Source: Lutimonas halocynthiae
GTDB taxonomy: Bacteria; Bacteroidota; Bacteroidia; Flavobacteriales; Flavobacteriaceae
Assembly (NCBI RefSeq): GCF_030409835.1
Contig: NZ_JAUFQO010000004.1
Location: 496,001 to 560,000, forward strand
Direction of reading: 5' to 3'
Length of the DNA stretch: 64,000 nucleotides
Shown here: in pieces, positions 1 through 64,000 of the stretch
Numbering within the stretch: position 1 is the first letter of the stretch
Layout of the letters: every line of letters begins with the position of its first letter
The notes under the pieces: model-generated
The model's input: the letters and a program-made list of their open reading frames with translations, nothing else
The model's database searches: none
Told to the model about the DNA's origin: nothing
Position numbers and translations under genes: made by a program

Positions 1-83
1 GCCTGCACAAGACAATTTTGAAAAAATAACAGTATTAACATTTTTTTTCAGAATTCATATTTCCTAATACAATGCATAAAGTG

Positions 84-91
84 TACATTTG
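84..91 (+). promoter_or_regulatory. Bacteroidota-type -7 promoter element for rseP
   Basis: TACATTTG fits the TAnnTTTG consensus of the Bacteroidota housekeeping sigma factor and lies 27 bases before the rseP start codon. No convincing TTG -33 element is visible at the usual spacing, so the call rests on the -7 element and position. Confidence 0.5.
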
Positions 92-118
92 TCACCCTTA
101 AAATTTTGAAATTTATCA

Positions 119-1453
119 ATGGAAACATACATAAAAATTACCCAGTTCTTATTGAGTTTATCTTTGCTCATTGTTTTACACGAACTTGGACACTTTATCC
201 CTGCCAAACTATTCAAAACCAGAGTTGAAAAGTTTTACCTCTTCTTTGATTATAAATTTTCTATTTTCAAAAAGAAAATTGGTGATACGGTATACGGAAT
301 AGGCTGGATTCCCTTAGGAGGATACGTAAAGATTTCGGGAATGATCGATGAAAGTATGGACAAAGAGCAAATGGCTCAACCTCCACAACCATGGGAATTT
401 CGATCAAAACCGGCATGGCAGAGACTTATCATTATGCTGGGAGGAGTTACCGTGAATTTTATTCTTGGAATTTTCATCTATATCATGATGTTTAATGCCT
501 GGGGAAATGACTTTGTAGCGCCTCAAGATGTCAAAGAAGGGTTTTCAGTTACTGATCTATTCAAAGACCTTGGTTTTAAGGATGGAGATAAAATTGTAAA
601 GGTCAATAATGAAATACCTGTCAATGTTCTCGATATTAACAAACATCTTTTTTTGAGAGAAGTGAATAATATTGAGGTGTCGCATGTTGATGGTAATTCC
701 GAAATTATTGAGTTACCTGAAGATATTGGCTTACAAATGTGGCAAACTGGGAATATGGATCCGTTCAATCCGAGAATCCATGCTATTCTTGATAGTGTTA
801 TCGCTGAATCACCTGCAGAACTAGTAGGTTTGCAAAAAGGAGATGTAGTAACTGCAGTAAATGATCAAGAAGTATTATTTTGGAATGAATTCACTGAAGT
901 GGTCAAGAATAATCCAAAAGGAAAAGAAATAAAAGTAACCGTAGATAGAGAAGGGCGTACAGAATCTTTCTTAATCGTTCCCAATGATGAACAAAAACTT
1001 GGCGTTTATCCAAAAGGATATACAGAAGACGTGATCGCCATAACTCATAAGGATTATAGTTTTGGAGAAAGTATTGTTCCAGGTTTTTCAAAAGCATACT
1101 GGACGCTTAAAGATTATATGGGTCAGTTCAAATATGTGTTTACTAAAAAAGGCGCAACGCAGTTGGGCGGATTTATTACCATTGGTAGCATTTTCCCATC
1201 GAAATGGAATTGGCAGGCATTTTGGAGCATTACAGCACTGCTTTCAATTATGCTAGGATTTATGAATCTATTGCCCATCCCAGCATTGGATGGAGGACAT
1301 GTGGTATTTACCCTTTTTGAAATTATCAGTGGAAGAAAACCTAGTGATAAATTTTTGGAGTACGCACAAATCACTGGTTTTATAATTCTTATTTCTCTGC
1401 TGCTTTTTGCAAATGGTAATGATATTTATAAATGGCTGACCGGTCAATTCTAG
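119..1453 (+). CDS. rseP: RseP-family site-2 intramembrane zinc metalloprotease
   Basis: A 444-residue membrane protease of the S2P/RseP family, which cleaves transmembrane segments such as those of anti-sigma factors at the inner membrane. The zinc-binding HELGH motif is at residues 21-25 inside the first membrane helix. One or two PDZ domains occupy roughly residues 120-310 (SPAELVGLQKGDVV is a typical PDZ loop). The third zinc ligand sits in the C-terminal NLLPIPALDGGH motif, followed by a final membrane helix. Length is normal for the family. It appears monocistronic: an upstream -7 element is present and a weak hairpin follows the stop codon. No anti-sigma substrate is encoded nearby, so the physiological target is not shown. 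Confidence 0.93.
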   Translation: METYIKITQFLLSLSLLIVLHELGHFIPAKLFKTRVEKFYLFFDYKFSIFKKKIGDTVYGIGWIPLGGYVKISGMIDESMDKEQMAQPPQPWEFRSKPAWQRLIIMLGGVTVNFILGIFIYIMMFNAWGNDFVAPQDVKEGFSVTDLFKDLGFKDGDKIVKVNNEIPVNVLDINKHLFLREVNNIEVSHVDGNSEIIELPEDIGLQMWQTGNMDPFNPRIHAILDSVIAESPAELVGLQKGDVVTAVNDQEVLFWNEFTEVVKNNPKGKEIKVTVDREGRTESFLIVPNDEQKLGVYPKGYTEDVIAITHKDYSFGESIVPGFSKAYWTLKDYMGQFKYVFTKKGATQLGGFITIGSIFPSKWNWQAFWSITALLSIMLGFMNLLPIPALDGGHVVFTLFEIISGRKPSDKFLEYAQITGFIILISLLLFANGNDIYKWLTGQF

Positions 1454-1468
1454 ACCGCTAGATTTTAT
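1449..1468 (+). terminator. weak terminator candidate after rseP
   Basis: TCTAG-ACCG-CTAGA forms a 5-bp stem with a 4-base loop directly over the rseP stop codon and is followed by a short T run. The stem is short, so this is only a candidate. Confidence 0.3.
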
Positions 1469-1540
1469 AACAATCTATTGCTTTTTTTATGTTTTTGTAA
1501 GACAGACATCATTTTAACGACTTAAGGCAAAAGTCTGAAA

Positions 1541-2581
1541 ATGAAGTATCCATTTATTTTGGTGATAATAGCTTGTATGATGCTGTCATGTGGTGGCGGG
1601 TCTGATGACTTTCCGGAAACAAATAACACTGTATCACCTCCGGTTGAAAGAGAATTTGAATGGACAATCGACAAGGGCCTGATCAATGGCTCTGACAATC
1701 CATTCCCATTGGCTAAAGACCCAGTAATGTTTCTAGCTAAAAATGTTGAATTTTTAGCTGACGATATTCTAGTAGCTGCTGTAAGTCTCGATGGAGAAGT
1801 CAAAATATATCCCTATAATTATTTAAATAATTTTGAGTCAGTCAATGACAGGATTAATGGTAAACCTTATGCCATAACTTACTGTCCGCTAACTCAAAGT
1901 GCCTTGCTCATCAACGGTGAGTATAATAATGACTCTTTTATATTAAGGGCCTCAGGCTACCTGCTTCATGATAACGTAATACTGAAGAATGAGAAGAGCG
2001 ATACCTATTGGTCTCAAATGATGGGCCAATGTATCAAAGGTTCTTATGCAGGAGAATTTAGTGAAACACTGAATTTTGTCGAAATGACTTGGAAAACCGT
2101 GAAAGAAAACTTTCCTGATGCCAAAGTGTTTACCAATTCCAGTGTCCCAGAATTACAATCTGGATCGACGGCCAACAAAGCTGACGTGAAAATAGGAGAC
2201 CTGGTATATGGTATTATCGGCGGAAATAATTTAAGTTCAGTAAACGGTAAGACTGCAAAAGTATTTATCTATCATTATGATGATTTTGGCGTTTCAACTA
2301 CGCTGAAATCCGTCATTATTAACAATAAGAAAACCTTGGTCATCGGCAATAAAAGTGACCATTATATTACCTCTTATATTAATGATTCAAATGCATCTTT
2401 TGAAGCAGTTCAAAATAATTTTCCAATTGTAATGAGAGATAGTGATAATAACCAGTGGAACGTTTTTGGGCAAGCTATTTCAGGCCCAAGGCAAGGAGAT
2501 CAACTCCAATCGCATACAGGCTTTTTTGCCCTATTCTGGGCTTGGGGGAAATTCTATGATAATTTCTCCTTTGACGAATAA
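1541..2581 (+). CDS. DUF3179 domain lipoprotein
   Basis: A 346-residue exported lipoprotein: the N-terminus ends in a lipobox (MLSCGGG, Cys17). The rest matches the DUF3179 pattern as I recognise it, with an ILVAAVSLDGEVKIYPYN segment and a YCPLTQSALL segment containing a conserved Cys near residue 114. The family has no established biochemical function. It is first of three genes packed with 2-bp and 0-bp gaps, followed by a TlpA-like thioredoxin and an outer-membrane barrel-like protein. The conserved cysteine and thioredoxin neighbour suggest a redox-linked periplasmic role, which is inference only. Confidence 0.75.
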   Translation: MKYPFILVIIACMMLSCGGGSDDFPETNNTVSPPVEREFEWTIDKGLINGSDNPFPLAKDPVMFLAKNVEFLADDILVAAVSLDGEVKIYPYNYLNNFESVNDRINGKPYAITYCPLTQSALLINGEYNNDSFILRASGYLLHDNVILKNEKSDTYWSQMMGQCIKGSYAGEFSETLNFVEMTWKTVKENFPDAKVFTNSSVPELQSGSTANKADVKIGDLVYGIIGGNNLSSVNGKTAKVFIYHYDDFGVSTTLKSVIINNKKTLVIGNKSDHYITSYINDSNASFEAVQNNFPIVMRDSDNNQWNVFGQAISGPRQGDQLQSHTGFFALFWAWGKFYDNFSFDE

Positions 2582-2583
2582 TT

Positions 2584-3084
2584 ATGAGATTTTCTGATTC
2601 TAAATTTATTTTACTTTTGGTTTTAATTGCTGGATCTGTGCAAATTTCTTTTTCTCAGAAAACATTGCCTTTATTAAATCTACATGCAATTGATGGAAGT
2701 CAAACAAATGTGAACGAGCTCAGTTTAGATAAAGTTGTGATAATTAGCTTCTGGGCAACTTGGTGTGAACCTTGTTTAAAGGAATTGGATGCTTTTAATG
2801 AAAACCTTGATTATATTGAAAATGATCTCAATGCAAAAGTGTTGGCGGTTTCAATAGACGATTCACGCACCATTTCGCGAATTGCACCAATGCTGAATGG
2901 GAATGACTGGAAATTTGAAGTCTTCATTGATTCAAATCAGGAGGTTAAACGAACTCTGAATATTATAAACATACCGCATACAGTACTTATTTATCAGAAT
3001 CAAATTCTATATGAGAGCACAGGTTACCTTAATGGTGATGAAATCACACTTTTTTCAAAAATAAAAGACATAAATCGCGACTAA
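2584..3084 (+). CDS. TlpA-like periplasmic thioredoxin-fold protein
   Basis: A 166-residue protein with an N-terminal signal peptide (ending around FSQ) and a thioredoxin/TlpA fold. The active site is WATWCEPC, residues about 59-66, a CEPC redox pair; a cis-Pro loop is visible at NIPHTVLIY. TlpA-type proteins reduce or exchange disulfides in the envelope, often for cytochrome maturation or a dedicated client. It starts 2 bases after the DUF3179 gene and its stop codon abuts the next start codon directly, so the three are translationally coupled and probably work together. The substrate is unknown. Confidence 0.85.
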   Translation: MRFSDSKFILLLVLIAGSVQISFSQKTLPLLNLHAIDGSQTNVNELSLDKVVIISFWATWCEPCLKELDAFNENLDYIENDLNAKVLAVSIDDSRTISRIAPMLNGNDWKFEVFIDSNQEVKRTLNIINIPHTVLIYQNQILYESTGYLNGDEITLFSKIKDINRD

Positions 3085-4716
3085 ATGTATAACAGGCTAT
3101 TGATACTTTTTCTATTTGTCATGGCGTCGAGCAATGCATTAAAGGCACAGTTTATTAATGATTTATCTGGCAGTTTAGAATCTCAAATTACTTACTATAC
3201 TGACGATGATAAAGTAGTCAACCCTGGTGACACTGATTTTAGATCAAACAATTACCTGCGATTTAATTATTTCAAAAATAAACTTAATGCTTCAATTCAG
3301 TTTGAATCTTATATTGAAGAAGCCTTATTAGGTTATGCTCCTGAATTTGATCAAAAATTTGGCTTTTCAATGGCTTCGGTAAGCTATAACACTAAGCATG
3401 TAAAACTGTCAGGAGGGTATCTTCTTGATCAATTTAGCAGCGGCATGACTTATCGCTCTTGGGAAGACAGACAATTAGGAATTAATAATGCCTTAGTAGG
3501 AATCAATATTGATGCTCATTTATCGAACAAAATTCAGTTAAAAAGTTTTGTTGGTAAGCAAAAATATGGCTTTGATATTTCTGATGGTACGCTTTATGGC
3601 CTCAACTCGATTTTCTCCTTAGGAACAAAATTCAATCTTGATTTAGGAATCGTAGGGCGTTATCAGGCTTTTGAATCATCAAATCCTGATTTTAAGGAAT
3701 TCACAAATTTGTATTCAGGAAAAATAACCTACACATCTGGCAGTCTGTATACGCATATAGAAGCAGTGTACAAAGGCGATGACGCCTTAGTAGAATTCGG
3801 AAATGTAATAGATAGCAGACTGTTCTCAGGAAATGCACTTGCTTTTAACATTGGGTTTTTTAAACCAGGATTTGGTGTTGATCTGACTTTTAGAAGAATG
3901 GAAAATATGGCCTTTTACACAGATCGAGAATCATATGCTAATATTTACAACCAACTCATCGTAAATTATTTGCCAGCCCTCACCAAACAACACAATGTAG
4001 GGCTTTCTAATATTTATGTTTATCAGTCTCAACCCCAATTAAGTTTTATTGCCGGAGGAAAGGCAGGTGAAATTGGGCAACAAATAGACCTGTATTATAA
4101 GTTCACTAAAAAAAATAGTTGGGCAGAAAAATATGGAACAGTTTTGGCTTTGAACTACGCGGCCTGGTATGGCTTAAATGCTGATTTTGATTTGGAAAAC
4201 CGACAATATTCAGCAGACTTCTTCAAATATGGCGATAAATATTATACAGACCTTAATCTGGAAGTCAGGAATCAGTGGTCTAAGCAATGGCGAAGCTCAG
4301 TGTACTGGATACGCCAATTTTACAATAAAGAACGTTTAGAGGCCTCTTCAGGTACTGTCACGACGAACATAGCAGCCATCGATTCGCACTATACTATTAA
4401 TAACAAGAATGAACTGAGATTTCAGCTCGAGCATCTTTGGACCAAAGACGATAAACAGAATTGGGTTGGAGGGCTTATAGAGTACAATTTTTTAAGAAAA
4501 TTCTCAGTCTATGTAAGTGACCAATACAATTATGGTAACGAGAATGAAATTGAACGAATTCATTATTACAATGCCGGAGGTAGCTTCAGGCATAAAAAGA
4601 CTAAATTCTCATTGAACTATGGACGACAAAGAGGGGGGCTGATCTGTGTTGGTGGTGTCTGCCGATTTGTACCTAAATCAAACGGCCTTAGTTTTGGAAT
4701 GAACCTTTTTATATAA
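3085..4716 (+). CDS. DUF6029-like putative outer-membrane beta-barrel protein
   Basis: A 543-residue protein with a signal peptide ending near LKAQ and long alternating hydrophobic/polar strands with many aromatic residues throughout, as in outer-membrane barrels. It resembles the Bacteroidota DUF6029 family that is repeatedly found after a TlpA-like gene. The ATG follows the previous stop with no gap. Near the C-terminus is a Cys pair (LICVGGVC), the only obvious cysteines, which a neighbouring thioredoxin could act on. The stop codon lies inside the terminator palindrome. Function not established. Confidence 0.65.
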   Translation: MYNRLLILFLFVMASSNALKAQFINDLSGSLESQITYYTDDDKVVNPGDTDFRSNNYLRFNYFKNKLNASIQFESYIEEALLGYAPEFDQKFGFSMASVSYNTKHVKLSGGYLLDQFSSGMTYRSWEDRQLGINNALVGINIDAHLSNKIQLKSFVGKQKYGFDISDGTLYGLNSIFSLGTKFNLDLGIVGRYQAFESSNPDFKEFTNLYSGKITYTSGSLYTHIEAVYKGDDALVEFGNVIDSRLFSGNALAFNIGFFKPGFGVDLTFRRMENMAFYTDRESYANIYNQLIVNYLPALTKQHNVGLSNIYVYQSQPQLSFIAGGKAGEIGQQIDLYYKFTKKNSWAEKYGTVLALNYAAWYGLNADFDLENRQYSADFFKYGDKYYTDLNLEVRNQWSKQWRSSVYWIRQFYNKERLEASSGTVTTNIAAIDSHYTINNKNELRFQLEHLWTKDDKQNWVGGLIEYNFLRKFSVYVSDQYNYGNENEIERIHYYNAGGSFRHKKTKFSLNYGRQRGGLICVGGVCRFVPKSNGLSFGMNLFI

Positions 4717-4753
4717 AAAAAACCTCATGCTTTGCATGAGGTTTTTTTTATAT
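4711..4753. terminator. bidirectional intrinsic terminator
   Basis: A perfect 20-bp inverted repeat centred on base 4732: an 8-bp CCTCATGC/GCATGAGG core with a TTT loop, flanked by A8 on the left and T8 on the right. It sits between the converging DUF6029 gene and atpC and gives a U-tract on both strands, so it should stop transcription from both sides. Confidence 0.92.
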
Positions 4754-4767
4754 AATCAACTCTAATA

Positions 4768-5046
4768 TCAATCTACCAGAATAATGATTTTGTTATCATT
4801 CATTTCGATAGTTCCGCTATTGATATCCAAAACCTTAGTTCCGTTATCACCATTTGAAAATTTACCTTCAAATGCTTCATCAAGTGCAAAACTACCTCGA
4901 ATTCTTACTTTTCCTTCTTTAAGCAAAGACACAATCGGAGCGTGGTTATTCAGTATTTGAAATTCTCCTACTACTCCGGGAACAATTACTGAGTCAACAT
5001 CGCCCTGAAAAATACTTGCCTCAGGTGTTACAATTTCTAAAAACAT
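4768..5046 (-). CDS. atpC: F1F0 ATP synthase epsilon subunit (short form)
   Basis: The epsilon subunit of the F1 central stalk, which couples catalysis to rotor rotation. At 92 residues it holds only the N-terminal beta-sandwich domain (IFQGDVDSVIVPGVVGEFQIL, then NNHAPIVSLLKEGKVRI). The C-terminal two-helix inhibitory domain of the roughly 135-residue enterobacterial protein is absent, which is common in Bacteroidota. It lies 11 bases after atpD. The other ATP synthase genes are not in this window, so atpDC form a separate transcription unit. Confidence 0.93.
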   Translation of the reverse strand: MFLEIVTPEASIFQGDVDSVIVPGVVGEFQILNNHAPIVSLLKEGKVRIRGSFALDEAFEGKFSNGDNGTKVLDINSGTIEMNDNKIIILVD

Positions 5047-5057
5047 GGTTTTTGGTT

Positions 5058-6608
<1,551 letters not shown>

Positions 6609-6644
6609 TCAGAAACAATTTAATTGCATTTTTCTTTTGCGGTG

Positions 6645-6652
6645 CAAAGATA
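6645..6652 (-). promoter_or_regulatory. -7 promoter element for atpDC
   Basis: On the minus strand this reads TATCTTTG followed by CACC, the form typical of strong promoters in this phylum. It is 78 bases upstream of the atpD ATG. Confidence 0.65.
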
Positions 6653-6685
6653 TGTTTTTAATACAAAAATTAAAGTTTTTTTTTA

Positions 6686-8173
6686 TTATTTTTTTAGAGC
6701 CAGAATATACTCAGCCACAGCCATTTTAGCCTCTTGGGACAGGTAATCCTGAGGTGGCATTTCAGGGTAATCCTCTCTTAGGTTTTTAGGATGATTGATG
6801 TAGTCAACGATACCTTGTGGATTATCCTTATAAATCATCTGAATCACATTTGTTGGTACACCAATTAAACGAATGTCAAAAGCATGACATCCGGAGCAAA
6901 TCCCATAATAGGTCATCTCACCAAGATCTTCTTTACTTATTTCACGAGGTTGTGCAGGGCTGTCTAAAAGCAACGATTTGATTTCCTGGGTAGTACTGAT
7001 CTCGGGTGTTCCAAAGTCACCTAAGCCCCAGGTTCTATATCTTTCGACATCCCTGATCGTGCTCCCTTCTCCTCCCCCGATAGCCAAAATATCAGGGCCG
7101 GTAGTAGAAAACTGTGTCATCATCAAGGCCTTTAATTCTCCGACAGGATTATTGCCGTTGTCAATCATAAAATTATCCAGAATAATAATCCTGTCAGGGT
7201 TAGGATCAGAATCCGGATCATTTGAAGCTTCTGCCCCACCATTGGCGAAATCTGTAATAATAATACCTGCATTGTCATTCCCTGAAATAATATTATTTTC
7301 AATAATCACGTCATCAGCAGCCATCACCAAAATACCTGTACCTGGAGGAATTCCAGAAACAATAGAACCCGGTGCCCCAAAATTTTCATGATTGTTTTTA
7401 GTAATAAAATTATTTCTAATGATCACGTCAAAGGTTGTTTTGATAGGTAGTCCTGGTGTAATAAATGCCAAAATACCGCCTGTATTGTCATAAGCCAGGT
7501 TGTTCTCAACAAGACAATGTCTTGAATTTTCAATTTCAATACCCGCCACATTGCCAAACACCTCATTATTCAATACATCAATATTATCGCACATCCCCAC
7601 ATAAATAGCTGCGTCTTCAATTCCAGATAAAACATTATGTTCTATCAATCCATTTTTACCAAACTGCGGGAATATACCATACACACCAGCATCAATGATC
7701 CAATTATTTCTAAGGACAAAATTATTACCAGCCTGTCCCATAATACCGTTTCCTTTGTAATTGATGATTTTAAAACTCTCAATTTGTATTCCGTTTCCTG
7801 AATACAAAAATGCATCGTTCAATTCTTTTTCACCATCCAATACAGGCCATTCACCTTCTATTATTATCCCTTGAAAACTAATATCATCTTTGTCTATATA
7901 TACCGTCTCTTTATATGTTCCAGGATAAACACGGATGAGGTCACCAGGTGCAGCGCTTCGAACGGCATCCATAATCAGATCTCCATTTTTAACCTCATGA
8001 ATTTTACCACTAAAAGCTCGGTTCAAAGATTTAGCATCATCCCCTGAAGAAACTGTTCTGTACAGATTATTTGGACTAGGCATCACAGTAGTTTGTGAAT
8101 TTCCTAGGAAATATTTGCCAATCAAAACGCCTGCTGCGATAAAGACAAGGGCTAGAATTACTTTTTTAAACAT
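6686..8173 (-). CDS. parallel beta-helix protein with C-terminal cytochrome c domain
   Basis: A 495-residue fusion. Residues 4-24 form an N-terminal hydrophobic signal or anchor. About residues 60-340 are repeated strands with Asn/Ile ladders (NNEVFGNVAGIEIENS, ENNIISGNDNAGIII), the pattern of a right-handed parallel beta-helix of the NosD/pectate-lyase type. The last 75 residues contain CSGCH (Cys426, Cys429, His430), a c-type heme site, with a candidate axial Met in YPEMPP. It begins 17 bases after the cytochrome c peroxidase gene stops, so the two are probably co-transcribed and exchange electrons in the periplasm. The helix could bind polysaccharide or a partner protein; nothing in the sequence decides this. 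Confidence 0.82.
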   Translation of the reverse strand: MFKKVILALVFIAAGVLIGKYFLGNSQTTVMPSPNNLYRTVSSGDDAKSLNRAFSGKIHEVKNGDLIMDAVRSAAPGDLIRVYPGTYKETVYIDKDDISFQGIIIEGEWPVLDGEKELNDAFLYSGNGIQIESFKIINYKGNGIMGQAGNNFVLRNNWIIDAGVYGIFPQFGKNGLIEHNVLSGIEDAAIYVGMCDNIDVLNNEVFGNVAGIEIENSRHCLVENNLAYDNTGGILAFITPGLPIKTTFDVIIRNNFITKNNHENFGAPGSIVSGIPPGTGILVMAADDVIIENNIISGNDNAGIIITDFANGGAEASNDPDSDPNPDRIIILDNFMIDNGNNPVGELKALMMTQFSTTGPDILAIGGGEGSTIRDVERYRTWGLGDFGTPEISTTQEIKSLLLDSPAQPREISKEDLGEMTYYGICSGCHAFDIRLIGVPTNVIQMIYKDNPQGIVDYINHPKNLREDYPEMPPQDYLSQEAKMAVAEYILALKK

Positions 8174-8190
8174 GAGGTCAAATATTTATG

Positions 8191-9408
8191 TTAAGAATTA
8201 ATATCAACAGATTTATCCATTTCCGATGGAAGTAAATCAGGTGTCATAGGCATGAAAGACTCATCCGTTAAGGTTTTTAAAAAATCCACAAGAAGGTCTA
8301 ATTCCTTCTCACTTAAGTTCGGTTCCCAAATATGCCAATGAAGATACAATTTTTCACCTTTTGGAACCGCATGCCCCCGGCCCTTGGTATAAAACTCAAC
8401 CGTCTCACGAAGGTTTTGAAACTTACCTGAATGCATATAAGGGGCTGTTTTCTCTATATTTCGTAGGCTGGGAACTTTAAAACCTCCTCTTCTACTCGGG
8501 TCGTTAAAGGTTTTTTCTGCACCAACATCCCTGGCTTTACCTTCTGGCTCCGGAGTTCCTATAACCGCTACTTGTTGATTGGTAAATAAAGGTGGGGTAT
8601 GGCATTCAGCACATCGTGCAACAAAAGATCTGAAAATATTCAACCCTTCAATTTCTCTCTCATTTAAGGCTCCCTTAAAACCATGTGCATATTGATCATA
8701 CTTTGAATTCAACGATATCAAAGACGTTTCAAAGGCCGCAAGTGCTGTATATATGTCATATACTTCTATGCTGTCATTTTGATTCTTGTTCGGAAAAGCA
8801 TCCTTGAATAAGCGCCTGTATAAAGGAATGCTATTCATAGTCTGTTTTAAATTTTCTGGAGTATTACCCATTTCATCAGCCGAAAAAAGGGGGTCTTGCA
8901 ATTGGGCTTCCAACGAAGTGGCTCTGGCATCCCAAAAAAACTTTTGGAGATAAGCTACGTTCCATAAACTCGGAGAAGATCTTGTTAATGCTGTACCATT
9001 CACCCCTTTTGAAACAGCCTTTCCGTCGCTGAATCCTTTTTCTGGTTGGTGACAAGTGGCACAAGAAACCTTTCCATTTACAGACAGTACAGGGTCGAAA
9101 AATAAATAGCGCCCTAAATCAATCTGCTGAGGAGAAAAACCATCTCTTACCTCTGGCAAAGCTGTTTTTAATCCACCGACTCCCACGTCTTGTAATGATT
9201 CGTATTGCTGATAAAGATTTTTAGCAACACATTCGTTGTTCTCATTCAACAGAAACCCAGGTGGGCACTTTGTAGACAATTGAATAGTTTCAGATGAAAG
9301 GGATACATAAGGCGCCAACTCCTTCTCAGAGCTCTTGTTGCTGCAAGAGCTCATAAGGATCAAATGCAATACAATTGGCACTTTTAAAATCCACCCTTTA
9401 CGATTCAT
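8191..9408 (-). CDS. di-heme cytochrome c peroxidase family lipoprotein (MauG/CCP type)
   Basis: A 405-residue lipoprotein (LILMSSC, Cys22). Two heme c sites are present: CATCH at residues 116-120 and CAECH at 266-270, followed by TAPYMHSGKF, the usual distal-ligand region. Family members reduce hydrogen peroxide or carry out long-range oxidations in the periplasm. A CPPGFLLNENNEC segment at about 48-60 precedes the catalytic part and may form a disulfide. The gene lies between a terminator upstream and the beta-helix cytochrome downstream. Whether it is a true peroxidase or a MauG-like oxidase cannot be told from sequence alone. Confidence 0.88.
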   Translation of the reverse strand: MNRKGWILKVPIVLHLILMSSCSNKSSEKELAPYVSLSSETIQLSTKCPPGFLLNENNECVAKNLYQQYESLQDVGVGGLKTALPEVRDGFSPQQIDLGRYLFFDPVLSVNGKVSCATCHQPEKGFSDGKAVSKGVNGTALTRSSPSLWNVAYLQKFFWDARATSLEAQLQDPLFSADEMGNTPENLKQTMNSIPLYRRLFKDAFPNKNQNDSIEVYDIYTALAAFETSLISLNSKYDQYAHGFKGALNEREIEGLNIFRSFVARCAECHTPPLFTNQQVAVIGTPEPEGKARDVGAEKTFNDPSRRGGFKVPSLRNIEKTAPYMHSGKFQNLRETVEFYTKGRGHAVPKGEKLYLHWHIWEPNLSEKELDLLVDFLKTLTDESFMPMTPDLLPSEMDKSVDINS

Positions 9409-9450
9409 CGTATACTGTTCAATTTGTTTTTAAGAAAAATCCGTATAACA

Positions 9451-9481
9451 AAAAGATCCGTCATTTTCGGACGGATCTTTT
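9451..9481. terminator. intrinsic terminator after the SGNH hydrolase gene
   Basis: A 12-bp perfect stem, AAAAGATCCGTC (9451-9462) and GACGGATCTTTT (9470-9481), with a 7-base loop. On the minus strand the stem is followed by a T run, so it ends the TonB receptor-SGNH unit before the peroxidase gene. Confidence 0.85.
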
Positions 9482-9504
9482 ATTATTTTAGTTCATATAT
9501 CCAT

Positions 9505-11046
9505 CTATGGAAGTACAGGTGAATAAATTTGAGGATAATCTCCAATATCATTCAGCATTCCTGCTTCTTCAAAGTTTGATTCGTAAGTGTCATCAATCAA
9601 TTTCATCATTTCATTGGCCACAATCGCATTACCTCTAGCCGTTAAATGAAGACCATCTAAAGAGAATAAACCTCCAAAAAGAAATTCTGTTGTAATATTA
9701 AATCCATCACTAGAGTATCCTGATTCATGTATTTCACTCATCAATCCAAAAGCATCAAAGGCTGCCAATCCGGCATTCGTCGTTAATTGAGCTATCGTTT
9801 GGTTAAATTGTGTTGTGGCATCATTAATTTCCATCTGTTCTGTAGGAATCAAAACAAAAGTATCTGCAAGAGGATAGGTCAAACCATTGACTGACAATTG
9901 TCCGGCCGTTGCTGCTGGAACTCCCATTGCTACCAATTGCTGAAAATATTCTGTATTGACCTGAGATATAGCGGCCCTACTTGGCAAGGTTAAAATATCA
10001 TTCTCATTCGCTTGTCTTGATTGTGCATATTGAGCAGACAGTAAACCAGCTGTGAGCGGATCTAACCCTCCTCCAATAAGTACTGCATTAAGTTGTGGTT
10101 GTATGTTTGCCAAAGATTCGTCAAAAATAACTACAGGGCTTGCTTCAGTTTCAGAAAACACAACTGACCTTTCTGGCACACCTAAAAAGGCAAATGCCTG
10201 ATTTAATTGCGCATAAGCTGCATTTAAAGTTGGAATCTGTTCAGCATATTCTGGAATAGAAGGGTCCAAAGGGGCGTATGGCACAGCTGTAAAGTAAGCA
10301 CCTGTCAAAACAGGCGGAATATTAGCGACCAAACCTTTAGCTCCACTCGCTGCCAATGTTCCTATTATCGCTGTCATAGAACCATCAAAAAGCGCTTGAT
10401 TCGAAATTTCACTAGTTCCATCTCCACCAGATGTTGCATAACCCAAAACATCGTTTGTACCGATCCAAAGGCTAAAAAAGGTTGGATTCATCGCCATGGC
10501 ATCGCCAAGTACTGTTGCACTTGAACTGGAAGCCATTCTGGCATAATAAGGATTTGCAAGTTCTAAAGGTACATTTGCTACATCTCCATATCCAGGAGCC
10601 ACCAAATGGTAACTTCTGGCACCAGGAACACCCATATTATTATATGGACCAGCCATCACATTAGTAACATCAGTTGTTGGAGTACCTGGTAAAGGCATCA
10701 AGTTTTCCAAGTCTGTAAATAATCTATTCGGAGTAATTTGATTTCCTGCGAATAATAAGCCCCCCATATTATCATTCATCAAAGGTTGGGTAAACTCACC
10801 ACCACCTGCATAAGCCATTTTTTCAGCCAACAAATTTGGGTAAGCACTGGTTTGACTTGCAATAAACAGGGCTCCGTCAGAAATACCAGCTGTCAATGAA
10901 TTTCCAATTGCTACATAATTTGTAAAATCAGCCTGACCTGATACCAGTTCTACTACTGGCTCTGGCTCAAGATCATATTTCCCTTGTTCACAAGAGGCGA
11001 GCACAACAATCAGTGATAAGGCCCATAAATATTTTATTCTAAACAT
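9505..11046 (-). CDS. SGNH/GDSL-family hydrolase lipoprotein
   Basis: A 513-residue lipoprotein when begun at the ATG at 11046, which gives a clean signal peptide with lipobox VLASC (Cys19); a start 13 codons earlier would overlap the previous gene and spoil the signal. SGNH block I is AIGNSLTAG with Ser50; an IGTND-type block (LWIGTNDVL) follows; block V is DGLH with Asp464 and His467. Such enzymes hydrolyse esters (lipids, acetyl groups, aryl esters). It starts 20 bases after the TonB-dependent receptor stop, suggesting surface hydrolysis of an ester substrate taken up by that receptor. The substrate is unknown. Confidence 0.85.
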   Translation of the reverse strand: MFRIKYLWALSLIVVLASCEQGKYDLEPEPVVELVSGQADFTNYVAIGNSLTAGISDGALFIASQTSAYPNLLAEKMAYAGGGEFTQPLMNDNMGGLLFAGNQITPNRLFTDLENLMPLPGTPTTDVTNVMAGPYNNMGVPGARSYHLVAPGYGDVANVPLELANPYYARMASSSSATVLGDAMAMNPTFFSLWIGTNDVLGYATSGGDGTSEISNQALFDGSMTAIIGTLAASGAKGLVANIPPVLTGAYFTAVPYAPLDPSIPEYAEQIPTLNAAYAQLNQAFAFLGVPERSVVFSETEASPVVIFDESLANIQPQLNAVLIGGGLDPLTAGLLSAQYAQSRQANENDILTLPSRAAISQVNTEYFQQLVAMGVPAATAGQLSVNGLTYPLADTFVLIPTEQMEINDATTQFNQTIAQLTTNAGLAAFDAFGLMSEIHESGYSSDGFNITTEFLFGGLFSLDGLHLTARGNAIVANEMMKLIDDTYESNFEEAGMLNDIGDYPQIYSPVLP

Positions 11047-11066
11047 TTTTTTCTTTTTAAATTTTA

Positions 11067-13850
11067 TTATTGATTGAATACCCATGATACAAAGAATTGT
11101 GATCCAATATAGGGTGAACCCGGTGCGCTTTGATACTCCTTGCCTCCAAGGTTCGATCCACCAAGTTTAAATAAGGAATTCATCTTGGGAACAGCATAAT
11201 TAATTTGCGCATCGCCAACTGTTCTTTGCGGAATAACAGCATTTGCAATCGTCGACTGCCATAAATATTCATCGCTCCATCTTATGTTGATATTAAATCC
11301 TAAGTGGCCAATAATATTCTGGCTTCCCAAAGAAAATTTAACCTTGTGTTCTGGAGTATTAAATCCTGCAGCAAAGTCAGGGTCAGATTCTTGATCAAAT
11401 TCAAACTTGGCCAATGTGTAACTTAAACCAACATCTAATTTTTTTACTATTTTGGCGTTCAAACCCATACTTGCACCATAAGACGATATATCCGCTTTTG
11501 AATTTGTATACGTCTGAAATCCTTGAACGTTTCCACTTATAAGATCAGCAATTCCCGTTTCATCTGCGGTTGTTCCGTCATTGGGAGTGACCACGAAGGT
11601 ATTACTGATAAAATCATCATATTTACTATAATATCCATTGATATCTACATATATTTTACCAAAAACACCTCGGTAACCTAAATCAAAAGATTGAATTTTC
11701 TCTGGTTGCACCAATCCTGTTTCTATTGGAACAAGGAGCGTAGGGTTTCCTGTTGCTTGAAACTCTTGAACTGAAGATAAGGTATAAGAATCACCATACA
11801 CTTTCCTTCCAGTAAGATCAGTACTAGGCAAATCTCTATCTAAATTATCAGGAGATGAACCTACCAAAATACCCTGGCCAGAATCTAGACCAATAAACAA
11901 GTCTTGCGTAGTAGGATACCTAAAACCAGTTTGGTATGAAGTTCTTAAGTTATGGTTTCTAGCTTCATCAACTGCAAATGTAACTGAAGCTCTAGGTGAA
12001 AAATTACCATCGTAAAATTCATTCTTATCATATCTAATAGATGCTTGTAGTTTCAATCTATCGTCCATCAATTTTTTGATGGCTTGAACATATGCGCCAT
12101 ATTCACTATATTTAATAGGCCCGTCATAATCAGTAAAAATAGTTCCTTCGGAGTTCAAAGAATAGCGTCTGTAGGAACCACCTACTTGCAGATCCCATTT
12201 ATCATCTAATAGTCTGGCGAAATTGTAATTTCCTTCACCCACAATCATTGAGGTTTTATCAATAAATTTAGAACCCTCGGATAAATCTCCGTTTGAAGTA
12301 ATTTCGTCAAAAAGTTCGTTGAACAAGTCTGAGCCCGGTCTTGGCGTAGTAGTTTCATCTGAATCGGCTAATAATCTTCCTGCAGCATGAGCTTGATCGT
12401 TATTTGCACCTCCCAGAATCGCTTGTAAATATCCACCAGTATAGGCACCAAACCACTCTTGCGCCTTGTATTTTGCAATATTAATTCCTGTAAAGCGCAT
12501 ATCATAAGAATCTCCTGCATCTTCAGTAGTCATATAGGCCCTAACAAAAAAATCATCGTTTCTAACCTCAAGTCTGTGATTTTGTAGTAAGAAATTCTTG
12601 ATATTGTACCTGTTTGTACCCTGATAAATTGTAGAACCATATCCACCTCTGGTGTTAAAAATAATTTCGAGGTCATCTGCATTGGGTCTAAAATGAAAGG
12701 AAAGGTCATATTTTAAACTTTCAGCGTTATAATCTGTAAAAGCTTGTTCTAAATAACCCGTTCTTCCCACATTAACGGCAGGAATCAAATTGCTCGAACC
12801 GGCAGGAATCAATCCGCCAGCCTCAAGTAATTGAGCAAATTCATTAAAATTTAAACCAAGCGCTCCTAAAGAAACCTCATCTCCATAAATATTGATACCA
12901 TCATGGGTTGGGCTTGATCTAAAAGGTAAAATCTCATCAGGTTCACCAACCGCAGTAAAATCATTTGAGTATTCTGACGTATCATCGGCGTACCAGTCAG
13001 TTCCTTTTAAATAAGTAAGTGATCCTTTTAAGGCAAATTTTTCACTAAATGCATGAGCATATCTAACCCCGACATCATAAAACACATGATCACCTGCCGA
13101 TTTCTGAATGGTCAAACCTGTTTTAGCATAAGCGCTAACTCCCTGATCATCGAAAGGGCTTCTCGTCGTCATAAACATAATCCCATTAAAAGCATTTGCT
13201 CCATACAATGCTGAAGCAGCACCAGGAATGATTTCAACGCTTTGAAGATCCAACTGACTTACACCAGCCAGATTTCCAAGCACGAAGTTCAATGCTGGAG
13301 AGGCGGTATCCATCCCATCAACCAATTGAACAAATCTCGTATTTGAAAAAGTTGCGAAACCACGTGTATTTATAGAATTAAAGGTTAAACTTCCTCTATT
13401 TAAATCTATCCCTTTTAAGTTCTCCATACTGTCATAGTAATTGGCAGAAGTAGAAGTTTTTAAATCCTTGATACCTATTCTTTCGATAGTAACCGGAGAT
13501 TCTCTAATGCTTTCAGGAGTTCTGGAAGCAGAAACAACAACTTCATCTAAAGAGGTTGCATTTTCTGTTAACACTATTTGTAATTCTGTATCATCAGCTG
13601 TTATCTCCAAAATCTGACTTTGGTATCCAACTGAAGTTATTTCAATACTAAAAGGTACTTCATCACTAACATTCAAACTAAATTTTCCGTCAAAATCAGT
13701 TGAAGCCCCTATTGATTTACCCACTACCTTGACATTAACTCCAGGTATAGGTTCTTGTGTGTTTGAATCAGTTACCGTACCGGAAAATGACGTCTGACCA
13801 AACATAAACGACCCGCAAAATAATGCGAGCACCACTAAAATCTTGTTCAT
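11067..13850 (-). CDS. TonB-dependent outer-membrane receptor
   Basis: A 927-residue receptor. A signal peptide ends near MFGQ; a carboxypeptidase-like regulatory domain spans about residues 22-100 (SGTVTDSNTQEPIPGVNV); a plug domain from about 115 contains the VEIIPGAASALYGANAFNGI segment; the rest is barrel ending in an aromatic residue run (FFVSWVFNQ). It is not preceded by a SusD partner but followed by an SGNH hydrolase lipoprotein, so this is an atypical uptake pair. A near-consensus -7 site (TACTTTGCC on the minus strand around 13886-13894) may drive it, but its spacing is one base short. Confidence 0.9.
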   Translation of the reverse strand: MNKILVVLALFCGSFMFGQTSFSGTVTDSNTQEPIPGVNVKVVGKSIGASTDFDGKFSLNVSDEVPFSIEITSVGYQSQILEITADDTELQIVLTENATSLDEVVVSASRTPESIRESPVTIERIGIKDLKTSTSANYYDSMENLKGIDLNRGSLTFNSINTRGFATFSNTRFVQLVDGMDTASPALNFVLGNLAGVSQLDLQSVEIIPGAASALYGANAFNGIMFMTTRSPFDDQGVSAYAKTGLTIQKSAGDHVFYDVGVRYAHAFSEKFALKGSLTYLKGTDWYADDTSEYSNDFTAVGEPDEILPFRSSPTHDGINIYGDEVSLGALGLNFNEFAQLLEAGGLIPAGSSNLIPAVNVGRTGYLEQAFTDYNAESLKYDLSFHFRPNADDLEIIFNTRGGYGSTIYQGTNRYNIKNFLLQNHRLEVRNDDFFVRAYMTTEDAGDSYDMRFTGINIAKYKAQEWFGAYTGGYLQAILGGANNDQAHAAGRLLADSDETTTPRPGSDLFNELFDEITSNGDLSEGSKFIDKTSMIVGEGNYNFARLLDDKWDLQVGGSYRRYSLNSEGTIFTDYDGPIKYSEYGAYVQAIKKLMDDRLKLQASIRYDKNEFYDGNFSPRASVTFAVDEARNHNLRTSYQTGFRYPTTQDLFIGLDSGQGILVGSSPDNLDRDLPSTDLTGRKVYGDSYTLSSVQEFQATGNPTLLVPIETGLVQPEKIQSFDLGYRGVFGKIYVDINGYYSKYDDFISNTFVVTPNDGTTADETGIADLISGNVQGFQTYTNSKADISSYGASMGLNAKIVKKLDVGLSYTLAKFEFDQESDPDFAAGFNTPEHKVKFSLGSQNIIGHLGFNINIRWSDEYLWQSTIANAVIPQRTVGDAQINYAVPKMNSLFKLGGSNLGGKEYQSAPGSPYIGSQFFVSWVFNQ

Positions 13851-13970
13851 ATAAAATAATTTGTGTAAATTAAGAATGTGGCAAAGTACAATTTTTTTCG
13901 AATTTCACTAAATTTTTAACAAAAAATATAAAAATGACAAAAAAAGGCTTGCTAAATCAAGGAATGTTGA

Positions 13971-16721
13971 TTATTTGATTCTAATCTTATGCGCAGACAC
14001 CTTGTTGCCGCGTTTAACACTTAGCATATAAATCCCACCCGAAACACCTTGAAGATCAAGTGCCTGCTCAAATCTAGAGCTTATAGTCTTGTAGGTTTTC
14101 TTTGCCACAGTCCGACCCAAAAGATCATAAATCATGACATCTACATCCCCTGTTTCTTCCGATTCAAATTTTATGGTAAACAAACCATCTGAAGGATTTG
14201 GAAAAACAGTAAAATTATCAAATACATAATTATTAACGCCTAAGACTGCCTCAGAGCTGCAAATTTCCAAACTCCAGGCTTCAATATTTCCTGTATCATC
14301 CGGAGCCCCGTCAACTACATTAAGTATCCAGTTACCCTGGGCATTCTCCCCACTAAAGATAGCCAGTTCATCAACGGGTCTTCTGATTCCCGTAAGTCCG
14401 GGATTACTTAGATTACAATCAATTTGATCACCATTATCCGAAAGGACAACCTGCATATCTTCTCTTGGACCACAAGCGTTGCTGATTAATTCTATAATTG
14501 TTCCCTCAGGACTTTCAAGTGTGATAGACAGATCTCCTAAATAAGTATGCGTAATTCCAGGCTCGTCTTCACCTCCTGATTCAGGAGTTCCTTTCTTTAT
14601 CAAACTCACTTTTAAACTTTCCACGTTTATATCTTCAGGAACCACAATTACTGAAGAAATACCCTCGCGGTCATCATCCGGAATAGCAATTGGCGTATCA
14701 TTTGATTCGTACTCATTACATATAACATTGAACTCCCCAATTGAAAAGCTCTTACTGTTTATGGCAAAAAAGTGATTTCCAATAGCCTCTACCATTACGA
14801 AACATTGAGAACCTTTTATCTCAGGTACAGTAATAGTTTGAGAACCGTTATTAGGTATATTACTAGCTAAAACCGTAGCATAAGTTTTCCCCCAATCTGT
14901 AGACAATAATATATTGACTTGTGACACATTTAAACCATTTCCGTCTGTTCCTGCTACGTCCCAGGTAATTGTTTCTTGTTCACCTTGTGTCCAAATGAGA
15001 TCCTCAGTTGCCTGAGAAGTTACCAAAAACGGTCCGGCTGAAGCCGTTACATTTACTTTCAGATCATCGGTAGAAACCTGACCTGCTTCGGCATGATTAT
15101 CTCTTACCGATAAAATAAAATTCATTTCCCTTTCAACCAGAGGGGTTACCTCCCATGTTGATGAAATAACACCAGTAGCCAAGGTTGTTAATTTTGGAAG
15201 GTATCTAACAGGGTCCAAAGAGGGTTTGTGCGATTTATATAAAGCCCCAGAAGTTGAAGTGCCACTTGGGGGAACTGTAGTAATTTGATTATCTACCTGT
15301 TCCCAAGAGAAGGAGAGTTGATCTCCGTCTGCGTCGGTCGCTGTAGCAGTTAATCTATAAGGTGTTCCGATGGGAATCGTAAAATCTTCGCCGGCATCAA
15401 CATCTGGCGCATTGGCATTAAAAATCAAATTTGACTCTACTGGGCAACTACCGCCCTGACCATTGGTTATATAACCTCTTATTTCCTCAATACTAATAAT
15501 GTGAAAATAAGGATCTACACTGCTTTGAACGTTTTGAGATTCACAAAGACCAGCATAAGACATTAACGAAGAGCCACTACCCGGCTCAACCGCCGTTTGA
15601 TCATTCCGGTTATCACCGGCACAATTTCCATCATCTCCATTAAAAGAATGGTTCGCACCAAATTGATGCCCCATTTCGTGCGCCACATAATCATAATAAA
15701 AATAATCTCCAATTGGTTCAGGCAATCCAGTAGTACCACGAGCCTTCGACCCATTTCTACAAACAACTGAAAGACTTGCTACACCTCCACCTCCAGTACT
15801 AAAAACATGCCCTATATCATAATTATCCTCCTCAATGACATTGTCAAGATTAGACTGATTTTCATCAAGTAACAAGCTACCGGTAAGGTTCGTATAAGGG
15901 TCGGTATCAGGATTCAGGTATATTAATTCATCATTATCAGCTACCAATTGCATAGTAACCGCAAGATCTGTTTCATAAATAGCATTAACCTGAGTTAAAG
16001 CGGTTGTCACAGCAGATAATACAATCGCTGTTTTTTCTTCATCTGTTTTATCTTCTGCATTTTGATCCGCAATATGAAACTGGGAGTATTCACCCGTTGT
16101 TGCCAAAGCCAGCCTGTAAGTTCTTAGTTTCCCATCGTCAGTTATCTTTAATCCCTGTAAAGCTTTTTGAAATTCCGACTCTTGTTCCGTAAAACACTGA
16201 AATTTCCCTTCTCCACTCAGATCGTCTCTATAAAATAATTTATAGTTCTTTTTGTCACGAGTTAAAGGCTCTATATACTGTACATTTTGATTAACATCTC
16301 GAATCACTGCATTCAAACCCAATTCATTGATGCTAAAACGAATTCTTTTGGAACCGTTCTTTTCAGAAACACCCACATACGACTTGTTCTTTGGATATTT
16401 TTTCGCTAAATCCGGATGCATTACCGAAGCTTCCTTTACCAAATAAGTGATCATTCCTCCCCTTCCATCAGGAAAAACGACCTTTTTATTAGACTTCCCA
16501 ATAGTCGCTTCTTTTTTAGGGGCGTCCAGCAGGTTTCTCTCCAATCTTTCAAGATCCAACCTGTAAGCCTTATGTTTATCAACATTCGCTTTGCGTTTAA
16601 GATCTTCTTTCTTTATCCCACTGTCATCTATTCTTGTCCATAGATTTCGCTGTTGCGCAACCATGAAATTTGTAAAGAAAATAAAAAGGATTGCAAAAAA
16701 TCTAATTTGATTTCTGGTCAT
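13971..16721 (-). CDS. secreted reprolysin-like (M12B) zinc metalloprotease with P-domain and type IX sorting domain
   Basis: A 916-residue secreted protease. In order: signal peptide ending near MVAQ; a propeptide of about 200 residues; a metzincin catalytic domain with HEMGHQFGANH (His348, Glu349, His352, His358) and a Met-turn SLMSYAG; Ig-like/PKD-like regions; a proprotein-convertase-type P-domain (YLGDLSITLESPEGT through IEAWSLEICS); and a C-terminal type A sorting domain (FTVFPNPSDG, final KIRIK) that targets it through type IX secretion. All catalytic residues are present. It has its own -7 element and no obvious operon partner. It may be nutritional or modify the cell surface. Confidence 0.92.
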   Translation of the reverse strand: MTRNQIRFFAILFIFFTNFMVAQQRNLWTRIDDSGIKKEDLKRKANVDKHKAYRLDLERLERNLLDAPKKEATIGKSNKKVVFPDGRGGMITYLVKEASVMHPDLAKKYPKNKSYVGVSEKNGSKRIRFSINELGLNAVIRDVNQNVQYIEPLTRDKKNYKLFYRDDLSGEGKFQCFTEQESEFQKALQGLKITDDGKLRTYRLALATTGEYSQFHIADQNAEDKTDEEKTAIVLSAVTTALTQVNAIYETDLAVTMQLVADNDELIYLNPDTDPYTNLTGSLLLDENQSNLDNVIEEDNYDIGHVFSTGGGGVASLSVVCRNGSKARGTTGLPEPIGDYFYYDYVAHEMGHQFGANHSFNGDDGNCAGDNRNDQTAVEPGSGSSLMSYAGLCESQNVQSSVDPYFHIISIEEIRGYITNGQGGSCPVESNLIFNANAPDVDAGEDFTIPIGTPYRLTATATDADGDQLSFSWEQVDNQITTVPPSGTSTSGALYKSHKPSLDPVRYLPKLTTLATGVISSTWEVTPLVEREMNFILSVRDNHAEAGQVSTDDLKVNVTASAGPFLVTSQATEDLIWTQGEQETITWDVAGTDGNGLNVSQVNILLSTDWGKTYATVLASNIPNNGSQTITVPEIKGSQCFVMVEAIGNHFFAINSKSFSIGEFNVICNEYESNDTPIAIPDDDREGISSVIVVPEDINVESLKVSLIKKGTPESGGEDEPGITHTYLGDLSITLESPEGTIIELISNACGPREDMQVVLSDNGDQIDCNLSNPGLTGIRRPVDELAIFSGENAQGNWILNVVDGAPDDTGNIEAWSLEICSSEAVLGVNNYVFDNFTVFPNPSDGLFTIKFESEETGDVDVMIYDLLGRTVAKKTYKTISSRFEQALDLQGVSGGIYMLSVKRGNKVSAHKIRIK

Positions 16722-17037
16722 TTTCTAGCACGTATTAATGAAGGGTGACAAAAATATGAATTTTCAACAAGCTTTGCAGCATTAATTTATGCCTAACTTT
16801 TCAACATTTGAATTATCTTTCTGTCTTAACTTGCATGAATAGAATACCTTGGAATTCCAGTTTATCTTGCACACACCTAGGGTCAAATCGAGATGAATTA
16901 TATTTTTTAAGCTCATTCTTACTTTGAAACTTTGAAATACTTATTTTTGCCTGATTAGGTGGCCATTTATCTGATGGTGCTAAAGGATGATTATTTTTCT
17001 TGAAGCAACTTATAATTGAATTACTCAATATAAAAGA
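16722..17037. other. divergent intergenic region
   Basis: A 316-base gap between the minus-strand protease and the plus-strand lipoprotein gene. It contains the protease -7 element at 16749-16756. A 71-codon minus-strand reading frame (16813-17028) is also present, but I recognise nothing in it and do not call it a gene. No clear promoter for the plus-strand gene is visible. Confidence 0.5.
16749..16756 (-). promoter_or_regulatory. -7 promoter element for the M12B protease gene
   Basis: Minus-strand TATTTTTG, a perfect TAnnTTTG match, 27 bases upstream of the ATG. The bases TTTGTCACCCTT across and after it also occur at the rseP promoter (88-99). Confidence 0.6.
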
Positions 17038-17559
17038 ATGAGACTTATTTTATGTAGCCTTTTATTTATAACCCTTTCGTGTGCTGTCACTAAAGAGCAA
17101 AAAAGTGATGAAAGGGTGTCGCTCCCACCACCACATATAAATTGCCCTGAGAATGGTGACTGCTTGTTTGAAGTTTTTAAAAATTCTGCACTAAATCTCT
17201 CCTATGACAGCACGGGTAAATTGTATCCCGAAGTTACGGAAGGAGAAAAAATTGTTATAAAATACCATTACAAAAGAAAGACTATTGAAAATGCAATGGA
17301 CAGCAGCTATTCAGAATACGTTTATTTTGAATTCGACCCAAATGACAAGCAAATTATATTAAAGGACAATGAACTTCAGAAGGTGAAAATGGTTTTCGGA
17401 CGTATATGTTATTGCAAGGGCAGTATGGGGTACTTCCCGGTAAGAGAAGGTAACTTGTTTTTGTTCACTTCAAATGGTAATCTTCATGTACGAACCTCTT
17501 TTAAAATAAACAAGGTTCCTCAAATCATAGATCAAATAGATGAAAATATTAAATTTTAA
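17038..17559 (+). CDS. hypothetical lipoprotein
   Basis: A 173-residue lipoprotein with lipobox ITLSCAV (Cys15). I do not recognise the family. The mature part has Cys residues in HINCPENGDCLF and RICYCKGSMGY that could form disulfides, and a mix of charged beta-strand segments, suggesting a small periplasmic or outer-membrane-anchored domain. It ends 12 bases before ribF and may be co-transcribed with it, but the protein shows nothing related to flavin metabolism. Confidence 0.7.
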   Translation: MRLILCSLLFITLSCAVTKEQKSDERVSLPPPHINCPENGDCLFEVFKNSALNLSYDSTGKLYPEVTEGEKIVIKYHYKRKTIENAMDSSYSEYVYFEFDPNDKQIILKDNELQKVKMVFGRICYCKGSMGYFPVREGNLFLFTSNGNLHVRTSFKINKVPQIIDQIDENIKF

Positions 17560-17571
17560 ATAGCAGCATTC

Positions 17572-18507
17572 GTGAGGGTTCATCAATCGGTTGAAAATTA
17601 TGATCACAAGGAGCATTTATCAGTGCTCACTATTGGGACCTTTGACGGGGTTCATATCGGTCATCAAAAGATTATAGAAAGACTAAATCAAATTAAAAGT
17701 CAGGACTTTGAACGATCCATGATACTTACTTTTTATCCTCATCCCAGAATGGTTCTTGATCAAAGCAACGATATTAAGATGCTTACGACCATGGAAGAAA
17801 AAATATATCTTTTGGAGAAATTTGGGCTAGATGATTTGATTATTGAACCTTTCACTAAAGAGTTTTCAAGATTATCCGCATTAGATTTTGTTAGAAATAT
17901 TTTAATCAATCAACTCAATATCAAAAAGTTGGTAATTGGATATGACCATCATTTCGGCAAAAATCGCGAAGGAAATTTTGAACAACTTTCTGAATATGGA
18001 GAATTATATGATTATTCAGTAGAAGAAATTTCTGCTCAGGAAATAGAAAGTGTTTCTGTAAGTTCAACTAAAATAAGGAAAGCCATAGAAAATGGTGACA
18101 TGGAAAAGGCGAATAAGTACCTTGGTTATAACTACCTTTTAACCGGTAAAATTATTACAGGTCAAGGGATTGGCAGAAAAATCAATTTCCCCACGGTGAA
18201 TTTACATATCGCTGAAGATTATAAATTGATTCCTAATAAAGGTGTATATATCGTAAAGGCCAATTTTAATGATAAATCGAATTTTGGCATTATGAATATC
18301 GGTTTTAGACCTACTGTTGGAGGAAAAGGCCAAACCATCGAAATACATCTTTTGGATTTTAAAGATGACCTTTATGGAAGCAGTATGCAAATTGAAGTCT
18401 TGATGCGATTAAGGGATGAGAAAAAGTTTGAATCAATCGAAGAGTTAGCAACACAAATAAGCAAAGATGAAGAATCAGCCAGAAATTGGCTTATGAAAAT
18501 TAAATAA
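17572..18507 (+). CDS. ribF: bifunctional riboflavin kinase / FAD synthetase
   Basis: Converts riboflavin to FMN and FMN to FAD in the cytoplasm. The N-terminal nucleotidyltransferase domain has TIGTFDGVHIGHQ (about residues 21-33) and the SSTKIR segment; the C-terminal flavokinase domain has GQGIGRKINFPTVNL and NKGVYIV. It is 311 residues, normal for the family. The start is GTG; it gives the MRVHQSVENY N-terminus expected for flavobacterial RibF, and no ATG lies nearby. Its products feed ApbE and the flavoprotein subunits of Na+-NQR further along the window. Confidence 0.95.
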   Translation: MRVHQSVENYDHKEHLSVLTIGTFDGVHIGHQKIIERLNQIKSQDFERSMILTFYPHPRMVLDQSNDIKMLTTMEEKIYLLEKFGLDDLIIEPFTKEFSRLSALDFVRNILINQLNIKKLVIGYDHHFGKNREGNFEQLSEYGELYDYSVEEISAQEIESVSVSSTKIRKAIENGDMEKANKYLGYNYLLTGKIITGQGIGRKINFPTVNLHIAEDYKLIPNKGVYIVKANFNDKSNFGIMNIGFRPTVGGKGQTIEIHLLDFKDDLYGSSMQIEVLMRLRDEKKFESIEELATQISKDEESARNWLMKIK

Positions 18508-18533
18508 GCATTCCTTCTTCCAATGGCATTACT

Positions 18534-18541
18534 TATCTTTG
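18534..18541 (+). promoter_or_regulatory. -7 promoter element for serS
   Basis: TATCTTTG followed by CA, a perfect TAnnTTTG match, 19 bases before the serS ATG. No clear -33 element. Confidence 0.6.
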
Positions 18542-18560
18542 CAAGTCAAAAAAATAACAT

Positions 18561-19835
18561 ATGTTATCATTACCTTACATTCGCGACAATAAAGAGTTGG
18601 TTATCAAAGGACTTGCTGTTCGTAACTTCAAAAATGCTGATACGTTAATCGAATCAGTTCTTGAATCTGATCGCAAAAGGAGAGCCATCCAGGCAGAATT
18701 AGACAATATCCTTTCTGATAGTAATAAGATCTCTAAAGAAATAGGGAAACTATTTAAATCTGGAGAAGTCCAAAAAGCGAATATTGCTAAAGAGAAGACC
18801 GGGTTATTAAAAGAAAAATCTAAAAATCTTTCTGATAATCTTGGAGAAGTCGAGCAAGAATTAAATGAATTGTTATATCAAATTCCAAATATTCCTCATG
18901 CTTTGGTACCGGCCGGAAGCAATGAAGAAGATAACGAGATAGTTTTCAGTGAAGGAGATATCCCAACATTGCACGAAAAGGCAACGCCTCATTGGGACCT
19001 TTGCAAGAAATATGACATTATTGATTTTGAATTAGGAAATAAAATTACTGGCGCAGGGTTTCCTGTTTATAAAGGTAAGGGAGCAAAATTACAGAGAGCT
19101 CTTGTCGCTTACTTTTTGGATAAAAATTCTGCTGCAGGATATACTGAGGTTCAACCTCCTTTATTGATTAATGAAGCTTCAGGCTTCGGTACCGGTCAAT
19201 TACCTGACAAGGAAGGTCAAATGTATCATGTTGGTGTAGACAATCTATATCTCATACCAACTGCAGAAGTACCTGTAACTAATTTTTACCGTGATGTATT
19301 GCTAAAAGAAAGTGATTTTCCTATCTGCAACACTGCCTATACGCCTTGTTTCAGAAGAGAAGCAGGTTCTTACGGATCTCACGTAAGAGGTCTTAACAGA
19401 TTACATCAATTTGACAAGGTGGAAATTGTAAGAGTTGAACATCCTGATAAGTCTTATGAGGCCATGGAAGGTATGGTTGAGCATATCAAAGGAATACTAC
19501 AAGAATTGAAATTACCCTATAGAATTTTACGTCTCTGCGGAGGCGATCTCGGATTCACTTCTGCCTTAACCTATGATTTTGAAGTTTTCTCAACTGCTCA
19601 GGACAGATGGCTGGAAATTAGTTCAGTGTCTAATTTCGAGACATTCCAGGCAAATCGATTAAAACTGCGTTTTAAAAATAAAGATGGGAAAAGTCAATTG
19701 GCACATACGCTGAATGGCAGCTCTCTAGCATTACCTAGAGTATTGGCCGGACTTTTAGAGAATTACCAAACCGAAGAGGGTATTAAAATTCCTGAAGTTT
19801 TACAGGCCTATACCGGATTCGATCTGATCGATTAG
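18561..19835 (+). CDS. serS: seryl-tRNA synthetase
   Basis: Charges tRNA-Ser with serine. It is 424 residues: an N-terminal antiparallel coiled-coil arm (about residues 25-105) and a class II catalytic domain with motif 2 (FRREAGSYGSHVRGLNRLHQF) and motif 3 (NGSSLALPRVLAGLLENYQ). It stands alone under its own -7 element. Confidence 0.97.
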   Translation: MLSLPYIRDNKELVIKGLAVRNFKNADTLIESVLESDRKRRAIQAELDNILSDSNKISKEIGKLFKSGEVQKANIAKEKTGLLKEKSKNLSDNLGEVEQELNELLYQIPNIPHALVPAGSNEEDNEIVFSEGDIPTLHEKATPHWDLCKKYDIIDFELGNKITGAGFPVYKGKGAKLQRALVAYFLDKNSAAGYTEVQPPLLINEASGFGTGQLPDKEGQMYHVGVDNLYLIPTAEVPVTNFYRDVLLKESDFPICNTAYTPCFRREAGSYGSHVRGLNRLHQFDKVEIVRVEHPDKSYEAMEGMVEHIKGILQELKLPYRILRLCGGDLGFTSALTYDFEVFSTAQDRWLEISSVSNFETFQANRLKLRFKNKDGKSQLAHTLNGSSLALPRVLAGLLENYQTEEGIKIPEVLQAYTGFDLID

Positions 19836-19865
19836 GTTTAATTTAATTCGATCTAAAAGCACTGA

Positions 19866-20000
19866 CTAAGCAGCGTCCATCATTTTTTTGTAATGATTCA
19901 TGATTAACAAATCATTCAAATAATCGTTTATCTGACCATTTTTCATATGGTTCTTTGCACTTTGCTTAGCTCTTTCGTAGAATGTTTTTACTTCGATCAT
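19866..20000 (-). CDS. small hypothetical protein, 44 residues
   Basis: A 44-residue reading frame on the minus strand, starting at the ATG at 19998-20000 and ending at TAG 19866-19868. It begins MIEVKTFYERAKQSAKNHMK and ends HYKKMMDAA. It is strongly basic/amphipathic with ordinary codons and could fold as two short helices. It lies convergent to serS (31-base gap) with 220 bases of AT-rich DNA upstream. I believe similar short proteins occur next to housekeeping genes in flavobacteria but do not know a function. Its coherent composition and placement in an otherwise empty gap support it being real. Confidence 0.7.
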   Translation of the reverse strand: MIEVKTFYERAKQSAKNHMKNGQINDYLNDLLIMNHYKKMMDAA

Positions 20001-20220
20001 AACTGTAAGGTTTTTGTTATTGTAATCTTATACTATTAAGACTGACATTTTTAAATAACGTTACATTTTGGAATTTATTTTATTAAAATTTTAACATTGT
20101 TTAGAAATTCTAATAAAATCGAAGAGAATATTAAGACTCTGGTAATAAATTTATTTATTATTACGAATTAGATAATTTAAAAAAATAGAACTGAAAAGTA
20201 TATTTTTAGCCAATTATATT

Positions 20221-22014
20221 ATGAGGTCATTTTTAATCATCATAGCGGTGCTGTTCTCCATTTATGGAAATGCACAAAGTGCCGAACTAGCCAATTCATA
20301 TTTTCGAAAAGGAGAATATGACAAGGCAATCCTTTTATATAAACCTCTATTTGAGAATAACCCAATTCGGCAAGACTACTTTAAGTCATTAGTTACTTGT
20401 TATCAGCAAGTAGCGTCTTATGAGGCATCACAGTCACTTATCGAAGAACAAATCCAGCGATTTCCGGAACAAATGCATCTATTTATAGAACTCGGATACA
20501 ATTATCAATTACAAGATCAGCCTGAAATTGCCGAAAAGTATTATGAACAGTCAATAGAATATGTACGAAAAAATCCGGGCTTCGTATTCATGATTGGCAG
20601 GTCGTTCAGGCAAAATCATTTGCTCGATGAAGCTTTACTATCGTATCAAATTGCAAAAGAACTGAATCCTAAACTCAATACTGAAATCAGTGAGGCTCAA
20701 ATTTATGGAGAGAAAGGAGATCTTGAAAAAATGTTCAGTCTTTATCTAGATCTAGTCGATAAAAATGCCAATTATTTTTCAACTGTTCAGCGATATGTTG
20801 GGAATTTTATCACAGAGGATAAAAATGACAGCAACAATCTTTTGTTTAAAAAACTATTACTAAAAAGAGCACAATCAGATCCTAAAGATGCATGGAACAT
20901 ACTTTTGAGTTGGCTATTTATGCAAGAACAGGATTATAGCAAGGCCTTGACTCAGGAAAAATCATTATACAAAAGAAAGCCTGGGAATCTTGAAAGAGTC
21001 CGAGAAATAGGTTATCTGTCATTTAACAAACAAGATTTTAAAACTTCAAAGGAGGCATTCGTGTTTATGCTGAGCCACAGCGAAGAGGTCTTACTTGATA
21101 AAGAAAGCAAATTACTTGCTGAGATATACTTGCTAAAGATTGAAAATCGCTCTTTTAGCGAGAAGAAAGACAAAGGTAAAATAGAAGAAAGGTACCAGGA
21201 GTTAATTCAAATATACGGTCAGGGCAAAGAAACTTTGGAGCTACATTTATCTTTTGCTGATTTCCTGACCTTTGACTATGATGATCCGGAAAAAGCGATA
21301 GCACATCTGGAAAAAATTATTCCATCCGCTGAATCAGCATTTGAAAAAGGAATTATTCAAATGAAAATTGCTGACATTCTTGTTTTTTCTAACCAGTTCA
21401 ACCAGGCGTTGATTTTATATACACAGATCCAATACGACCTTAAGAATAGTCAACTAGCTCAGGAAGCAAGATTCAAAGTGGCCAGAACCTCTTATTTTAA
21501 AGGAGACTTCCAATGGTCACAAAATCAATTAAAAGTTTTAAAATCATCAACGTCTCAACTAATTGCAAATGATGCGCTTGAACTAAGCCTGAAAATTGGC
21601 AATAACAGCGACAAAGATAGTCTCAATGAAGGCTTAAAAATTTATGCCAAGGCAGAATTATTGGGATTTCAAAAAAAACATCAACAAGCCATTGACACCC
21701 TTTCATATGTTTTGAATCAATATAAAGGCCAGCAAATTGAAGATGATGCTTTATATACTCAGGCTATTTTTTATCAAGAGCTTGAGGCCTATACAAGTGC
21801 CGAGGCCAACTTACTCACTATCCTTAATTTCCATCCTGAAAGTTTATTAATTGATGATAGTATTTTTGCTTTGGGAATACTTTATAGAGACCGTCTCAAT
21901 GATCCAGAAAAGGCTCAGGAAATGTTCGAGAAAATCATATTTGAATTTCCATCTAGTATTTATTTAGTTGATGCGAGGAAGTATTACAGAAAGCTCAGAG
22001 GAGACGATATCTAG
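20221..22014 (+). CDS. exported tetratricopeptide-repeat protein
   Basis: A 597-residue protein with a signal peptide (ending near YGNAQS) and TPR-type helix pairs over most of its length (FRKGEYDKAILLYKPLF, LGYNYQLQDQPEIAEKYYEQ, DPEKAQEMFEKIIFEFPSS). TPR proteins are scaffolds. The final repeats resemble those of YbgF/BamD-like envelope proteins (SSIYLVDARKYYRKLRG). Upstream is a 220-base AT-rich gap with a near-match -7 site (TATATTTT, about 20201). The partner is not shown. Confidence 0.82.
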   Translation: MRSFLIIIAVLFSIYGNAQSAELANSYFRKGEYDKAILLYKPLFENNPIRQDYFKSLVTCYQQVASYEASQSLIEEQIQRFPEQMHLFIELGYNYQLQDQPEIAEKYYEQSIEYVRKNPGFVFMIGRSFRQNHLLDEALLSYQIAKELNPKLNTEISEAQIYGEKGDLEKMFSLYLDLVDKNANYFSTVQRYVGNFITEDKNDSNNLLFKKLLLKRAQSDPKDAWNILLSWLFMQEQDYSKALTQEKSLYKRKPGNLERVREIGYLSFNKQDFKTSKEAFVFMLSHSEEVLLDKESKLLAEIYLLKIENRSFSEKKDKGKIEERYQELIQIYGQGKETLELHLSFADFLTFDYDDPEKAIAHLEKIIPSAESAFEKGIIQMKIADILVFSNQFNQALILYTQIQYDLKNSQLAQEARFKVARTSYFKGDFQWSQNQLKVLKSSTSQLIANDALELSLKIGNNSDKDSLNEGLKIYAKAELLGFQKKHQQAIDTLSYVLNQYKGQQIEDDALYTQAIFYQELEAYTSAEANLLTILNFHPESLLIDDSIFALGILYRDRLNDPEKAQEMFEKIIFEFPSSIYLVDARKYYRKLRGDDI

Positions 22015-22082
22015 AATTTACAATACTGCGATTTTAAAAATATTGATCAATTAACCCTACCTTTAAACTTTTAAAAAACAAC

Positions 22083-22403
22083 ATGTATATTTATAATGTA
22101 ACCATTAATGTAGACGAGAGCATTCATGATGAATGGTTTAACTGGATGCAGGATAACCACATCCCAAATGTAATGGCAACCGGCAAGTTTTTAAAAGCCA
22201 TTATGAGCCAGGTTCTTGTAAAAGAAGACATGGGAGGAATTACTTATTCCATTCAATTCACCTGCGAATCAAAGGAACTTTTATTCGATTATTACCAAAA
22301 GGATGCTCCCCAACTCAGACAAGCCATATTTAAAAAATTTGGAAATAAGTTCGGAGCCTTTCGTACTGAAATGAAAGTTGTGAGCGAATTTATTCAAAAA
22401 TAA
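22083..22403 (+). CDS. DUF4286 family protein
   Basis: A 106-residue cytoplasmic protein of the Bacteroidota DUF4286 type, recognised by MYIYNVTINVDESIHDEWFNWM and the HIPNVMATGKF segment. It looks like a small ferredoxin-like alpha/beta dimeric fold. No biochemical role is known to me. It lies 12 bases before rsmA, an association I believe is common in the phylum, and is probably in the same transcript. Confidence 0.8.
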   Translation: MYIYNVTINVDESIHDEWFNWMQDNHIPNVMATGKFLKAIMSQVLVKEDMGGITYSIQFTCESKELLFDYYQKDAPQLRQAIFKKFGNKFGAFRTEMKVVSEFIQK

Positions 22404-22415
22404 TGTAATGATAAC

Positions 22416-23192
22416 ATGAGCGTAAGAGCTAAAAAACACCTCGGGCAACACTTCTTAAAAGACGAATCTATAGCTTCTAAAATTGCTGATAGCCTATCTT
22501 TTGAAGGATACCAGCACGTACTTGAAATCGGGCCTGGCATGGGTGTTTTAACAAAATATCTCTTAAAAAAAGATAAAACAATATGGGTAGTAGAAATAGA
22601 CCCTGAATCCATAGATTATTTAAAAGGTCATTACCTGCATTTATCGGATAGAATTATCAATGCAGACTTTTTAAAAATGGACTTGGCCGCTCAGTTCAAC
22701 AATGAGCCGATAGCCATTATTGGAAATTTTCCTTATAATATTTCTTCTCAGATTGTATTTAAATCTATAGCCTGCCGAGATCAAATTCCTGAATTCAGCG
22801 GTATGTTCCAGAAGGAAGTAGCATTGAGAATTGCAGCAGGACCTGGCAGCAAGACCTATGGTATCCTTTCTGTTTTAACCCAGGCTTTTTATGATGTTGA
22901 ATACTTATTCTCTGTTCCTCCAACGGTATTTAATCCGCCACCAAGAGTTGATTCTGGTGTTATCAGATTGGTTAGAAAAAAAGACTATCAATTACAAGTT
23001 GATGTAGCCTTTTTCTTTAGAGTGGTTAAGACCGCTTTTAATCAAAGAAGAAAAACGCTGCGTAATAGTTTAAAATCTTTGCAGATCTCTGATAAATTGA
23101 AGGAAGATGTTATATTTGCTCAAAGACCAGAACAATTAAGCGTCGAGCAATTTCTTGAACTAACCAAAAGACTTGAGGAAGATGGCATCTGA
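22416..23192 (+). CDS. rsmA: 16S rRNA (adenine1518-N6/adenine1519-N6)-dimethyltransferase
   Basis: KsgA/RsmA dimethylates two adjacent adenines in the 3' hairpin of 16S rRNA, a late step in small-subunit assembly. It is 258 residues. The N-terminal KKHLGQHFL segment is typical; SAM-binding motif I is [16 protein letters not shown]; the catalytic NFPYN loop is at about residues 106-110. The 3' end overlaps the mgtE start by 11 bases, indicating coupling. Confidence 0.96.
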
Positions 23193-24531
23193 GATCACGA
23201 AAGAATTCATTGACCATATTGAATTACTGATTTCCAACAAGGATGATCGGGCACTTCTCGATTTATTATCCGAAGAACACCCCGCTGATATAGCTGAAAT
23301 AATTGACGACTTAAATCTTAGCGATGCCACGTATCTTTTTAAATTATTGGATAGTGAGCTTTCTGCAGAGGCCTTATTGGAAATTGATGAGGACGACAGG
23401 GAAAAGATTCTTAAAAATCTGTCGGCCCAGGAAATTGCTGATGAATTAGATGAATTAGACACAGATGATGCGGCTGATATTATTTCCGAGCTTCCTGAAG
23501 AAAGAGTTACTGCAGTTATCTCAGAAATTGAAGATGATGATCATGCCAAAGACATTGTTGAACTCTTGCGTTACGAAGAAGGAACTGCTGGAAGTTTAAT
23601 GGCAAAAGAATTGGTTAAAGTCAAAGAAAATTGGATGGTTCCTACTTGTGTTCGAAAAATGAGGTCTCAAGCTCAGGAAGTAAGAAGAGTTCATTCGATT
23701 TATGTTGTTGATAAGGAAAACCACCTCATTGGTAGATTGTCTTTAAAAGATCTTTTGGTTGCCTCGGCTAAAGACAAAATCGCCAATATTTACATTCCAA
23801 AAGTTGATGCTGTTCATGTTAATGACAAAGGTGAAGACGTGGCTAGGCTTATGCAAAAGTATGATTTAGAAGCCATTCCTGTTGTAGATGATGATAACGT
23901 GCTTATTGGAAGAATTACCATTGATGATATTGTAGATCTTATAAAAGAAGAAGCCGAAAAAGATTACCAAATGGCTGCGGGTATCACTGAAGATATCGAT
24001 GCTGATGATAGTATTTTAGAAAAAACGAAAGCAAGGCTTCCATGGTTAATATTAGGTTTAGTTGGGGGGCTTGCAGCAGCTTCAATCATGGGCGGATTTG
24101 AAGACGCCTTATTGAACTATCCTGAATTGTTCTTTTTCACGCCACTCATTGCAGCTATGGCTGGTAATGTTGGGGTACAGTCTTCAGCTATTATTGTTCA
24201 AGGTTTGGCCAATGATGATATCAAAGGGAGCATGGTCAATCGAATGTTTAAGGAAATTGGACTGAGTATTGTCAACGGCGTAATTTTGGCTGGCCTGATT
24301 TTTATTTTTGGCTTTTTCCTTAATTATGATATCAATATCAGCATCACAATTTCAATTGCCATGGTTTTGGTAATTATTCTTGCTTCTTTAATAGGCACTT
24401 TTGTTCCGCTTATTTTAGACAAAAAAGGAATCGACCCTGCAGTTGCCACGGGTCCGTTTATAACTACAAGTAATGATATTTTTGGAATCTTTATTTTCTT
24501 TTATATCGCAAAATTAATACTGGGTTTTTAA
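23182..24531 (+). CDS. mgtE: MgtE-family magnesium transporter
   Basis: An inner-membrane Mg2+ channel/transporter gated by cytoplasmic domains. An acidic helical N-domain (about residues 1-125) carries many Asp/Glu; two CBS domains follow (about 130-250, including [23 protein letters not shown]); a five-helix membrane domain forms the last 170 residues, with the pore signature [21 protein letters not shown] chose the ATG at 23182 (MASEITKEF); an upstream TTG adds only three codons. With this start it is 449 residues and overlaps rsmA by 11 bases. Confidence 0.94.
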
Positions 24532-24600
24532 GGTATTTTAAGGATACTGTTTCCAGATTTAATTTTATCCCTTTTCGCTTTTTCACTAAGCAATTTTACG

Positions 24601-24608
24601 TAATTTTG
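24601..24608 (+). promoter_or_regulatory. -7 promoter element for glnS
   Basis: TAATTTTG followed by CC, a perfect TAnnTTTG match 20 bases before the glnS ATG. Confidence 0.6.
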
Positions 24609-24628
24609 CCTTTCATTTATTTGAAAGT

Positions 24629-26317
24629 ATGTCAGAAATAAAAAAATCTCTCAATTTTTTGGAACAAATCGTTGAGGAAGACCTTGCAAAAGGTATGGAA
24701 AGGTCCAAATTAAAATTCAGATTCCCACCTGAACCAAATGGATATTTACATATAGGACACGCTGCATCAATCTGTTTAAATTTTGGATTAGGCATCAAAT
24801 ATGGCGCACCAGTCAACCTCCGCTTTGATGATACAAATCCTGAAAAAGAAGAACAGGAATATGTAGATGCGATTCAAAAAGATATTGAATGGCTGGGTTT
24901 TGAATGGGCCGAAGTGCTTTATTCTTCTGATTATTTTCAGCAATTATATGATTGGGCCGTACGCATGATCAAAGATGGGAAAGCCTATGTTGATGATCAG
25001 GATAGCAAACTTATTGCTGAACAAAAAGGCACACCTACCCAAGCTGGGGTCAATAGTCCTTTTCGAAATAGAAGTATTGAAGAGAATCTTGATTTATTTG
25101 AAAAAATGAAGAATGGAGACTTCAATGAAGGAACACATGTCTTGCGGGCAAAAATTGACATGACTTCTCCTAACATGCTTATGCGGGATCCTTTAATGTA
25201 TCGTATTCTGCACAGAGCGCATCACCGAACCGGGGAGTCTTGGAAGATCTATCCAATGTATGACTGGACCCATGGAGAATCAGATTATATTGAACAAATT
25301 TCTCACTCCTTGTGTACTTTAGAGTTTAAACATCATAGAGAATTATACGATTGGTTCTTAGATCAGGTATATGACGCGAAGGATGTCAGGCCTAAACAAA
25401 GAGAATTTGCCAGAAGAAATTTGAGTTATACTGTAATGAGCAAAAGAAAATTGCTACAGTTAGTTGAAGAAGGCCATGTAAATGGCTGGGATGATCCGCG
25501 AATGCCAACCATATCAGGTTTGAGAAGACGTGGCTATACTCCTACTTCGATTCGTGATTTCAGTGAAACCGCAGGAATTGCTAAAAGAGATAATGTAACA
25601 GACTTAGCTTTACTAGAATTTCATATAAGACAAGAATTAAATAAAGTTGCTCCAAGAGTTATGGCAGTGCTTGATCCTGTAAAGCTGGTCATCACTAATT
25701 ATCCTGAAGGGCAAGAAGAAATGCTAACTGCTGAGAACAACCCTGAAGATGAAGATGCTGGATTTAGAACAGTTCCTTTTTCAAGAGAGATCTATATCGA
25801 AAGGGAAGATTTTAGAGAGGTGGCCAATAAAAAATTCTTCAGACTTAAATTAGGCAAAGAAGTAAGGCTTAAAAACGCATATATCATTCAGGCCAACGAC
25901 GTCGTAAAAAATGAAAATGACGAAATAACTGAAATTCATTGTACCTATGATCCTGATTCAAAAAGCGGAAGCGGATCTGAAGCCAGTCAAAGAAAAGTAA
26001 AAGGAACCATTCACTGGGTTTCTATTGATCACGCTTTGGAAGCTGAGGTTAGATTATATGACAGATTGTTCACAGATGAGGCTCCTGACGCACACAAAGA
26101 CAAGGATTTTAAAGAATTTTTGAATCCTGAATCCCTGAAAAAAATCGACAAGGCTTTTATTGAGCCTAGTCTGGCTACAGCAACAGCTGGAGACAGTTTT
26201 CAGTTTCAGCGGTTAGGCTATTTTAATGTGGACCCTGATTCAACGAATGAAAAACTAGTATTTAACAGAACTGTGGCATTGAGAGATTCATGGGCGAAAA
26301 TTCAACAAAAAAAATAA
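24629..26317 (+). CDS. glnS: glutaminyl-tRNA synthetase
   Basis: Charges tRNA-Gln directly with glutamine, so this organism need not rely on the transamidation route. It is 562 residues: class I HIGH motif in PPEPNGYLHIGHAAS (about residues 31-45), the KMSKS equivalent VMSKRKL, and a C-terminal two-beta-barrel anticodon-binding region from about residue 345. The stop codon sits within an AT-only hairpin. Confidence 0.97.
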   Translation: MSEIKKSLNFLEQIVEEDLAKGMERSKLKFRFPPEPNGYLHIGHAASICLNFGLGIKYGAPVNLRFDDTNPEKEEQEYVDAIQKDIEWLGFEWAEVLYSSDYFQQLYDWAVRMIKDGKAYVDDQDSKLIAEQKGTPTQAGVNSPFRNRSIEENLDLFEKMKNGDFNEGTHVLRAKIDMTSPNMLMRDPLMYRILHRAHHRTGESWKIYPMYDWTHGESDYIEQISHSLCTLEFKHHRELYDWFLDQVYDAKDVRPKQREFARRNLSYTVMSKRKLLQLVEEGHVNGWDDPRMPTISGLRRRGYTPTSIRDFSETAGIAKRDNVTDLALLEFHIRQELNKVAPRVMAVLDPVKLVITNYPEGQEEMLTAENNPEDEDAGFRTVPFSREIYIEREDFREVANKKFFRLKLGKEVRLKNAYIIQANDVVKNENDEITEIHCTYDPDSKSGSGSEASQRKVKGTIHWVSIDHALEAEVRLYDRLFTDEAPDAHKDKDFKEFLNPESLKKIDKAFIEPSLATATAGDSFQFQRLGYFNVDPDSTNEKLVFNRTVALRDSWAKIQQKK

Positions 26318-26328
26318 TTTTTTTGTTG
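26303..26328 (+). terminator. AT-only hairpin at the end of glnS
   Basis: CAACAAAAAAA and TTTTTTTGTTG form an 11-bp stem around the glnS stop codon. With so few G-C pairs it would be weak and may only attenuate read-through into the next gene, which starts 16 bases later. Confidence 0.3.
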
Positions 26329-26343
26329 TAAATTGGAAAGCCT

Positions 26344-27321
26344 TTGAAGACCGTCGAACATATAAAACTTCCCATTCTTGAGGAAATGGAATTCTTTGAA
26401 ACAAAATTCAAAGCTTCCATGATTTCAAATGTATCCCTACTTAATAGAATCACTCATTATATTGTTAGAAGAAAAGGGAAACAAATGCGGCCCATGTTCG
26501 TATTTCTCGTCGCAAAAATGGTTTCTAATGGTGAGTTCAAAGAACGTACATATCGAGGAGCTTCTGTTATTGAATTGATTCATACTGCTACTTTAGTACA
26601 TGATGATGTGGTTGATGATAGTAACCGACGTCGTGGTTTTTTCTCTTTAAATGCGCTCTGGAAGAACAAGATTGCTGTGTTGGTAGGTGATTATCTATTG
26701 TCAAAAGGTTTGTTAATGTCAATTGACAATGATGATTTTGATATTTTAAAGCATATCTCAATCGCCGTAAGAGAAATGAGCGAAGGAGAATTGTTGCAAA
26801 TTGAAAAAGCAAGACGCCTGGATATAACTGAAGCAGTATATTTTGAAATTATCCGTAAAAAGACGGCGACACTTATTGCAGCCTGCACTGCCATTGGCGC
26901 AACCTCTGTTGATGCTCCGAAAGAGGAGGTAGAAAAAATGAGGAAATTTGGTGAGCTGATTGGAATAGCCTTTCAAATTAAAGATGATTTGTTTGATTAT
27001 TCTGAAGAAAAAATTGGCAAACCAACCGGAATAGATATTAAAGAGCAAAAGATGACTTTGCCTTTGATCTATACCCTCAACAATTGCTCTAAAAAAGAAC
27101 GAAAATGGCTTATCAATTCTGTGAAAAATCACAATAAGGATAAATCAAGGGTAAAAGAAGTAATTGAATTCGTGAAATCAAATGGAGGTATCGAATACAC
27201 TATCCAAAAAATGAAAGCCTATCAGACCGAGGCTATTAATATTTTAAACACCTACCCTGATTCTTCATATAAAGAATCTTTGATGACTATGGTAAACTAT
27301 GTTATAGACCGCGAAAAATAA
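26344..27321 (+). CDS. trans-isoprenyl (polyprenyl) diphosphate synthase
   Basis: A 325-residue prenyl-chain elongation enzyme. First aspartate-rich motif HDDVVDD in LVHDDVVDDSNRRRG (about residues 82-96), second motif IKDDLFDY (about 213-220). Family and length fit octaprenyl/heptaprenyl-type synthases that make the menaquinone side chain; exact chain length cannot be read from sequence. The start is TTG, giving MKTVEHIKLPILEEMEFFE, the N-terminus expected of flavobacterial homologues; the first ATG would remove a conserved helix. The product may support the menaquinone used by Na+-NQR. Confidence 0.9.
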   Translation: MKTVEHIKLPILEEMEFFETKFKASMISNVSLLNRITHYIVRRKGKQMRPMFVFLVAKMVSNGEFKERTYRGASVIELIHTATLVHDDVVDDSNRRRGFFSLNALWKNKIAVLVGDYLLSKGLLMSIDNDDFDILKHISIAVREMSEGELLQIEKARRLDITEAVYFEIIRKKTATLIAACTAIGATSVDAPKEEVEKMRKFGELIGIAFQIKDDLFDYSEEKIGKPTGIDIKEQKMTLPLIYTLNNCSKKERKWLINSVKNHNKDKSRVKEVIEFVKSNGGIEYTIQKMKAYQTEAINILNTYPDSSYKESLMTMVNYVIDREK

Positions 27322-27382
27322 GGCCCAGATTATTAATGGCATAGCTTTTGCTGCTCTAGGATTGAACTTATCAGTACTATTC

Positions 27383-28339
27383 ATGAAAAAAATCATCCCC
27401 CTATTATTCTTAATCATTCTATTTTCTTGTGACAGTAGTTTTGACCTTGACACAGGTATCAGACAAGAATATACTAATGATGATGAAGGAGACCCGGTAA
27501 TTGAAAACGTAGAGAATGTCGATATTCATCAATTAGGAGTTGGAGGCGGATCATGTTATGGTTATTCGGAACCTCAAAACGCTGAAATGGCAGAAATTGA
27601 AATAGATACAACCCTTATTTTACCGACCCAATATGACATCTCAGAATACTTACCCGAGGTGAGGTCACAAGGCAGACAAGGATCTTGTGTTGCCTGGGCA
27701 ACAGGTTACTATTTAAAGAGCTATCAAGAAAATTATGAAAGTGTTCAAAATGGAATTTTCAATTCCAATTTTGAAATGAGCCCTGCGTATATCTACAACC
27801 AGATTAAAGTAACAGATTGTGCTGGTGGATCATTTGTACAGCAAGCATTAGACACTCTTGTAAGCCAAGGAATTGTGGGATGGAATATTATGGTCTATAA
27901 TGATAATGAGTGTGAAACACAACCTAATAATCTTCAAAAGGTTTTAGCTGAGCCCAACAAAATTGAAAATTATTTTTATTTCGACGAAGAACTGGTTTTT
28001 GACTATACGAAAGCTTCCTTATTAAATGATCAGCCTGTCGTAATTGCAATAACTATTGACAGGAACTATTTTGGAGCCAGAGATGAGAATGGTGAATACA
28101 TCTATAGAAAATTTAAAAGTTCTGATGGTGGACACGCTATGCTGGTGGTTGGATACGATGATGACAGGAATGCATTTAAAGTAGTGAATTCATGGGGTAA
28201 AAACTGGGGCAATGAAGGCTTTATATGGATTGATTACAAGGCATTTCAAGAGGCAGGAGATTTGACCGGTGAATTTCCGGTCTTATGTGAAGCATGGATT
28301 ACAAATGATGTTATTATAACTCAACCAGCTTCACTGTGA
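27383..28339 (+). CDS. papain-like (C1 family) cysteine peptidase lipoprotein
   Basis: A 318-residue lipoprotein from the ATG at 27383 (lipobox ILFSCDS, Cys16). The C1 catalytic set is complete: oxyanion Gln96 and Cys102 in VRSQGRQGSCVAWA, His251 in GGHAMLVVGYDDD, and Asn269 in NSWGKNWGNEGF. No long propeptide is visible: about 80 residues separate the lipid anchor from the catalytic domain. It should act at the periplasmic or surface face of a membrane. The 3' end overlaps the convergent GH3-family gene by 19 bases. Confidence 0.9.
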   Translation: MKKIIPLLFLIILFSCDSSFDLDTGIRQEYTNDDEGDPVIENVENVDIHQLGVGGGSCYGYSEPQNAEMAEIEIDTTLILPTQYDISEYLPEVRSQGRQGSCVAWATGYYLKSYQENYESVQNGIFNSNFEMSPAYIYNQIKVTDCAGGSFVQQALDTLVSQGIVGWNIMVYNDNECETQPNNLQKVLAEPNKIENYFYFDEELVFDYTKASLLNDQPVVIAITIDRNYFGARDENGEYIYRKFKSSDGGHAMLVVGYDDDRNAFKVVNSWGKNWGNEGFIWIDYKAFQEAGDLTGEFPVLCEAWITNDVIITQPASL

Positions 28340-29847
28340 CGCAATTCTAACAGCTCTTCCAAATAAGATCTTTTATTACTTAATCTGGGCACTTTATGTT
28401 GACCTCCTAATTTATCATTCTTCTTTAACCATTGATAAAAAAGACCCTTAGGAGCCTGATGTATTATCGGCATGGCAATAGTCAAATTCAAATACCTTTT
28501 CGCCTCATAGTCAGAGTTTATTTCTTTTAAGGCCTCATCAAGGGTTTCAGCAAAATCTATAACATCGTCTGGAGCTTTTTTAAACTCAATTAACCATTCA
28601 TGACCACCGCTATTTTCTGCTTCCATAAAAATGGGGGCAACCGTAAACTCTAAAACTGTGGCATTGTGCTTTGAGCAAGCAACCTCTAGGGCGTCTTCGG
28701 CGTTTTCGATGACTAATTCTTCTCCAAAAACATTTATAAAATGTTTGGTTCTTCCAGTAATCTTAATTCTATAGGGCTTAATATTGGTGAATTTAATAGT
28801 ATCCCCAATCAAATACCTCCACAGCCCGGAATTCGTAGAAATAACCAAGGCATAATTCACTCCTTTTTTTACCTGCTCAAGCGGAATAGCTACTGACTCT
28901 TCTCCTTGGTATTGATCCATTGGAATAAACTCATAGAATATCCCGTAATCTAGCATCAACAGCAATTCATCGCTATTATTTCTGTCTTGTATTGCGAAAA
29001 ATCCTTCTGATGCATTATAGGTTTCGTAATATCTAAAACTCTTTTTGGGAATTAATCTTTCGTATTGCTCTTTGTAAGGCTTAAAATTCACTCCACCATG
29101 AAAATACACTTCCAGATTTGGCCAAACCTGAAGGATATTATCTTTTCCTGTAACTTCCAAAACCCTGTTTAAAAGAACAAGCATCCATGATGGCACTCCT
29201 GTTAAACTCGTAATGTCTTCTTGGATTGTTTCAGCTATAATCGCGTCCATCTTGGTTTCCCATTCACTCATTAAAGCCGTCTTCGTACTCGGAGCACTGC
29301 TGAAATCTGCCCAGAAAGGCATATTTTCAATTATGATCGCTGATAAATCTCCAAAGAAAGTATCATTGTCTTCATAAATTGCCGAACTCCCCCCAAGTCT
29401 TAAGCCTTTTCCCTTAAAGATTTCAGTGTCTTCATTATTATTGATAAAGAGACATAACATATCTTTTCCTGCCTTCATATGACAATCATCGATAGCCTCA
29501 TCACTTACAGGGATAAATTTGCTTTTTGCATTAGTAGTTCCACTGGATTTTGCAAACCATTGAATTTTTGAAGGCCAAAAAACATTCTGCTCTCCTCGCC
29601 TGTTTCTCTCAATTAATGGCTCAACACTTTCATACTGCTGTATAGGTACTTTTTCTGCAAAAGAGGCGTAATTTTTTATATCCTCGAAGCCGTATTTTTT
29701 TCCAACAGAGGTCTGTTTGGCTTCAGAAAGAAGTTCGTATAAAACTTCGTTTTGTACCTCTACAGGATGGTCCAAAAACATATCAACCTGATACTTTCGC
29801 TTCTTTAAAATCCAGGATAGAACTGTATTAAATAATGGAATTTGCAT
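28321..29847 (-). CDS. GH3 auxin-responsive promoter family protein
   Basis: A 508-residue member of the GH3 fold, ANL-type adenylating enzymes known in plants for joining amino acids to acyl acids such as jasmonate and auxin. Recognisable segments are WFAKSSGTTNAKSKFIPVS (phosphate-binding loop), YYETYNASEGFFAIQD, and the C-terminal GRTKHFINVFGEELVIENAE. Bacterial members are widespread in Bacteroidota, but their acyl and amine substrates are not established. Length is normal and motifs look intact. It is monocistronic. Confidence 0.88.
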   Translation of the reverse strand: MQIPLFNTVLSWILKKRKYQVDMFLDHPVEVQNEVLYELLSEAKQTSVGKKYGFEDIKNYASFAEKVPIQQYESVEPLIERNRRGEQNVFWPSKIQWFAKSSGTTNAKSKFIPVSDEAIDDCHMKAGKDMLCLFINNNEDTEIFKGKGLRLGGSSAIYEDNDTFFGDLSAIIIENMPFWADFSSAPSTKTALMSEWETKMDAIIAETIQEDITSLTGVPSWMLVLLNRVLEVTGKDNILQVWPNLEVYFHGGVNFKPYKEQYERLIPKKSFRYYETYNASEGFFAIQDRNNSDELLLMLDYGIFYEFIPMDQYQGEESVAIPLEQVKKGVNYALVISTNSGLWRYLIGDTIKFTNIKPYRIKITGRTKHFINVFGEELVIENAEDALEVACSKHNATVLEFTVAPIFMEAENSGGHEWLIEFKKAPDDVIDFAETLDEALKEINSDYEAKRYLNLTIAMPIIHQAPKGLFYQWLKKNDKLGGQHKVPRLSNKRSYLEELLELRHSEAG

Positions 29848-29938
29848 TGCTATGAAAACACTTTTTTATCTTACCTTTAGCCTTTAAAAATACAATTTTT
29901 ATCAGTCGAATTCAACAAGTTTTATAAATAAACATATT

Positions 29939-30424
29939 ATGGCCAAGGTTGGAATAATCATGGGTAGCGATTCAGATCTACCAATTATGCGAGAAGCAAT
30001 CGAAATTCTAGAAAGTTTTGAGATAGAAACTGAGGTTGATATTGTTTCCGCGCATCGTACACCTGAAAAACTATACAGCTATGCAACTGAGGCACACAAA
30101 AGAGGTATTCACGTAATTATAGCTGGTGCCGGTGGCGCTGCTCATTTACCTGGAATGGTCGCTTCGATGAGCCCTTTGCCAGTCATTGGAGTTCCGGTAA
30201 AATCAAGAAATTCTATCGACGGATGGGATTCGGTTCTTTCTATTTTACAAATGCCTGGAGGTGTACCTGTAGCAACCGTTGCCTTAGACGGTGCAAAAAA
30301 CGCAGGCATCCTTGCCGCACAGATAATAGGCACAGCAGATAAGACAATTCAGAATAAAATTATCTCGTATAAAGAAGGCCTAAAAGAGAAAGTAATTAAA
30401 GCTTCTGAAGGAATAAAGAAATAG
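29939..30424 (+). CDS. purE: N5-carboxyaminoimidazole ribonucleotide mutase
   Basis: Class I PurE converts N5-CAIR to CAIR in purine synthesis. It is 161 residues, with the active-site loops IMGSDSDLPIM (about residues 7-17) and VSAHRTPEKLY (40-50), and IIAGAGGAAHLPGMVAS. This class needs a PurK partner, which is not adjacent here. The next gene, an M3 peptidase, starts 94 bases later. Confidence 0.96.
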   Translation: MAKVGIIMGSDSDLPIMREAIEILESFEIETEVDIVSAHRTPEKLYSYATEAHKRGIHVIIAGAGGAAHLPGMVASMSPLPVIGVPVKSRNSIDGWDSVLSILQMPGGVPVATVALDGAKNAGILAAQIIGTADKTIQNKIISYKEGLKEKVIKASEGIKK

Positions 30425-30518
30425 ATTTCTCTATCAATTCTACCCACTTATTTTTAGTGCTATTAACTGACAATCAAATTTTCAATGCCCTACAAAGGGT
30501 ATCAAATAATTTATAATT

Positions 30519-32549
30519 ATGAACAACCCACTACTGAAAAATTTCGATACGCCTTACGAATCAGCTCCTTTTTCAAAGATTAAAAACGAATATTTTGTAC
30601 CTGCATTTGAAGCAGCCATCAAAGAAGCGAAACTTGAAATTGATCAGATTGTATCTAATGACGAAGAAGCCAGTTTTGAAAACACCTTGGTTCCTTTAGA
30701 ATTTTCGGGCAACAAACTCAACAGAATTTCAAGTATATTTTTCAACCTTAATGCAGCAGAAACCAATGATGAAATACAGGGTATCGCCCAACAGGTTTCT
30801 CCTATGCTCAGCGAATTTTCCAATGACATTCGACTGAATGTATCCTTATTCAAAAAAATTGAAAAAGTTTATAAGAACAGAGATTCATTCAATCTCAATG
30901 CTGAAGAAAAAATGTTGCTTGAAAAGAATTATAAAGCCTTTATAAGAAATGGCTCAAATCTCAGTGAAGGGGATAAACAAATCTTGAGAGAAATCGACAT
31001 GAGTAAATCCAAACTAGGATTGAAATTTGGTGAGAATGTTCTGGCTGAAACAAATGATTTTGAGTTGGTCTTAAATGATAAAGCCGACCTTGCAGGTTTA
31101 CCCGATGGAGTTATAGAAGCGGCAAGAATGCTTGCAGATGAAAAAAAAATTGAGGGATGGGTTTTTACCTTAGATTATCCAAGCTATATCCCTTTTATGA
31201 CCTATGCAGATAATAGGAAATTGAGGGAGCAATTAGCCAAGGTTTTTGGCTCTAGAGCTATGAAAAACAATGAGCATGACAACCAACAAAATGTTATTGA
31301 CATTGTTAAAACAAGGCATCAAAGGGCAAATTTACTCGGTTATAAATCACATGCTCATTATGTATTGGAAGAACGAATGGCTGAAGAACCTGAAAAAGTA
31401 ACAGAATTTCTTCATAAACTATTAGCTAAAGCCAAACCAGCAGCTATAAAACAATTTGAACTAATCAAAGAAATGGCCCAAAAAGACGGCATTGATACCG
31501 TTGAAAAATGGGACGGATCTTATTATGCCGAGAAACTAAAAAAAGCCTTATTTGCCTTAGATGATGAGCAATTAAAGCCTTATTTTAAATTGGAGAATGT
31601 CATACAAGGTGTTTTTGATATTTCAGGAAAATTGTATGACCTGCATTTTGAAGCCATAACTGATGTTGACACATATCACGAAGATGTGAAAACGTACAGG
31701 GTCACCGATTCAAATGGGGAGTATGTAGCGCTTTTTTACGCTGATTTCTTCCCTAGAAAAGGAAAAAGAAATGGGGCTTGGATGACGAGTTACAAAGCGC
31801 AATGGAAGGTAGAAGAACTCAATTCGCGACCTCATATTTCTATCGTTTGTAATTTCACTAAACCAACTACCTCGAAGCCTTCTTTGTTAACTTTTAACGA
31901 GGTCACTACCTTATTTCACGAATTCGGACATGCTTTACACGGGATGTTGGCTAATACTACTTTTCCCAACTTGTCTGGAACTAATGTTTACTGGGATTTC
32001 GTAGAGCTACCAAGTCAGATTTTAGAAAACTGGTGTTATGAAAAAGAGGCCTTAGAATTATTTGCCAAACACTATCAGACTGGTGAAGTGATTCCTATGG
32101 ACCTGGTGCAAAAAATAAAAGATTCTTCAAACTTTTTGGAAGGCATTGCAACGCTAAGACAACTAAGTTTTGGGATGCTTGACATGGCTTACCATGCTCA
32201 TGATCCAAGCGAGCTTAAAAATGTAAAAGAATTTGAAAAGGAAGCCTTTGCTGACACCCAATTATATCCGGATGTTGAAGAGAATTGCATGAGTACTGCC
32301 TTTTCGCATATTTTTCAAGGTGGCTATTCTGCTGGATATTATAGTTACAAATGGGCTGAAGTCTTGGATGCAGATGCTTTTGAAGCGTTTAAAGAGCGTA
32401 GTCTGTTTGACAAAGAAACCGCGACAAAATTCAAAAATAATATCCTAAGCAAGGGTGGAACTGAGAAACCAATGGCGCTTTATAAAAAATTCAGAGGCAA
32501 AGAACCTAGTGTCGATGCCTTATTGAAACGAGCCGGTTTACTCGAATAA
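30519..32549 (+). CDS. M3-family oligopeptidase (Dcp/OpdA-like)
   Basis: A 676-residue zinc oligopeptidase. The catalytic HEFGHALHG motif begins at His467, with Glu468 and His471; the third ligand region WDFVELPSQILENWC follows. No signal peptide is visible, so it probably acts in the cytoplasm on short peptides. The family contains dipeptidyl carboxypeptidase and oligopeptidase A; the sequence alone does not separate these. Confidence 0.93.
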   Translation: MNNPLLKNFDTPYESAPFSKIKNEYFVPAFEAAIKEAKLEIDQIVSNDEEASFENTLVPLEFSGNKLNRISSIFFNLNAAETNDEIQGIAQQVSPMLSEFSNDIRLNVSLFKKIEKVYKNRDSFNLNAEEKMLLEKNYKAFIRNGSNLSEGDKQILREIDMSKSKLGLKFGENVLAETNDFELVLNDKADLAGLPDGVIEAARMLADEKKIEGWVFTLDYPSYIPFMTYADNRKLREQLAKVFGSRAMKNNEHDNQQNVIDIVKTRHQRANLLGYKSHAHYVLEERMAEEPEKVTEFLHKLLAKAKPAAIKQFELIKEMAQKDGIDTVEKWDGSYYAEKLKKALFALDDEQLKPYFKLENVIQGVFDISGKLYDLHFEAITDVDTYHEDVKTYRVTDSNGEYVALFYADFFPRKGKRNGAWMTSYKAQWKVEELNSRPHISIVCNFTKPTTSKPSLLTFNEVTTLFHEFGHALHGMLANTTFPNLSGTNVYWDFVELPSQILENWCYEKEALELFAKHYQTGEVIPMDLVQKIKDSSNFLEGIATLRQLSFGMLDMAYHAHDPSELKNVKEFEKEAFADTQLYPDVEENCMSTAFSHIFQGGYSAGYYSYKWAEVLDADAFEAFKERSLFDKETATKFKNNILSKGGTEKPMALYKKFRGKEPSVDALLKRAGLLE

Positions 32550-32660
32550 TAAAAACCTATTTAAAACATGCTTGTTTTGTAATATTTCAATTGCTCTCAT
32601 GAGAACGACAAATCTCTTAAATCATTGGATCAATCCTTTCTTATATAGATTGAAATATCT

Positions 32661-32668
32661 TATTTTTG
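32661..32668 (+). promoter_or_regulatory. -7 promoter element for lpd
   Basis: TATTTTTG followed by CA, a perfect TAnnTTTG match 25 bases before the start codon. Confidence 0.55.
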
Positions 32669-32693
32669 CATGCATTAAAATCGAAAACCGCTT

Positions 32694-34097
32694 ATGAAAT
32701 CATATGATGTTACCGTAATTGGATCTGGTCCTGGAGGATATGTTGCTGCAATTAGATGTGCGCAATTAGGTTTAAAAACTGCCTTAGTTGAAAAATATAA
32801 CACCCTTGGAGGCACTTGCCTTAATGTTGGTTGTATTCCAAGTAAAGCGCTTCTTGATTCCTCTCATCATTATGAAGATGCCGTAAAGCATTTTGACACG
32901 CATGGAATAGAAATTCCGGGTGAAATCAAAGTGAATTTAGAGAAAATGATTGCTAGAAAGCAAGCGGTGGTTGACCAGACTACGGGTGGTATAGATTTCT
33001 TAATGAAGAAAAACAAAATTGATGTCTTTCACGGGCTTGGAAGTTTTAAAGATGCTACACATATTGTGATTAGTAAAGAAGACAAAAGCGCTGAAGAAAT
33101 CGAATCAAAAAACACAATTATTGCTACAGGAAGTAAGCCTTCTAACCTTCCATTTATTGAGCTCGACAAAGAACGAATCATCACCTCGACTGAGGCTTTA
33201 AAATTGAAAGAAGTCCCTAAACATATGGTTGTAATCGGTGGCGGCGTAATTGGTCTTGAGCTTGGTCAGGTTTATAAAAGATTAGGGGCCGAAGTAACTG
33301 TAGTTGAATACATGGACCGTATCATTCCAACAATGGATGCTGGTCTTTCAAAAGAGCTAACCAAGGTCTTAAAAAAACAAAAATTTAAGATCAATGTTTC
33401 TCACAAAGTAAAAGCTGTTAGTAGAAAAGGTAATGAAGTAATCGTGCTGGCAGATGATAAAAAAGGAAACGAAGTTGAAATAAAGGGTGATTATTGCCTT
33501 GTTTCAGTAGGTAGAAGCGCTTATACAGATGGTCTTGGTCTTGATGCTGCGGGTATCGTGGCAAACAATAGAGGTCAGATTGAAGTGAATGATCACCTTC
33601 AAACAAATATTCCGAATATTTATGCCATTGGAGATGTTATCAGAGGGGCTATGCTTGCGCATAAAGCGGAAGAAGAAGGTACAATGGCTGCAGAAATTAT
33701 AGCAGGCCAAAAACCACATATAGATTATAACCTAATTCCAGGTGTTGTTTATACCTGGCCTGAAGTGGCTTCGGTTGGCAAGACAGAAGCCCAACTTAAG
33801 GACGCTGGTATTGATTATAAAATGGGAAGTTTTCCAATGAGGGCTTTAGGAAGAGCAAGAGCCAGTATGGATATTGATGGTTTGGTGAAAGTATTAGCAG
33901 ATGCTAAGACTGATGAAATTCTTGGTGTGCACATGATTGGAGCAAGAGCTGCTGACATGATTGCTGAAGCCGTGGTTGCCATGGAATTCAGAGCTTCAAG
34001 TGAAGATGTGGCCAGAATGTCTCATGCCCATCCAACTTTTACTGAGGCCATTAAGGAAGCTTGTCTGGCAGTTGACGGAAGGGCACTTCACAGTTAA
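32694..34097 (+). CDS. lpdA: dihydrolipoyl dehydrogenase
   Basis: The E3 flavoprotein of 2-oxoacid dehydrogenase and glycine cleavage complexes; it reoxidises dihydrolipoamide with NAD+. It is 467 residues: FAD-binding GSGPGGYVAA, redox disulfide in GGTCLNVGCIPSKALL (about residues 40-55), NAD-binding GGGVIGLELGQVYKRLGAEVTVVE, and the C-terminal HAHPTFTEAI catalytic His-Glu pair. The E1/E2 genes are not adjacent. Confidence 0.96.
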   Translation: MKSYDVTVIGSGPGGYVAAIRCAQLGLKTALVEKYNTLGGTCLNVGCIPSKALLDSSHHYEDAVKHFDTHGIEIPGEIKVNLEKMIARKQAVVDQTTGGIDFLMKKNKIDVFHGLGSFKDATHIVISKEDKSAEEIESKNTIIATGSKPSNLPFIELDKERIITSTEALKLKEVPKHMVVIGGGVIGLELGQVYKRLGAEVTVVEYMDRIIPTMDAGLSKELTKVLKKQKFKINVSHKVKAVSRKGNEVIVLADDKKGNEVEIKGDYCLVSVGRSAYTDGLGLDAAGIVANNRGQIEVNDHLQTNIPNIYAIGDVIRGAMLAHKAEEEGTMAAEIIAGQKPHIDYNLIPGVVYTWPEVASVGKTEAQLKDAGIDYKMGSFPMRALGRARASMDIDGLVKVLADAKTDEILGVHMIGARAADMIAEAVVAMEFRASSEDVARMSHAHPTFTEAIKEACLAVDGRALHS

Positions 34098-34172
34098 TTT
34101 TTTTTAGAAATATTGATCTGAGTTGTAATTATTTTATTGGTGTTAAAAAACACACCTACTACCCCCAAAAAT

Positions 34173-36542
34173 ATGAATAAATTACCTATCCTGTTTCTAT
34201 TGTTTACGTCACTGATGTGGTCTCAGAACAATTTTTCTATCAGCGGTACTATAAAAGACCAAAGTAATGGCGAAACCCTATTTGGTGCAACTGTTTTTAT
34301 TTTAGATTCCTCGATCGGCACAACAACCAACGAATATGGATTCTATTCCATAACGGCTCCAGAAGGAAATTACACTATTGTCGTTTCTTATATGGGTTTT
34401 GATGACGTCATAAAAGAGATCGAATTAAATAGTGATCAAAACCTCAACATTGAGGTCACAGAAAGCAGCACCCAACTAAACGAAATAGTTCTAAAAACGG
34501 AGGATTCTGAAGATATCAGCCTGCGAAAACCACAAATGAGTGTTTCAAAACTTAATGTTGCAACGATAAAACAAATGCCAGCAGTATTAGGAGAAGTAGA
34601 CATTATTAAATCCATTCAATTATTACCTGGTGTTACCAATAATGGTGAAGGCTCAAGCGGTTTTAATGTAAGGGGTGGTTCAGTAGATCAAAACCTTGTT
34701 CTTCTGGATGAAACGATTATTTATAATACTTCTCATTTACTTGGTTTTTTCTCCATTTTCAATTCAGACGCCATAAAGGATATCAAATTATACAAAGGTA
34801 ATATCCCGGCAAGATTTGGCGGGCGGGCCTCTTCAGTGCTTGACGTAAGGCAAAAAGATGGCAATAGTAAAAAATTCGTGATGACAGGTGGTATAGGAAC
34901 GGTTTCAAGCAGGCTGGCTATTGAAGCACCAATTGTGAAGGATAGAAGTTCTTTTTTGATAGCAGGTCGTGGTTCATATGCACATTTGTTTCTGAAGTTC
35001 GATGAGGATTTAAAAGATAACAGCGCTTATTTTTATGATCTGAACCTGAAAACCAATTTTGAGATCAATGAAAATAACCAATTGTTTCTCTCAGGATACT
35101 TTGGTCGTGATGTGTTTAAATTCAATGAAAATTTCAATAGTTCTTATGGGAACTCTTCTGGAAACCTAAGATGGAACCATGTTTTTAATGACAAAATATT
35201 TTCTAATCTATCTGTTAACTACAGTAAATACGATTATCAATTAGAGATTAATGCTTTCGAATTTGACTGGATCTCACAAATTGACAACTATAATGTGAAG
35301 TATGCACTTAGTTACTATATCAATAATGATATTACACTTGATTTTGGTATCAATGGCATACATTATCTTTTTAACCCTGGTATCATAAGTCCAACTTCTG
35401 AAACCTCAGGGATAAATTATTTAAAACTAGATCAAAAAACCGCCATTGAAGGAGGGATATATGCAGGTGTTGAGCACAGAATTTCTCCTAAGCTATCACT
35501 GCAATACGGTTTAAGGTACAGTGACTTTGCCAGATTGGGTGGTCAGGCAATCGTCAATTATGAAAATGACCAACCTGTTGTTTACAATGAGGTATTAGGA
35601 ATCTACGAGAGAGGAACTCCTGTAGGAGCAACTGATTATGAGAAAGGTGATGTGATCAATTCATTTGGAAACTTAGAACCTCGATTGGCATTCTCGTATC
35701 AGCTAAACGAATCATCTTCTGTCAAGGCAGGATATTCAAGAGTTGCCCAATACATCCACCTGATCTCTAATACAACCTCAGTGACCCCCTTAGACGTATG
35801 GGCGCCAAGCGGACCCTATATTGAACCTCAGCTGTCAAACCAATATGCTGTTGGCTACTTTAGAAAACTCAGAGACAACAACTACTCAATTGAGATAGAG
35901 GCTTATTACAAGGATATTGAAAATAGGATCGACTATATAGATGGTTCTGATCTCATAGGAAACAATACCATAGAAACTGAAATTCTAAATGGAGAATCTA
36001 AGGCTTATGGGCTTGAATTTTTACTGCGCAAGACGAAAGGTAGTTTTACCGGATGGCTGGCCTATACCTGGTCAAAATCTGAACAACGCACACCTGGAGG
36101 TAATGCTGGTGGTCCTGGGATTAATGATGGTAATTGGTATTATACCCCCTATGACAGAACTCATGATTTTTCATTTACAGGAACTTATAGGTTAAACAAC
36201 AAATGGAGGTTTTCTGCGAATATCATTTACCAAACTGGAAGGCCCGTAACCTACCCTGACGGGCAATACGAATATGAAGGCTTATCGATAGCGAGTTATT
36301 CTGACAGAAATTCTGACAGGTTACCTGCCTATCATAGAATAGATGTATCGGCTATCCTCGTTCCTGGAAAACCAAATAAGAAATGGAAAGGAGAATGGGT
36401 ATTCGGTATTTATAATATTTATAATCGCAGGAATGCGGCCTCTATTTCCTTTTCCCAAAATCGGGAAACGGGCTTAAATGAAGCAACAAGAACAGCCATT
36501 TTTGGTATTGTTCCATCTGTAACGTATAATTTTAAATTTTAG
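34173..36542 (+). CDS. TonB-dependent receptor with carboxypeptidase-like domain
   Basis: Started at the ATG at 34173 it is 789 residues with a clean signal peptide (LFTSLMWSQ). A carboxypeptidase-like regulatory domain follows at about 20-105 (ISGTIKDQSNGETLFGATV), then a plug (VRGGSVDQNLVLLDE, NIPARFGGRASSVLDV) and a barrel ending FGIVPSVTYNFKF. It is followed 4 bases later by a DUF4249 lipoprotein, a common Bacteroidota pairing. Substrate unknown. Confidence 0.9.
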   Translation: MNKLPILFLLFTSLMWSQNNFSISGTIKDQSNGETLFGATVFILDSSIGTTTNEYGFYSITAPEGNYTIVVSYMGFDDVIKEIELNSDQNLNIEVTESSTQLNEIVLKTEDSEDISLRKPQMSVSKLNVATIKQMPAVLGEVDIIKSIQLLPGVTNNGEGSSGFNVRGGSVDQNLVLLDETIIYNTSHLLGFFSIFNSDAIKDIKLYKGNIPARFGGRASSVLDVRQKDGNSKKFVMTGGIGTVSSRLAIEAPIVKDRSSFLIAGRGSYAHLFLKFDEDLKDNSAYFYDLNLKTNFEINENNQLFLSGYFGRDVFKFNENFNSSYGNSSGNLRWNHVFNDKIFSNLSVNYSKYDYQLEINAFEFDWISQIDNYNVKYALSYYINNDITLDFGINGIHYLFNPGIISPTSETSGINYLKLDQKTAIEGGIYAGVEHRISPKLSLQYGLRYSDFARLGGQAIVNYENDQPVVYNEVLGIYERGTPVGATDYEKGDVINSFGNLEPRLAFSYQLNESSSVKAGYSRVAQYIHLISNTTSVTPLDVWAPSGPYIEPQLSNQYAVGYFRKLRDNNYSIEIEAYYKDIENRIDYIDGSDLIGNNTIETEILNGESKAYGLEFLLRKTKGSFTGWLAYTWSKSEQRTPGGNAGGPGINDGNWYYTPYDRTHDFSFTGTYRLNNKWRFSANIIYQTGRPVTYPDGQYEYEGLSIASYSDRNSDRLPAYHRIDVSAILVPGKPNKKWKGEWVFGIYNIYNRRNAASISFSQNRETGLNEATRTAIFGIVPSVTYNFKF

Positions 36543-36546
36543 GCAA

Positions 36547-37389
36547 ATGAAAAGTTATATTTTAAAACTAAGTTTTGCAATCAGCCTTCTTTTTATGTCT
36601 TGTACTGACGTAATCGATGTTGAAGTGCCCGAGGCTGCACCCAGACTTGTAGTAGAAGCATCTCTCGACTGGGAAAAAGGGACCCCAGGCAATTCACAAG
36701 TAATCAAGTTGAGTATGTCTACTCCTTATTTTGACAATTTACTTGAAACACCTGTATCTGGTGCAAGCGTGAAAGTAATTAATAACAACGACCAATCAGA
36801 AGTGGTATTCACTGATCTGAATAATGGCAATTATGCCACTGAGCTTTTTGTTCCTATTATGGGCCAATCCTATACACTCATGGTAATCTATGATGAGGAA
36901 CTTTATCTCGCTTCAGAAACCATGACTCCCGTTACAGACATCACCGAAGTTTATCAATCAAGAGAAAATGGATTTGATAAAGAAGCTTTAGAAGTGAATA
37001 TCGAATTTATAGATCCTGAGGGTATTGATAATTATTATTTATCAAAATTTCAACGGAGAGGAGATCCATTTCAAACACTGTTTGACGTAAAAGATGAATT
37101 CACAGATGGAAATAAAATGTCTATCTTCTACGAGAAATTAGAGGATGAAGATGCTGGAGAAATGGAATTTGTACCTGGAGATATTGTAGACATTTCTCTC
37201 CTAGGGCTTTCAGAACCATATTACAATTACATAAAATTGCTGATAGAACAATCACAAAGTGGTGGTCCGTTTAGCACGATTCCAGCTGAGATCAAAGGAA
37301 ATTGCATAAACCAATCAAATCCTGAGAACTATGCATTCGGGTATTTCAGATTATCAGAAGTAGACAAAAAAGTCTATATTTTTCAATAA
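36547..37389 (+). CDS. DUF4249 domain lipoprotein
   Basis: A 280-residue lipoprotein (lipobox LLFMSCTD, Cys19). The N-terminal half has the DUF4249 pattern VEVPEAAPRLVVEASLDWEKG and a beta-rich Ig-like region (PVSGASVKVINNNDQSEVVFTD). It is thought to be a surface partner of the TonB receptor 4 bases upstream, in the manner of a SusD-like lid; that role is inference from pairing. Confidence 0.85.
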   Translation: MKSYILKLSFAISLLFMSCTDVIDVEVPEAAPRLVVEASLDWEKGTPGNSQVIKLSMSTPYFDNLLETPVSGASVKVINNNDQSEVVFTDLNNGNYATELFVPIMGQSYTLMVIYDEELYLASETMTPVTDITEVYQSRENGFDKEALEVNIEFIDPEGIDNYYLSKFQRRGDPFQTLFDVKDEFTDGNKMSIFYEKLEDEDAGEMEFVPGDIVDISLLGLSEPYYNYIKLLIEQSQSGGPFSTIPAEIKGNCINQSNPENYAFGYFRLSEVDKKVYIFQ

Positions 37390-37410
37390 AATTAAAACTT
37401 TCATTTAACT

Positions 37411-38715
37411 GTGAACCGGATCTCAAAAACTGTACCGAATGGTCTATCCGAACTTTCAAAGGAACACGCGTTACAGTGGGCACAACAATTCGATGAATTA
37501 ATCTTCCTGGAATCTAATAAAGACACCCAGGCTGAACAGGAAAAGTACGGTGAAATAGAAGCGATTCTGGCCATTGGAGCTCATGACATTCTTTCTACAG
37601 ATTCAAAAGGTGCTTTTGACAAGCTCAAGCATTTTAAACAAAAGCATAAAGATTTTCTTTTTGGCTACCTCAGTTATGATCTTAAAAACGACACAGAAGA
37701 ACTAAGCTCAACCAACCCTGATCATTTGGATTTCCCTGAAATGTGTTTTTTTCAACCAAAAAAGGTGCTTCTTTGGAAAAATGGTGCGGTTGAATTTTTA
37801 TATTTAGAAGCGTATCAGGATGAGCTAGAAAAAGATATACATGAAATCAGCCAAGCAAATATTGCATTGGATGCCCCTTCAAAAAATTGCCAAATTTCAT
37901 CAAGACTCTCTAAGAAAGACTATTTTGACAAAGTCACTAATGTCTTAAAACACATTCATAGAGGAGACATCTACGAGGTTAATTATTGTCAGGAATTTTA
38001 TGCTGAATCTTGTGAAATCAACACTATTGATGTCTATCAAAAACTAAATCGAATTTCTCAGGCACCATTTGCCAGCTATGTCAAACTCAGCGATAAGTTC
38101 TTGCTGTGCGCCTCTCCCGAAAGATTTGTTAAAAAACAAAATAACAAGATCATTGTGCAACCAATAAAAGGCACAGCGCGACGATTAAGCGATAAAACAG
38201 CAGACAAACAACTTGCTCAATCGTTGGTAAATGACCCCAAAGAAAGAGCTGAAAATATCATGATCGTTGATTTGATAAGAAACGATCTTTCTAAGAACGC
38301 AGTAAAGGGGAGTGTGCATGTTGAAGAATTATGTAAAGTATATTCCTTTAAGCAAGTTCATCAACTCATTTCTACTGTTGTTTGCACCGTAGACAAGGAT
38401 GATAATGACGTTGACATTATCAAGAATTTATTTCCTATGGGCAGTATGACGGGTGCGCCTAAAATTTCTGCTATGGAAATTATTGAAGAAGAAGAACTTA
38501 CAAAAAGAGGTCTTTATTCAGGGGCCGTTGGCTATTTTAGTCCGGAGGGTAATTTTGATTTTAATGTAGTAATCAGAAGCATACTTTACAATGCTTCAAA
38601 AAAGTATGCCTCCTTCTCAGTTGGCAGCGCCATTACTTCTCTATCAGTTATAGAAAATGAATATGAGGAATGCCTTTTAAAGGCAAAAGCCTTGAAAGAG
38701 GCCTTGACAGGTTGA
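37411..38715 (+). CDS. pabB: aminodeoxychorismate synthase component I
   Basis: Makes 4-amino-4-deoxychorismate from chorismate for folate synthesis. It is 434 residues with a C-terminal chorismate-binding domain: VQPIKGTARR, LMIVDLIRNDLSK-like segment (IMIVDLIRNDLSKNAVKG), MGSMTGAPKISAMEII and YSGAVGYFSPEGNFDFNVVIRS. Absence of the regulatory Trp-binding features and the PIKGTARR motif favour PabB over TrpE. The start is GTG at 37411; no ATG lies close by. It converges with the methyltransferase gene with a 2-base gap. Confidence 0.88.
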   Translation: MNRISKTVPNGLSELSKEHALQWAQQFDELIFLESNKDTQAEQEKYGEIEAILAIGAHDILSTDSKGAFDKLKHFKQKHKDFLFGYLSYDLKNDTEELSSTNPDHLDFPEMCFFQPKKVLLWKNGAVEFLYLEAYQDELEKDIHEISQANIALDAPSKNCQISSRLSKKDYFDKVTNVLKHIHRGDIYEVNYCQEFYAESCEINTIDVYQKLNRISQAPFASYVKLSDKFLLCASPERFVKKQNNKIIVQPIKGTARRLSDKTADKQLAQSLVNDPKERAENIMIVDLIRNDLSKNAVKGSVHVEELCKVYSFKQVHQLISTVVCTVDKDDNDVDIIKNLFPMGSMTGAPKISAMEIIEEEELTKRGLYSGAVGYFSPEGNFDFNVVIRSILYNASKKYASFSVGSAITSLSVIENEYEECLLKAKALKEALTG

Positions 38716-38717
38716 CC

Positions 38718-39470
38718 CTATTTTTTGATAGCCATAATTCTTATTCTGCGATAATCTGCATACCATTGCCCATCTTTATAACATGTTGACCTGACCTTGT
38801 CTTGCACTTCAGTTAAGATAGCAGCCTTATCTTTTGTGTCGATTCCATGGAAAAAATGAGTTCCAAACATTTCAATCCAATCTTTTATCCCTTCATTTTT
38901 ACTCTCTAAAAGCGTGGGCCTGTCGTAAAGTTGCGCGAGGTTCACTTCAAAACCAGCATCTTCCAAAAGAGAAGTGTATTCACTTATTCTCGGGAAATAC
39001 CATCTTTCTAAAACGGCATTTTTAATAAATCCATGATTTTTCAAACTCACTTTTAAGGCATCAACAATAGTGGCAACATTTCCATACCCTCCGAATTCAA
39101 CTACCAGCCTTCCTCCTGGCTTCAAGTGATTGAACATATTAGCCGTTGCCGCCTTTTGGTCTTTTACCCAGTGCAAAACAGCATTTGAAAAAATAGCGTC
39201 AAAGGGCTGATCGAACGAAAATGAATCGGCATTCATCTGATAAAAATCTATTCCAGGAAACAATTCCCGAGAGGCTTTGATCATTTCTTCAGAACTGTCG
39301 ATTCCAATTACCGATGCCGACTCCGAAATCTTAGAAGTCAACTGCCCTGACCCGCAACCTAAATCAAGGATTAGTTCTCCTGATTTGGGATTGAGTAAAT
39401 CAATCAGCTGGGAACCATACTGATGGACAAAACCGTGTTTTTCATTATAAAGGTCTACGTTCCATTTCAT
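38718..39470 (-). CDS. class I SAM-dependent methyltransferase
   Basis: A 250-residue Rossmann-fold methyltransferase resembling trans-aconitate 2-methyltransferase. Motif I is LILDLGCGSGQLTSKI (about residues 33-48), the acidic motif II is VIGIDSSEEMIKAS, and post-I is DAIFSNAVLHWVKD. It is the last gene downstream of argH (18-base gap), so it is probably transcribed with the arginine operon, though its link to arginine is not evident. Confidence 0.8.
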   Translation of the reverse strand: MKWNVDLYNEKHGFVHQYGSQLIDLLNPKSGELILDLGCGSGQLTSKISESASVIGIDSSEEMIKASRELFPGIDFYQMNADSFSFDQPFDAIFSNAVLHWVKDQKAATANMFNHLKPGGRLVVEFGGYGNVATIVDALKVSLKNHGFIKNAVLERWYFPRISEYTSLLEDAGFEVNLAQLYDRPTLLESKNEGIKDWIEMFGTHFFHGIDTKDKAAILTEVQDKVRSTCYKDGQWYADYRRIRIMAIKK

Positions 39471-39488
39471 TTTTAACTTCTCAATTAT

Positions 39489-40781
39489 TTACGAATTATG
39501 GGCGTTTGCTTTTTTCATCTTGGCTTTTATTCTATCCAAAGATAAATTCCCAACACTACCTATGTGTGTATGCACAACATCCTTATTCGGCATAAAACTT
39601 CCGTCTCCTACTTTTCCACCAACAATTTTGTAAGCATCTCTAAATGGAACACCATCCTGAACAAGTTTATTAACCTCTTCAACAGTAAACAAGTAGTCAT
39701 AAATCTTTTGGTCTACTATATGCTTATTTACCTGAATATTACTCAATGAAAATGTAAACATTTCCAAACATGATTTTAGCGCTTGAATAGATGGTATTAA
39801 GCCTTCCTTTAATAATTGCAAATCCCTGTGATAACCACTTGGAAGGTTATTGATAATCAAGGTTAGCTCAAAAGGAAGTGCCTGAATCTTATTACATTTC
39901 CCTCTTATGAGTTCAAAAACATCAGGGTTCTTTTTGTGCGGCATGATACTCGATCCGGTTGTTAACTCATCTGGAAAAGAAACAAATCCAAAATTCTGAC
40001 TCATATACAAGCAAATATCCATGGCAAATTTTGAAAGCGTACCAGCTATAGAACTCATTGCAAAAGCAACATTTCGTTCCGTTTTACCCCTGCTCATTTG
40101 TGCCGCAACAGAATTTACTTTTAACTCACAAAACCCCATCTCTTTTGTAGTAAAGTCACGATCTATCGGAAAAGAACTGCCGTAGCCAGCAGCTGAGCCC
40201 AATGGATTTTGATCCACAACGCGATAAGCGGCATTCAGCATGTATATATCATCGATCAAACTTTCGGCATAAGCAGAAAACCACATCCCAAAAGAAGAGG
40301 GCATGGCTACCTGAAAATGGGTGTAACCTGGTAACAAGTTGTTTTTATAGGATTCTGACAACTCCATCAAAAGATCAAAAAACCCGGTGATCAATCCCCT
40401 GATTTCTTTAATTTCATCTCTTAAATACAAATGGACATCCACCAAGACCTGATCATTTCTGGAACGGGCTGTATGTATTTTTTTACCTGTGTCACCCAAC
40501 TTTTCAGTAAGCATATACTCTACTTTTGAATGCACATCTTCAAATGATTCTTCAATGATAAAATCACCTTGCTGAATTAATGATATAATTGAAACTAATT
40601 CCTTTTCAACCAGCTTCATTTCATCGGCAGATAGTAAACCAATTTTATGGAGCATTTTAGCATGCGCCAAAGAACCAATTACATCGTATTTTGCGAGAAC
40701 CAAATCAAGCTCCCTGTCATTGCCAACGGTGAACAAATCTATTTTCTTGTCAGTACTAAATCCCTTATCCCATAATTTCAT
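39489..40781 (-). CDS. argH: argininosuccinate lyase
   Basis: The last step of arginine synthesis: splits argininosuccinate to arginine and fumarate. It is 430 residues with the fumarase-superfamily signature GSSIMPHKKNPDVFE and the VDVHLYLRDEI and GYTHFQVAMPSS segments; it is a little shorter than the roughly 457-residue enterobacterial enzyme. It lies 30 bases after argE. Confidence 0.96.
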   Translation of the reverse strand: MKLWDKGFSTDKKIDLFTVGNDRELDLVLAKYDVIGSLAHAKMLHKIGLLSADEMKLVEKELVSIISLIQQGDFIIEESFEDVHSKVEYMLTEKLGDTGKKIHTARSRNDQVLVDVHLYLRDEIKEIRGLITGFFDLLMELSESYKNNLLPGYTHFQVAMPSSFGMWFSAYAESLIDDIYMLNAAYRVVDQNPLGSAAGYGSSFPIDRDFTTKEMGFCELKVNSVAAQMSRGKTERNVAFAMSSIAGTLSKFAMDICLYMSQNFGFVSFPDELTTGSSIMPHKKNPDVFELIRGKCNKIQALPFELTLIINNLPSGYHRDLQLLKEGLIPSIQALKSCLEMFTFSLSNIQVNKHIVDQKIYDYLFTVEEVNKLVQDGVPFRDAYKIVGGKVGDGSFMPNKDVVHTHIGSVGNLSLDRIKAKMKKANAHNS

Positions 40782-40811
40782 AAATCCTTATTTTTCTTGT
40801 TTCTCACGAAA

Positions 40812-41870
40812 CTATAATATTCCTTTTAAAATTTTAATATATAGATCGATGCCTTCATCTATCTCATTTTCATAAATAAATTCATCTGCCGTATGAGACC
40901 TCAAGGAGTCACCAGGCCCTAATTTTAGCGAAGGGCAACTGAGGTTTGATTGATCAGATAGTGTTGGTGATCCATAAACTTCTCTCCCAAGAGCCATACC
41001 GGCTAAAACAACCCCGTGGTCTTTTGGAATAGATGATGAGTTCAAATTAAGTGATCTTTCTTTGACCTCGACTTCTACATGTTCTTTTACAAGATCTAAT
41101 ACTTCTTTGTTTGAATAAAGATCATTAACCCTGACATCTACTACAAAATGACATGTTGATGGCACTACATTGTGCTGATTCCCTGCCTCAATCTGAGTAA
41201 CTGTCATTTTAGTGTCGTGTAATGTTTCCGATACTTTTGGAAATTTAAAACTTTCAAACCATTTGATGGCTTTCATCGCCTTGTAAATCGAATTATCGCC
41301 TCTTGAATGCGCTGCATGACCTGCGGTTCCATGGGCATAACAATCAAGTACAAGCAATCCTTTTTCGGCAATGGCCAATTGCATGAGTGTAGGCTCCCCA
41401 ATAATAGCAAAATCTATCTCGGGCAACTTGGGTATCATTGAACGAATACCTTTATTACCTGAATTTTCTTCCTCAGCCGAAGCTAAAAGTATCAAATTAT
41501 ACTTGAGCCCTTTTTGCTTGTAGAAATGCTTAAAAGTGGCTATAAGTGATACCAAACACCCTCCTGCATCGTTAGACCCCAATCCAAATATTTTACCTTC
41601 TTCTATCTCACACTTATGAGGATTTCTGGTATAACCCTTATTAGGTTTGACAGTATCATGATGTGAATTCAATAAAATACTGGGTTTCGAATCATCAAAA
41701 TCTTCATTCAAGGCCCAGATATTGTGTTGATCTCTTTGATAAACGATATCCTCAACCTTTAGAAATTCTTCTATCAGGCTTGCAGTACCCTCTTCTTCAC
41801 CTGAAAAAGAAGGCGTGTTAATCAAATCAATCAACAACTGTTTTGCTTTTTTGCTCAAGTCAGTTATCAT
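40812..41870 (-). CDS. argE: M20-family N-acylornithine/N-acylcitrulline deacylase
   Basis: A 352-residue zinc M20 hydrolase in the ArgE position. Metal-binding motifs are LNSHHDTVKPN, GSNDAGGC, and SAEEENSG with the catalytic Glu pair. In the ArgF'-type pathway the natural substrate would be the N-acylated citrulline rather than N-acylornithine. Its ATG overlaps the argB stop codon by 4 bases (ATGA). Confidence 0.93.
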   Translation of the reverse strand: MITDLSKKAKQLLIDLINTPSFSGEEEGTASLIEEFLKVEDIVYQRDQHNIWALNEDFDDSKPSILLNSHHDTVKPNKGYTRNPHKCEIEEGKIFGLGSNDAGGCLVSLIATFKHFYKQKGLKYNLILLASAEEENSGNKGIRSMIPKLPEIDFAIIGEPTLMQLAIAEKGLLVLDCYAHGTAGHAAHSRGDNSIYKAMKAIKWFESFKFPKVSETLHDTKMTVTQIEAGNQHNVVPSTCHFVVDVRVNDLYSNKEVLDLVKEHVEVEVKERSLNLNSSSIPKDHGVVLAGMALGREVYGSPTLSDQSNLSCPSLKLGPGDSLRSHTADEFIYENEIDEGIDLYIKILKGIL

Positions 41871-42646
41871 AATGTAAGCATTGTATGTTTTATAGTTCTG
41901 TCTCTAATTAACTCCGTTTTACCAATAATCACCCTGTCAACCCCATTTTGCAGCGAATTAAAACAATTTTCAAGTTTTGGCAACATTCCTTCGTTTATGA
42001 CTCCTTCACTTTTCAGGAACGCATACGTTTCGCTGTTAATATTTTCAATTACCGATGCATCGTCCTCCACATCTTTGAGAACACCATTTTTTTCAAAACA
42101 ATAAATCAGTTCAACTTCAAAATCAGCAGATAAGCCTTTTGCTACTTCCGCTGCAATGGTATCAGCATTGGTATTCAATAACTGACCTTGTTTATTATGC
42201 GTGATAGCAGAAAAAACAGGTGTAATACCAGCATTTAAAAAAAGTGAAATTGTTTTGCTCTCCACTTCGTCTATGTCTCCGGCAAAACCATAGTCTATTT
42301 CTTTTACGATTCTTTTATGGGCTTTAATCACATTGGCATCTGCGCCTGACAAACCTAAAGCATTGCATGCTTTTGACTGAAGTTTTGCGACAATACTTTT
42401 ATTAAGTAAACCTGCGTAAACCATCGTAACCACTTCTAAATTTGCCTGATCAGTAACACGCCGACCACCAATCATTTTGGGTTCAAGACCCATGGAATCT
42501 GCAATTTCTGTAGCCTTTCTGCCACCTCCGTGTACTAATATCTTCAAACCTTGCAATTGGGCAAAATCAGCAAGAAAAGAATCAAGCTCAGTCTCGCTGT
42601 TGATCACATTCCCTCCAATTTTTATAATGCTAAGATGCTTTTTCAT
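41867..42646 (-). CDS. argB: N-acylglutamate kinase
   Basis: Second step of arginine synthesis, phosphorylating the gamma-carboxyl of N-acylglutamate. It is 259 residues, with IKIGGNVINS and VHGGGRKATEIA in the N-terminus and the GMLPKLENCF segment in the ATP-binding lobe. It sits 10 bases downstream of argF' and overlaps argE by 4 bases. Confidence 0.95.
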   Translation of the reverse strand: MKKHLSIIKIGGNVINSETELDSFLADFAQLQGLKILVHGGGRKATEIADSMGLEPKMIGGRRVTDQANLEVVTMVYAGLLNKSIVAKLQSKACNALGLSGADANVIKAHKRIVKEIDYGFAGDIDEVESKTISLFLNAGITPVFSAITHNKQGQLLNTNADTIAAEVAKGLSADFEVELIYCFEKNGVLKDVEDDASVIENINSETYAFLKSEGVINEGMLPKLENCFNSLQNGVDRVIIGKTELIRDRTIKHTMLTL

Positions 42647-42656
42647 AGTCTACATA

Positions 42657-43616
42657 CTACTTATTAAGATTCTCTAATATCTTTTTCAATACTAATTGGG
42701 CTGAAAAAGTTCGGTTATTGGCTTGCTCGATCACCAATGAATTTTCACTATCCAAAACAGCGTCTGATACAACAACATTTCTCCTTACCGGGAGACAGTG
42801 CATAAACTTAGCCGAATTGGTCAAAGCCATTTTTTCTTTACTGATGGTCCATGAAAGATCTTGATGGAGCACCTGACCATAATCATCAAATGAGCTCCAA
42901 TTTTTGGTGTAAATAAAATCAGCACCTATAAATGCTTTGTCCTGATCGTATTCTATTTGGCTATCATCTACAATTTCAGCATCCAACTCATAACCTTTGG
43001 GATGTGTAATCACAAAGTCAGCGTCTTGTTGCTGCATCATTTCAACAAAAGAATTGGCTACAGCATGCGGTAAAGCCTTAGGATGCGGAGCCCACGAAAG
43101 GACTACTTTTGGTTTTCTTCCCATTAAAGATTCCATTTGCTCATCCAGCGTTATGGCATCTGCAAGTGCCTGTAGCGGATGCCCGACAGAACTTTCCATA
43201 TTTACAATAGGAACCGAAGCGTGTTTTTTAAATCCATTCAATACAATTTCTGCCTTGTCTTTCTCCTTATCTTCAAGAGAAGCAAAAGCCCTTATGGCAA
43301 TAATGTCACAAAATTGAGAGATCACCTGAGCAGCTTCTTTAATATGTTCTGACTTGCCCTGATCCATTCGAATACCATCTTCATATTCCAGCGCCCAACC
43401 TTCTTTGTCAAAATTCATTACCATCGTGGTCATGCCAAGATTCTGAGCCGCCTTTTGGGTACTAAGTCTTGTTCTTAAACTTGGGTTAAAAAACAATAAA
43501 CCAATTGTCTTATTGGTTCCCAAGCTTTGATGTTTAAAAGGGCTTTGTTTTAATTCTCTGGCCTCTTTTACCCACTTATCTATGGAATCTATATCCTTCA
43601 CCGATACATAATTCAT
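42657..43616 (-). CDS. argF': N-acylornithine (probably N-succinylornithine) transcarbamylase
   Basis: Transfers carbamoyl to an N-acylated ornithine, unlike classical ArgF. It is 319 residues; the carbamoyl-phosphate loop is FFNPSLRTRLST (about residues 42-53), and the C-terminus has MHCLPVRRNVVVSD, the signature of the ArgF' branch rather than the HCLPA form of OTCase. The specificity loop reads DQGKSEH with Ser89. The equivalent residue is Pro90 in the Bacteroides succinyl enzyme and Glu92 in the Xanthomonas acetyl enzyme, so a succinyl substrate is more likely. It lies 2 bases after proB. Confidence 0.93.
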   Translation of the reverse strand: MNYVSVKDIDSIDKWVKEARELKQSPFKHQSLGTNKTIGLLFFNPSLRTRLSTQKAAQNLGMTTMVMNFDKEGWALEYEDGIRMDQGKSEHIKEAAQVISQFCDIIAIRAFASLEDKEKDKAEIVLNGFKKHASVPIVNMESSVGHPLQALADAITLDEQMESLMGRKPKVVLSWAPHPKALPHAVANSFVEMMQQQDADFVITHPKGYELDAEIVDDSQIEYDQDKAFIGADFIYTKNWSSFDDYGQVLHQDLSWTISKEKMALTNSAKFMHCLPVRRNVVVSDAVLDSENSLVIEQANNRTFSAQLVLKKILENLNK

Positions 43617-43618
43617 GA

Positions 43619-44407
43619 TTAACTATTTAAAATTTTAGTAAATGCTATTTGCTCATTCATGGCATTGAGAATAAAATTATCTCCTATACCATTTACAATC
43701 CAAGTTTCTATTTGCTCTTTTTTTAGTATTTCAGCCGCTTCAATCTTTGACTGCATACCGCCGGTTCCCTGAGAAGATTTCCCATCAATTACTTCTTTCT
43801 CCAAAGCCTTCAAATCTGTCACAGTTCGAATAGTCGATTTAACTTTTTCACCTATACTCTCTTTTGTATAGATTCCATCAGTGTTGGTTGCGATAATTAC
43901 CAGGTCAACTTCCATAAGTGCCCCGGTGAGCGCCGCCAATTTATCATTATCTCCAAATTGAATTTCTTCCGTTGCCACGGTATCATTCTCATTAATGATT
44001 GGGATATAAGAATTGTCTAGGAGCACGTTGATTGTGTTATAAATATTTTCCTTTGATTTATCTCTCTTAAAATCAGCATAAGAAAGCAAACACTGAGAGG
44101 TCAACAAACCTAATTCTCTAAAACTCTCCTGAAAGATACGCATAAGATGCGGCTGACCAATAGCAGCCAAAGCCTGCTTCACATTGATTTCTTTACCACT
44201 CGATTCCAATTTTACAAATTGTTTCGCCACTGCGATGGCACCTGAACTAACAATAATAAAATCATGGCTATCTTTTAGTTCAGATATTTGCCTGCCTATA
44301 TCTTCAATTTTTCCTCTAGAGATTTGATTAGTCTCTTTTGTCAAAGTATTGGTTCCTATTTTTAGAAGTACTCTTTTCTTATCTGATTTGTCCATTCCCG
44401 TATACAT
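43619..44407 (-). CDS. proB: glutamate 5-kinase (no PUA domain)
   Basis: First step of proline synthesis. It is 262 residues, containing the amino-acid kinase domain (LLKIGTNTLT, IIVSSGAIAVAKQF, INENDTVATEEIQFGDND, SQGTGGMQSKIEAAEIL) but lacking the roughly 100-residue C-terminal PUA domain of the E. coli enzyme. The start may be the ATG at 44407 (MYTG) or at 44395 (MDKSDKK). Either way it overlaps the 3' end of proA, implying coupling. Confidence 0.93.
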   Translation of the reverse strand: MYTGMDKSDKKRVLLKIGTNTLTKETNQISRGKIEDIGRQISELKDSHDFIIVSSGAIAVAKQFVKLESSGKEINVKQALAAIGQPHLMRIFQESFRELGLLTSQCLLSYADFKRDKSKENIYNTINVLLDNSYIPIINENDTVATEEIQFGDNDKLAALTGALMEVDLVIIATNTDGIYTKESIGEKVKSTIRTVTDLKALEKEVIDGKSSQGTGGMQSKIEAAEILKKEQIETWIVNGIGDNFILNAMNEQIAFTKILNS

Positions 44408-45575
44408 ACCATTTGTTAGTCACCAAATGTTGAAGACCAATAGGCCCTCTTTGATGTAATTTATCTGTACTAATTGCCAATTCACCTCCAAGTCCGAATT
44501 GAAAACCATCTGTAAACCTTGTCGATGCATTATGATACACTGCAGCTGCATCAACTGCACTTAAAAAGTAGTCAACTTCCTTTGTATTCTCAGAAACAAT
44601 TGATGCCGAATGACCTCCTCCATAGGTATTGATCATGTTAATTGCTTCGGATAGCGAATCTATACTTCCCATTAAAATCTTATAATCTAAAAACTCCTTA
44701 AACCATAAGGATTCATCCTGGTTTGCATCAACGCCTTCGAATTTTGACAGATCTCCTGAGGCTAAAACAGTCACCTTTTCCGCATTCAGTTTCTCGATTA
44801 ATTCCTTTACAAATAATTCATATCCAGGCAACGCAGTATCAATAAGCACCTTATCCAAAGCATTACAGGCTGAAATTTTTGCCGTTTTGGCATTGATAAT
44901 GATGTCAAGTGCCTTTGCTTTATCAGCGTCTCGCGCTACATAGACAAAATTATTTCCTCTGCCACTAACAATCACCGGGCAATTAGCGTGCTCCTTGACG
45001 AAGGCAATTAATTTCTCACCTCCTCTCGGAATAATCAAATCTATTTTTTGATCGGGTTTTCTTAAAAATTCTCTCGTTTTCTCTCGATTATAGTTTAAAT
45101 AAGTGACCCAATCTGAACTACAATTGTTTTCAGCTAATGCCCTATGCCATAAGGCAACTATAGAAAGATTTGAATTCAAAGATTCTTTACCTCCTTTAAG
45201 TAAAATTTTATTACCTGACTTAAAAGCTATTCCTCCCGCTTCAATAGTCACATCAGGTCTCGATTCATAAATAATCATGATCGTTCCAAATGATGCCGTT
45301 TTATTATATATCTCTAGGCCGTTATCGTGTGTAAAATGAAATCTTTCTACTCCAACGGGGTCGTCCTGACTCTCCAATTGTTCAAGTGACAGCACCATGC
45401 CCTCAATTTTCTCCTCATCCACCTTTAATCGATCATACATGGCTAAGTCATTCTTATCAAATGCCTCCATATCCAATGCATTGGCCTGTAAAATGCTTTC
45501 TTTTTCTTCATCAACCAATCTTGCCATACTAAGCAGCACAGCGTTTCTTTGGTCTATTGTTAGCATTGTTTCCAT
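44379..45575 (-). CDS. proA: glutamate-5-semialdehyde dehydrogenase
   Basis: Reduces gamma-glutamyl phosphate to glutamate semialdehyde, using the product of ProB. It is 398 residues; the catalytic Cys is in AKISACNALDKVL, and NADP-binding IYESRPDVTIEAGGIAFKSGN and LIIPRGGEKLIAFV are clear. It overlaps proB by up to 29 bases. Confidence 0.95.
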   Translation of the reverse strand: METMLTIDQRNAVLLSMARLVDEEKESILQANALDMEAFDKNDLAMYDRLKVDEEKIEGMVLSLEQLESQDDPVGVERFHFTHDNGLEIYNKTASFGTIMIIYESRPDVTIEAGGIAFKSGNKILLKGGKESLNSNLSIVALWHRALAENNCSSDWVTYLNYNREKTREFLRKPDQKIDLIIPRGGEKLIAFVKEHANCPVIVSGRGNNFVYVARDADKAKALDIIINAKTAKISACNALDKVLIDTALPGYELFVKELIEKLNAEKVTVLASGDLSKFEGVDANQDESLWFKEFLDYKILMGSIDSLSEAINMINTYGGGHSASIVSENTKEVDYFLSAVDAAAVYHNASTRFTDGFQFGLGGELAISTDKLHQRGPIGLQHLVTNKWYVYGNGQIR

Positions 45576-45579
45576 TCTT

Positions 45580-46734
45580 TTAAATTCTCGTTTCTTTATT
45601 GGTAATTTTAGTCAATACCCGTTTTAATGCTTCTACAAAACTGTCAATTTCCTCTTTTGTAACTGAAAGCGGTGGTAATATTCTCAATAGATTTGGATCA
45701 GCTGATCCTCCAGTAAAAATACCTTCCTCAAAAATCAATGCCTTCCTCATCTCAGATACAGGGAAATCAAACAAAACACCTAACATCAATCCCTTTCCTT
45801 TAATTGATATGATCCCATCAACTTCCTTTATTCTTTCTAAAAAATGAGAAGAAACCGTATTTACATTCTCCATTAATGACTCCTCTTCAATAACATTCAA
45901 TACAGCATGCCCTGCCGCACAGGCCAGGTGATTCCCACCAAAGGTAGTACCTAGCAAACCATAGGATGCTTTGATACGATTAGAAATAAGAATCCCTCCT
46001 ATCGGAAAACCATTTCCCATCCCTTTTGCCATACTGATGATATCAGGCTGAATTCCATGATGTTGAAATGAGAAAAATTTCCCACTTCTCCCATAGCCCG
46101 ACTGAATCTCGTCAAGGATAAGCATAGCGCCATATTGCTTGCATAATCTTTCTAAATCCTGGAAGAAAGCTGTAGAACCTTGATTCAAACCTCCTACTCC
46201 CTGAATTCCTTCTATAATGACCGCAGCCACATCATTTTTAAGCAACTCTTTTTCTAATAATTCCGCATCATTTAATGGGAGAAAAACAACCTCTTGCTGA
46301 CTGTTTATTGGCGCGTTTATTTTTTTGTTATCGGTGGCTGCAACGGCGGCAGATGTTCTACCGTGAAAAGCCTTTTCAAAGGCAATTACTTTGCTTTTTC
46401 CCGTTTCAAACGAAGCCATTTTTAAAGCGTTTTCATTCGCCTCTGCTCCTGAATTACACAAGAACAAATTATAGGCTTCGCATCCAGAAACCGATCCAAG
46501 CTTTTCCGCAAAAGATACTTGCAACGGGTTCTTTATAGAATTGGAATAAAACCCCATTTTTTCCACTTGATCGCGTATCGCTGAAACGTATTGTTCATGC
46601 GAATGACCGATGGAAATCACGCCATGACCTCCATAAAGATCCAGGTATTTCTTCCCATGATTATCGTACACATAACATCCTTTCGCTTTTTCAGGCGTCA
46701 CATCATACAAAGGATAAACATCAAATAATTCCAT
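45580..46734 (-). CDS. argD: N-acylornithine aminotransferase
   Basis: A class III PLP aminotransferase that converts N-acylglutamate semialdehyde to N-acylornithine. It is 384 residues, with CNSGAEANENALKMA (PLP phosphate site), LILDEIQSGYGRSG (cofactor Asp), and SMAKGMGNGFPIGG (PLP Lys). In this setting it should act on the succinylated or acetylated intermediate. It lies 10 bases after proC and 4 before proA. Confidence 0.93.
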   Translation of the reverse strand: MELFDVYPLYDVTPEKAKGCYVYDNHGKKYLDLYGGHGVISIGHSHEQYVSAIRDQVEKMGFYSNSIKNPLQVSFAEKLGSVSGCEAYNLFLCNSGAEANENALKMASFETGKSKVIAFEKAFHGRTSAAVAATDNKKINAPINSQQEVVFLPLNDAELLEKELLKNDVAAVIIEGIQGVGGLNQGSTAFFQDLERLCKQYGAMLILDEIQSGYGRSGKFFSFQHHGIQPDIISMAKGMGNGFPIGGILISNRIKASYGLLGTTFGGNHLACAAGHAVLNVIEEESLMENVNTVSSHFLERIKEVDGIISIKGKGLMLGVLFDFPVSEMRKALIFEEGIFTGGSADPNLLRILPPLSVTKEEIDSFVEALKRVLTKITNKETRI

Positions 46735-46744
46735 ATGCCTGTTC

Positions 46745-47542
46745 TTAAATCTGATTAATTTTTTCGTAGGACGTTACCAAGCCTTTAATGATCGATGAAC
46801 TTAAACCTTGATGCTCCATCTCATTTAAGCCTTCAATCGTACAGCCACTTGGTGTGGTCACCTTGTCTATTTCTTGTTCAGGATGACTTTGAGAATCTAT
46901 TAGTAAACTTGCTGCTCCTAAACAGGTCTGCATTGATAATTTTTGGGCTTCCTCACTATGAAAACCTAGCTGTACAGCTCCCTGGGTGGTAGCTCTTATC
47001 AATCTCATCCAAAAGGCAATACCACTTGCGCAAATAACAGTTGCTGCCTGCATGAGACTCTCATCAATACACATGGTTTCGCCCAAGGCATTAAATATGC
47101 TCTTGGCAATATGAAAATTCTCCTTTCCTTTTTCATTCGCGCTGATACAGGTCATTGATTGACCAACAGAAATAGCCGTGTTCGGCATACATCTGATTAC
47201 CGGCACATCCTTTTTAACCATGGCTTCAATTTCCTCTATCTTTCTTCCTGTTGCTACAGAAATAATAGTGTGTTTTTTAGGATCAATCAGGTCTTGAATC
47301 TCCTCTAGCACCTCCATCAATTGGGCAGGTTGAACAGCTAGGATAATCACGTTTGAATACTTGACCGCTCTCCTGTTATCATCAGTTGTCTTGACAAGTG
47401 ATACTTTTTCAAAATGGCTGAGTGAAGCAGTATTCCTCTTGGTCAAATACAAAGATTTACAATTAATTTCTTTCTTCTGGCTCAGAATACCTACTGCTAT
47501 TGAGTAGCCCAAGTTTCCCACTCCTATAATGGCTATTTTCAT
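46745..47542 (-). CDS. proC: pyrroline-5-carboxylate reductase
   Basis: Last step of proline synthesis. It is 265 residues, with an N-terminal Rossmann motif IGVGNLGYSIAVGIL, VIRCMPNTAISVGQSMT, and the C-terminal DKVTTPSGCTIEGLNEME signature. With proA and proB it makes the full proline route inside the arginine operon. Confidence 0.94.
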   Translation of the reverse strand: MKIAIIGVGNLGYSIAVGILSQKKEINCKSLYLTKRNTASLSHFEKVSLVKTTDDNRRAVKYSNVIILAVQPAQLMEVLEEIQDLIDPKKHTIISVATGRKIEEIEAMVKKDVPVIRCMPNTAISVGQSMTCISANEKGKENFHIAKSIFNALGETMCIDESLMQAATVICASGIAFWMRLIRATTQGAVQLGFHSEEAQKLSMQTCLGAASLLIDSQSHPEQEIDKVTTPSGCTIEGLNEMEHQGLSSSIIKGLVTSYEKINQI

Positions 47543-47551
47543 GTGTTCGTT

Positions 47552-48529
47552 TTAAAAAAAGTTAGCTTTTAGTTTAAGACCTTCTGCCTGGTTAAAACCG
47601 AACATAAGGTTCATATTTTCAATGGCCTGACCCGAGGCCCCTTTCAATAAGTTATCAATCGCACTTGTGACGAGCAACTTGTCTTTGTGTATTTGAAGAT
47701 GTATCAAACATTTATTCGTATTAACCACCTGTTTTAAGAATATCTCTAGATCAGATACATGGGTAAACATGGCCTCTTTGTAAAAATCTTTGTACAAATT
47801 TTTTGCCTCTTCAATACTCCCATCAAATTTGGTATAAGCCGTCGCAAAAATTCCCCTGCTAAAATTACCTCTGTTAGGAACAAAATTCACCTCATGGTCA
47901 AAACCTGGCTGAAGGATTTCAATATTTTGATTAATTTCTCCCAGATGCTGATGGTTAAAAGCCTTATAGTGAGAAAAGTTATTGTCTCTCCAAGTAAAAT
48001 GTGTTGTTTTTGACAAGGATACTCCTGCTCCGGTTGCGCCCGTAACGGCGTTGACATGGATATCATCTTTCAACAAAGAGGCATCTGCCAACGGAAGCAA
48101 TCCTAATTGTATCGCCGTTGCAAAACAGCCTGGATTAGCGATATATTGTGCTTTACTGATCTCTTCTTTAAACACTTCGGTCAAGCCATAGACAAACTTT
48201 TTATTCATAAAAAAACTGTCTTTGGTCAACCTGAAATCATTACTGAGATCGATAATTTTGGTCTTATCACTAAATTCATTCTCCTTTAAAAAAGCTGAAG
48301 AATTTCCATGACCCAGGCATAAAAATAAGACGTCAATATCAGGGTTAACTTCACTGTCAAACTTCATATCGGTATCACCCAAAAGATCCCGATGCACTTC
48401 TTGAATTTCATTTCCGGCATTTGATGTGCTATAAATGAAATCCAATGTAACTTTGGAATGATTCAGAATCAACCTTATCAGTTCTCCAGCTGTATAGCCA
48501 GCTCCTCCTATTATGCCTGCCTTGATCAT
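47552..48529 (-). CDS. argC: N-acyl-gamma-glutamyl-phosphate reductase
   Basis: Third step of arginine synthesis. It is 325 residues, with NADP-binding GIIGGAGYTAGELIRLI and the catalytic Cys in YIANPGCFATAIQLGLLPL. It lies 2 bases after argG and 9 before proC. Confidence 0.95.
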   Translation of the reverse strand: MIKAGIIGGAGYTAGELIRLILNHSKVTLDFIYSTSNAGNEIQEVHRDLLGDTDMKFDSEVNPDIDVLFLCLGHGNSSAFLKENEFSDKTKIIDLSNDFRLTKDSFFMNKKFVYGLTEVFKEEISKAQYIANPGCFATAIQLGLLPLADASLLKDDIHVNAVTGATGAGVSLSKTTHFTWRDNNFSHYKAFNHQHLGEINQNIEILQPGFDHEVNFVPNRGNFSRGIFATAYTKFDGSIEEAKNLYKDFYKEAMFTHVSDLEIFLKQVVNTNKCLIHLQIHKDKLLVTSAIDNLLKGASGQAIENMNLMFGFNQAEGLKLKANFF

Positions 48530-48531
48530 TT

Positions 48532-49713
48532 TTATGAATTTACGTGGTTATAAATTTTACCCTGATTCGAAGTAATTTTAATAAACCCTTTAGCATCTTC
48601 AGCTGTCCATCCTTCATTTGTTTCACCGTAACTGGCAAAAGATGAGCTCATCAAATCATGCGCTGATGAAATTCCGTTAAGGGTGAACCTATAAGGGTGC
48701 AACGTAACAAAAACATCTCCATTTACATTTCTTTGTGTGTCTTCCAAAAAGACTTCGATATTTCTCATCACCTCATCCAGATACTGACCTTCATGTAATA
48801 ACATTCCATACCAATTCCCTAATTGCTCCTTGTGATGTTGTTGCCATTTAGTAAGCGTGTGTTTTTCAAGTAAGTGATGGGCTTTGATGATCACTAGTGG
48901 CGCGGCTGCTTCAAACCCAACCCTGCCTTTGATTCCAATAATCGTATCTCCAACGTGTATATCTCTGCCAATGGCATAAGCTGAAGCCAACTTTTCCAAG
49001 GCTTCAATATTGTTAACATGGCTATCCTTTTTACCATTAACGGCAATTAATTCACCCTTTTCAAAAGTTAGTTTTACATCACTTGGGTCGTTTTTTGTCA
49101 ATTGACTTGGATAGGCTTCACTTGGCAATCCGGCATGCGATGTTAAGGTTTCTTCACCTCCAACACTAGTGCCCCACAGGCCTTTATTAATTGAATACTT
49201 GGCTTTTTCCCAAGGTAAGTCAACACCATTCTCCTTTAAAAAATCAATCTCAGTCTGTCTTGACAATTTATAATCTCTAATGGGAGTAATAATCTCAATT
49301 TCCGGAGCCAAGGTTTGGAAAATCATATCAAACCTGACCTGATCATTACCTGCTCCGGTACTACCATGGGCTATGTATTGAGCCCCAACTTTTTTAGCAT
49401 AATTAACGATTTCAATCGCCTGAACAATTCTTTCAGCGCTCACTGAAAGCGGATACGTATTGTTTTTGAGTACATTACCATAAATCAAATATTTCACAAC
49501 CTTATTGTAGAAGGTTTGAACGGCATCTATCGAAGTGTAGCTAGTCGCTCCCAATTGAACCGCTTTCTCTCCGATTGAAGCAATTTCTTCTTTTTCAAAT
49601 CCTCCTGTGTTGACACTTACAGCATGCACTTCAAATCCTTCAACCTGCGAGAGGTATTTTGCACAGTAAGAAGTGTCTAAACCTCCACTATATGCCAATA
49701 CTAATTTTTTCAT
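48532..49713 (-). CDS. argG: argininosuccinate synthase
   Basis: Joins citrulline and aspartate using ATP. It is 393 residues, with the PP-loop LAYSGGLDTSYC at the N-terminus and AHGSTGAGNDQVRFD. It is the second structural gene of the operon, 62 bases after the GNAT gene. That gap shows no clear internal promoter. Confidence 0.96.
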   Translation of the reverse strand: MKKLVLAYSGGLDTSYCAKYLSQVEGFEVHAVSVNTGGFEKEEIASIGEKAVQLGATSYTSIDAVQTFYNKVVKYLIYGNVLKNNTYPLSVSAERIVQAIEIVNYAKKVGAQYIAHGSTGAGNDQVRFDMIFQTLAPEIEIITPIRDYKLSRQTEIDFLKENGVDLPWEKAKYSINKGLWGTSVGGEETLTSHAGLPSEAYPSQLTKNDPSDVKLTFEKGELIAVNGKKDSHVNNIEALEKLASAYAIGRDIHVGDTIIGIKGRVGFEAAAPLVIIKAHHLLEKHTLTKWQQHHKEQLGNWYGMLLHEGQYLDEVMRNIEVFLEDTQRNVNGDVFVTLHPYRFTLNGISSAHDLMSSSFASYGETNEGWTAEDAKGFIKITSNQGKIYNHVNS

Positions 49714-49775
49714 TTTTTAAATATTTATGTTTCCGATACCATCATTTTAAGTTGGTTATCGACTTATGAATTGTT

Positions 49776-50402
49776 TTATTTGTTCTTAGTCTGGTCTTTC
49801 TTTTTCAAAAACAAGCTCTGCTTAATTCTTTTTAGTCTGCTCAAACTTTTAGAATTATAAGGATGTTCCTTTTTTTTATCTTTTTTCCCGTCATATAACA
49901 TTCCCGTGCAAAGACACATTTTCTTGTCTGTTCGTTGCAGCACATCATAATTAGTGCATGTCTGACAACCCTTCCAGAATTCAGGATCATCTGTTAACTC
50001 AGAAAATGTAACTGGCTTATAACCCAATTCATAGTTGATCTTCATGACGGCCAGCCCTGTGGTAATGCCAAAAATTTTCGACTTAGGATACCTTTTCTGA
50101 GAATACTCAAAAACCTTTGTTTTTATCTTTTTTGCCAATCCTTGATTTCTGAAATCAGGGTGTACAATTAGACCTGAGTGAACAACAAAATTCTTATCAC
50201 CAAAAGTTTCGATATAACAAAAACCAGCAAATTTCTCACCTTCCAGGGCGATAACAGCATTGCCGCTTTTTATTTTCTTTTCAATATACTCGGGAGTTCT
50301 TTTGGCAATACCGGTCCCTCTCTGTTCTGCCGACTTATCAATCGTTTGACTGATTTTAATGGCGTATTTAATATGTTTATCTGTAGCAATTACAATTTCC
50401 AT
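49776..50402 (-). CDS. GNAT acyltransferase heading the arg operon, candidate N-acylglutamate synthase
   Basis: A 208-residue protein from the ATG at 50402 (MEIVIATDKHIKYA); a longer frame from 50471 reads through the upstream hairpin and is unlikely. The GNAT acyl-CoA motif is HPDFRNQGLAKKIKTKV (about residues 81-97). A cysteine cluster follows at residues 146, 149, 163 and 165 (GCQTCTNY and MCLCTG), then a Lys-rich tail. No argA or argJ homologue is present in the operon, and this gene is first in it, so it is the natural candidate for making N-acetyl- or N-succinylglutamate. Direct proof is lacking. Confidence 0.75.
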   Translation of the reverse strand: MEIVIATDKHIKYAIKISQTIDKSAEQRGTGIAKRTPEYIEKKIKSGNAVIALEGEKFAGFCYIETFGDKNFVVHSGLIVHPDFRNQGLAKKIKTKVFEYSQKRYPKSKIFGITTGLAVMKINYELGYKPVTFSELTDDPEFWKGCQTCTNYDVLQRTDKKMCLCTGMLYDGKKDKKKEHPYNSKSLSRLKRIKQSLFLKKKDQTKNK

Positions 50403-50448
50403 TGTATTGAAATAAAGTAAGTTTTTGAAATAGAATAAAGATTGTGCA

Positions 50449-50468
50449 GAGATGGACTCACCTATCTC
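50449..50468 (-). promoter_or_regulatory. hairpin just upstream of the GNAT gene
   Basis: Minus strand GAGAT-a-GG, loop TGAGT, CC-ATCTC: a 7-bp stem with one bulged A. It is followed by the U-rich TTTATTCTATTTC, which could act as a weak terminator or hold back translation. One arm touches the long-range repeat at 50468-50475. Confidence 0.5.
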
Positions 50469-50475
50469 CAATAAT
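50468..50475 (-). repeat. distal arm of 8-nt long-range inverted repeat in arg leader
   Basis: Plus-strand CCAATAAT here is the exact reverse complement of ATTATTGG at 50619-50626, which overlaps the stop codon of the first leader frame. In RNA the two could pair across the second leader frame, in competition at its edge with the hairpin 50449-50468. It is AT-rich, so pairing would be modest. Confidence 0.4.
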
Positions 50476-50483
50476 ATAGAATA

Positions 50484-50493
50484 CCCTTACGGG
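50484..50493 (-). promoter_or_regulatory. GNRA-loop hairpin at stop codon of second arginine leader
   Basis: Minus strand CCC-GTAA-GGG: a 3-bp all G-C stem with a GUAA (GNRA) tetraloop. Its loop contains the stop codon of the 29-residue leader frame. A ribosome waiting at the preceding arginine codons would cover it. Confidence 0.45.
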
Positions 50494-50576
50494 CGACGGC
50501 GAGAAATACGAACAACATTAATCGAAGTTTGACTTTTATAAACTTTTATCGTTCTTAAATTGTTCTGAAAATGCAT
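50487..50576 (-). CDS. arginine-rich leader peptide 2 (29 residues)
   Basis: A complete ATG-to-TAA frame of 29 residues ending VRISRRRP: five Arg, four of them in the last seven residues, encoded CGT, CGC, CGT, CGC. The ATG has A at -3 and -6, the usual Bacteroidota context, and no Shine-Dalgarno site. It ends 84 bases before the GNAT start. Rare arginine codons clustered just before a stable hairpin and the first arginine gene match the design of amino-acid leader peptides. Other reading frames here (an ATG at 50519 reading LFVFLAVARK) look less meaningful. Confidence 0.65.
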   Translation of the reverse strand: MHFQNNLRTIKVYKSQTSINVVRISRRRP

Positions 50577-50619
50577 TGTAATAAATTGAAATGTGAATTG
50601 AAAAATTGATCTAACCTAA

Positions 50620-50691
50620 TTATTGGCCTAAGCGGCGCAAGGGGCGGCGGCGATTCTCTCTATCTGTAGTATGTAGCGTTTTCGTATTCAC
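50620..50691 (-). CDS. arginine-rich leader peptide 1 (23 residues)
   Basis: A GTG-to-TAA frame of 23 residues containing ENRRRPLRRLGQ: six Arg, five of them CGC. Upstream an in-frame TAA limits the start to this GTG. It shares the RRRP run with the second leader although the surrounding peptide differs, which argues for selection on the arginine codons. The stop codon falls within one arm of the long-range repeat. The non-ATG start and short untranslated region lower confidence. Confidence 0.5.
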   Translation of the reverse strand: MNTKTLHTTDRENRRRPLRRLGQ

Positions 50692-50778
50692 CCTGCAATA
50701 TTACAATATTAATTCATTCTGAAAAAGAAAACATTCAACATTTTTCAATCAAAATCAAAATCTATTGAGAATCAACCA

Positions 50779-51480
50779 TTATTCGAGCTGGTTTTTAATT
50801 GTTTCTCTTACAGAATTAACAATTTCTTTAACTTCTGAAACCTCCATATTTAATATTGAAGCAATTTCATGAAAGCTTAATTTACCTAAAATATACAAGT
50901 CAACTATATTTGACGTATTCACCGGCAGTTTATAATAGACTTTACGCAAGGCATTTCTGTCACTCTTTTCTTGGAAAGTTTTTATCTGGTCTAAACCCAA
51001 AAAAGTTTTAACTCCTTCTTCTGATTCGTCATATGGCAATTCTTTTGGCCCGCCATTCTGCTGATGGTAAGAAATGTCATCAAGGTCTTCATTCATGATC
51101 AAATCATTTCCTGCATCAGAAGTAAAATTCTCTTCAAGTTGCTTTAATTCTTCTTCAAGAATCAATTTGGTGCTAATAGAATCTTTGTGCCAGGCTTCAG
51201 ATTTGAACAAGGCTGACATTCTAGTATTTAGAAAAGCAAACATGGCCATTCTTAGTTCTTCTGCGTCCTTAGATTTATGCAATCCCTTTTCATAGACTTC
51301 CAATACAACTTCATCAATAATTTCACTTGATTTATACATATTCCTTGGGAAATAGCCTAGCCTCTCTCCCACTCTGATTCGCTGTTTTGAATAAGGGTGA
51401 AGTAAATGAACAATGGTCAATGTTTTTTTTTCTGGATTTTGGCTGGAATTCGATTTTAGTGAAGTCATTATCATCGGCAT
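50779..51480 (-). CDS. divergent sigma-70-like (ECF-type) protein
   Basis: A 233-residue protein. The N-terminal half (YFPRNMYKSSEIIDEVVLEVYEKG and AFLNTRMSALFK) resembles sigma region 2; a low-complexity acidic linker follows; the C-terminal LPVNTSNIVDLYILGKLSF-HEIASILNM segment is a helix-turn-helix like sigma region 4, ending SVRETIKNQ. It is a divergent member with no anti-sigma gene beside it. The start is uncertain: ATG codons at positions 1, 3 and 5 are all possible. It ends 88 bases before the arginine leader, so read-through into that leader is possible. Confidence 0.6.
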   Translation of the reverse strand: MPMIMTSLKSNSSQNPEKKTLTIVHLLHPYSKQRIRVGERLGYFPRNMYKSSEIIDEVVLEVYEKGLHKSKDAEELRMAMFAFLNTRMSALFKSEAWHKDSISTKLILEEELKQLEENFTSDAGNDLIMNEDLDDISYHQQNGGPKELPYDESEEGVKTFLGLDQIKTFQEKSDRNALRKVYYKLPVNTSNIVDLYILGKLSFHEIASILNMEVSEVKEIVNSVRETIKNQLE

Positions 51481-51705
51481 TTAATGTGTCTTCTAAAGTT
51501 ACGAAATAAGTGGCAGTCCTATATTTAAAATGAAGACAAATATTAGCTTAATTATGAAATATATTGCTGCTTCTGAGCAGGTAAATGATGCTAAAATTAG
51601 CTATAAAATAGGGGATGCCAGACTTAAGTGATTGATTTTATAATAGTTAATACCGAAGTTTTTATCAGTTTTCAACAATTTTGCAATTTCAAGGCTGTCC
51701 TTCTC

Positions 51706-51713
51706 TATTTTTG
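51706..51713 (+). promoter_or_regulatory. -7 promoter element for the alpha/beta hydrolase-transglycosylase unit
   Basis: TATTTTTG, a perfect TAnnTTTG match 18 bases before the start codon; TTTTG at 51679-51683 lies 22 bases upstream and could be the -33 element. Confidence 0.6.
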
Positions 51714-51731
51714 AGTACAATCATCTGAACC

Positions 51732-52568
51732 ATGACTCGAAAACCTTTTGAATTTCAAATATGTGGATTAACACTTCATGGTCAGTATTATCAGCCTAAA
51801 GAGGCTAAAGCAGTAATCGTTTTGGTTCATGGAATGGGTGAATATTCCAGACGCTATGAACAAACCATTGTACCAGAACTTTTAAAACAATCCTTTGCCG
51901 TGGTCTCTTATGATCAGTTCGGGCATGGGCTTTCAGAAGGTAAAATAGGTGACAATCCTGGATATGACTATATTTTAGATGGCCTTGACCAAGTGCTGGA
52001 CAAAGCTAAAAGCTTATTTCAAAGGCTTCCAACTTTTCTTTACGGTCATAGTATGGGAGGGAATGTTGTGATTAACTATGCGCTTAGGCGAAAAAACAAT
52101 TTAAATGGTGTAATTGCTACAAGTCCGTTTCTAAAGCTTGCCTTCAATCCTCCTGCATGGAAAATGTCTTTTGGAAAGATCATAGAGCAGCTCTACCCAT
52201 CACTAACTATGCCCAATGAATTAGACGCAGAGGCACTCTCTAAAGATAAAAAAGAGGTTGAGGCCTATCTCAACGATCCCATGATTCATGACAAGGTGAG
52301 TACTCGCTTTTCTTTAGCGTTTATGAAAACCGGAGAATGGGCCATTAAGAATGCTTCCTCATTGAAAATACCAATGCTGCTGCTACATGGAACCAAAGAC
52401 AGGATCACATCGCATCTGGCGTCAAAAGAGTTTGCAGAAAATTCTAAAGGCAAGGTAGAATTCCATCCTATAGAAAATGGTTTTCATGAACTTCACCATG
52501 ATATTGAAAAACAAATGGTCCTAGACATAATTTGTGACTGGATAGAAAAACGAATAACAATAACCTAA
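51732..52568 (+). CDS. alpha/beta hydrolase, monoacylglycerol lipase-like
   Basis: A 278-residue cytoplasmic serine hydrolase. The nucleophile elbow is YGHSMGGNVV with Ser107; the oxyanion segment is VLVHGMGEYSRRYEQ; the acid is in LLHGTKDRIT, and the His in NGFHELHHD. The lid region (APAW-like PPAWKMSFGKIIEQ) matches monoglyceride lipases and lysophospholipases. All catalytic residues are present. It is followed 11 bases later by a lytic transglycosylase. Confidence 0.9.
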   Translation: MTRKPFEFQICGLTLHGQYYQPKEAKAVIVLVHGMGEYSRRYEQTIVPELLKQSFAVVSYDQFGHGLSEGKIGDNPGYDYILDGLDQVLDKAKSLFQRLPTFLYGHSMGGNVVINYALRRKNNLNGVIATSPFLKLAFNPPAWKMSFGKIIEQLYPSLTMPNELDAEALSKDKKEVEAYLNDPMIHDKVSTRFSLAFMKTGEWAIKNASSLKIPMLLLHGTKDRITSHLASKEFAENSKGKVEFHPIENGFHELHHDIEKQMVLDIICDWIEKRITIT

Positions 52569-52579
52569 ATAAGAACGCT

Positions 52580-54109
52580 ATGAAAAACTTACTTATTCTT
52601 TATTTACTGACGCTATCGCCCCAAATCATTGGGCAAAATAGTGTAAACATTCAAGACAATTATTTTGTTTCAAATTTCAATGATGAAATCGTCGAGCCAC
52701 CGCTTTTAACAATAAAAAATTTAATTCCGGTGTCTATTCAAACAAATAAAACCTATAATAACAATTGGTTAATTGACAAAGACATCGTAAATGAAAAAAC
52801 TGATTCAAAAGATTTTTCATCGCTAATATTGATTGATCACCTAAGCCAGTTAAATAATGTAACGCCATTCAGCGTATCTCATAATGCAACGTTAGAAAGA
52901 TTCATAAGGGTTTATCTTAAGGATCGTCGTGAGAATTTAGACAGACTACTTGGCAAGTCAATTTACTACTTTCCGATTTTCGAACAGTATTTAGACAAAT
53001 ACGAACTGCCTTTAGAATTAAAATATTTAGCAGTAGTTGAATCTGCTTTAAATCCGGTTGCAGTTTCTCCTTCTGGAGCTAAAGGAATGTGGCAATTTAT
53101 GTATGGCACAGGTTTAGAATATGACCTATACATTGATTCATATGTTGATGAGCGTTTGGATCCTATTAAATCTACTGAGGCAGCCTGTATTTACTTAAAG
53201 CACCTGCATAAAACTTTTGGCGACTGGGATCTGGCCTTAGCTGCCTACAATTCAGGTCCTGGGAACGTTAAAAAAGCTATTAAACGCGCTGGAGGGAATA
53301 AAAATTATTGGGAGATAAGAAAATACCTACCCAGAGAAACAAGCAGCTATGTACCTGCTTTTTATGCCACGATGTATTTATTTACGTATGCCGATTATCA
53401 CAGTCTAAAACCTGAAAAAAGTGATGTATCCTATTTCAATACAGACACATTACATTTAAAGGGAAATCTAAGTTTTGAGGCCATTAAAAATCACACTGGA
53501 ATAGACAATGAGTTGTTGAAGGCGCTCAATACCCAATACAAAAAAGACTTTATACCCTTGGTCCCAAATCGGGTAATGTCTTTGACATTACCAGTTAATA
53601 TGATGCCTGTTTTTCTAGAAAATGAAAGCGAAGCCTATCATAACAAATCGAATGCTAACATGAGTAAAAGCAACAAAGTTATTCGTGTAACGGCAACAAA
53701 TAGTTATCTGGTAAGAAAAGGCGACAACCTGAATAGCATAGCAAAAATTCATGGAATAAGTCTGGAGCAATTAAAAATATGGAACGGTCTTGATACAAAT
53801 TTTTTAATCGAAGGGCAACGCCTAGTCATTACATCCAAAAAAACAGCACTACTAAAAACCACATCAAATTCTGGGCTCAATCAAACACGTAAAACTACAT
53901 TACTTAAAAAAACAAATGGATTCATTCATTACACAGTAGAGCATGGTGATACCTTATTCAAGATTTCCAGAAAATTTGATAACATTCCGATCTCTGAGCT
54001 AAGGATGACCAATAACCTTTACGATGTGAATTATTTGAAACCAGGTATGGAACTGAAAATAAGAAACGAAAAGAATAATAACCCATCGCAAACCATAAGC
54101 AAATCATAA
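52580..54109 (+). CDS. MltD-like lytic transglycosylase with two LysM domains (copy 1)
   Basis: A 509-residue exported murein hydrolase. Signal peptide to about residue 19; GH23 transglycosylase domain around 135-270 with catalytic Glu154 in YLAVVESALNP, GAKGMWQFMYGTG and LALAAYNSGPGNV; two LysM domains near 375-415 (VRKGDNLNSIAKIHG) and 453-498 (VEHGDTLFKISRKF). It cleaves peptidoglycan glycan strands without hydrolysis. The next such gene begins 107 bases downstream and is clearly its paralogue. Confidence 0.92.
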   Translation: MKNLLILYLLTLSPQIIGQNSVNIQDNYFVSNFNDEIVEPPLLTIKNLIPVSIQTNKTYNNNWLIDKDIVNEKTDSKDFSSLILIDHLSQLNNVTPFSVSHNATLERFIRVYLKDRRENLDRLLGKSIYYFPIFEQYLDKYELPLELKYLAVVESALNPVAVSPSGAKGMWQFMYGTGLEYDLYIDSYVDERLDPIKSTEAACIYLKHLHKTFGDWDLALAAYNSGPGNVKKAIKRAGGNKNYWEIRKYLPRETSSYVPAFYATMYLFTYADYHSLKPEKSDVSYFNTDTLHLKGNLSFEAIKNHTGIDNELLKALNTQYKKDFIPLVPNRVMSLTLPVNMMPVFLENESEAYHNKSNANMSKSNKVIRVTATNSYLVRKGDNLNSIAKIHGISLEQLKIWNGLDTNFLIEGQRLVITSKKTALLKTTSNSGLNQTRKTTLLKKTNGFIHYTVEHGDTLFKISRKFDNIPISELRMTNNLYDVNYLKPGMELKIRNEKNNNPSQTISKS

Positions 54110-54216
54110 GATTTTGCTAAAACCATGGCATTATTTCAAAAAATATAGAATAAATAAAATTTTGTTCTATTTTTACCGTTTTCATACCGAAGATACTGAC
54201 AATAACGATGATATAA

Positions 54217-55803
54217 ATGAATATGATGCGCCGATATTTTACCCTATTTTTTTGCTTGACACTCAGCATTTCTTATGCACAAGAAGCAGTAGTCAATGAG
54301 AATTCAGAGCCAATACTAACTGAGAAAGACTCCATACTTGAAACGAGCACTATTGCTGAACTTCGTGTAATCGACACTGTAAAAATTGATACGACACTTT
54401 TAGCAGGACAAACGATAGCACTAATAGACCACGTTGAAGTGAGTGAGTTTGACAAAAAATGGCTGGAATCATGGAAAAATAATGTCATCGACAGCAGCTT
54501 AATCATCAAGCCTGAAGACACTATAGGAAAAGTAGTTATTGAAAACTTTACAACAGAACAACTAAAAGAGAGAATCGCCTATTTAGACAGTCAAACTCCT
54601 TTTAATTTTGAATATAATCCTTCTCTTGAAAAAATCATCAAACATTATTTAAAGAATCGGCAACAGACCCTTGCCAATTTAATGGGAAAAGCCAAGTACT
54701 ATTTCCCAATGTTCGAAGAACATCTTGCCAAATATGATATTCCAATGGAGTTGAAATATCTTGCTATAGTTGAATCTGCTCTAAAAGCGAATGCGACATC
54801 TCGAGTTGGTGCAAAAGGACTTTGGCAGTTCATGTACGGAACAGGAAAGGAATACGATTTAAAAGTGAGTTCTTATGTCGATGAGAGAAGTGATCCAATT
54901 AAAGCTACTGAAGCGGCCTGTCAATATTTGTCAAAACTTCATGGTATTTTTAATGATTGGGATCTTGCCCTGGCAGCCTACAATTCAGGCCCTGGTAATG
55001 TAAACAAAGCAATACGAAGATCAGGAGGACAAAAGAATTACTGGAATATTCGCCATTATTTACCACGTGAAACGGCTGGCTATCTACCCGCTTTTTATGC
55101 AACTTACTATATTTTTGAATATGCAGATGAGCATCAATTATATGCGAAAAATGACATCCTCAACACCTTTGAAACCGATACAATTGTTGTCAAAAGGCAA
55201 ATAAGCTTTGAGCAGGTAAATAATATTTTAGGTACTGATATGGAATTACTTACTTTTCTTAATCCACAGTATAAACTTAAAATAATTCCAGTTGTAAAAG
55301 GAAGAGATTACACGCTTACCTTACCAAAATTTATTTCTGGAAGTTTTGTGTCTAATGAAGCTCAAATCTATGCTTATGCGGAGGCAGAAGATGCTAAAAG
55401 AGAAAAGCCACTTCCAAAATATTTTGAGGCCAATGACAGAATCCGATACAAGGTTAAAAGTGGTGACTATTTAGGAAAAATTGCCAATAAATATGGCGTA
55501 TCGGTAAGCAGTATCAAAAGATGGAATGGTTTAAAAAGCAATAACCTCAGGGTAGGACAAAGACTTACAATATATCCTAGAAGGGCTATCGCTACAAGCA
55601 ATTCACAACCAAACAAAGCAAAGACTACAGTTAAAAAACCTGCCCCTAAAGGAAAATACGCTACATATGTAGTGAAGAAAGGAGATTCATTATGGTTGAT
55701 TTCTCAAAAGTATCCCCAAGTTTCTGTTGCTCAATTAAAAGAATGGAACGATATTTGGAGTACGAAAAGTCTGAAACCAGGAACCAAGCTCAAAATTTAC
55801 TAG
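54217..55803 (+). CDS. MltD-like lytic transglycosylase with two LysM domains (copy 2)
   Basis: A 528-residue paralogue of the preceding gene: the same order of signal peptide (ISYAQ), GH23 domain with Glu186 in YLAIVESALK, GLWQFMYGTG, LALAAYNSGPGNV, then two LysM domains (VKSGDYLGKIANKYG and VKKGDSLWLISQKYP). The region between signal and catalytic domain is unrelated to copy 1 and Thr/Asp-rich. The start has several Met codons in a row (MNMM). The two may serve different growth or division sites. Confidence 0.92.
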   Translation: MNMMRRYFTLFFCLTLSISYAQEAVVNENSEPILTEKDSILETSTIAELRVIDTVKIDTTLLAGQTIALIDHVEVSEFDKKWLESWKNNVIDSSLIIKPEDTIGKVVIENFTTEQLKERIAYLDSQTPFNFEYNPSLEKIIKHYLKNRQQTLANLMGKAKYYFPMFEEHLAKYDIPMELKYLAIVESALKANATSRVGAKGLWQFMYGTGKEYDLKVSSYVDERSDPIKATEAACQYLSKLHGIFNDWDLALAAYNSGPGNVNKAIRRSGGQKNYWNIRHYLPRETAGYLPAFYATYYIFEYADEHQLYAKNDILNTFETDTIVVKRQISFEQVNNILGTDMELLTFLNPQYKLKIIPVVKGRDYTLTLPKFISGSFVSNEAQIYAYAEAEDAKREKPLPKYFEANDRIRYKVKSGDYLGKIANKYGVSVSSIKRWNGLKSNNLRVGQRLTIYPRRAIATSNSQPNKAKTTVKKPAPKGKYATYVVKKGDSLWLISQKYPQVSVAQLKEWNDIWSTKSLKPGTKLKIY

Positions 55804-55842
55804 AATTTTCCGACCTTAGGTTACCCAAATAAAACCTTAATA

Positions 55843-56811
55843 ATGTTTAAAAGATTTACCCTCCTTCTTTTTGGTCTGGGATTATTCTTATCATGCGGCA
55901 AAAGTGATAAGGTTATTCTTGTCTCTTCCACCGGTAGAATAAACCATGTACTAATTGTGATGAACGATGAAGACTGGAATGGAAAAGTTGGAGATGCGCT
56001 TAAAAAAATAATTGCAGAGCCTGTAATAGGCTTGCCACAAGAAGAGAATCAATTCTCAGTAACTCAAGTAGATCCTAGAACATTTAATGCGCTCTTTAAA
56101 AGAAATAGAAACATATTATTTGTTGGGATTGATACCACTAGCGTTGTATACGCAAATACAGATATTTATTCAAGTCCGCAGACTACATTGACCATTTTGG
56201 CCGAAGATAAAGATGCCCTTATAAATAGTATTGAATCAAACGGAGATAAAATCATCAATACATTTAAGAAAAATGATTTGGTCTTATATCAAAGAAAGGT
56301 CACAAAAGACATACATGATTCAGATAATATCGAAACGTTTAAAAACTTAGGTGTTACACTAAAAATACCATTTGATTATAAAATGGTTGAAGACACCGGT
56401 CAATTCCTTTGGTATAGAAATTCTTTTGCCAGAGGATTGTTAAATATTATTGCATACGAGATACCAACTTTTGGAGAGCCTTATACCAAGGAATCTTTGG
56501 TTTCATTCAGAGACTCAATTGGTAAGAGTTTTATCCCTGGTCAGTTTGACGATACTTATATGAGAACCGAACCCAATTTTACACCAATCACCAGCCAAGT
56601 TGAACTTGATGGTATGACGGCCATTGAATCGAGAGGGCTTTGGTTTGTTGAAGGAGACTTCATGGGAGGGCCATTTGTTAGTTACACCATCGAAGACCCA
56701 GAAAATGAAAGACTCATTGTTATTGAGGGTTTCAGTTATTCACCCTCTTCTAAGAAAAGAGATGTTGTTTTTGAATTGGAAGCCATATTGAAAACGGTCA
56801 AAAAGAATTAA
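55843..56811 (+). CDS. DUF4837 family lipoprotein
   Basis: A 322-residue lipoprotein (lipobox LFLSCGK, Cys18) matching the Bacteroidota DUF4837 family: STGRINHVLIVMNDEDWNGKVGDAL near the N-terminus and a later NSFARGLLNIIAYEIPTFGEPY segment. Function unknown. It starts 39 bases after the second transglycosylase and probably shares its transcript, suggesting an envelope role. Confidence 0.8.
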   Translation: MFKRFTLLLFGLGLFLSCGKSDKVILVSSTGRINHVLIVMNDEDWNGKVGDALKKIIAEPVIGLPQEENQFSVTQVDPRTFNALFKRNRNILFVGIDTTSVVYANTDIYSSPQTTLTILAEDKDALINSIESNGDKIINTFKKNDLVLYQRKVTKDIHDSDNIETFKNLGVTLKIPFDYKMVEDTGQFLWYRNSFARGLLNIIAYEIPTFGEPYTKESLVSFRDSIGKSFIPGQFDDTYMRTEPNFTPITSQVELDGMTAIESRGLWFVEGDFMGGPFVSYTIEDPENERLIVIEGFSYSPSSKKRDVVFELEAILKTVKKN

Positions 56812-56852
56812 TGACTAATAGAACAATTTAAAGAAATGCAATTTACAGCGCC

Positions 56853-56877
56853 AAAATTAAGTATACTTCTTAATTTT
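56853..56877. terminator. AT-rich convergent hairpin between DUF4837 gene and apbE
   Basis: AAAATTAAG and CTTAATTTT form a 9-bp stem with a 7-base loop, over the apbE stop codon. Only two G-C pairs form, so any terminator activity would be weak. Confidence 0.35.
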
Positions 56878-57871
56878 CTTCTAGATTGAGGTTACTTGTT
56901 GTATACGTTTGTAAATCTCCGTTTTCATCTCCATAAATCAAAAAAGCTTTTAAATCTTTGTGATGATCCAGAAATGCTTTGGTTTTTTCCAATCCCATGG
57001 CCATAAATGCTGTAGCATAAGCATCAACATCGGCGCAATCAATATCTCCTATTACAGAAGCGCTAAGGAGGTTGCTTTTACTAGGATATCCCGTTTTGGT
57101 ATCAATAGTATGGGCATACTTTTCGCCCGTTGACGTATCAATTTTGAACTTTCTGTAATTGCCAGACGTAGCGATCGCTTCATTGTTTAATACGATTATG
57201 GTCTGAAAAGATCTCGAGCCATCAAAATTAGGCTTCTCAATCGCGACCCTCCAAATCTGACGCTTCGCGTTTTTACCTCTCGCTCTGATTTCACCACCTA
57301 TTTCAACCAAATAATTCACAACACCTTTTTGCTCTAAAAACCGTCCAATTACATCCACTGCATAACCCTTTGCATTGGCATTAAAATCAAGAAACATTTC
57401 TGGATACATCTTGATCAGTTTTGAATTCTCCAACTTTAATTTTTGGAATCCTACAAAAACCAAAAGACTATCAATATCCTTTTGTTCCATATTTTCTATT
57501 CGATCTGCAGGGCCAAAACCCCATGCATTGACCAAAGTTCCAATAGTCGGATCAAATGCACCTTCACTTTCTTTATAAATTCGAGCAGATTTTTCAAAAA
57601 CTTCCTTGAATAATTCATCTACAATAACTGTTGTGTCTCCATTATTGATTCTTGAAATGTCTGAATTGGGAATATAGGTCGATAAGGAACGATTCATAGC
57701 ATGAATCAAACTGTCAATATCGGCTTCCGAAATTTGATTTTCACCGTCATCCATTGTGATATGAAAACTCGTTCCAAAGGCCAAGCCTTCCAACTGTTGA
57801 TAAACTTTTTGGCTTTTCTTCTCACAAGAATATACCAGAAAAATCAAAATAATAATGAATACTTTTTTCAT
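56870..57871 (-). CDS. apbE: FAD:protein FMN transferase
   Basis: Covalently attaches FMN to a Thr in SGAT-type motifs of client proteins such as NqrB and NqrC. It is a 333-residue lipoprotein (LIFLVYSC, Cys16) facing the periplasm. Signature segments are LAFGTSFHITM, AFDPTIGTLVNAWGFGP, LDFNANAKGYAVD and KYAHTIDTKTGYPSKSNLLSASVI, ending DCADVDAYATAFMAMG. Its likely clients are encoded about 5 kb away in the nqr operon. A -7 element lies 28 bases upstream. Confidence 0.95.
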   Translation of the reverse strand: MKKVFIIILIFLVYSCEKKSQKVYQQLEGLAFGTSFHITMDDGENQISEADIDSLIHAMNRSLSTYIPNSDISRINNGDTTVIVDELFKEVFEKSARIYKESEGAFDPTIGTLVNAWGFGPADRIENMEQKDIDSLLVFVGFQKLKLENSKLIKMYPEMFLDFNANAKGYAVDVIGRFLEQKGVVNYLVEIGGEIRARGKNAKRQIWRVAIEKPNFDGSRSFQTIIVLNNEAIATSGNYRKFKIDTSTGEKYAHTIDTKTGYPSKSNLLSASVIGDIDCADVDAYATAFMAMGLEKTKAFLDHHKDLKAFLIYGDENGDLQTYTTSNLNLEEN

Positions 57872-57898
57872 GCTAAAAATTATAGATTATTTAACACA

Positions 57899-57906
57899 CA
57901 AAGATA
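57899..57906 (-). promoter_or_regulatory. -7 promoter element for apbE
   Basis: Minus-strand TATCTTTG, a perfect match, 28 bases before the apbE start codon. It overlaps the left arm of the inverted repeat at 57901-57917. Confidence 0.55.
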
Positions 57907-57917
57907 AGATTTATCTT
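57901..57917. repeat. inverted repeat between divergent apbE and ompA promoters
   Basis: AAGATAA-GAT-TTATCTT, a perfect 7-bp inverted repeat with a 3-base spacer lying between the two divergent -7 elements. It could be an operator or simply the by-product of back-to-back TATCTT promoters. Confidence 0.4.
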
Positions 57918-57924
57918 ACTTTTG
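57917..57924 (+). promoter_or_regulatory. -7 promoter element for the OmpA lipoprotein gene
   Basis: TACTTTTG followed by GC, a perfect match, 83 bases before the start codon. Confidence 0.5.
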
Positions 57925-58007
57925 GCTTTAGCTTTTTTTTAGCAAAATATGTCAAACAAAGCAAAATATTTAATAGTTTTGTTTTTAAATTAAATTCTAT
58001 TCAAATT

Positions 58008-58835
58008 ATGAAAAAATTATTTTTTGGAACCATAATACTTTCGGTTCTGTTAACTTCATGTGTTTCAACCAAAAAATACGCAGATCTTGAGTCTCAGCAC
58101 AGTAAAACAAAGGACGAACTGGTTGACGCAAAAGCTGAATTACAAGGTTGTTTAGTAGACAAAGATCACTTGATGGAATTAAACAAGTCACTAAAAGAAG
58201 ACAAAGCACGTTCAATACAACAAGTAGAGAATTTGACAGTCTTGACCCAATCTTCATCTGACAATATCAAAGAAGTTATTGCACAGTTGAGTGAGAAAGA
58301 CAAATACATCAACGGAGTTCGTGATGCCATGACGAAAAAAGATTCTATCAACTTAGCGCTTGCTTTTCAGTTGAAGAAAGATCTTGCAGCTGGAATCCAG
58401 GATGAAGACATTCAAATTGATGTAGAAAAAACGGTAGTTTATATTTCTATAGCCGACAAAATGTTATTTAAAAGCGGAAGTGCTACTGTTTCTGACAGAG
58501 CAAAAGAAGTTCTTGGTAAAGTTGCTACAGTAGTAAATAGCAAACCAGAAATGGAAGTACAAGTTGAAGGTTATACAGATAATGTGCCGATCAGTACTAA
58601 GAACATGAAAGACAACTGGGATTTAAGTGTTGCCAGAGCTACTTCAGTAGTGAGAGTTCTTCAGACTGATTTTGACGTTGCTCCTAGCAGGTTAATTGCT
58701 GCAGGTAGAAGTGAGTATGTTCCTTTAGCATCTAATGATACTGCAGAAGGAAGATCTACTAACAGAAGAACCAGAATTGTTATTCTTCCAAAATTAGAAG
58801 AGTTTTTCGATATACTTGAGCAAAAGCCTGAGTAG
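58008..58835 (+). CDS. OmpA-family peptidoglycan-binding lipoprotein
   Basis: A 275-residue outer-membrane lipoprotein from the ATG at 58008, which gives lipobox VLLTSCVS (Cys18); the longer frame upstream reads through the promoter. A coiled-coil region (about 25-115) is followed by an OmpA C-terminal domain that binds meso-diaminopimelate in peptidoglycan: VEGYTDNVPISTKNMKDNWDLS and AEGRSTNRRTRIVILP. It links the outer membrane to the cell wall. It ends at a strong bidirectional terminator. Confidence 0.93.
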   Translation: MKKLFFGTIILSVLLTSCVSTKKYADLESQHSKTKDELVDAKAELQGCLVDKDHLMELNKSLKEDKARSIQQVENLTVLTQSSSDNIKEVIAQLSEKDKYINGVRDAMTKKDSINLALAFQLKKDLAAGIQDEDIQIDVEKTVVYISIADKMLFKSGSATVSDRAKEVLGKVATVVNSKPEMEVQVEGYTDNVPISTKNMKDNWDLSVARATSVVRVLQTDFDVAPSRLIAAGRSEYVPLASNDTAEGRSTNRRTRIVILPKLEEFFDILEQKPE

Positions 58836-58849
58836 TTCGTAATAGTACA

Positions 58850-58892
58850 GCATAAAAAAAACCTTTCAGTTATCTGAAGGGTTTTTTTATGC
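58850..58892. terminator. bidirectional intrinsic terminator after ompA
   Basis: GCATA8-CC-T-TTCAG, loop TTAT, CTGAA-G-GG-T7-ATGC: a long stem with one G-T wobble and A/T tails on both sides, between convergent genes. Confidence 0.88.
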
Positions 58893-59687
58893 TTCTAATA
58901 GTTTGACAACATATTGTATATAAGTGGGATGTTTTACTAGGTTGTGGTGGTCACCATCTTCTATAAGACACAGGTCGGCATACTCTGTGTTAGCTGCAAG
59001 TAGCTTGGTACTATTCTCATAATGCACCAGTTTATTCAATTTACCATGAACCATATAAACCGGAATTCGAATTTTCTTAAAATAAGCCGCTGTATCGAAT
59101 TTGTAAGTAGGTATATATCTAATAAACGGAAATAAAGGATAATACTTTAAGGCCGTAAACTTTAGGTCATATAAGGGTGATTCAAGAATTAATTTATTAG
59201 GACTAAATTTACTCGCTAAATAAGATGCAAATGTTGATCCAATACCTTTGCCATATAGGGTGATTTCTGACTCAGAATAAATTGAAATCATATGCTTATA
59301 CCACTGCTGTACATCTAGAAACGTATCCTGTTCGCTAAACTTCCCTTCACTCTTTCCATAACCGCGGTAATCCATTACTAAAAGGTCATAGTTTAACTTA
59401 TTAAATCTATACGCTATGGTTCCCCAATGCTCAACATTCCCAGAATGCCCATGCATGAGCATAATGAGACCTTTCGAGTTGTTCGTTTTAAACAATATGC
59501 CATTTTGATTGACTCCATCAGACATCATTAAATTCAACTCTTCAAAGTCTCCTGCGAAACGAAAATTATACGACCAGGGTAATTTCTCTGCGTGAAGGAT
59601 AAACTTTTCCTGAAGTAGATAAAGTGTCAGGCTAACGACCAAAACACCTGTTAAAAGCACTCCAAAAATTACAAGTGTGATCGACAT
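58887..59687 (-). CDS. alpha/beta-hydrolase fold protein lacking the catalytic Ser and Asp
   Basis: A 266-residue membrane-anchored protein (helix at about 4-25) from the ATG at 59687; a frame 14 codons longer exists but adds a charged stretch before the helix. The fold is clear: LMHGHSGNVEHWG, VMDYRGYGKSEGKF, PLYDLKFTALKYYPLF. At the nucleophile elbow, however, LYGKGIGS has Gly148 where family members have Ser, and in VHGKLNKLVH Asn218 replaces the usual Asp. His247/248 remain in DGDHHNLV. It may be a non-catalytic fold or use another mechanism. Confidence 0.78.
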   Translation of the reverse strand: MSITLVIFGVLLTGVLVVSLTLYLLQEKFILHAEKLPWSYNFRFAGDFEELNLMMSDGVNQNGILFKTNNSKGLIMLMHGHSGNVEHWGTIAYRFNKLNYDLLVMDYRGYGKSEGKFSEQDTFLDVQQWYKHMISIYSESEITLYGKGIGSTFASYLASKFSPNKLILESPLYDLKFTALKYYPLFPFIRYIPTYKFDTAAYFKKIRIPVYMVHGKLNKLVHYENSTKLLAANTEYADLCLIEDGDHHNLVKHPTYIQYVVKLLEA

Positions 59688-59760
59688 TTCATATTTAATT
59701 TTGTGCAAATTACATCTTTTTGACTGCATTCATTGTAATCAAAAAGTTAAAGAAAAATGA

Positions 59761-59785
59761 AAAAGGCACCTAGATGGTGCCTTTT
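59761..59785. terminator. intrinsic terminator after nqrF
   Basis: AAAAGGCACC, loop TAGAT, GGTGCCTTTT. On the minus strand the stem is followed by a T-rich run, closing the nqr operon 27 bases after nqrF. Confidence 0.88.
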
Positions 59786-59811
59786 TTATATACTATATAC
59801 AAAGGATTTAT

Positions 59812-61104
59812 TTATCCTCCAAAGTCGTCAAATCTAATATTCTCATCTGCCATTCCGAAATCCTCACCCATTTTCTGAACCGCCTGGTTCATCATTGGAG
59901 GTCCACAGAAATACAATTCAAGATCTTCCGGAGAATCGTGTTTAGATAAGTATTGGTCAATAACCGCTTGGTGTACAAATCCTAAGAATCCATCACCCTC
60001 TTTGTCATCAATATCTTTCATTACCTTCCAGTTATCCTCTTCTGATGGTTCTGACAAGACCACAAAAAATCTGAAATTTGGAAATTCTTTCTCTAAATCT
60101 CTAAAATGATCTAAATAGAATAGTTCCCTTTTAGACCTTCCACCATACCAATAGGTTACTTTTCTACCTGTATGGAGCGTTTGGAACAAATGGTATAAAT
60201 GAGATCTCATCGGTGCCATACCAGCACCACCACCAACATAAAGCATTTCAGCATCTGATTCATTGATAAAGAACTCACCATAAGGTCCTGAAACGATTAC
60301 CTTATCACCTGGTTTCTGATTAAATATATAAGATGATGCTATCCCAGGATTAACAGTCATCCAGTTGTTCTTAGCTCTGTCCCAAGGTGGCGTAGCAATA
60401 CGTACATTTAGCATAACATTTCTGCCTTCTGCAGGATAAGAGGCCATAGAATAAGCTCTTTCTACATTCTCTGTATTCTTCATTTTTAAAGGCCACAAAT
60501 CAAATTTATCCCACTCTAGTTTAAATTTTTCTGGATCACCAGGATGCTCCTTAGGGTGCGCAGTGATATCCATGTCACTGAAATTCACCTCAGTTGAAGG
60601 GATTTCAATCTGGATATAACCTCCAGGCTTATAATCCATATCCTCTGGCAATTCAACAACAAACTCTTTTATAAAAGAGGCGACATTATAATTCGATGTC
60701 ACAGTTGCCTCAAATTTTCTAATTCCAAAAATTTCTTCCGGAATGGTAATTTCCATGTCCTCTTTAATCTTCACCTGACAACCCAACCTGGCACCAGCTG
60801 CTAGTTCTTTTCTGGTAAAGTTTGGTACTTCAGTTGGAAGCGGTTCCCCTCCACCCTTTAACACATGGCACTCACATTGCAAACAAGTACCACCACCTCC
60901 ACATGCAGATGGTAAAAATATTTTAGCGTTACTTAATGTAGTCAATACAGTATTACCTGTTTCAACTTCAATTTCTTTTTGCCCGTTGATCAAAAGTTTC
61001 ACTTTACCTGAAGGAAGCAATTTTGCTTTAGCTACAAGTAAAACAGTTACTAAGATGAGTATTAACACTAATGAAAATACGATACTTGCTACGATTGGAC
61101 TCAT
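59812..61104 (-). CDS. nqrF: Na+-translocating NADH:quinone reductase subunit F
   Basis: The NADH-oxidising subunit of Na+-NQR. It is 430 residues: N-terminal anchor helix (about 5-26), 2Fe-2S domain with Cys68, Cys74, Cys77 and Cys109 (ACGGGGTCLQCECH, RLGCQ), FAD-binding RAYSMASYP and NADH-binding GGGAGMAPMRSHLYHL with YFCGPPMM near the C-terminus. All cofactor ligands are present. It is the last gene of the operon. Confidence 0.97.
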   Translation of the reverse strand: MSPIVASIVFSLVLILILVTVLLVAKAKLLPSGKVKLLINGQKEIEVETGNTVLTTLSNAKIFLPSACGGGGTCLQCECHVLKGGGEPLPTEVPNFTRKELAAGARLGCQVKIKEDMEITIPEEIFGIRKFEATVTSNYNVASFIKEFVVELPEDMDYKPGGYIQIEIPSTEVNFSDMDITAHPKEHPGDPEKFKLEWDKFDLWPLKMKNTENVERAYSMASYPAEGRNVMLNVRIATPPWDRAKNNWMTVNPGIASSYIFNQKPGDKVIVSGPYGEFFINESDAEMLYVGGGAGMAPMRSHLYHLFQTLHTGRKVTYWYGGRSKRELFYLDHFRDLEKEFPNFRFFVVLSEPSEEDNWKVMKDIDDKEGDGFLGFVHQAVIDQYLSKHDSPEDLELYFCGPPMMNQAVQKMGEDFGMADENIRFDDFGG

Positions 61105-61125
61105 TATCTATATAATCTTAAATAG

Positions 61126-61743
61126 TTATAATTTAATTCCTGAAAAACTCATAAAAGCTATAGCCATCAACCCTGTAATAACAAAGGTGATCCCTAATCC
61201 TTTAAGCGGTTTCGGCACATTAGAATAGGCAATCTTTTCTCTAATCGAAGCAATTGCTACGATAGCTAAAAACCATCCAATTCCTGAACCTAAACCATAT
61301 ACTGCCGATTCAGTTACGGTGGTGAAATTCTTTTGCTGCATAAATAATGAACCTCCTAAAATTGCACAGTTAACGGCAATTAACGGGAGAAATATACCCA
61401 AAGCACTATACAAGGCCGGAGCAAATCTTTCTACAATCATCTCTACCAACTGCACCATTGAAGCAATTACCGCAATGAACATGATAAAACTTAAGAAACT
61501 TAAGTCAATCGATTCATATTCCGGGCCTAACCATACAAGAGCGCCTTCCTTTAAAATATAGGTGTCTAACAGGTAATTCGCAGGTACTGTAATAATCAAT
61601 ACAAAAATAACTGCAGCTCCTAAACCAACTGCTGTTTTCACCGTTTTCGAAACAGCCAGATAAGAACACATTCCAAGAAAATAGGCAAACACCATATTAT
61701 CTATGAATATACTTCTAACAAACAAACTTAAATATGCTTCCAT
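61126..61743 (-). CDS. nqrE: Na+-NQR subunit E
   Basis: A 205-residue six-helix membrane subunit. Cys26 (GMCSYLA) and Cys125 (AVNCAILGG) are in the positions that, with the NqrD pair, bind the intramembrane 2Fe-2S centre of Na+-NQR. It lies 21 bases before nqrF. Confidence 0.96.
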
Positions 61744-61788
61744 GCTTTATTTTTTATATCCTTTAGCTAAAGGTTTAAACTTTTTATT

Positions 61789-62463
61789 TTAATCTTCTAT
61801 CAGTTTTCTATTCCTAGATCTTTGGAACCAGATCAAAATACCAACCGTAATCAAGGCCATTGGTGCCAACATCATAAAACCATTGTTCTCATATCCATAA
61901 TGGTACAAACCTGTTGATTCTGCAATGGTTTTTCCTTTATGTCCTAAAACTTCTATACCCATTAATTTTCCTGAACCGAACAGTTCTCTGAAAAACGATA
62001 CAATGATCAATATAACCGCATAACCAATTGTGTTTCCAACACCATCAAGAATTGATTTCCAAGGGCCATTAGCTAAAGCAAAGGCTTCAAACCTACCCAT
62101 GATAATACAATTTGTTATAATAAGACCTACGAATACAGATAGCTGTTTACTTACATCATATGAATAGGCTTTTAAAACCTGATCCACCAAGATCACCAAA
62201 AAGGCAACAATCAGTAACTGAACAATAATTCTTATTCTGTTAGGTATAAGATTTCTCAATAAGGAAACAATTAAATTTCCAAATACCAATACAAACATAA
62301 CAGCCAATGACATTACTATAGCCGCCTTTAATTGAACTGTAATAGCCAAAGCTGAACAGATCCCTAATACTTGAACCGTTACCGGATTATCATCATTCAA
62401 AGGATCAATTAATAACCTTTTGTTCTTTTGCGAAAACAAAGCTTCTTTTTCTCCTGCCATCAT
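61789..62463 (-). CDS. nqrD: Na+-NQR subunit D
   Basis: A 224-residue membrane subunit, homologous in inverted topology to NqrE. Cys36 (LGICSALA) and Cys119 (ITNCIIMGR) are the iron-sulfur ligands. The start could be the first or second of two adjacent ATG codons; the first overlaps the nqrC stop by 1 base (TAATG). Confidence 0.96.
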   Translation of the reverse strand: MMAGEKEALFSQKNKRLLIDPLNDDNPVTVQVLGICSALAITVQLKAAIVMSLAVMFVLVFGNLIVSLLRNLIPNRIRIIVQLLIVAFLVILVDQVLKAYSYDVSKQLSVFVGLIITNCIIMGRFEAFALANGPWKSILDGVGNTIGYAVILIIVSFFRELFGSGKLMGIEVLGHKGKTIAESTGLYHYGYENNGFMMLAPMALITVGILIWFQRSRNRKLIED

Positions 62464-63158
62464 TAATTATTTTTAAAGTATGGTAAATAGTTTCCTAATC
62501 TTTCTTCTAACATATCTGAAACCCCGTCTGAAGTAATTGTCCCTCCAGAAATTGCATCTACTGAATGCTTAGGGTCTGCAGTAGCACCTGACTTGACCGC
62601 TTGAACCGAAACAAAATTATTGTTGTCATCTAAAATGGTCTTTCCTATGTATTGGTCTTCATACCAAGATTGGTTAATCTCAGCACCTAAACCAGCGGTT
62701 TCACCGGCGTGATCAAATGATGCACCAACTATAGTATTCTTATCCTGATCTAATGCGACATAACCCCAAATCTCTTTCCAGAGACCAGCTCCAAAAAGTG
62801 GTATCACATAAAACTTCTTTCCTTCTTTTTCAGCGATATATAACGGAAATGCCTGCTCATCGCTTGGCTTTTTCGTTTCTTTCATCAACTCTATTTTAAA
62901 AGCATCTACGTCAGTATTGACGGTTCCGTCTGAATTCAAGGCCAACTCCTCTTTCACAAACTGTGAAAACTGATCGCTAGCTTCTTTTCTGGTTACGTTG
63001 ATGCCAATTGTCGATAAAATATTTTGCATCTTTTCTTGCCTGACATTCTCTGCTTGCAATGGTTTTAGCGTAGTTGCCGTAAAAGCAAGTGCAGCTGCTA
63101 CCACCACAACCATAACAATGGCAAAAATAAAGGTGTATGTGTTGCTATTTCTATCCAT
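62463..63158 (-). CDS. nqrC: Na+-NQR subunit C
   Basis: A 231-residue subunit with one N-terminal membrane helix (about 8-30) and a periplasmic FMN domain. The flavinylation motif is DAISGGTITS with Thr207, a variant of SGAT. A second SGAT-like run (KSGATADP, Ser190-Thr193) precedes it but lacks the flanking consensus. ApbE in this window is the likely FMN donor enzyme. Confidence 0.96.
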   Translation of the reverse strand: MDRNSNTYTFIFAIVMVVVVAAALAFTATTLKPLQAENVRQEKMQNILSTIGINVTRKEASDQFSQFVKEELALNSDGTVNTDVDAFKIELMKETKKPSDEQAFPLYIAEKEGKKFYVIPLFGAGLWKEIWGYVALDQDKNTIVGASFDHAGETAGLGAEINQSWYEDQYIGKTILDDNNNFVSVQAVKSGATADPKHSVDAISGGTITSDGVSDMLEERLGNYLPYFKNN

Positions 63159-63160
63159 AA

Positions 63161-64000
63161 CTATGCGTTAACTTTTTGTAATCTCTTTTTTCTTCTTTTA
63201 ACATTGCCTTCAATCACATAATGATCAATTGTTGGCGCAAATACGTTCAATAATAATATGGCCATCATCATTCCTTCAGGTAATGTTGGGTTCACTACTC
63301 TAATTAGAATTGCAAATACTCCAATCAAGAAACCATAAATCCATTTTCCTTTAGTTGTTTGCGCTGCCGAAACAGGATCTGTTGCCATAAACACCAAACC
63401 AAATGCAAAACCACCGGCTAATAAATGTTGCCACCATGGGAAATTCAACAACTCATTGGTTTCACTACCAATCGCGTTAAATATAAGACCCATAAGAGAC
63501 GCACCCAGCAAACATGAAATCATTACCCTCCAACTGGCTATACCAGTAAAGAGCAACAAGGCGGCGCCTATCAATATCATCAGTACGGAAGTTTCTCCAA
63601 CCGATCCGGGTATATATCCCATAAACATGTCCATCCAACTTGTGTCAGGAACAGTACCACCTGCAAGAGCTCCTAGAATAGTCTCTCCAGAAACACCATC
63701 TGCAACTGAATCTGCTACCCAAACTGTACTACCAGACATATAAGGTGCATACGAAAACAAAGCAAAAGCCCTGGCAACAAGTGCCGGATTTAAAATATTC
63801 ATTCCAGTACCTCCAAAAGCTTCTTTCCCAATAATTACAGCAAAAACTACAGATACTGCAAGCATCCATAAAGGAAGGTCAATTGGCATGATCATAGGTA
63901 TTAACAATCCTGTGACCAAATAGCCCTCATTCACATCATGCCCTCTAAAAATGGCATAAGCAAATTCAATCCCAAGACCAACTCCGTATGAAACGATGAT
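63161..64000 (-). CDS. nqrB: Na+-NQR subunit B (N-terminus beyond the window)
   Basis: The membrane subunit carrying covalent FMN and riboflavin. The frame continues to the edge at 64000 without a start, so the N-terminal portion is missing; the GTG at 63934 is internal. VNEGYLVTGLLIPMIMP and FGGTGMNILNPALVARAF are diagnostic, and the FMN motif is DGVSGETILG, with the Thr codon at 63680-63682. It is 2 bases before nqrC; nqrA should lie just outside. Confidence 0.95.
   Translation of the reverse strand: MIVSYGVGLGIEFAYAIFRGHDVNEGYLVTGLLIPMIMPIDLPLWMLAVSVVFAVIIGKEAFGGTGMNILNPALVARAFALFSYAPYMSGSTVWVADSVADGVSGETILGALAGGTVPDTSWMDMFMGYIPGSVGETSVLMILIGAALLLFTGIASWRVMISCLLGASLMGLIFNAIGSETNELLNFPWWQHLLAGGFAFGLVFMATDPVSAAQTTKGKWIYGFLIGVFAILIRVVNPTLPEGMMMAILLLNVFAPTIDHYVIEGNVKRRKKRLQKVNA

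What the first reader, a model, noticed from the sequence alone, without database searches (positions are those of the whole stretch)
50487..50691. Two tandem arginine-rich leader peptides ahead of the arginine operon
Seen directly: two complete short frames on the minus strand, GTG 50691-50620 (23 residues, with ENRRRPLRRLGQ) and ATG 50576-50487 (29 residues, ending VRISRRRP), the only arginine-rich GC islands in an AT-rich intergenic gap, directly before a 10-gene arginine/proline operon. Nine of their eleven Arg codons are CGC or CGT, whereas neighbouring genes favour AGA. Established: leader peptides with runs of the regulated amino acid control trp, his and other operons by ribosome stalling. 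Inference: both frames sense arginyl-tRNA charging; two in series is unusual, and both carry the same RRRP run. I do not know of a described arginine leader of this kind, but cannot search.
Basis: partly seen in the sequence, partly recalled or inferred. Interest (0 to 1): 0.85.

Follow-up and report, generated by a model that had tools for sequence, protein, structure and literature searches.

The report
Twin arginine-codon leaders before arginine operon
In front of the arginine-making genes of a marine flavobacterium lie two tiny arginine-rich reading frames and two small RNA hairpins that relatives have kept, which probably let the cell read its arginine supply through the pace of its ribosomes; how that signal switches the genes is still unknown.

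Summary
Both frames lie where described. The second (uORF2, ending RRRP-stop) is kept across Flavobacteriaceae: open in 135 of 135 non-redundant loci, other frames in 34 and 41. The Arg codon just upstream of the RNA-paired one keeps C and G (134 and 128 of 135) while its third base drifts. An Arg-rich uORF1 a few nt behind a promoter-like element recurs at a fixed place in 56 of 136 loci.

Their model matches 183 of 299 family genomes, 180 of them among the 197 with the operon's first gene. Rfam has no match.

CGT/CGC make up 372 of 444 uORF2 Arg codons, against 14% in window ORFs. An ArgR model finds nothing in 31 genomes. H2 is followed by a U-tract in only 2 of 136 loci, unlike trp leaders of the genus.

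Arginine sensing by ribosome stalling is likely; the output step is unproven.

The parts
50696..50703 (-). Promoter-like -7 element TAATATTG, 4 nt before the uORF1 GTG; uORF1 may be leaderless
   Evidence: Same element 3-6 nt before the start of uORF1-like frames in 65 of 136 loci; consensus TAnnTTTG of Bacteroidota promoters recalled, start site not measured
50620..50691 (-). uORF1, 23 codons, GTG start, RRRPLRR
   Evidence: 56 of 136 non-redundant loci have a frame with at least 3 Arg at this place; synonymous CGC/CGT/AGA changes in its RRRP block among Lutimonas relatives
50487..50576 (-). uORF2, 29 codons, ATG start, ends RRRP-stop
   Evidence: frame open in 135 of 135 loci, synonymous drift at the Arg codon before H1
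50483..50494 (-). H1: GCCC-GUAA-GGGU hairpin made of the last Arg and Pro codons of uORF2, the stop codon in the loop
   Evidence: Covariation modest: 1 of 5 pairs with changes on both sides (4 of 98 sequences), 91.6% of cells paired
50448..50469 (-). H2: GGAGAU-A-GG-UGAGU-CC-AUCUCU, covarying stem, bulged A, two apical pairs, UGNGU loop
   Evidence: 7 of 8 pairs with changes on both sides in 98 distinct sequences, 87.2% of cells paired
50403..50447 (-). Untranslated stretch between H2 and the GNAT start, poor in G in relatives
   Evidence: 40 nt behind H2: G 5.0% over 136 loci, against 13.3% before 24 window ORFs
49776..50402 (-). First gene of the operon, GNAT acetyltransferase
   Evidence: the ATG at 50402 is the start shared with relatives
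39489..49713 (-). Rest of the arginine/proline operon, argG to argH-like
   Evidence: transcription as one unit inferred from close spacing

Best explanation
A ribosome-read arginine sensor in the 5' leader of the arginine/proline operon. Shown by sequence comparison: uORF2 and, in about two fifths of the non-redundant loci, uORF1 are kept as Arg-coding frames, and H1 and H2 are kept as RNA hairpins at a nearly fixed distance from each other and from the Arg codons. Inferred: when the tRNA-Arg that reads CGU and CGC loses its charge, ribosomes stall on these codons. A stall at the end of uORF2 keeps H1 open; free passage releases the ribosome and lets H1 close next to H2. Inferred and weakest: the state of the H1-H2 module decides whether the transcript is continued or kept. 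I commit to premature termination of Rho type, or RNase attack, in the G-poor untranslated stretch behind H2 as the likeliest output, because H2 lacks a U-tract. uORF1 would act as an early sensor just behind the promoter. Sensing by stalling alone I put near 0.85; the whole chain with this output lower.
For: uORF2 frame open in 135 of 135 loci against 34 and 41 for the other frames, Arg 12.3% against 6.5% in Markov copies; synonymous drift with C 134 and G 128 of 135; uORF1 in 56 of 136 loci at a fixed place; Arg codons CGY 372 of 444 in uORF2 and 235 of 293 in uORF1 against 14.2% in window ORFs; tRNA-Arg acg present; H2 covariation; H1-H2 distance 19-21 nt in 106 of 132 loci; module in 180 of 197 genomes that have the GNAT and in 3 of 102 without it, two of those three before another GNAT and argG; ArgR model 0 of 31 genomes; G-poor stretch; published precedent for Rho and RNase output behind two Arg codons (PMC6386406, abstract and passages).
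Against: No expression, ribosome or Rho data. 24 of 136 loci do hold a terminator-like hairpin with at least 6 T of 8, against 0.4% of shuffled copies; 19 of the 20 printed are H1 with its linker. The G-poor stretch may only be an open translation start region. H1's covariation is modest and its outer pair fails in 31 of 97 sequences. In L024, L248 and L256 uORF2 has no stop in H1 and runs into H2, which a release-at-H1 model does not explain. 17 of 197 GNAT genomes lack a match to the module.
Confidence: 0.6

Rival explanations
1. Transcription attenuator with H1 as a short intrinsic terminator: the U-rich linker behind H1 ends transcription unless a ribosome stalled on the Arg codons keeps H1 open; H2 would be an accessory, for instance a pause hairpin.
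For: 24 of 136 loci pass a terminator-like test, against 0.4% of shuffled copies; the linker behind H1 has on average 3.8 T in 8; Lutibacter L088 and L091 carry a GC hairpin with U-rich tail instead of the module.
Against: 112 of 136 loci do not pass; H1 has only 4-5 pairs; trp leaders of the same genus carry a far stronger terminator with 7-8 T (4 of 4); a terminator at H1 leaves the strong conservation of H2 unexplained.
Confidence: 0.2
2. H2 is the main regulator: a binding site of a protein or ligand (bulged A, two pairs, UGNGU loop), with the leader peptides as a second input.
For: The loop is nearly invariant while the stem covaries; the two apical pairs change in a compensating way in L134, L135, L263 and L319; one strong copy in the own genome and none of the other nine AGGTGNGTCC sites has the stem.
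Against: Few unpaired conserved bases for a ligand pocket; no candidate protein searched for; does not explain why Arg codons and spacing to H1 are kept.
Confidence: 0.13
3. uORF2 is an arrest peptide that senses free arginine at its Pro-stop end (type of TnaC and of the fungal arginine attenuator peptide; types recalled).
For: Most uORF2 end in RRP-stop.
Against: The end is exchanged where H1 stays paired: RRT-stop in L250, RRTFVRV or RRTSVRV in L265 and L253, RRPYPRL in L079 and L271 (for L079); apart from Arg the peptide drifts.
Confidence: 0.05
4. Chance frames in an intergenic gap.
For: Any gap holds short frames; 11 of at least 20 aa overlap 50300-50900.
Against: Conservation.
Confidence: 0.01

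Closest known systems
orf34 before speF of Salmonella (PMC6386406; abstract and passages read)
   Same: Short leader frame with consecutive Arg codons, arginine response, no intrinsic terminator, hairpin at the stop codon, Rho and RNase outputs shown there
   Different: Polyamine gene, not arginine biosynthesis; one frame; no H2; unrelated sequence
rbfL of Staphylococcus aureus (PMC13009471; passages read)
   Same: Leader peptide that senses arginine limitation through codons of one Arg tRNA
   Different: Two Arg codons (AGA, AGG), blocks the ribosome binding site of rbf next to it; starvation represses
Bacteroid-trp leader RF01692 (PMC2864571 and PMC6414381, passages)
   Same: Same phylum and genus, leader frame behind a TAnnTTTG-like element, codons of the product amino acid
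   Different: Strong GC terminator with 7-8 T in the 4 Lutimonas-genus loci tested; no H2
Candidate cys leader peptides of Mycobacterium (PMC1262725; passages)
   Same: Run of regulatory codons near the stop, no conserved terminator, Rho suggested by the authors
   Different: Cysteine, Actinobacteria, no conserved hairpin reported
ermBL and ermBL2 (PMC8274638; abstract and outline)
   Same: Two leader peptides in one leader
   Different: Induced by erythromycin, translational, not amino-acid sensing

Membership tests
Ribosome-mediated transcription attenuator (trp/his type) | Leader frame with codons of the product amino acid, between promoter and operon | tested here: met
   promoter inferred from consensus only
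Ribosome-mediated transcription attenuator (trp/his type) | Intrinsic terminator before the first gene | tested here: inconclusive
   H2: at least 5 T of 8 in 2 of 136 loci. H1 and linker: terminator-like in 24 of 136, shuffles 0.4%. Consensus scan of the window region: none
Ribosome-mediated transcription attenuator (trp/his type) | Alternative helix exclusive with the terminator | tested here: not met
   No pairing signal of H2 with the 240 nt upstream (4 windows) nor of its 3' arm with the GNAT start; positive control found. H1 not tested in this way; steric exclusion by a ribosome on H1 is evident from the sequence
Ribosome-mediated transcription attenuator (trp/his type) | Expression rises on starvation for the amino acid | not testable with these tools
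   Needs an experiment
Bacteroid-trp RNA (RF01692) | Match to the Rfam model | tested here: not met
   No Rfam family at gathering score in the window; only chance matches at the leader
T-box or known riboswitch | Match to an Rfam model | tested here: not met
Rho-dependent leader (orf34-speF type) | Arg codons, no intrinsic terminator, unstructured C-over-G stretch | tested here: inconclusive
   Arg codons met; terminator see above; C over G skew 0.52 in the 40 nt behind H2 against 0.07 before 24 window ORFs
Rho-dependent leader (orf34-speF type) | Termination sensitive to bicyclomycin | not testable with these tools
   Needs an experiment
Arrest peptide sensing a free amino acid (TnaC type; recalled) | Conserved residues and peptide end required for arrest | tested here: not met
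   Pro-stop is exchanged with H1 kept paired; residues other than Arg drift

The most novel reading that the evidence does not exclude
A family-wide arginine control module in bacteria without a recognisable ArgR: one or two leaderless or near-leaderless Arg-codon leaders hand their signal to a hairpin pair whose second member (bulged A, two pairs, UGNGU loop) is read by an unidentified factor, a protein, an RNase or a polymerase pause, in place of a terminator. That output step for leader peptides is not described in the papers found by my nine searches.
Probability: 0.4. Interest if true: 0.8.

Novelty: new variant of a known kind. Interest (0 to 1): 0.68.

Why it matters
Arginine genes are commonly under the repressor ArgR (recalled). 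The model of ArgR's DNA-binding domain finds nothing in 31 genomes, the own one included, 16 of them of high quality, while it rings in 9 of 14 control genomes, one Bacteroides among them. This leader is thus a candidate for the missing arginine control of Flavobacteriaceae. It offers a natural test of selective tRNA charging, since the leader is written in codons that neighbouring genes avoid. A leader peptide with a conserved hairpin that has no U-tract asks for an output mechanism that experiment can find. The covariance model makes the element easy to annotate.

Tried and rejected
Terminator reading of H2: at least 5 T of 8 in only 2 of 136 loci. Pairing of H2's 3' arm with the GNAT start, suggested by L010 and L014, failed against shuffled partners (4.72 observed, 4.82 shuffled, 71 loci; positive control 6.35 against 5.15). 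H2 as a general module of other operons: AGGTGNGTCC occurs 10 times in the own genome against 3 for the backward control, but by eye only the arg copy has a stem. DNA operator reading of H2: rejected because the arms covary and the bulge breaks the symmetry. Free-arginine arrest peptide: weakened, see rivals. Dual sensing of proline: Pro is 8.4% in uORF2 against a null mean of 6.4% and maximum of 8.0%, too slight to build on.

Limits and results against the reading. RNAalifold on A2 keeps only 6 pairs, four of H1 and the two apical pairs of H2; the stem counts rest on a structure I named, and two registers of the H2 stem (one or two bulged bases) are mixed. A2 was fitted to the model and leans towards its structure; A1 was not fitted and gives 0.233 against 0.131 shuffled, with one slid version at 0.171. 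One search found no H2 in 12 of 139 loci, none in 20 of 249, by a search for an unbroken stem of at least 4 pairs; L010, L012, L013, L014 and L017 have H2 with a mismatch. The 249 loci hold the same genome more than once; 136 remained after removing copies 80% or more alike. L274 was dropped from the codon counts for want of an anchor. The anchor (CGC, then C or A, then C) fixes the last Arg codon by construction, so only codons before it are informative. In the phylum search 16 matches are better than 1e-6; of the 16 further genomes with weak matches I looked at nine loci and judged them chance, the rest unseen. I judged the match in G674 chance and those in G640 and G562 real. Of the 17 genomes with the GNAT but no model match I read seven: G542, G689 and G513 keep a recognisable variant of H1 or H2, G079, G568, G603 and G649 do not. 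That each of the 180 double hits lies before the GNAT was read only for fetched loci. 30 of 36 tRNA hits were typed.

Full report
What is there. Behind them run eleven close-set genes for arginine and proline, from a GNAT acetyltransferase to an argH-like lyase. The genome's genus includes Lutimonas saemankumensis: contig G013:C5, called same genus, has the length and match of the named record L043.

Relatives. The GNAT protein was sought in 60 genomes (38 with a match) and in a named collection (475 relatives, best 80 loci kept). Upstream regions were turned and read. The motif GGTGNGTCC stands in 78 of the 80 named loci, the exceptions being two Lutibacter, and uORF2 ending in RRP-stop in nearly all. 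The alignment showed CGC CGY CGC CCG TAA GGGT, an AT-rich linker, and a hairpin with a fixed loop.

The RNA module. I counted base pairs for a named structure on 49 sequences (A1) and on 99 (A2, fitted to the model). H1 pairs the last Arg and Pro codons with GGGU around the stop codon. H2 has six stem pairs, a bulged A (or UA, with the stem shifted by one), two apical pairs and the loop UGNGU. In A2, 8 of 13 pairs have changes on both sides (1 of 5 in H1, 7 of 8 in H2); the covariation score is 0.274 against 0.136 in shuffles (0 of 500 as high), and slid versions give 0.03-0.11. A1 gives 0.233 against 0.131, slid versions up to 0.171. Support is strong for H2 and modest for H1. The inner apical pair, G-C nearly everywhere, becomes A-U in L134, L135 and L263 and U-A in L319. 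H1's end and the GG of H2 are 19-21 nt apart in 106 of 132 loci.

Distribution. A covariance model of the module (R1) in 395 genomes of the phylum gave 16 matches better than 1e-6, all in this family; all 16 loci stand before the GNAT gene. In 299 genomes of the family it matched 183; the GNAT was found in 197; both in 180. Of three genomes with a match and without this GNAT, two have the module before another GNAT followed by argG and one I judge chance. The own genome has one strong copy; the next match has E 0.26. Rfam has no match.

Coding evidence. In 135 non-redundant loci the uORF2 frame is free of stops over 19 codons in all 135; the other two frames in 34 and 41. Arg makes up 12.3% of these codons against a mean of 6.5% (highest of 200 runs 7.9%) in Markov copies, and gathers in the last eight codons. 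The codon before the H1-paired one has C in 134, G in 128, and T 93, C 36, A 4, G 2 at the third place: amino-acid selection outside the hairpin.

uORF1. Without asking for Arg, 65 of 136 loci have a start codon 3-6 nt behind a TAnnTTTG-like element at the expected place; 56 of these 65 frames hold at least three Arg. Most are 20-24 codons long, 53 of 65 end 157-177 nt before the GG of H2, and Arg is 21.6% of their residues. A search that did ask for Arg found 68 candidates, 58 with the element. Where uORF1 is missing, a strict TAnnTTT(G/A) element stands 2-9 nt before an in-frame uORF2 start in 42 of 79 loci; where it is present, in 2 of 56. The first leader frame thus seems to sit near the 5' end of the transcript in both layouts. 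Start sites are inferred from a recalled promoter consensus, not measured.

Codon choice. CGT and CGC are 372 of 444 Arg codons in uORF2 (the H1 codon left out) and 235 of 293 in uORF1, against 14.2% of 657 in window ORFs and 26.6% of 3609 in flanking ORFs of the 80 named loci. Arg tRNAs with anticodons tct, cct, tcg and acg were found among 30 of 36 tRNA hits; CGC and CGT would be read by the acg species (recalled rule). This fits selective charging as set out in PMC1183508 (passages read).

Why not simply a textbook attenuator. Four trp leaders of the genus carry a GC hairpin with 7-8 T. Behind H2 at least 5 of 8 bases are T in only 2 of 136 loci. H2 shows no alternative partner. Against this stands H1: with its linker it passes a terminator-like test in many of the 24 of 136 loci that pass (19 of the 20 printed), where shuffled copies pass in 0.4%, so a weak terminator at H1 remains a real rival. 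The 40 nt behind H2 are poor in G, 5.0% against 13.3% before 24 window ORFs, which would suit Rho or simply an open start region. Lutibacter has a GC hairpin with a U-rich tail behind an Arg/Pro frame in place of the module, which suggests that a terminator can stand in for it.

Mechanism. I hold sensing of arginyl-tRNA by ribosome stalling to be likely. The output is open: Rho-type termination or RNA decay steered by H1 and H2 is my first choice, a weak terminator at H1 and a factor bound to H2 the next. The PF01316 model finds no ArgR in 31 genomes, while the control search rings in 9 of 14 genomes, Bacteroides ihuae among them.

What is known. Nine paper searches of the open library listed no paper that I recognised as describing a leader peptide on an arginine biosynthesis operon of Bacteroidota; subscription papers and supplements were not covered and most listed papers were seen as titles only. 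Arg-codon leaders exist elsewhere: orf34 before speF (PMC6386406, abstract and passages) and rbfL (PMC13009471, passages). PMC9723704 reports leader-peptide clues at amino-acid operons of F. psychrophilum and names pheA and hisG elements, not arginine, in the section read. PMC7366714 mentions leader-like short frames in Bacteroides thetaiotaomicron (passages). P. aeruginosa carA has a leader peptide according to PMC4997734 (passages). PMC8632094 showed no arginine leader in the passages seen, and PMC4833913 none (passages). I therefore file this as a new variant of a known kind.

Noticed in passing
L088 and L091 (Lutibacter), upstream of the GNAT: The module is replaced: a frame MKIYKLNTTVLTPPPTFRMRRIVR right behind a TAATATTG element, then a GC hairpin with a U-rich tail about 60 nt before the GNAT.
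   Followed up: partly
L155-L158: trp leaders of the same genus: LNTWWWSL or HTWWWSL frames behind TATAAATTTG and a GC hairpin with 7-8 T; the trp-type attenuator and the arg module coexist in one genus.
   Followed up: partly
L024, L248, L256: uORF2 has no stop codon in H1 and ends inside H2, at TGA of its loop or at TAG before it.
   Followed up: no
L193 and L194: The same module stands before a different GNAT gene followed by argG, so it goes with the arginine operon and not with one acetyltransferase.
   Followed up: yes
L189, L190: Two genomes with the GNAT have a different upstream region with neither H1 nor H2 recognisable.
   Followed up: no
L009, L011, L016, upstream of uORF2: Behind the promoter-like element stands a minimal frame Met-Lys-Arg-stop where other Lutimonas relatives have uORF1; possibly a decayed uORF1.
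   Followed up: no
window 50779-51480, minus strand: The 233-aa protein upstream of the leader has no Pfam match at E 0.01.
   Followed up: no
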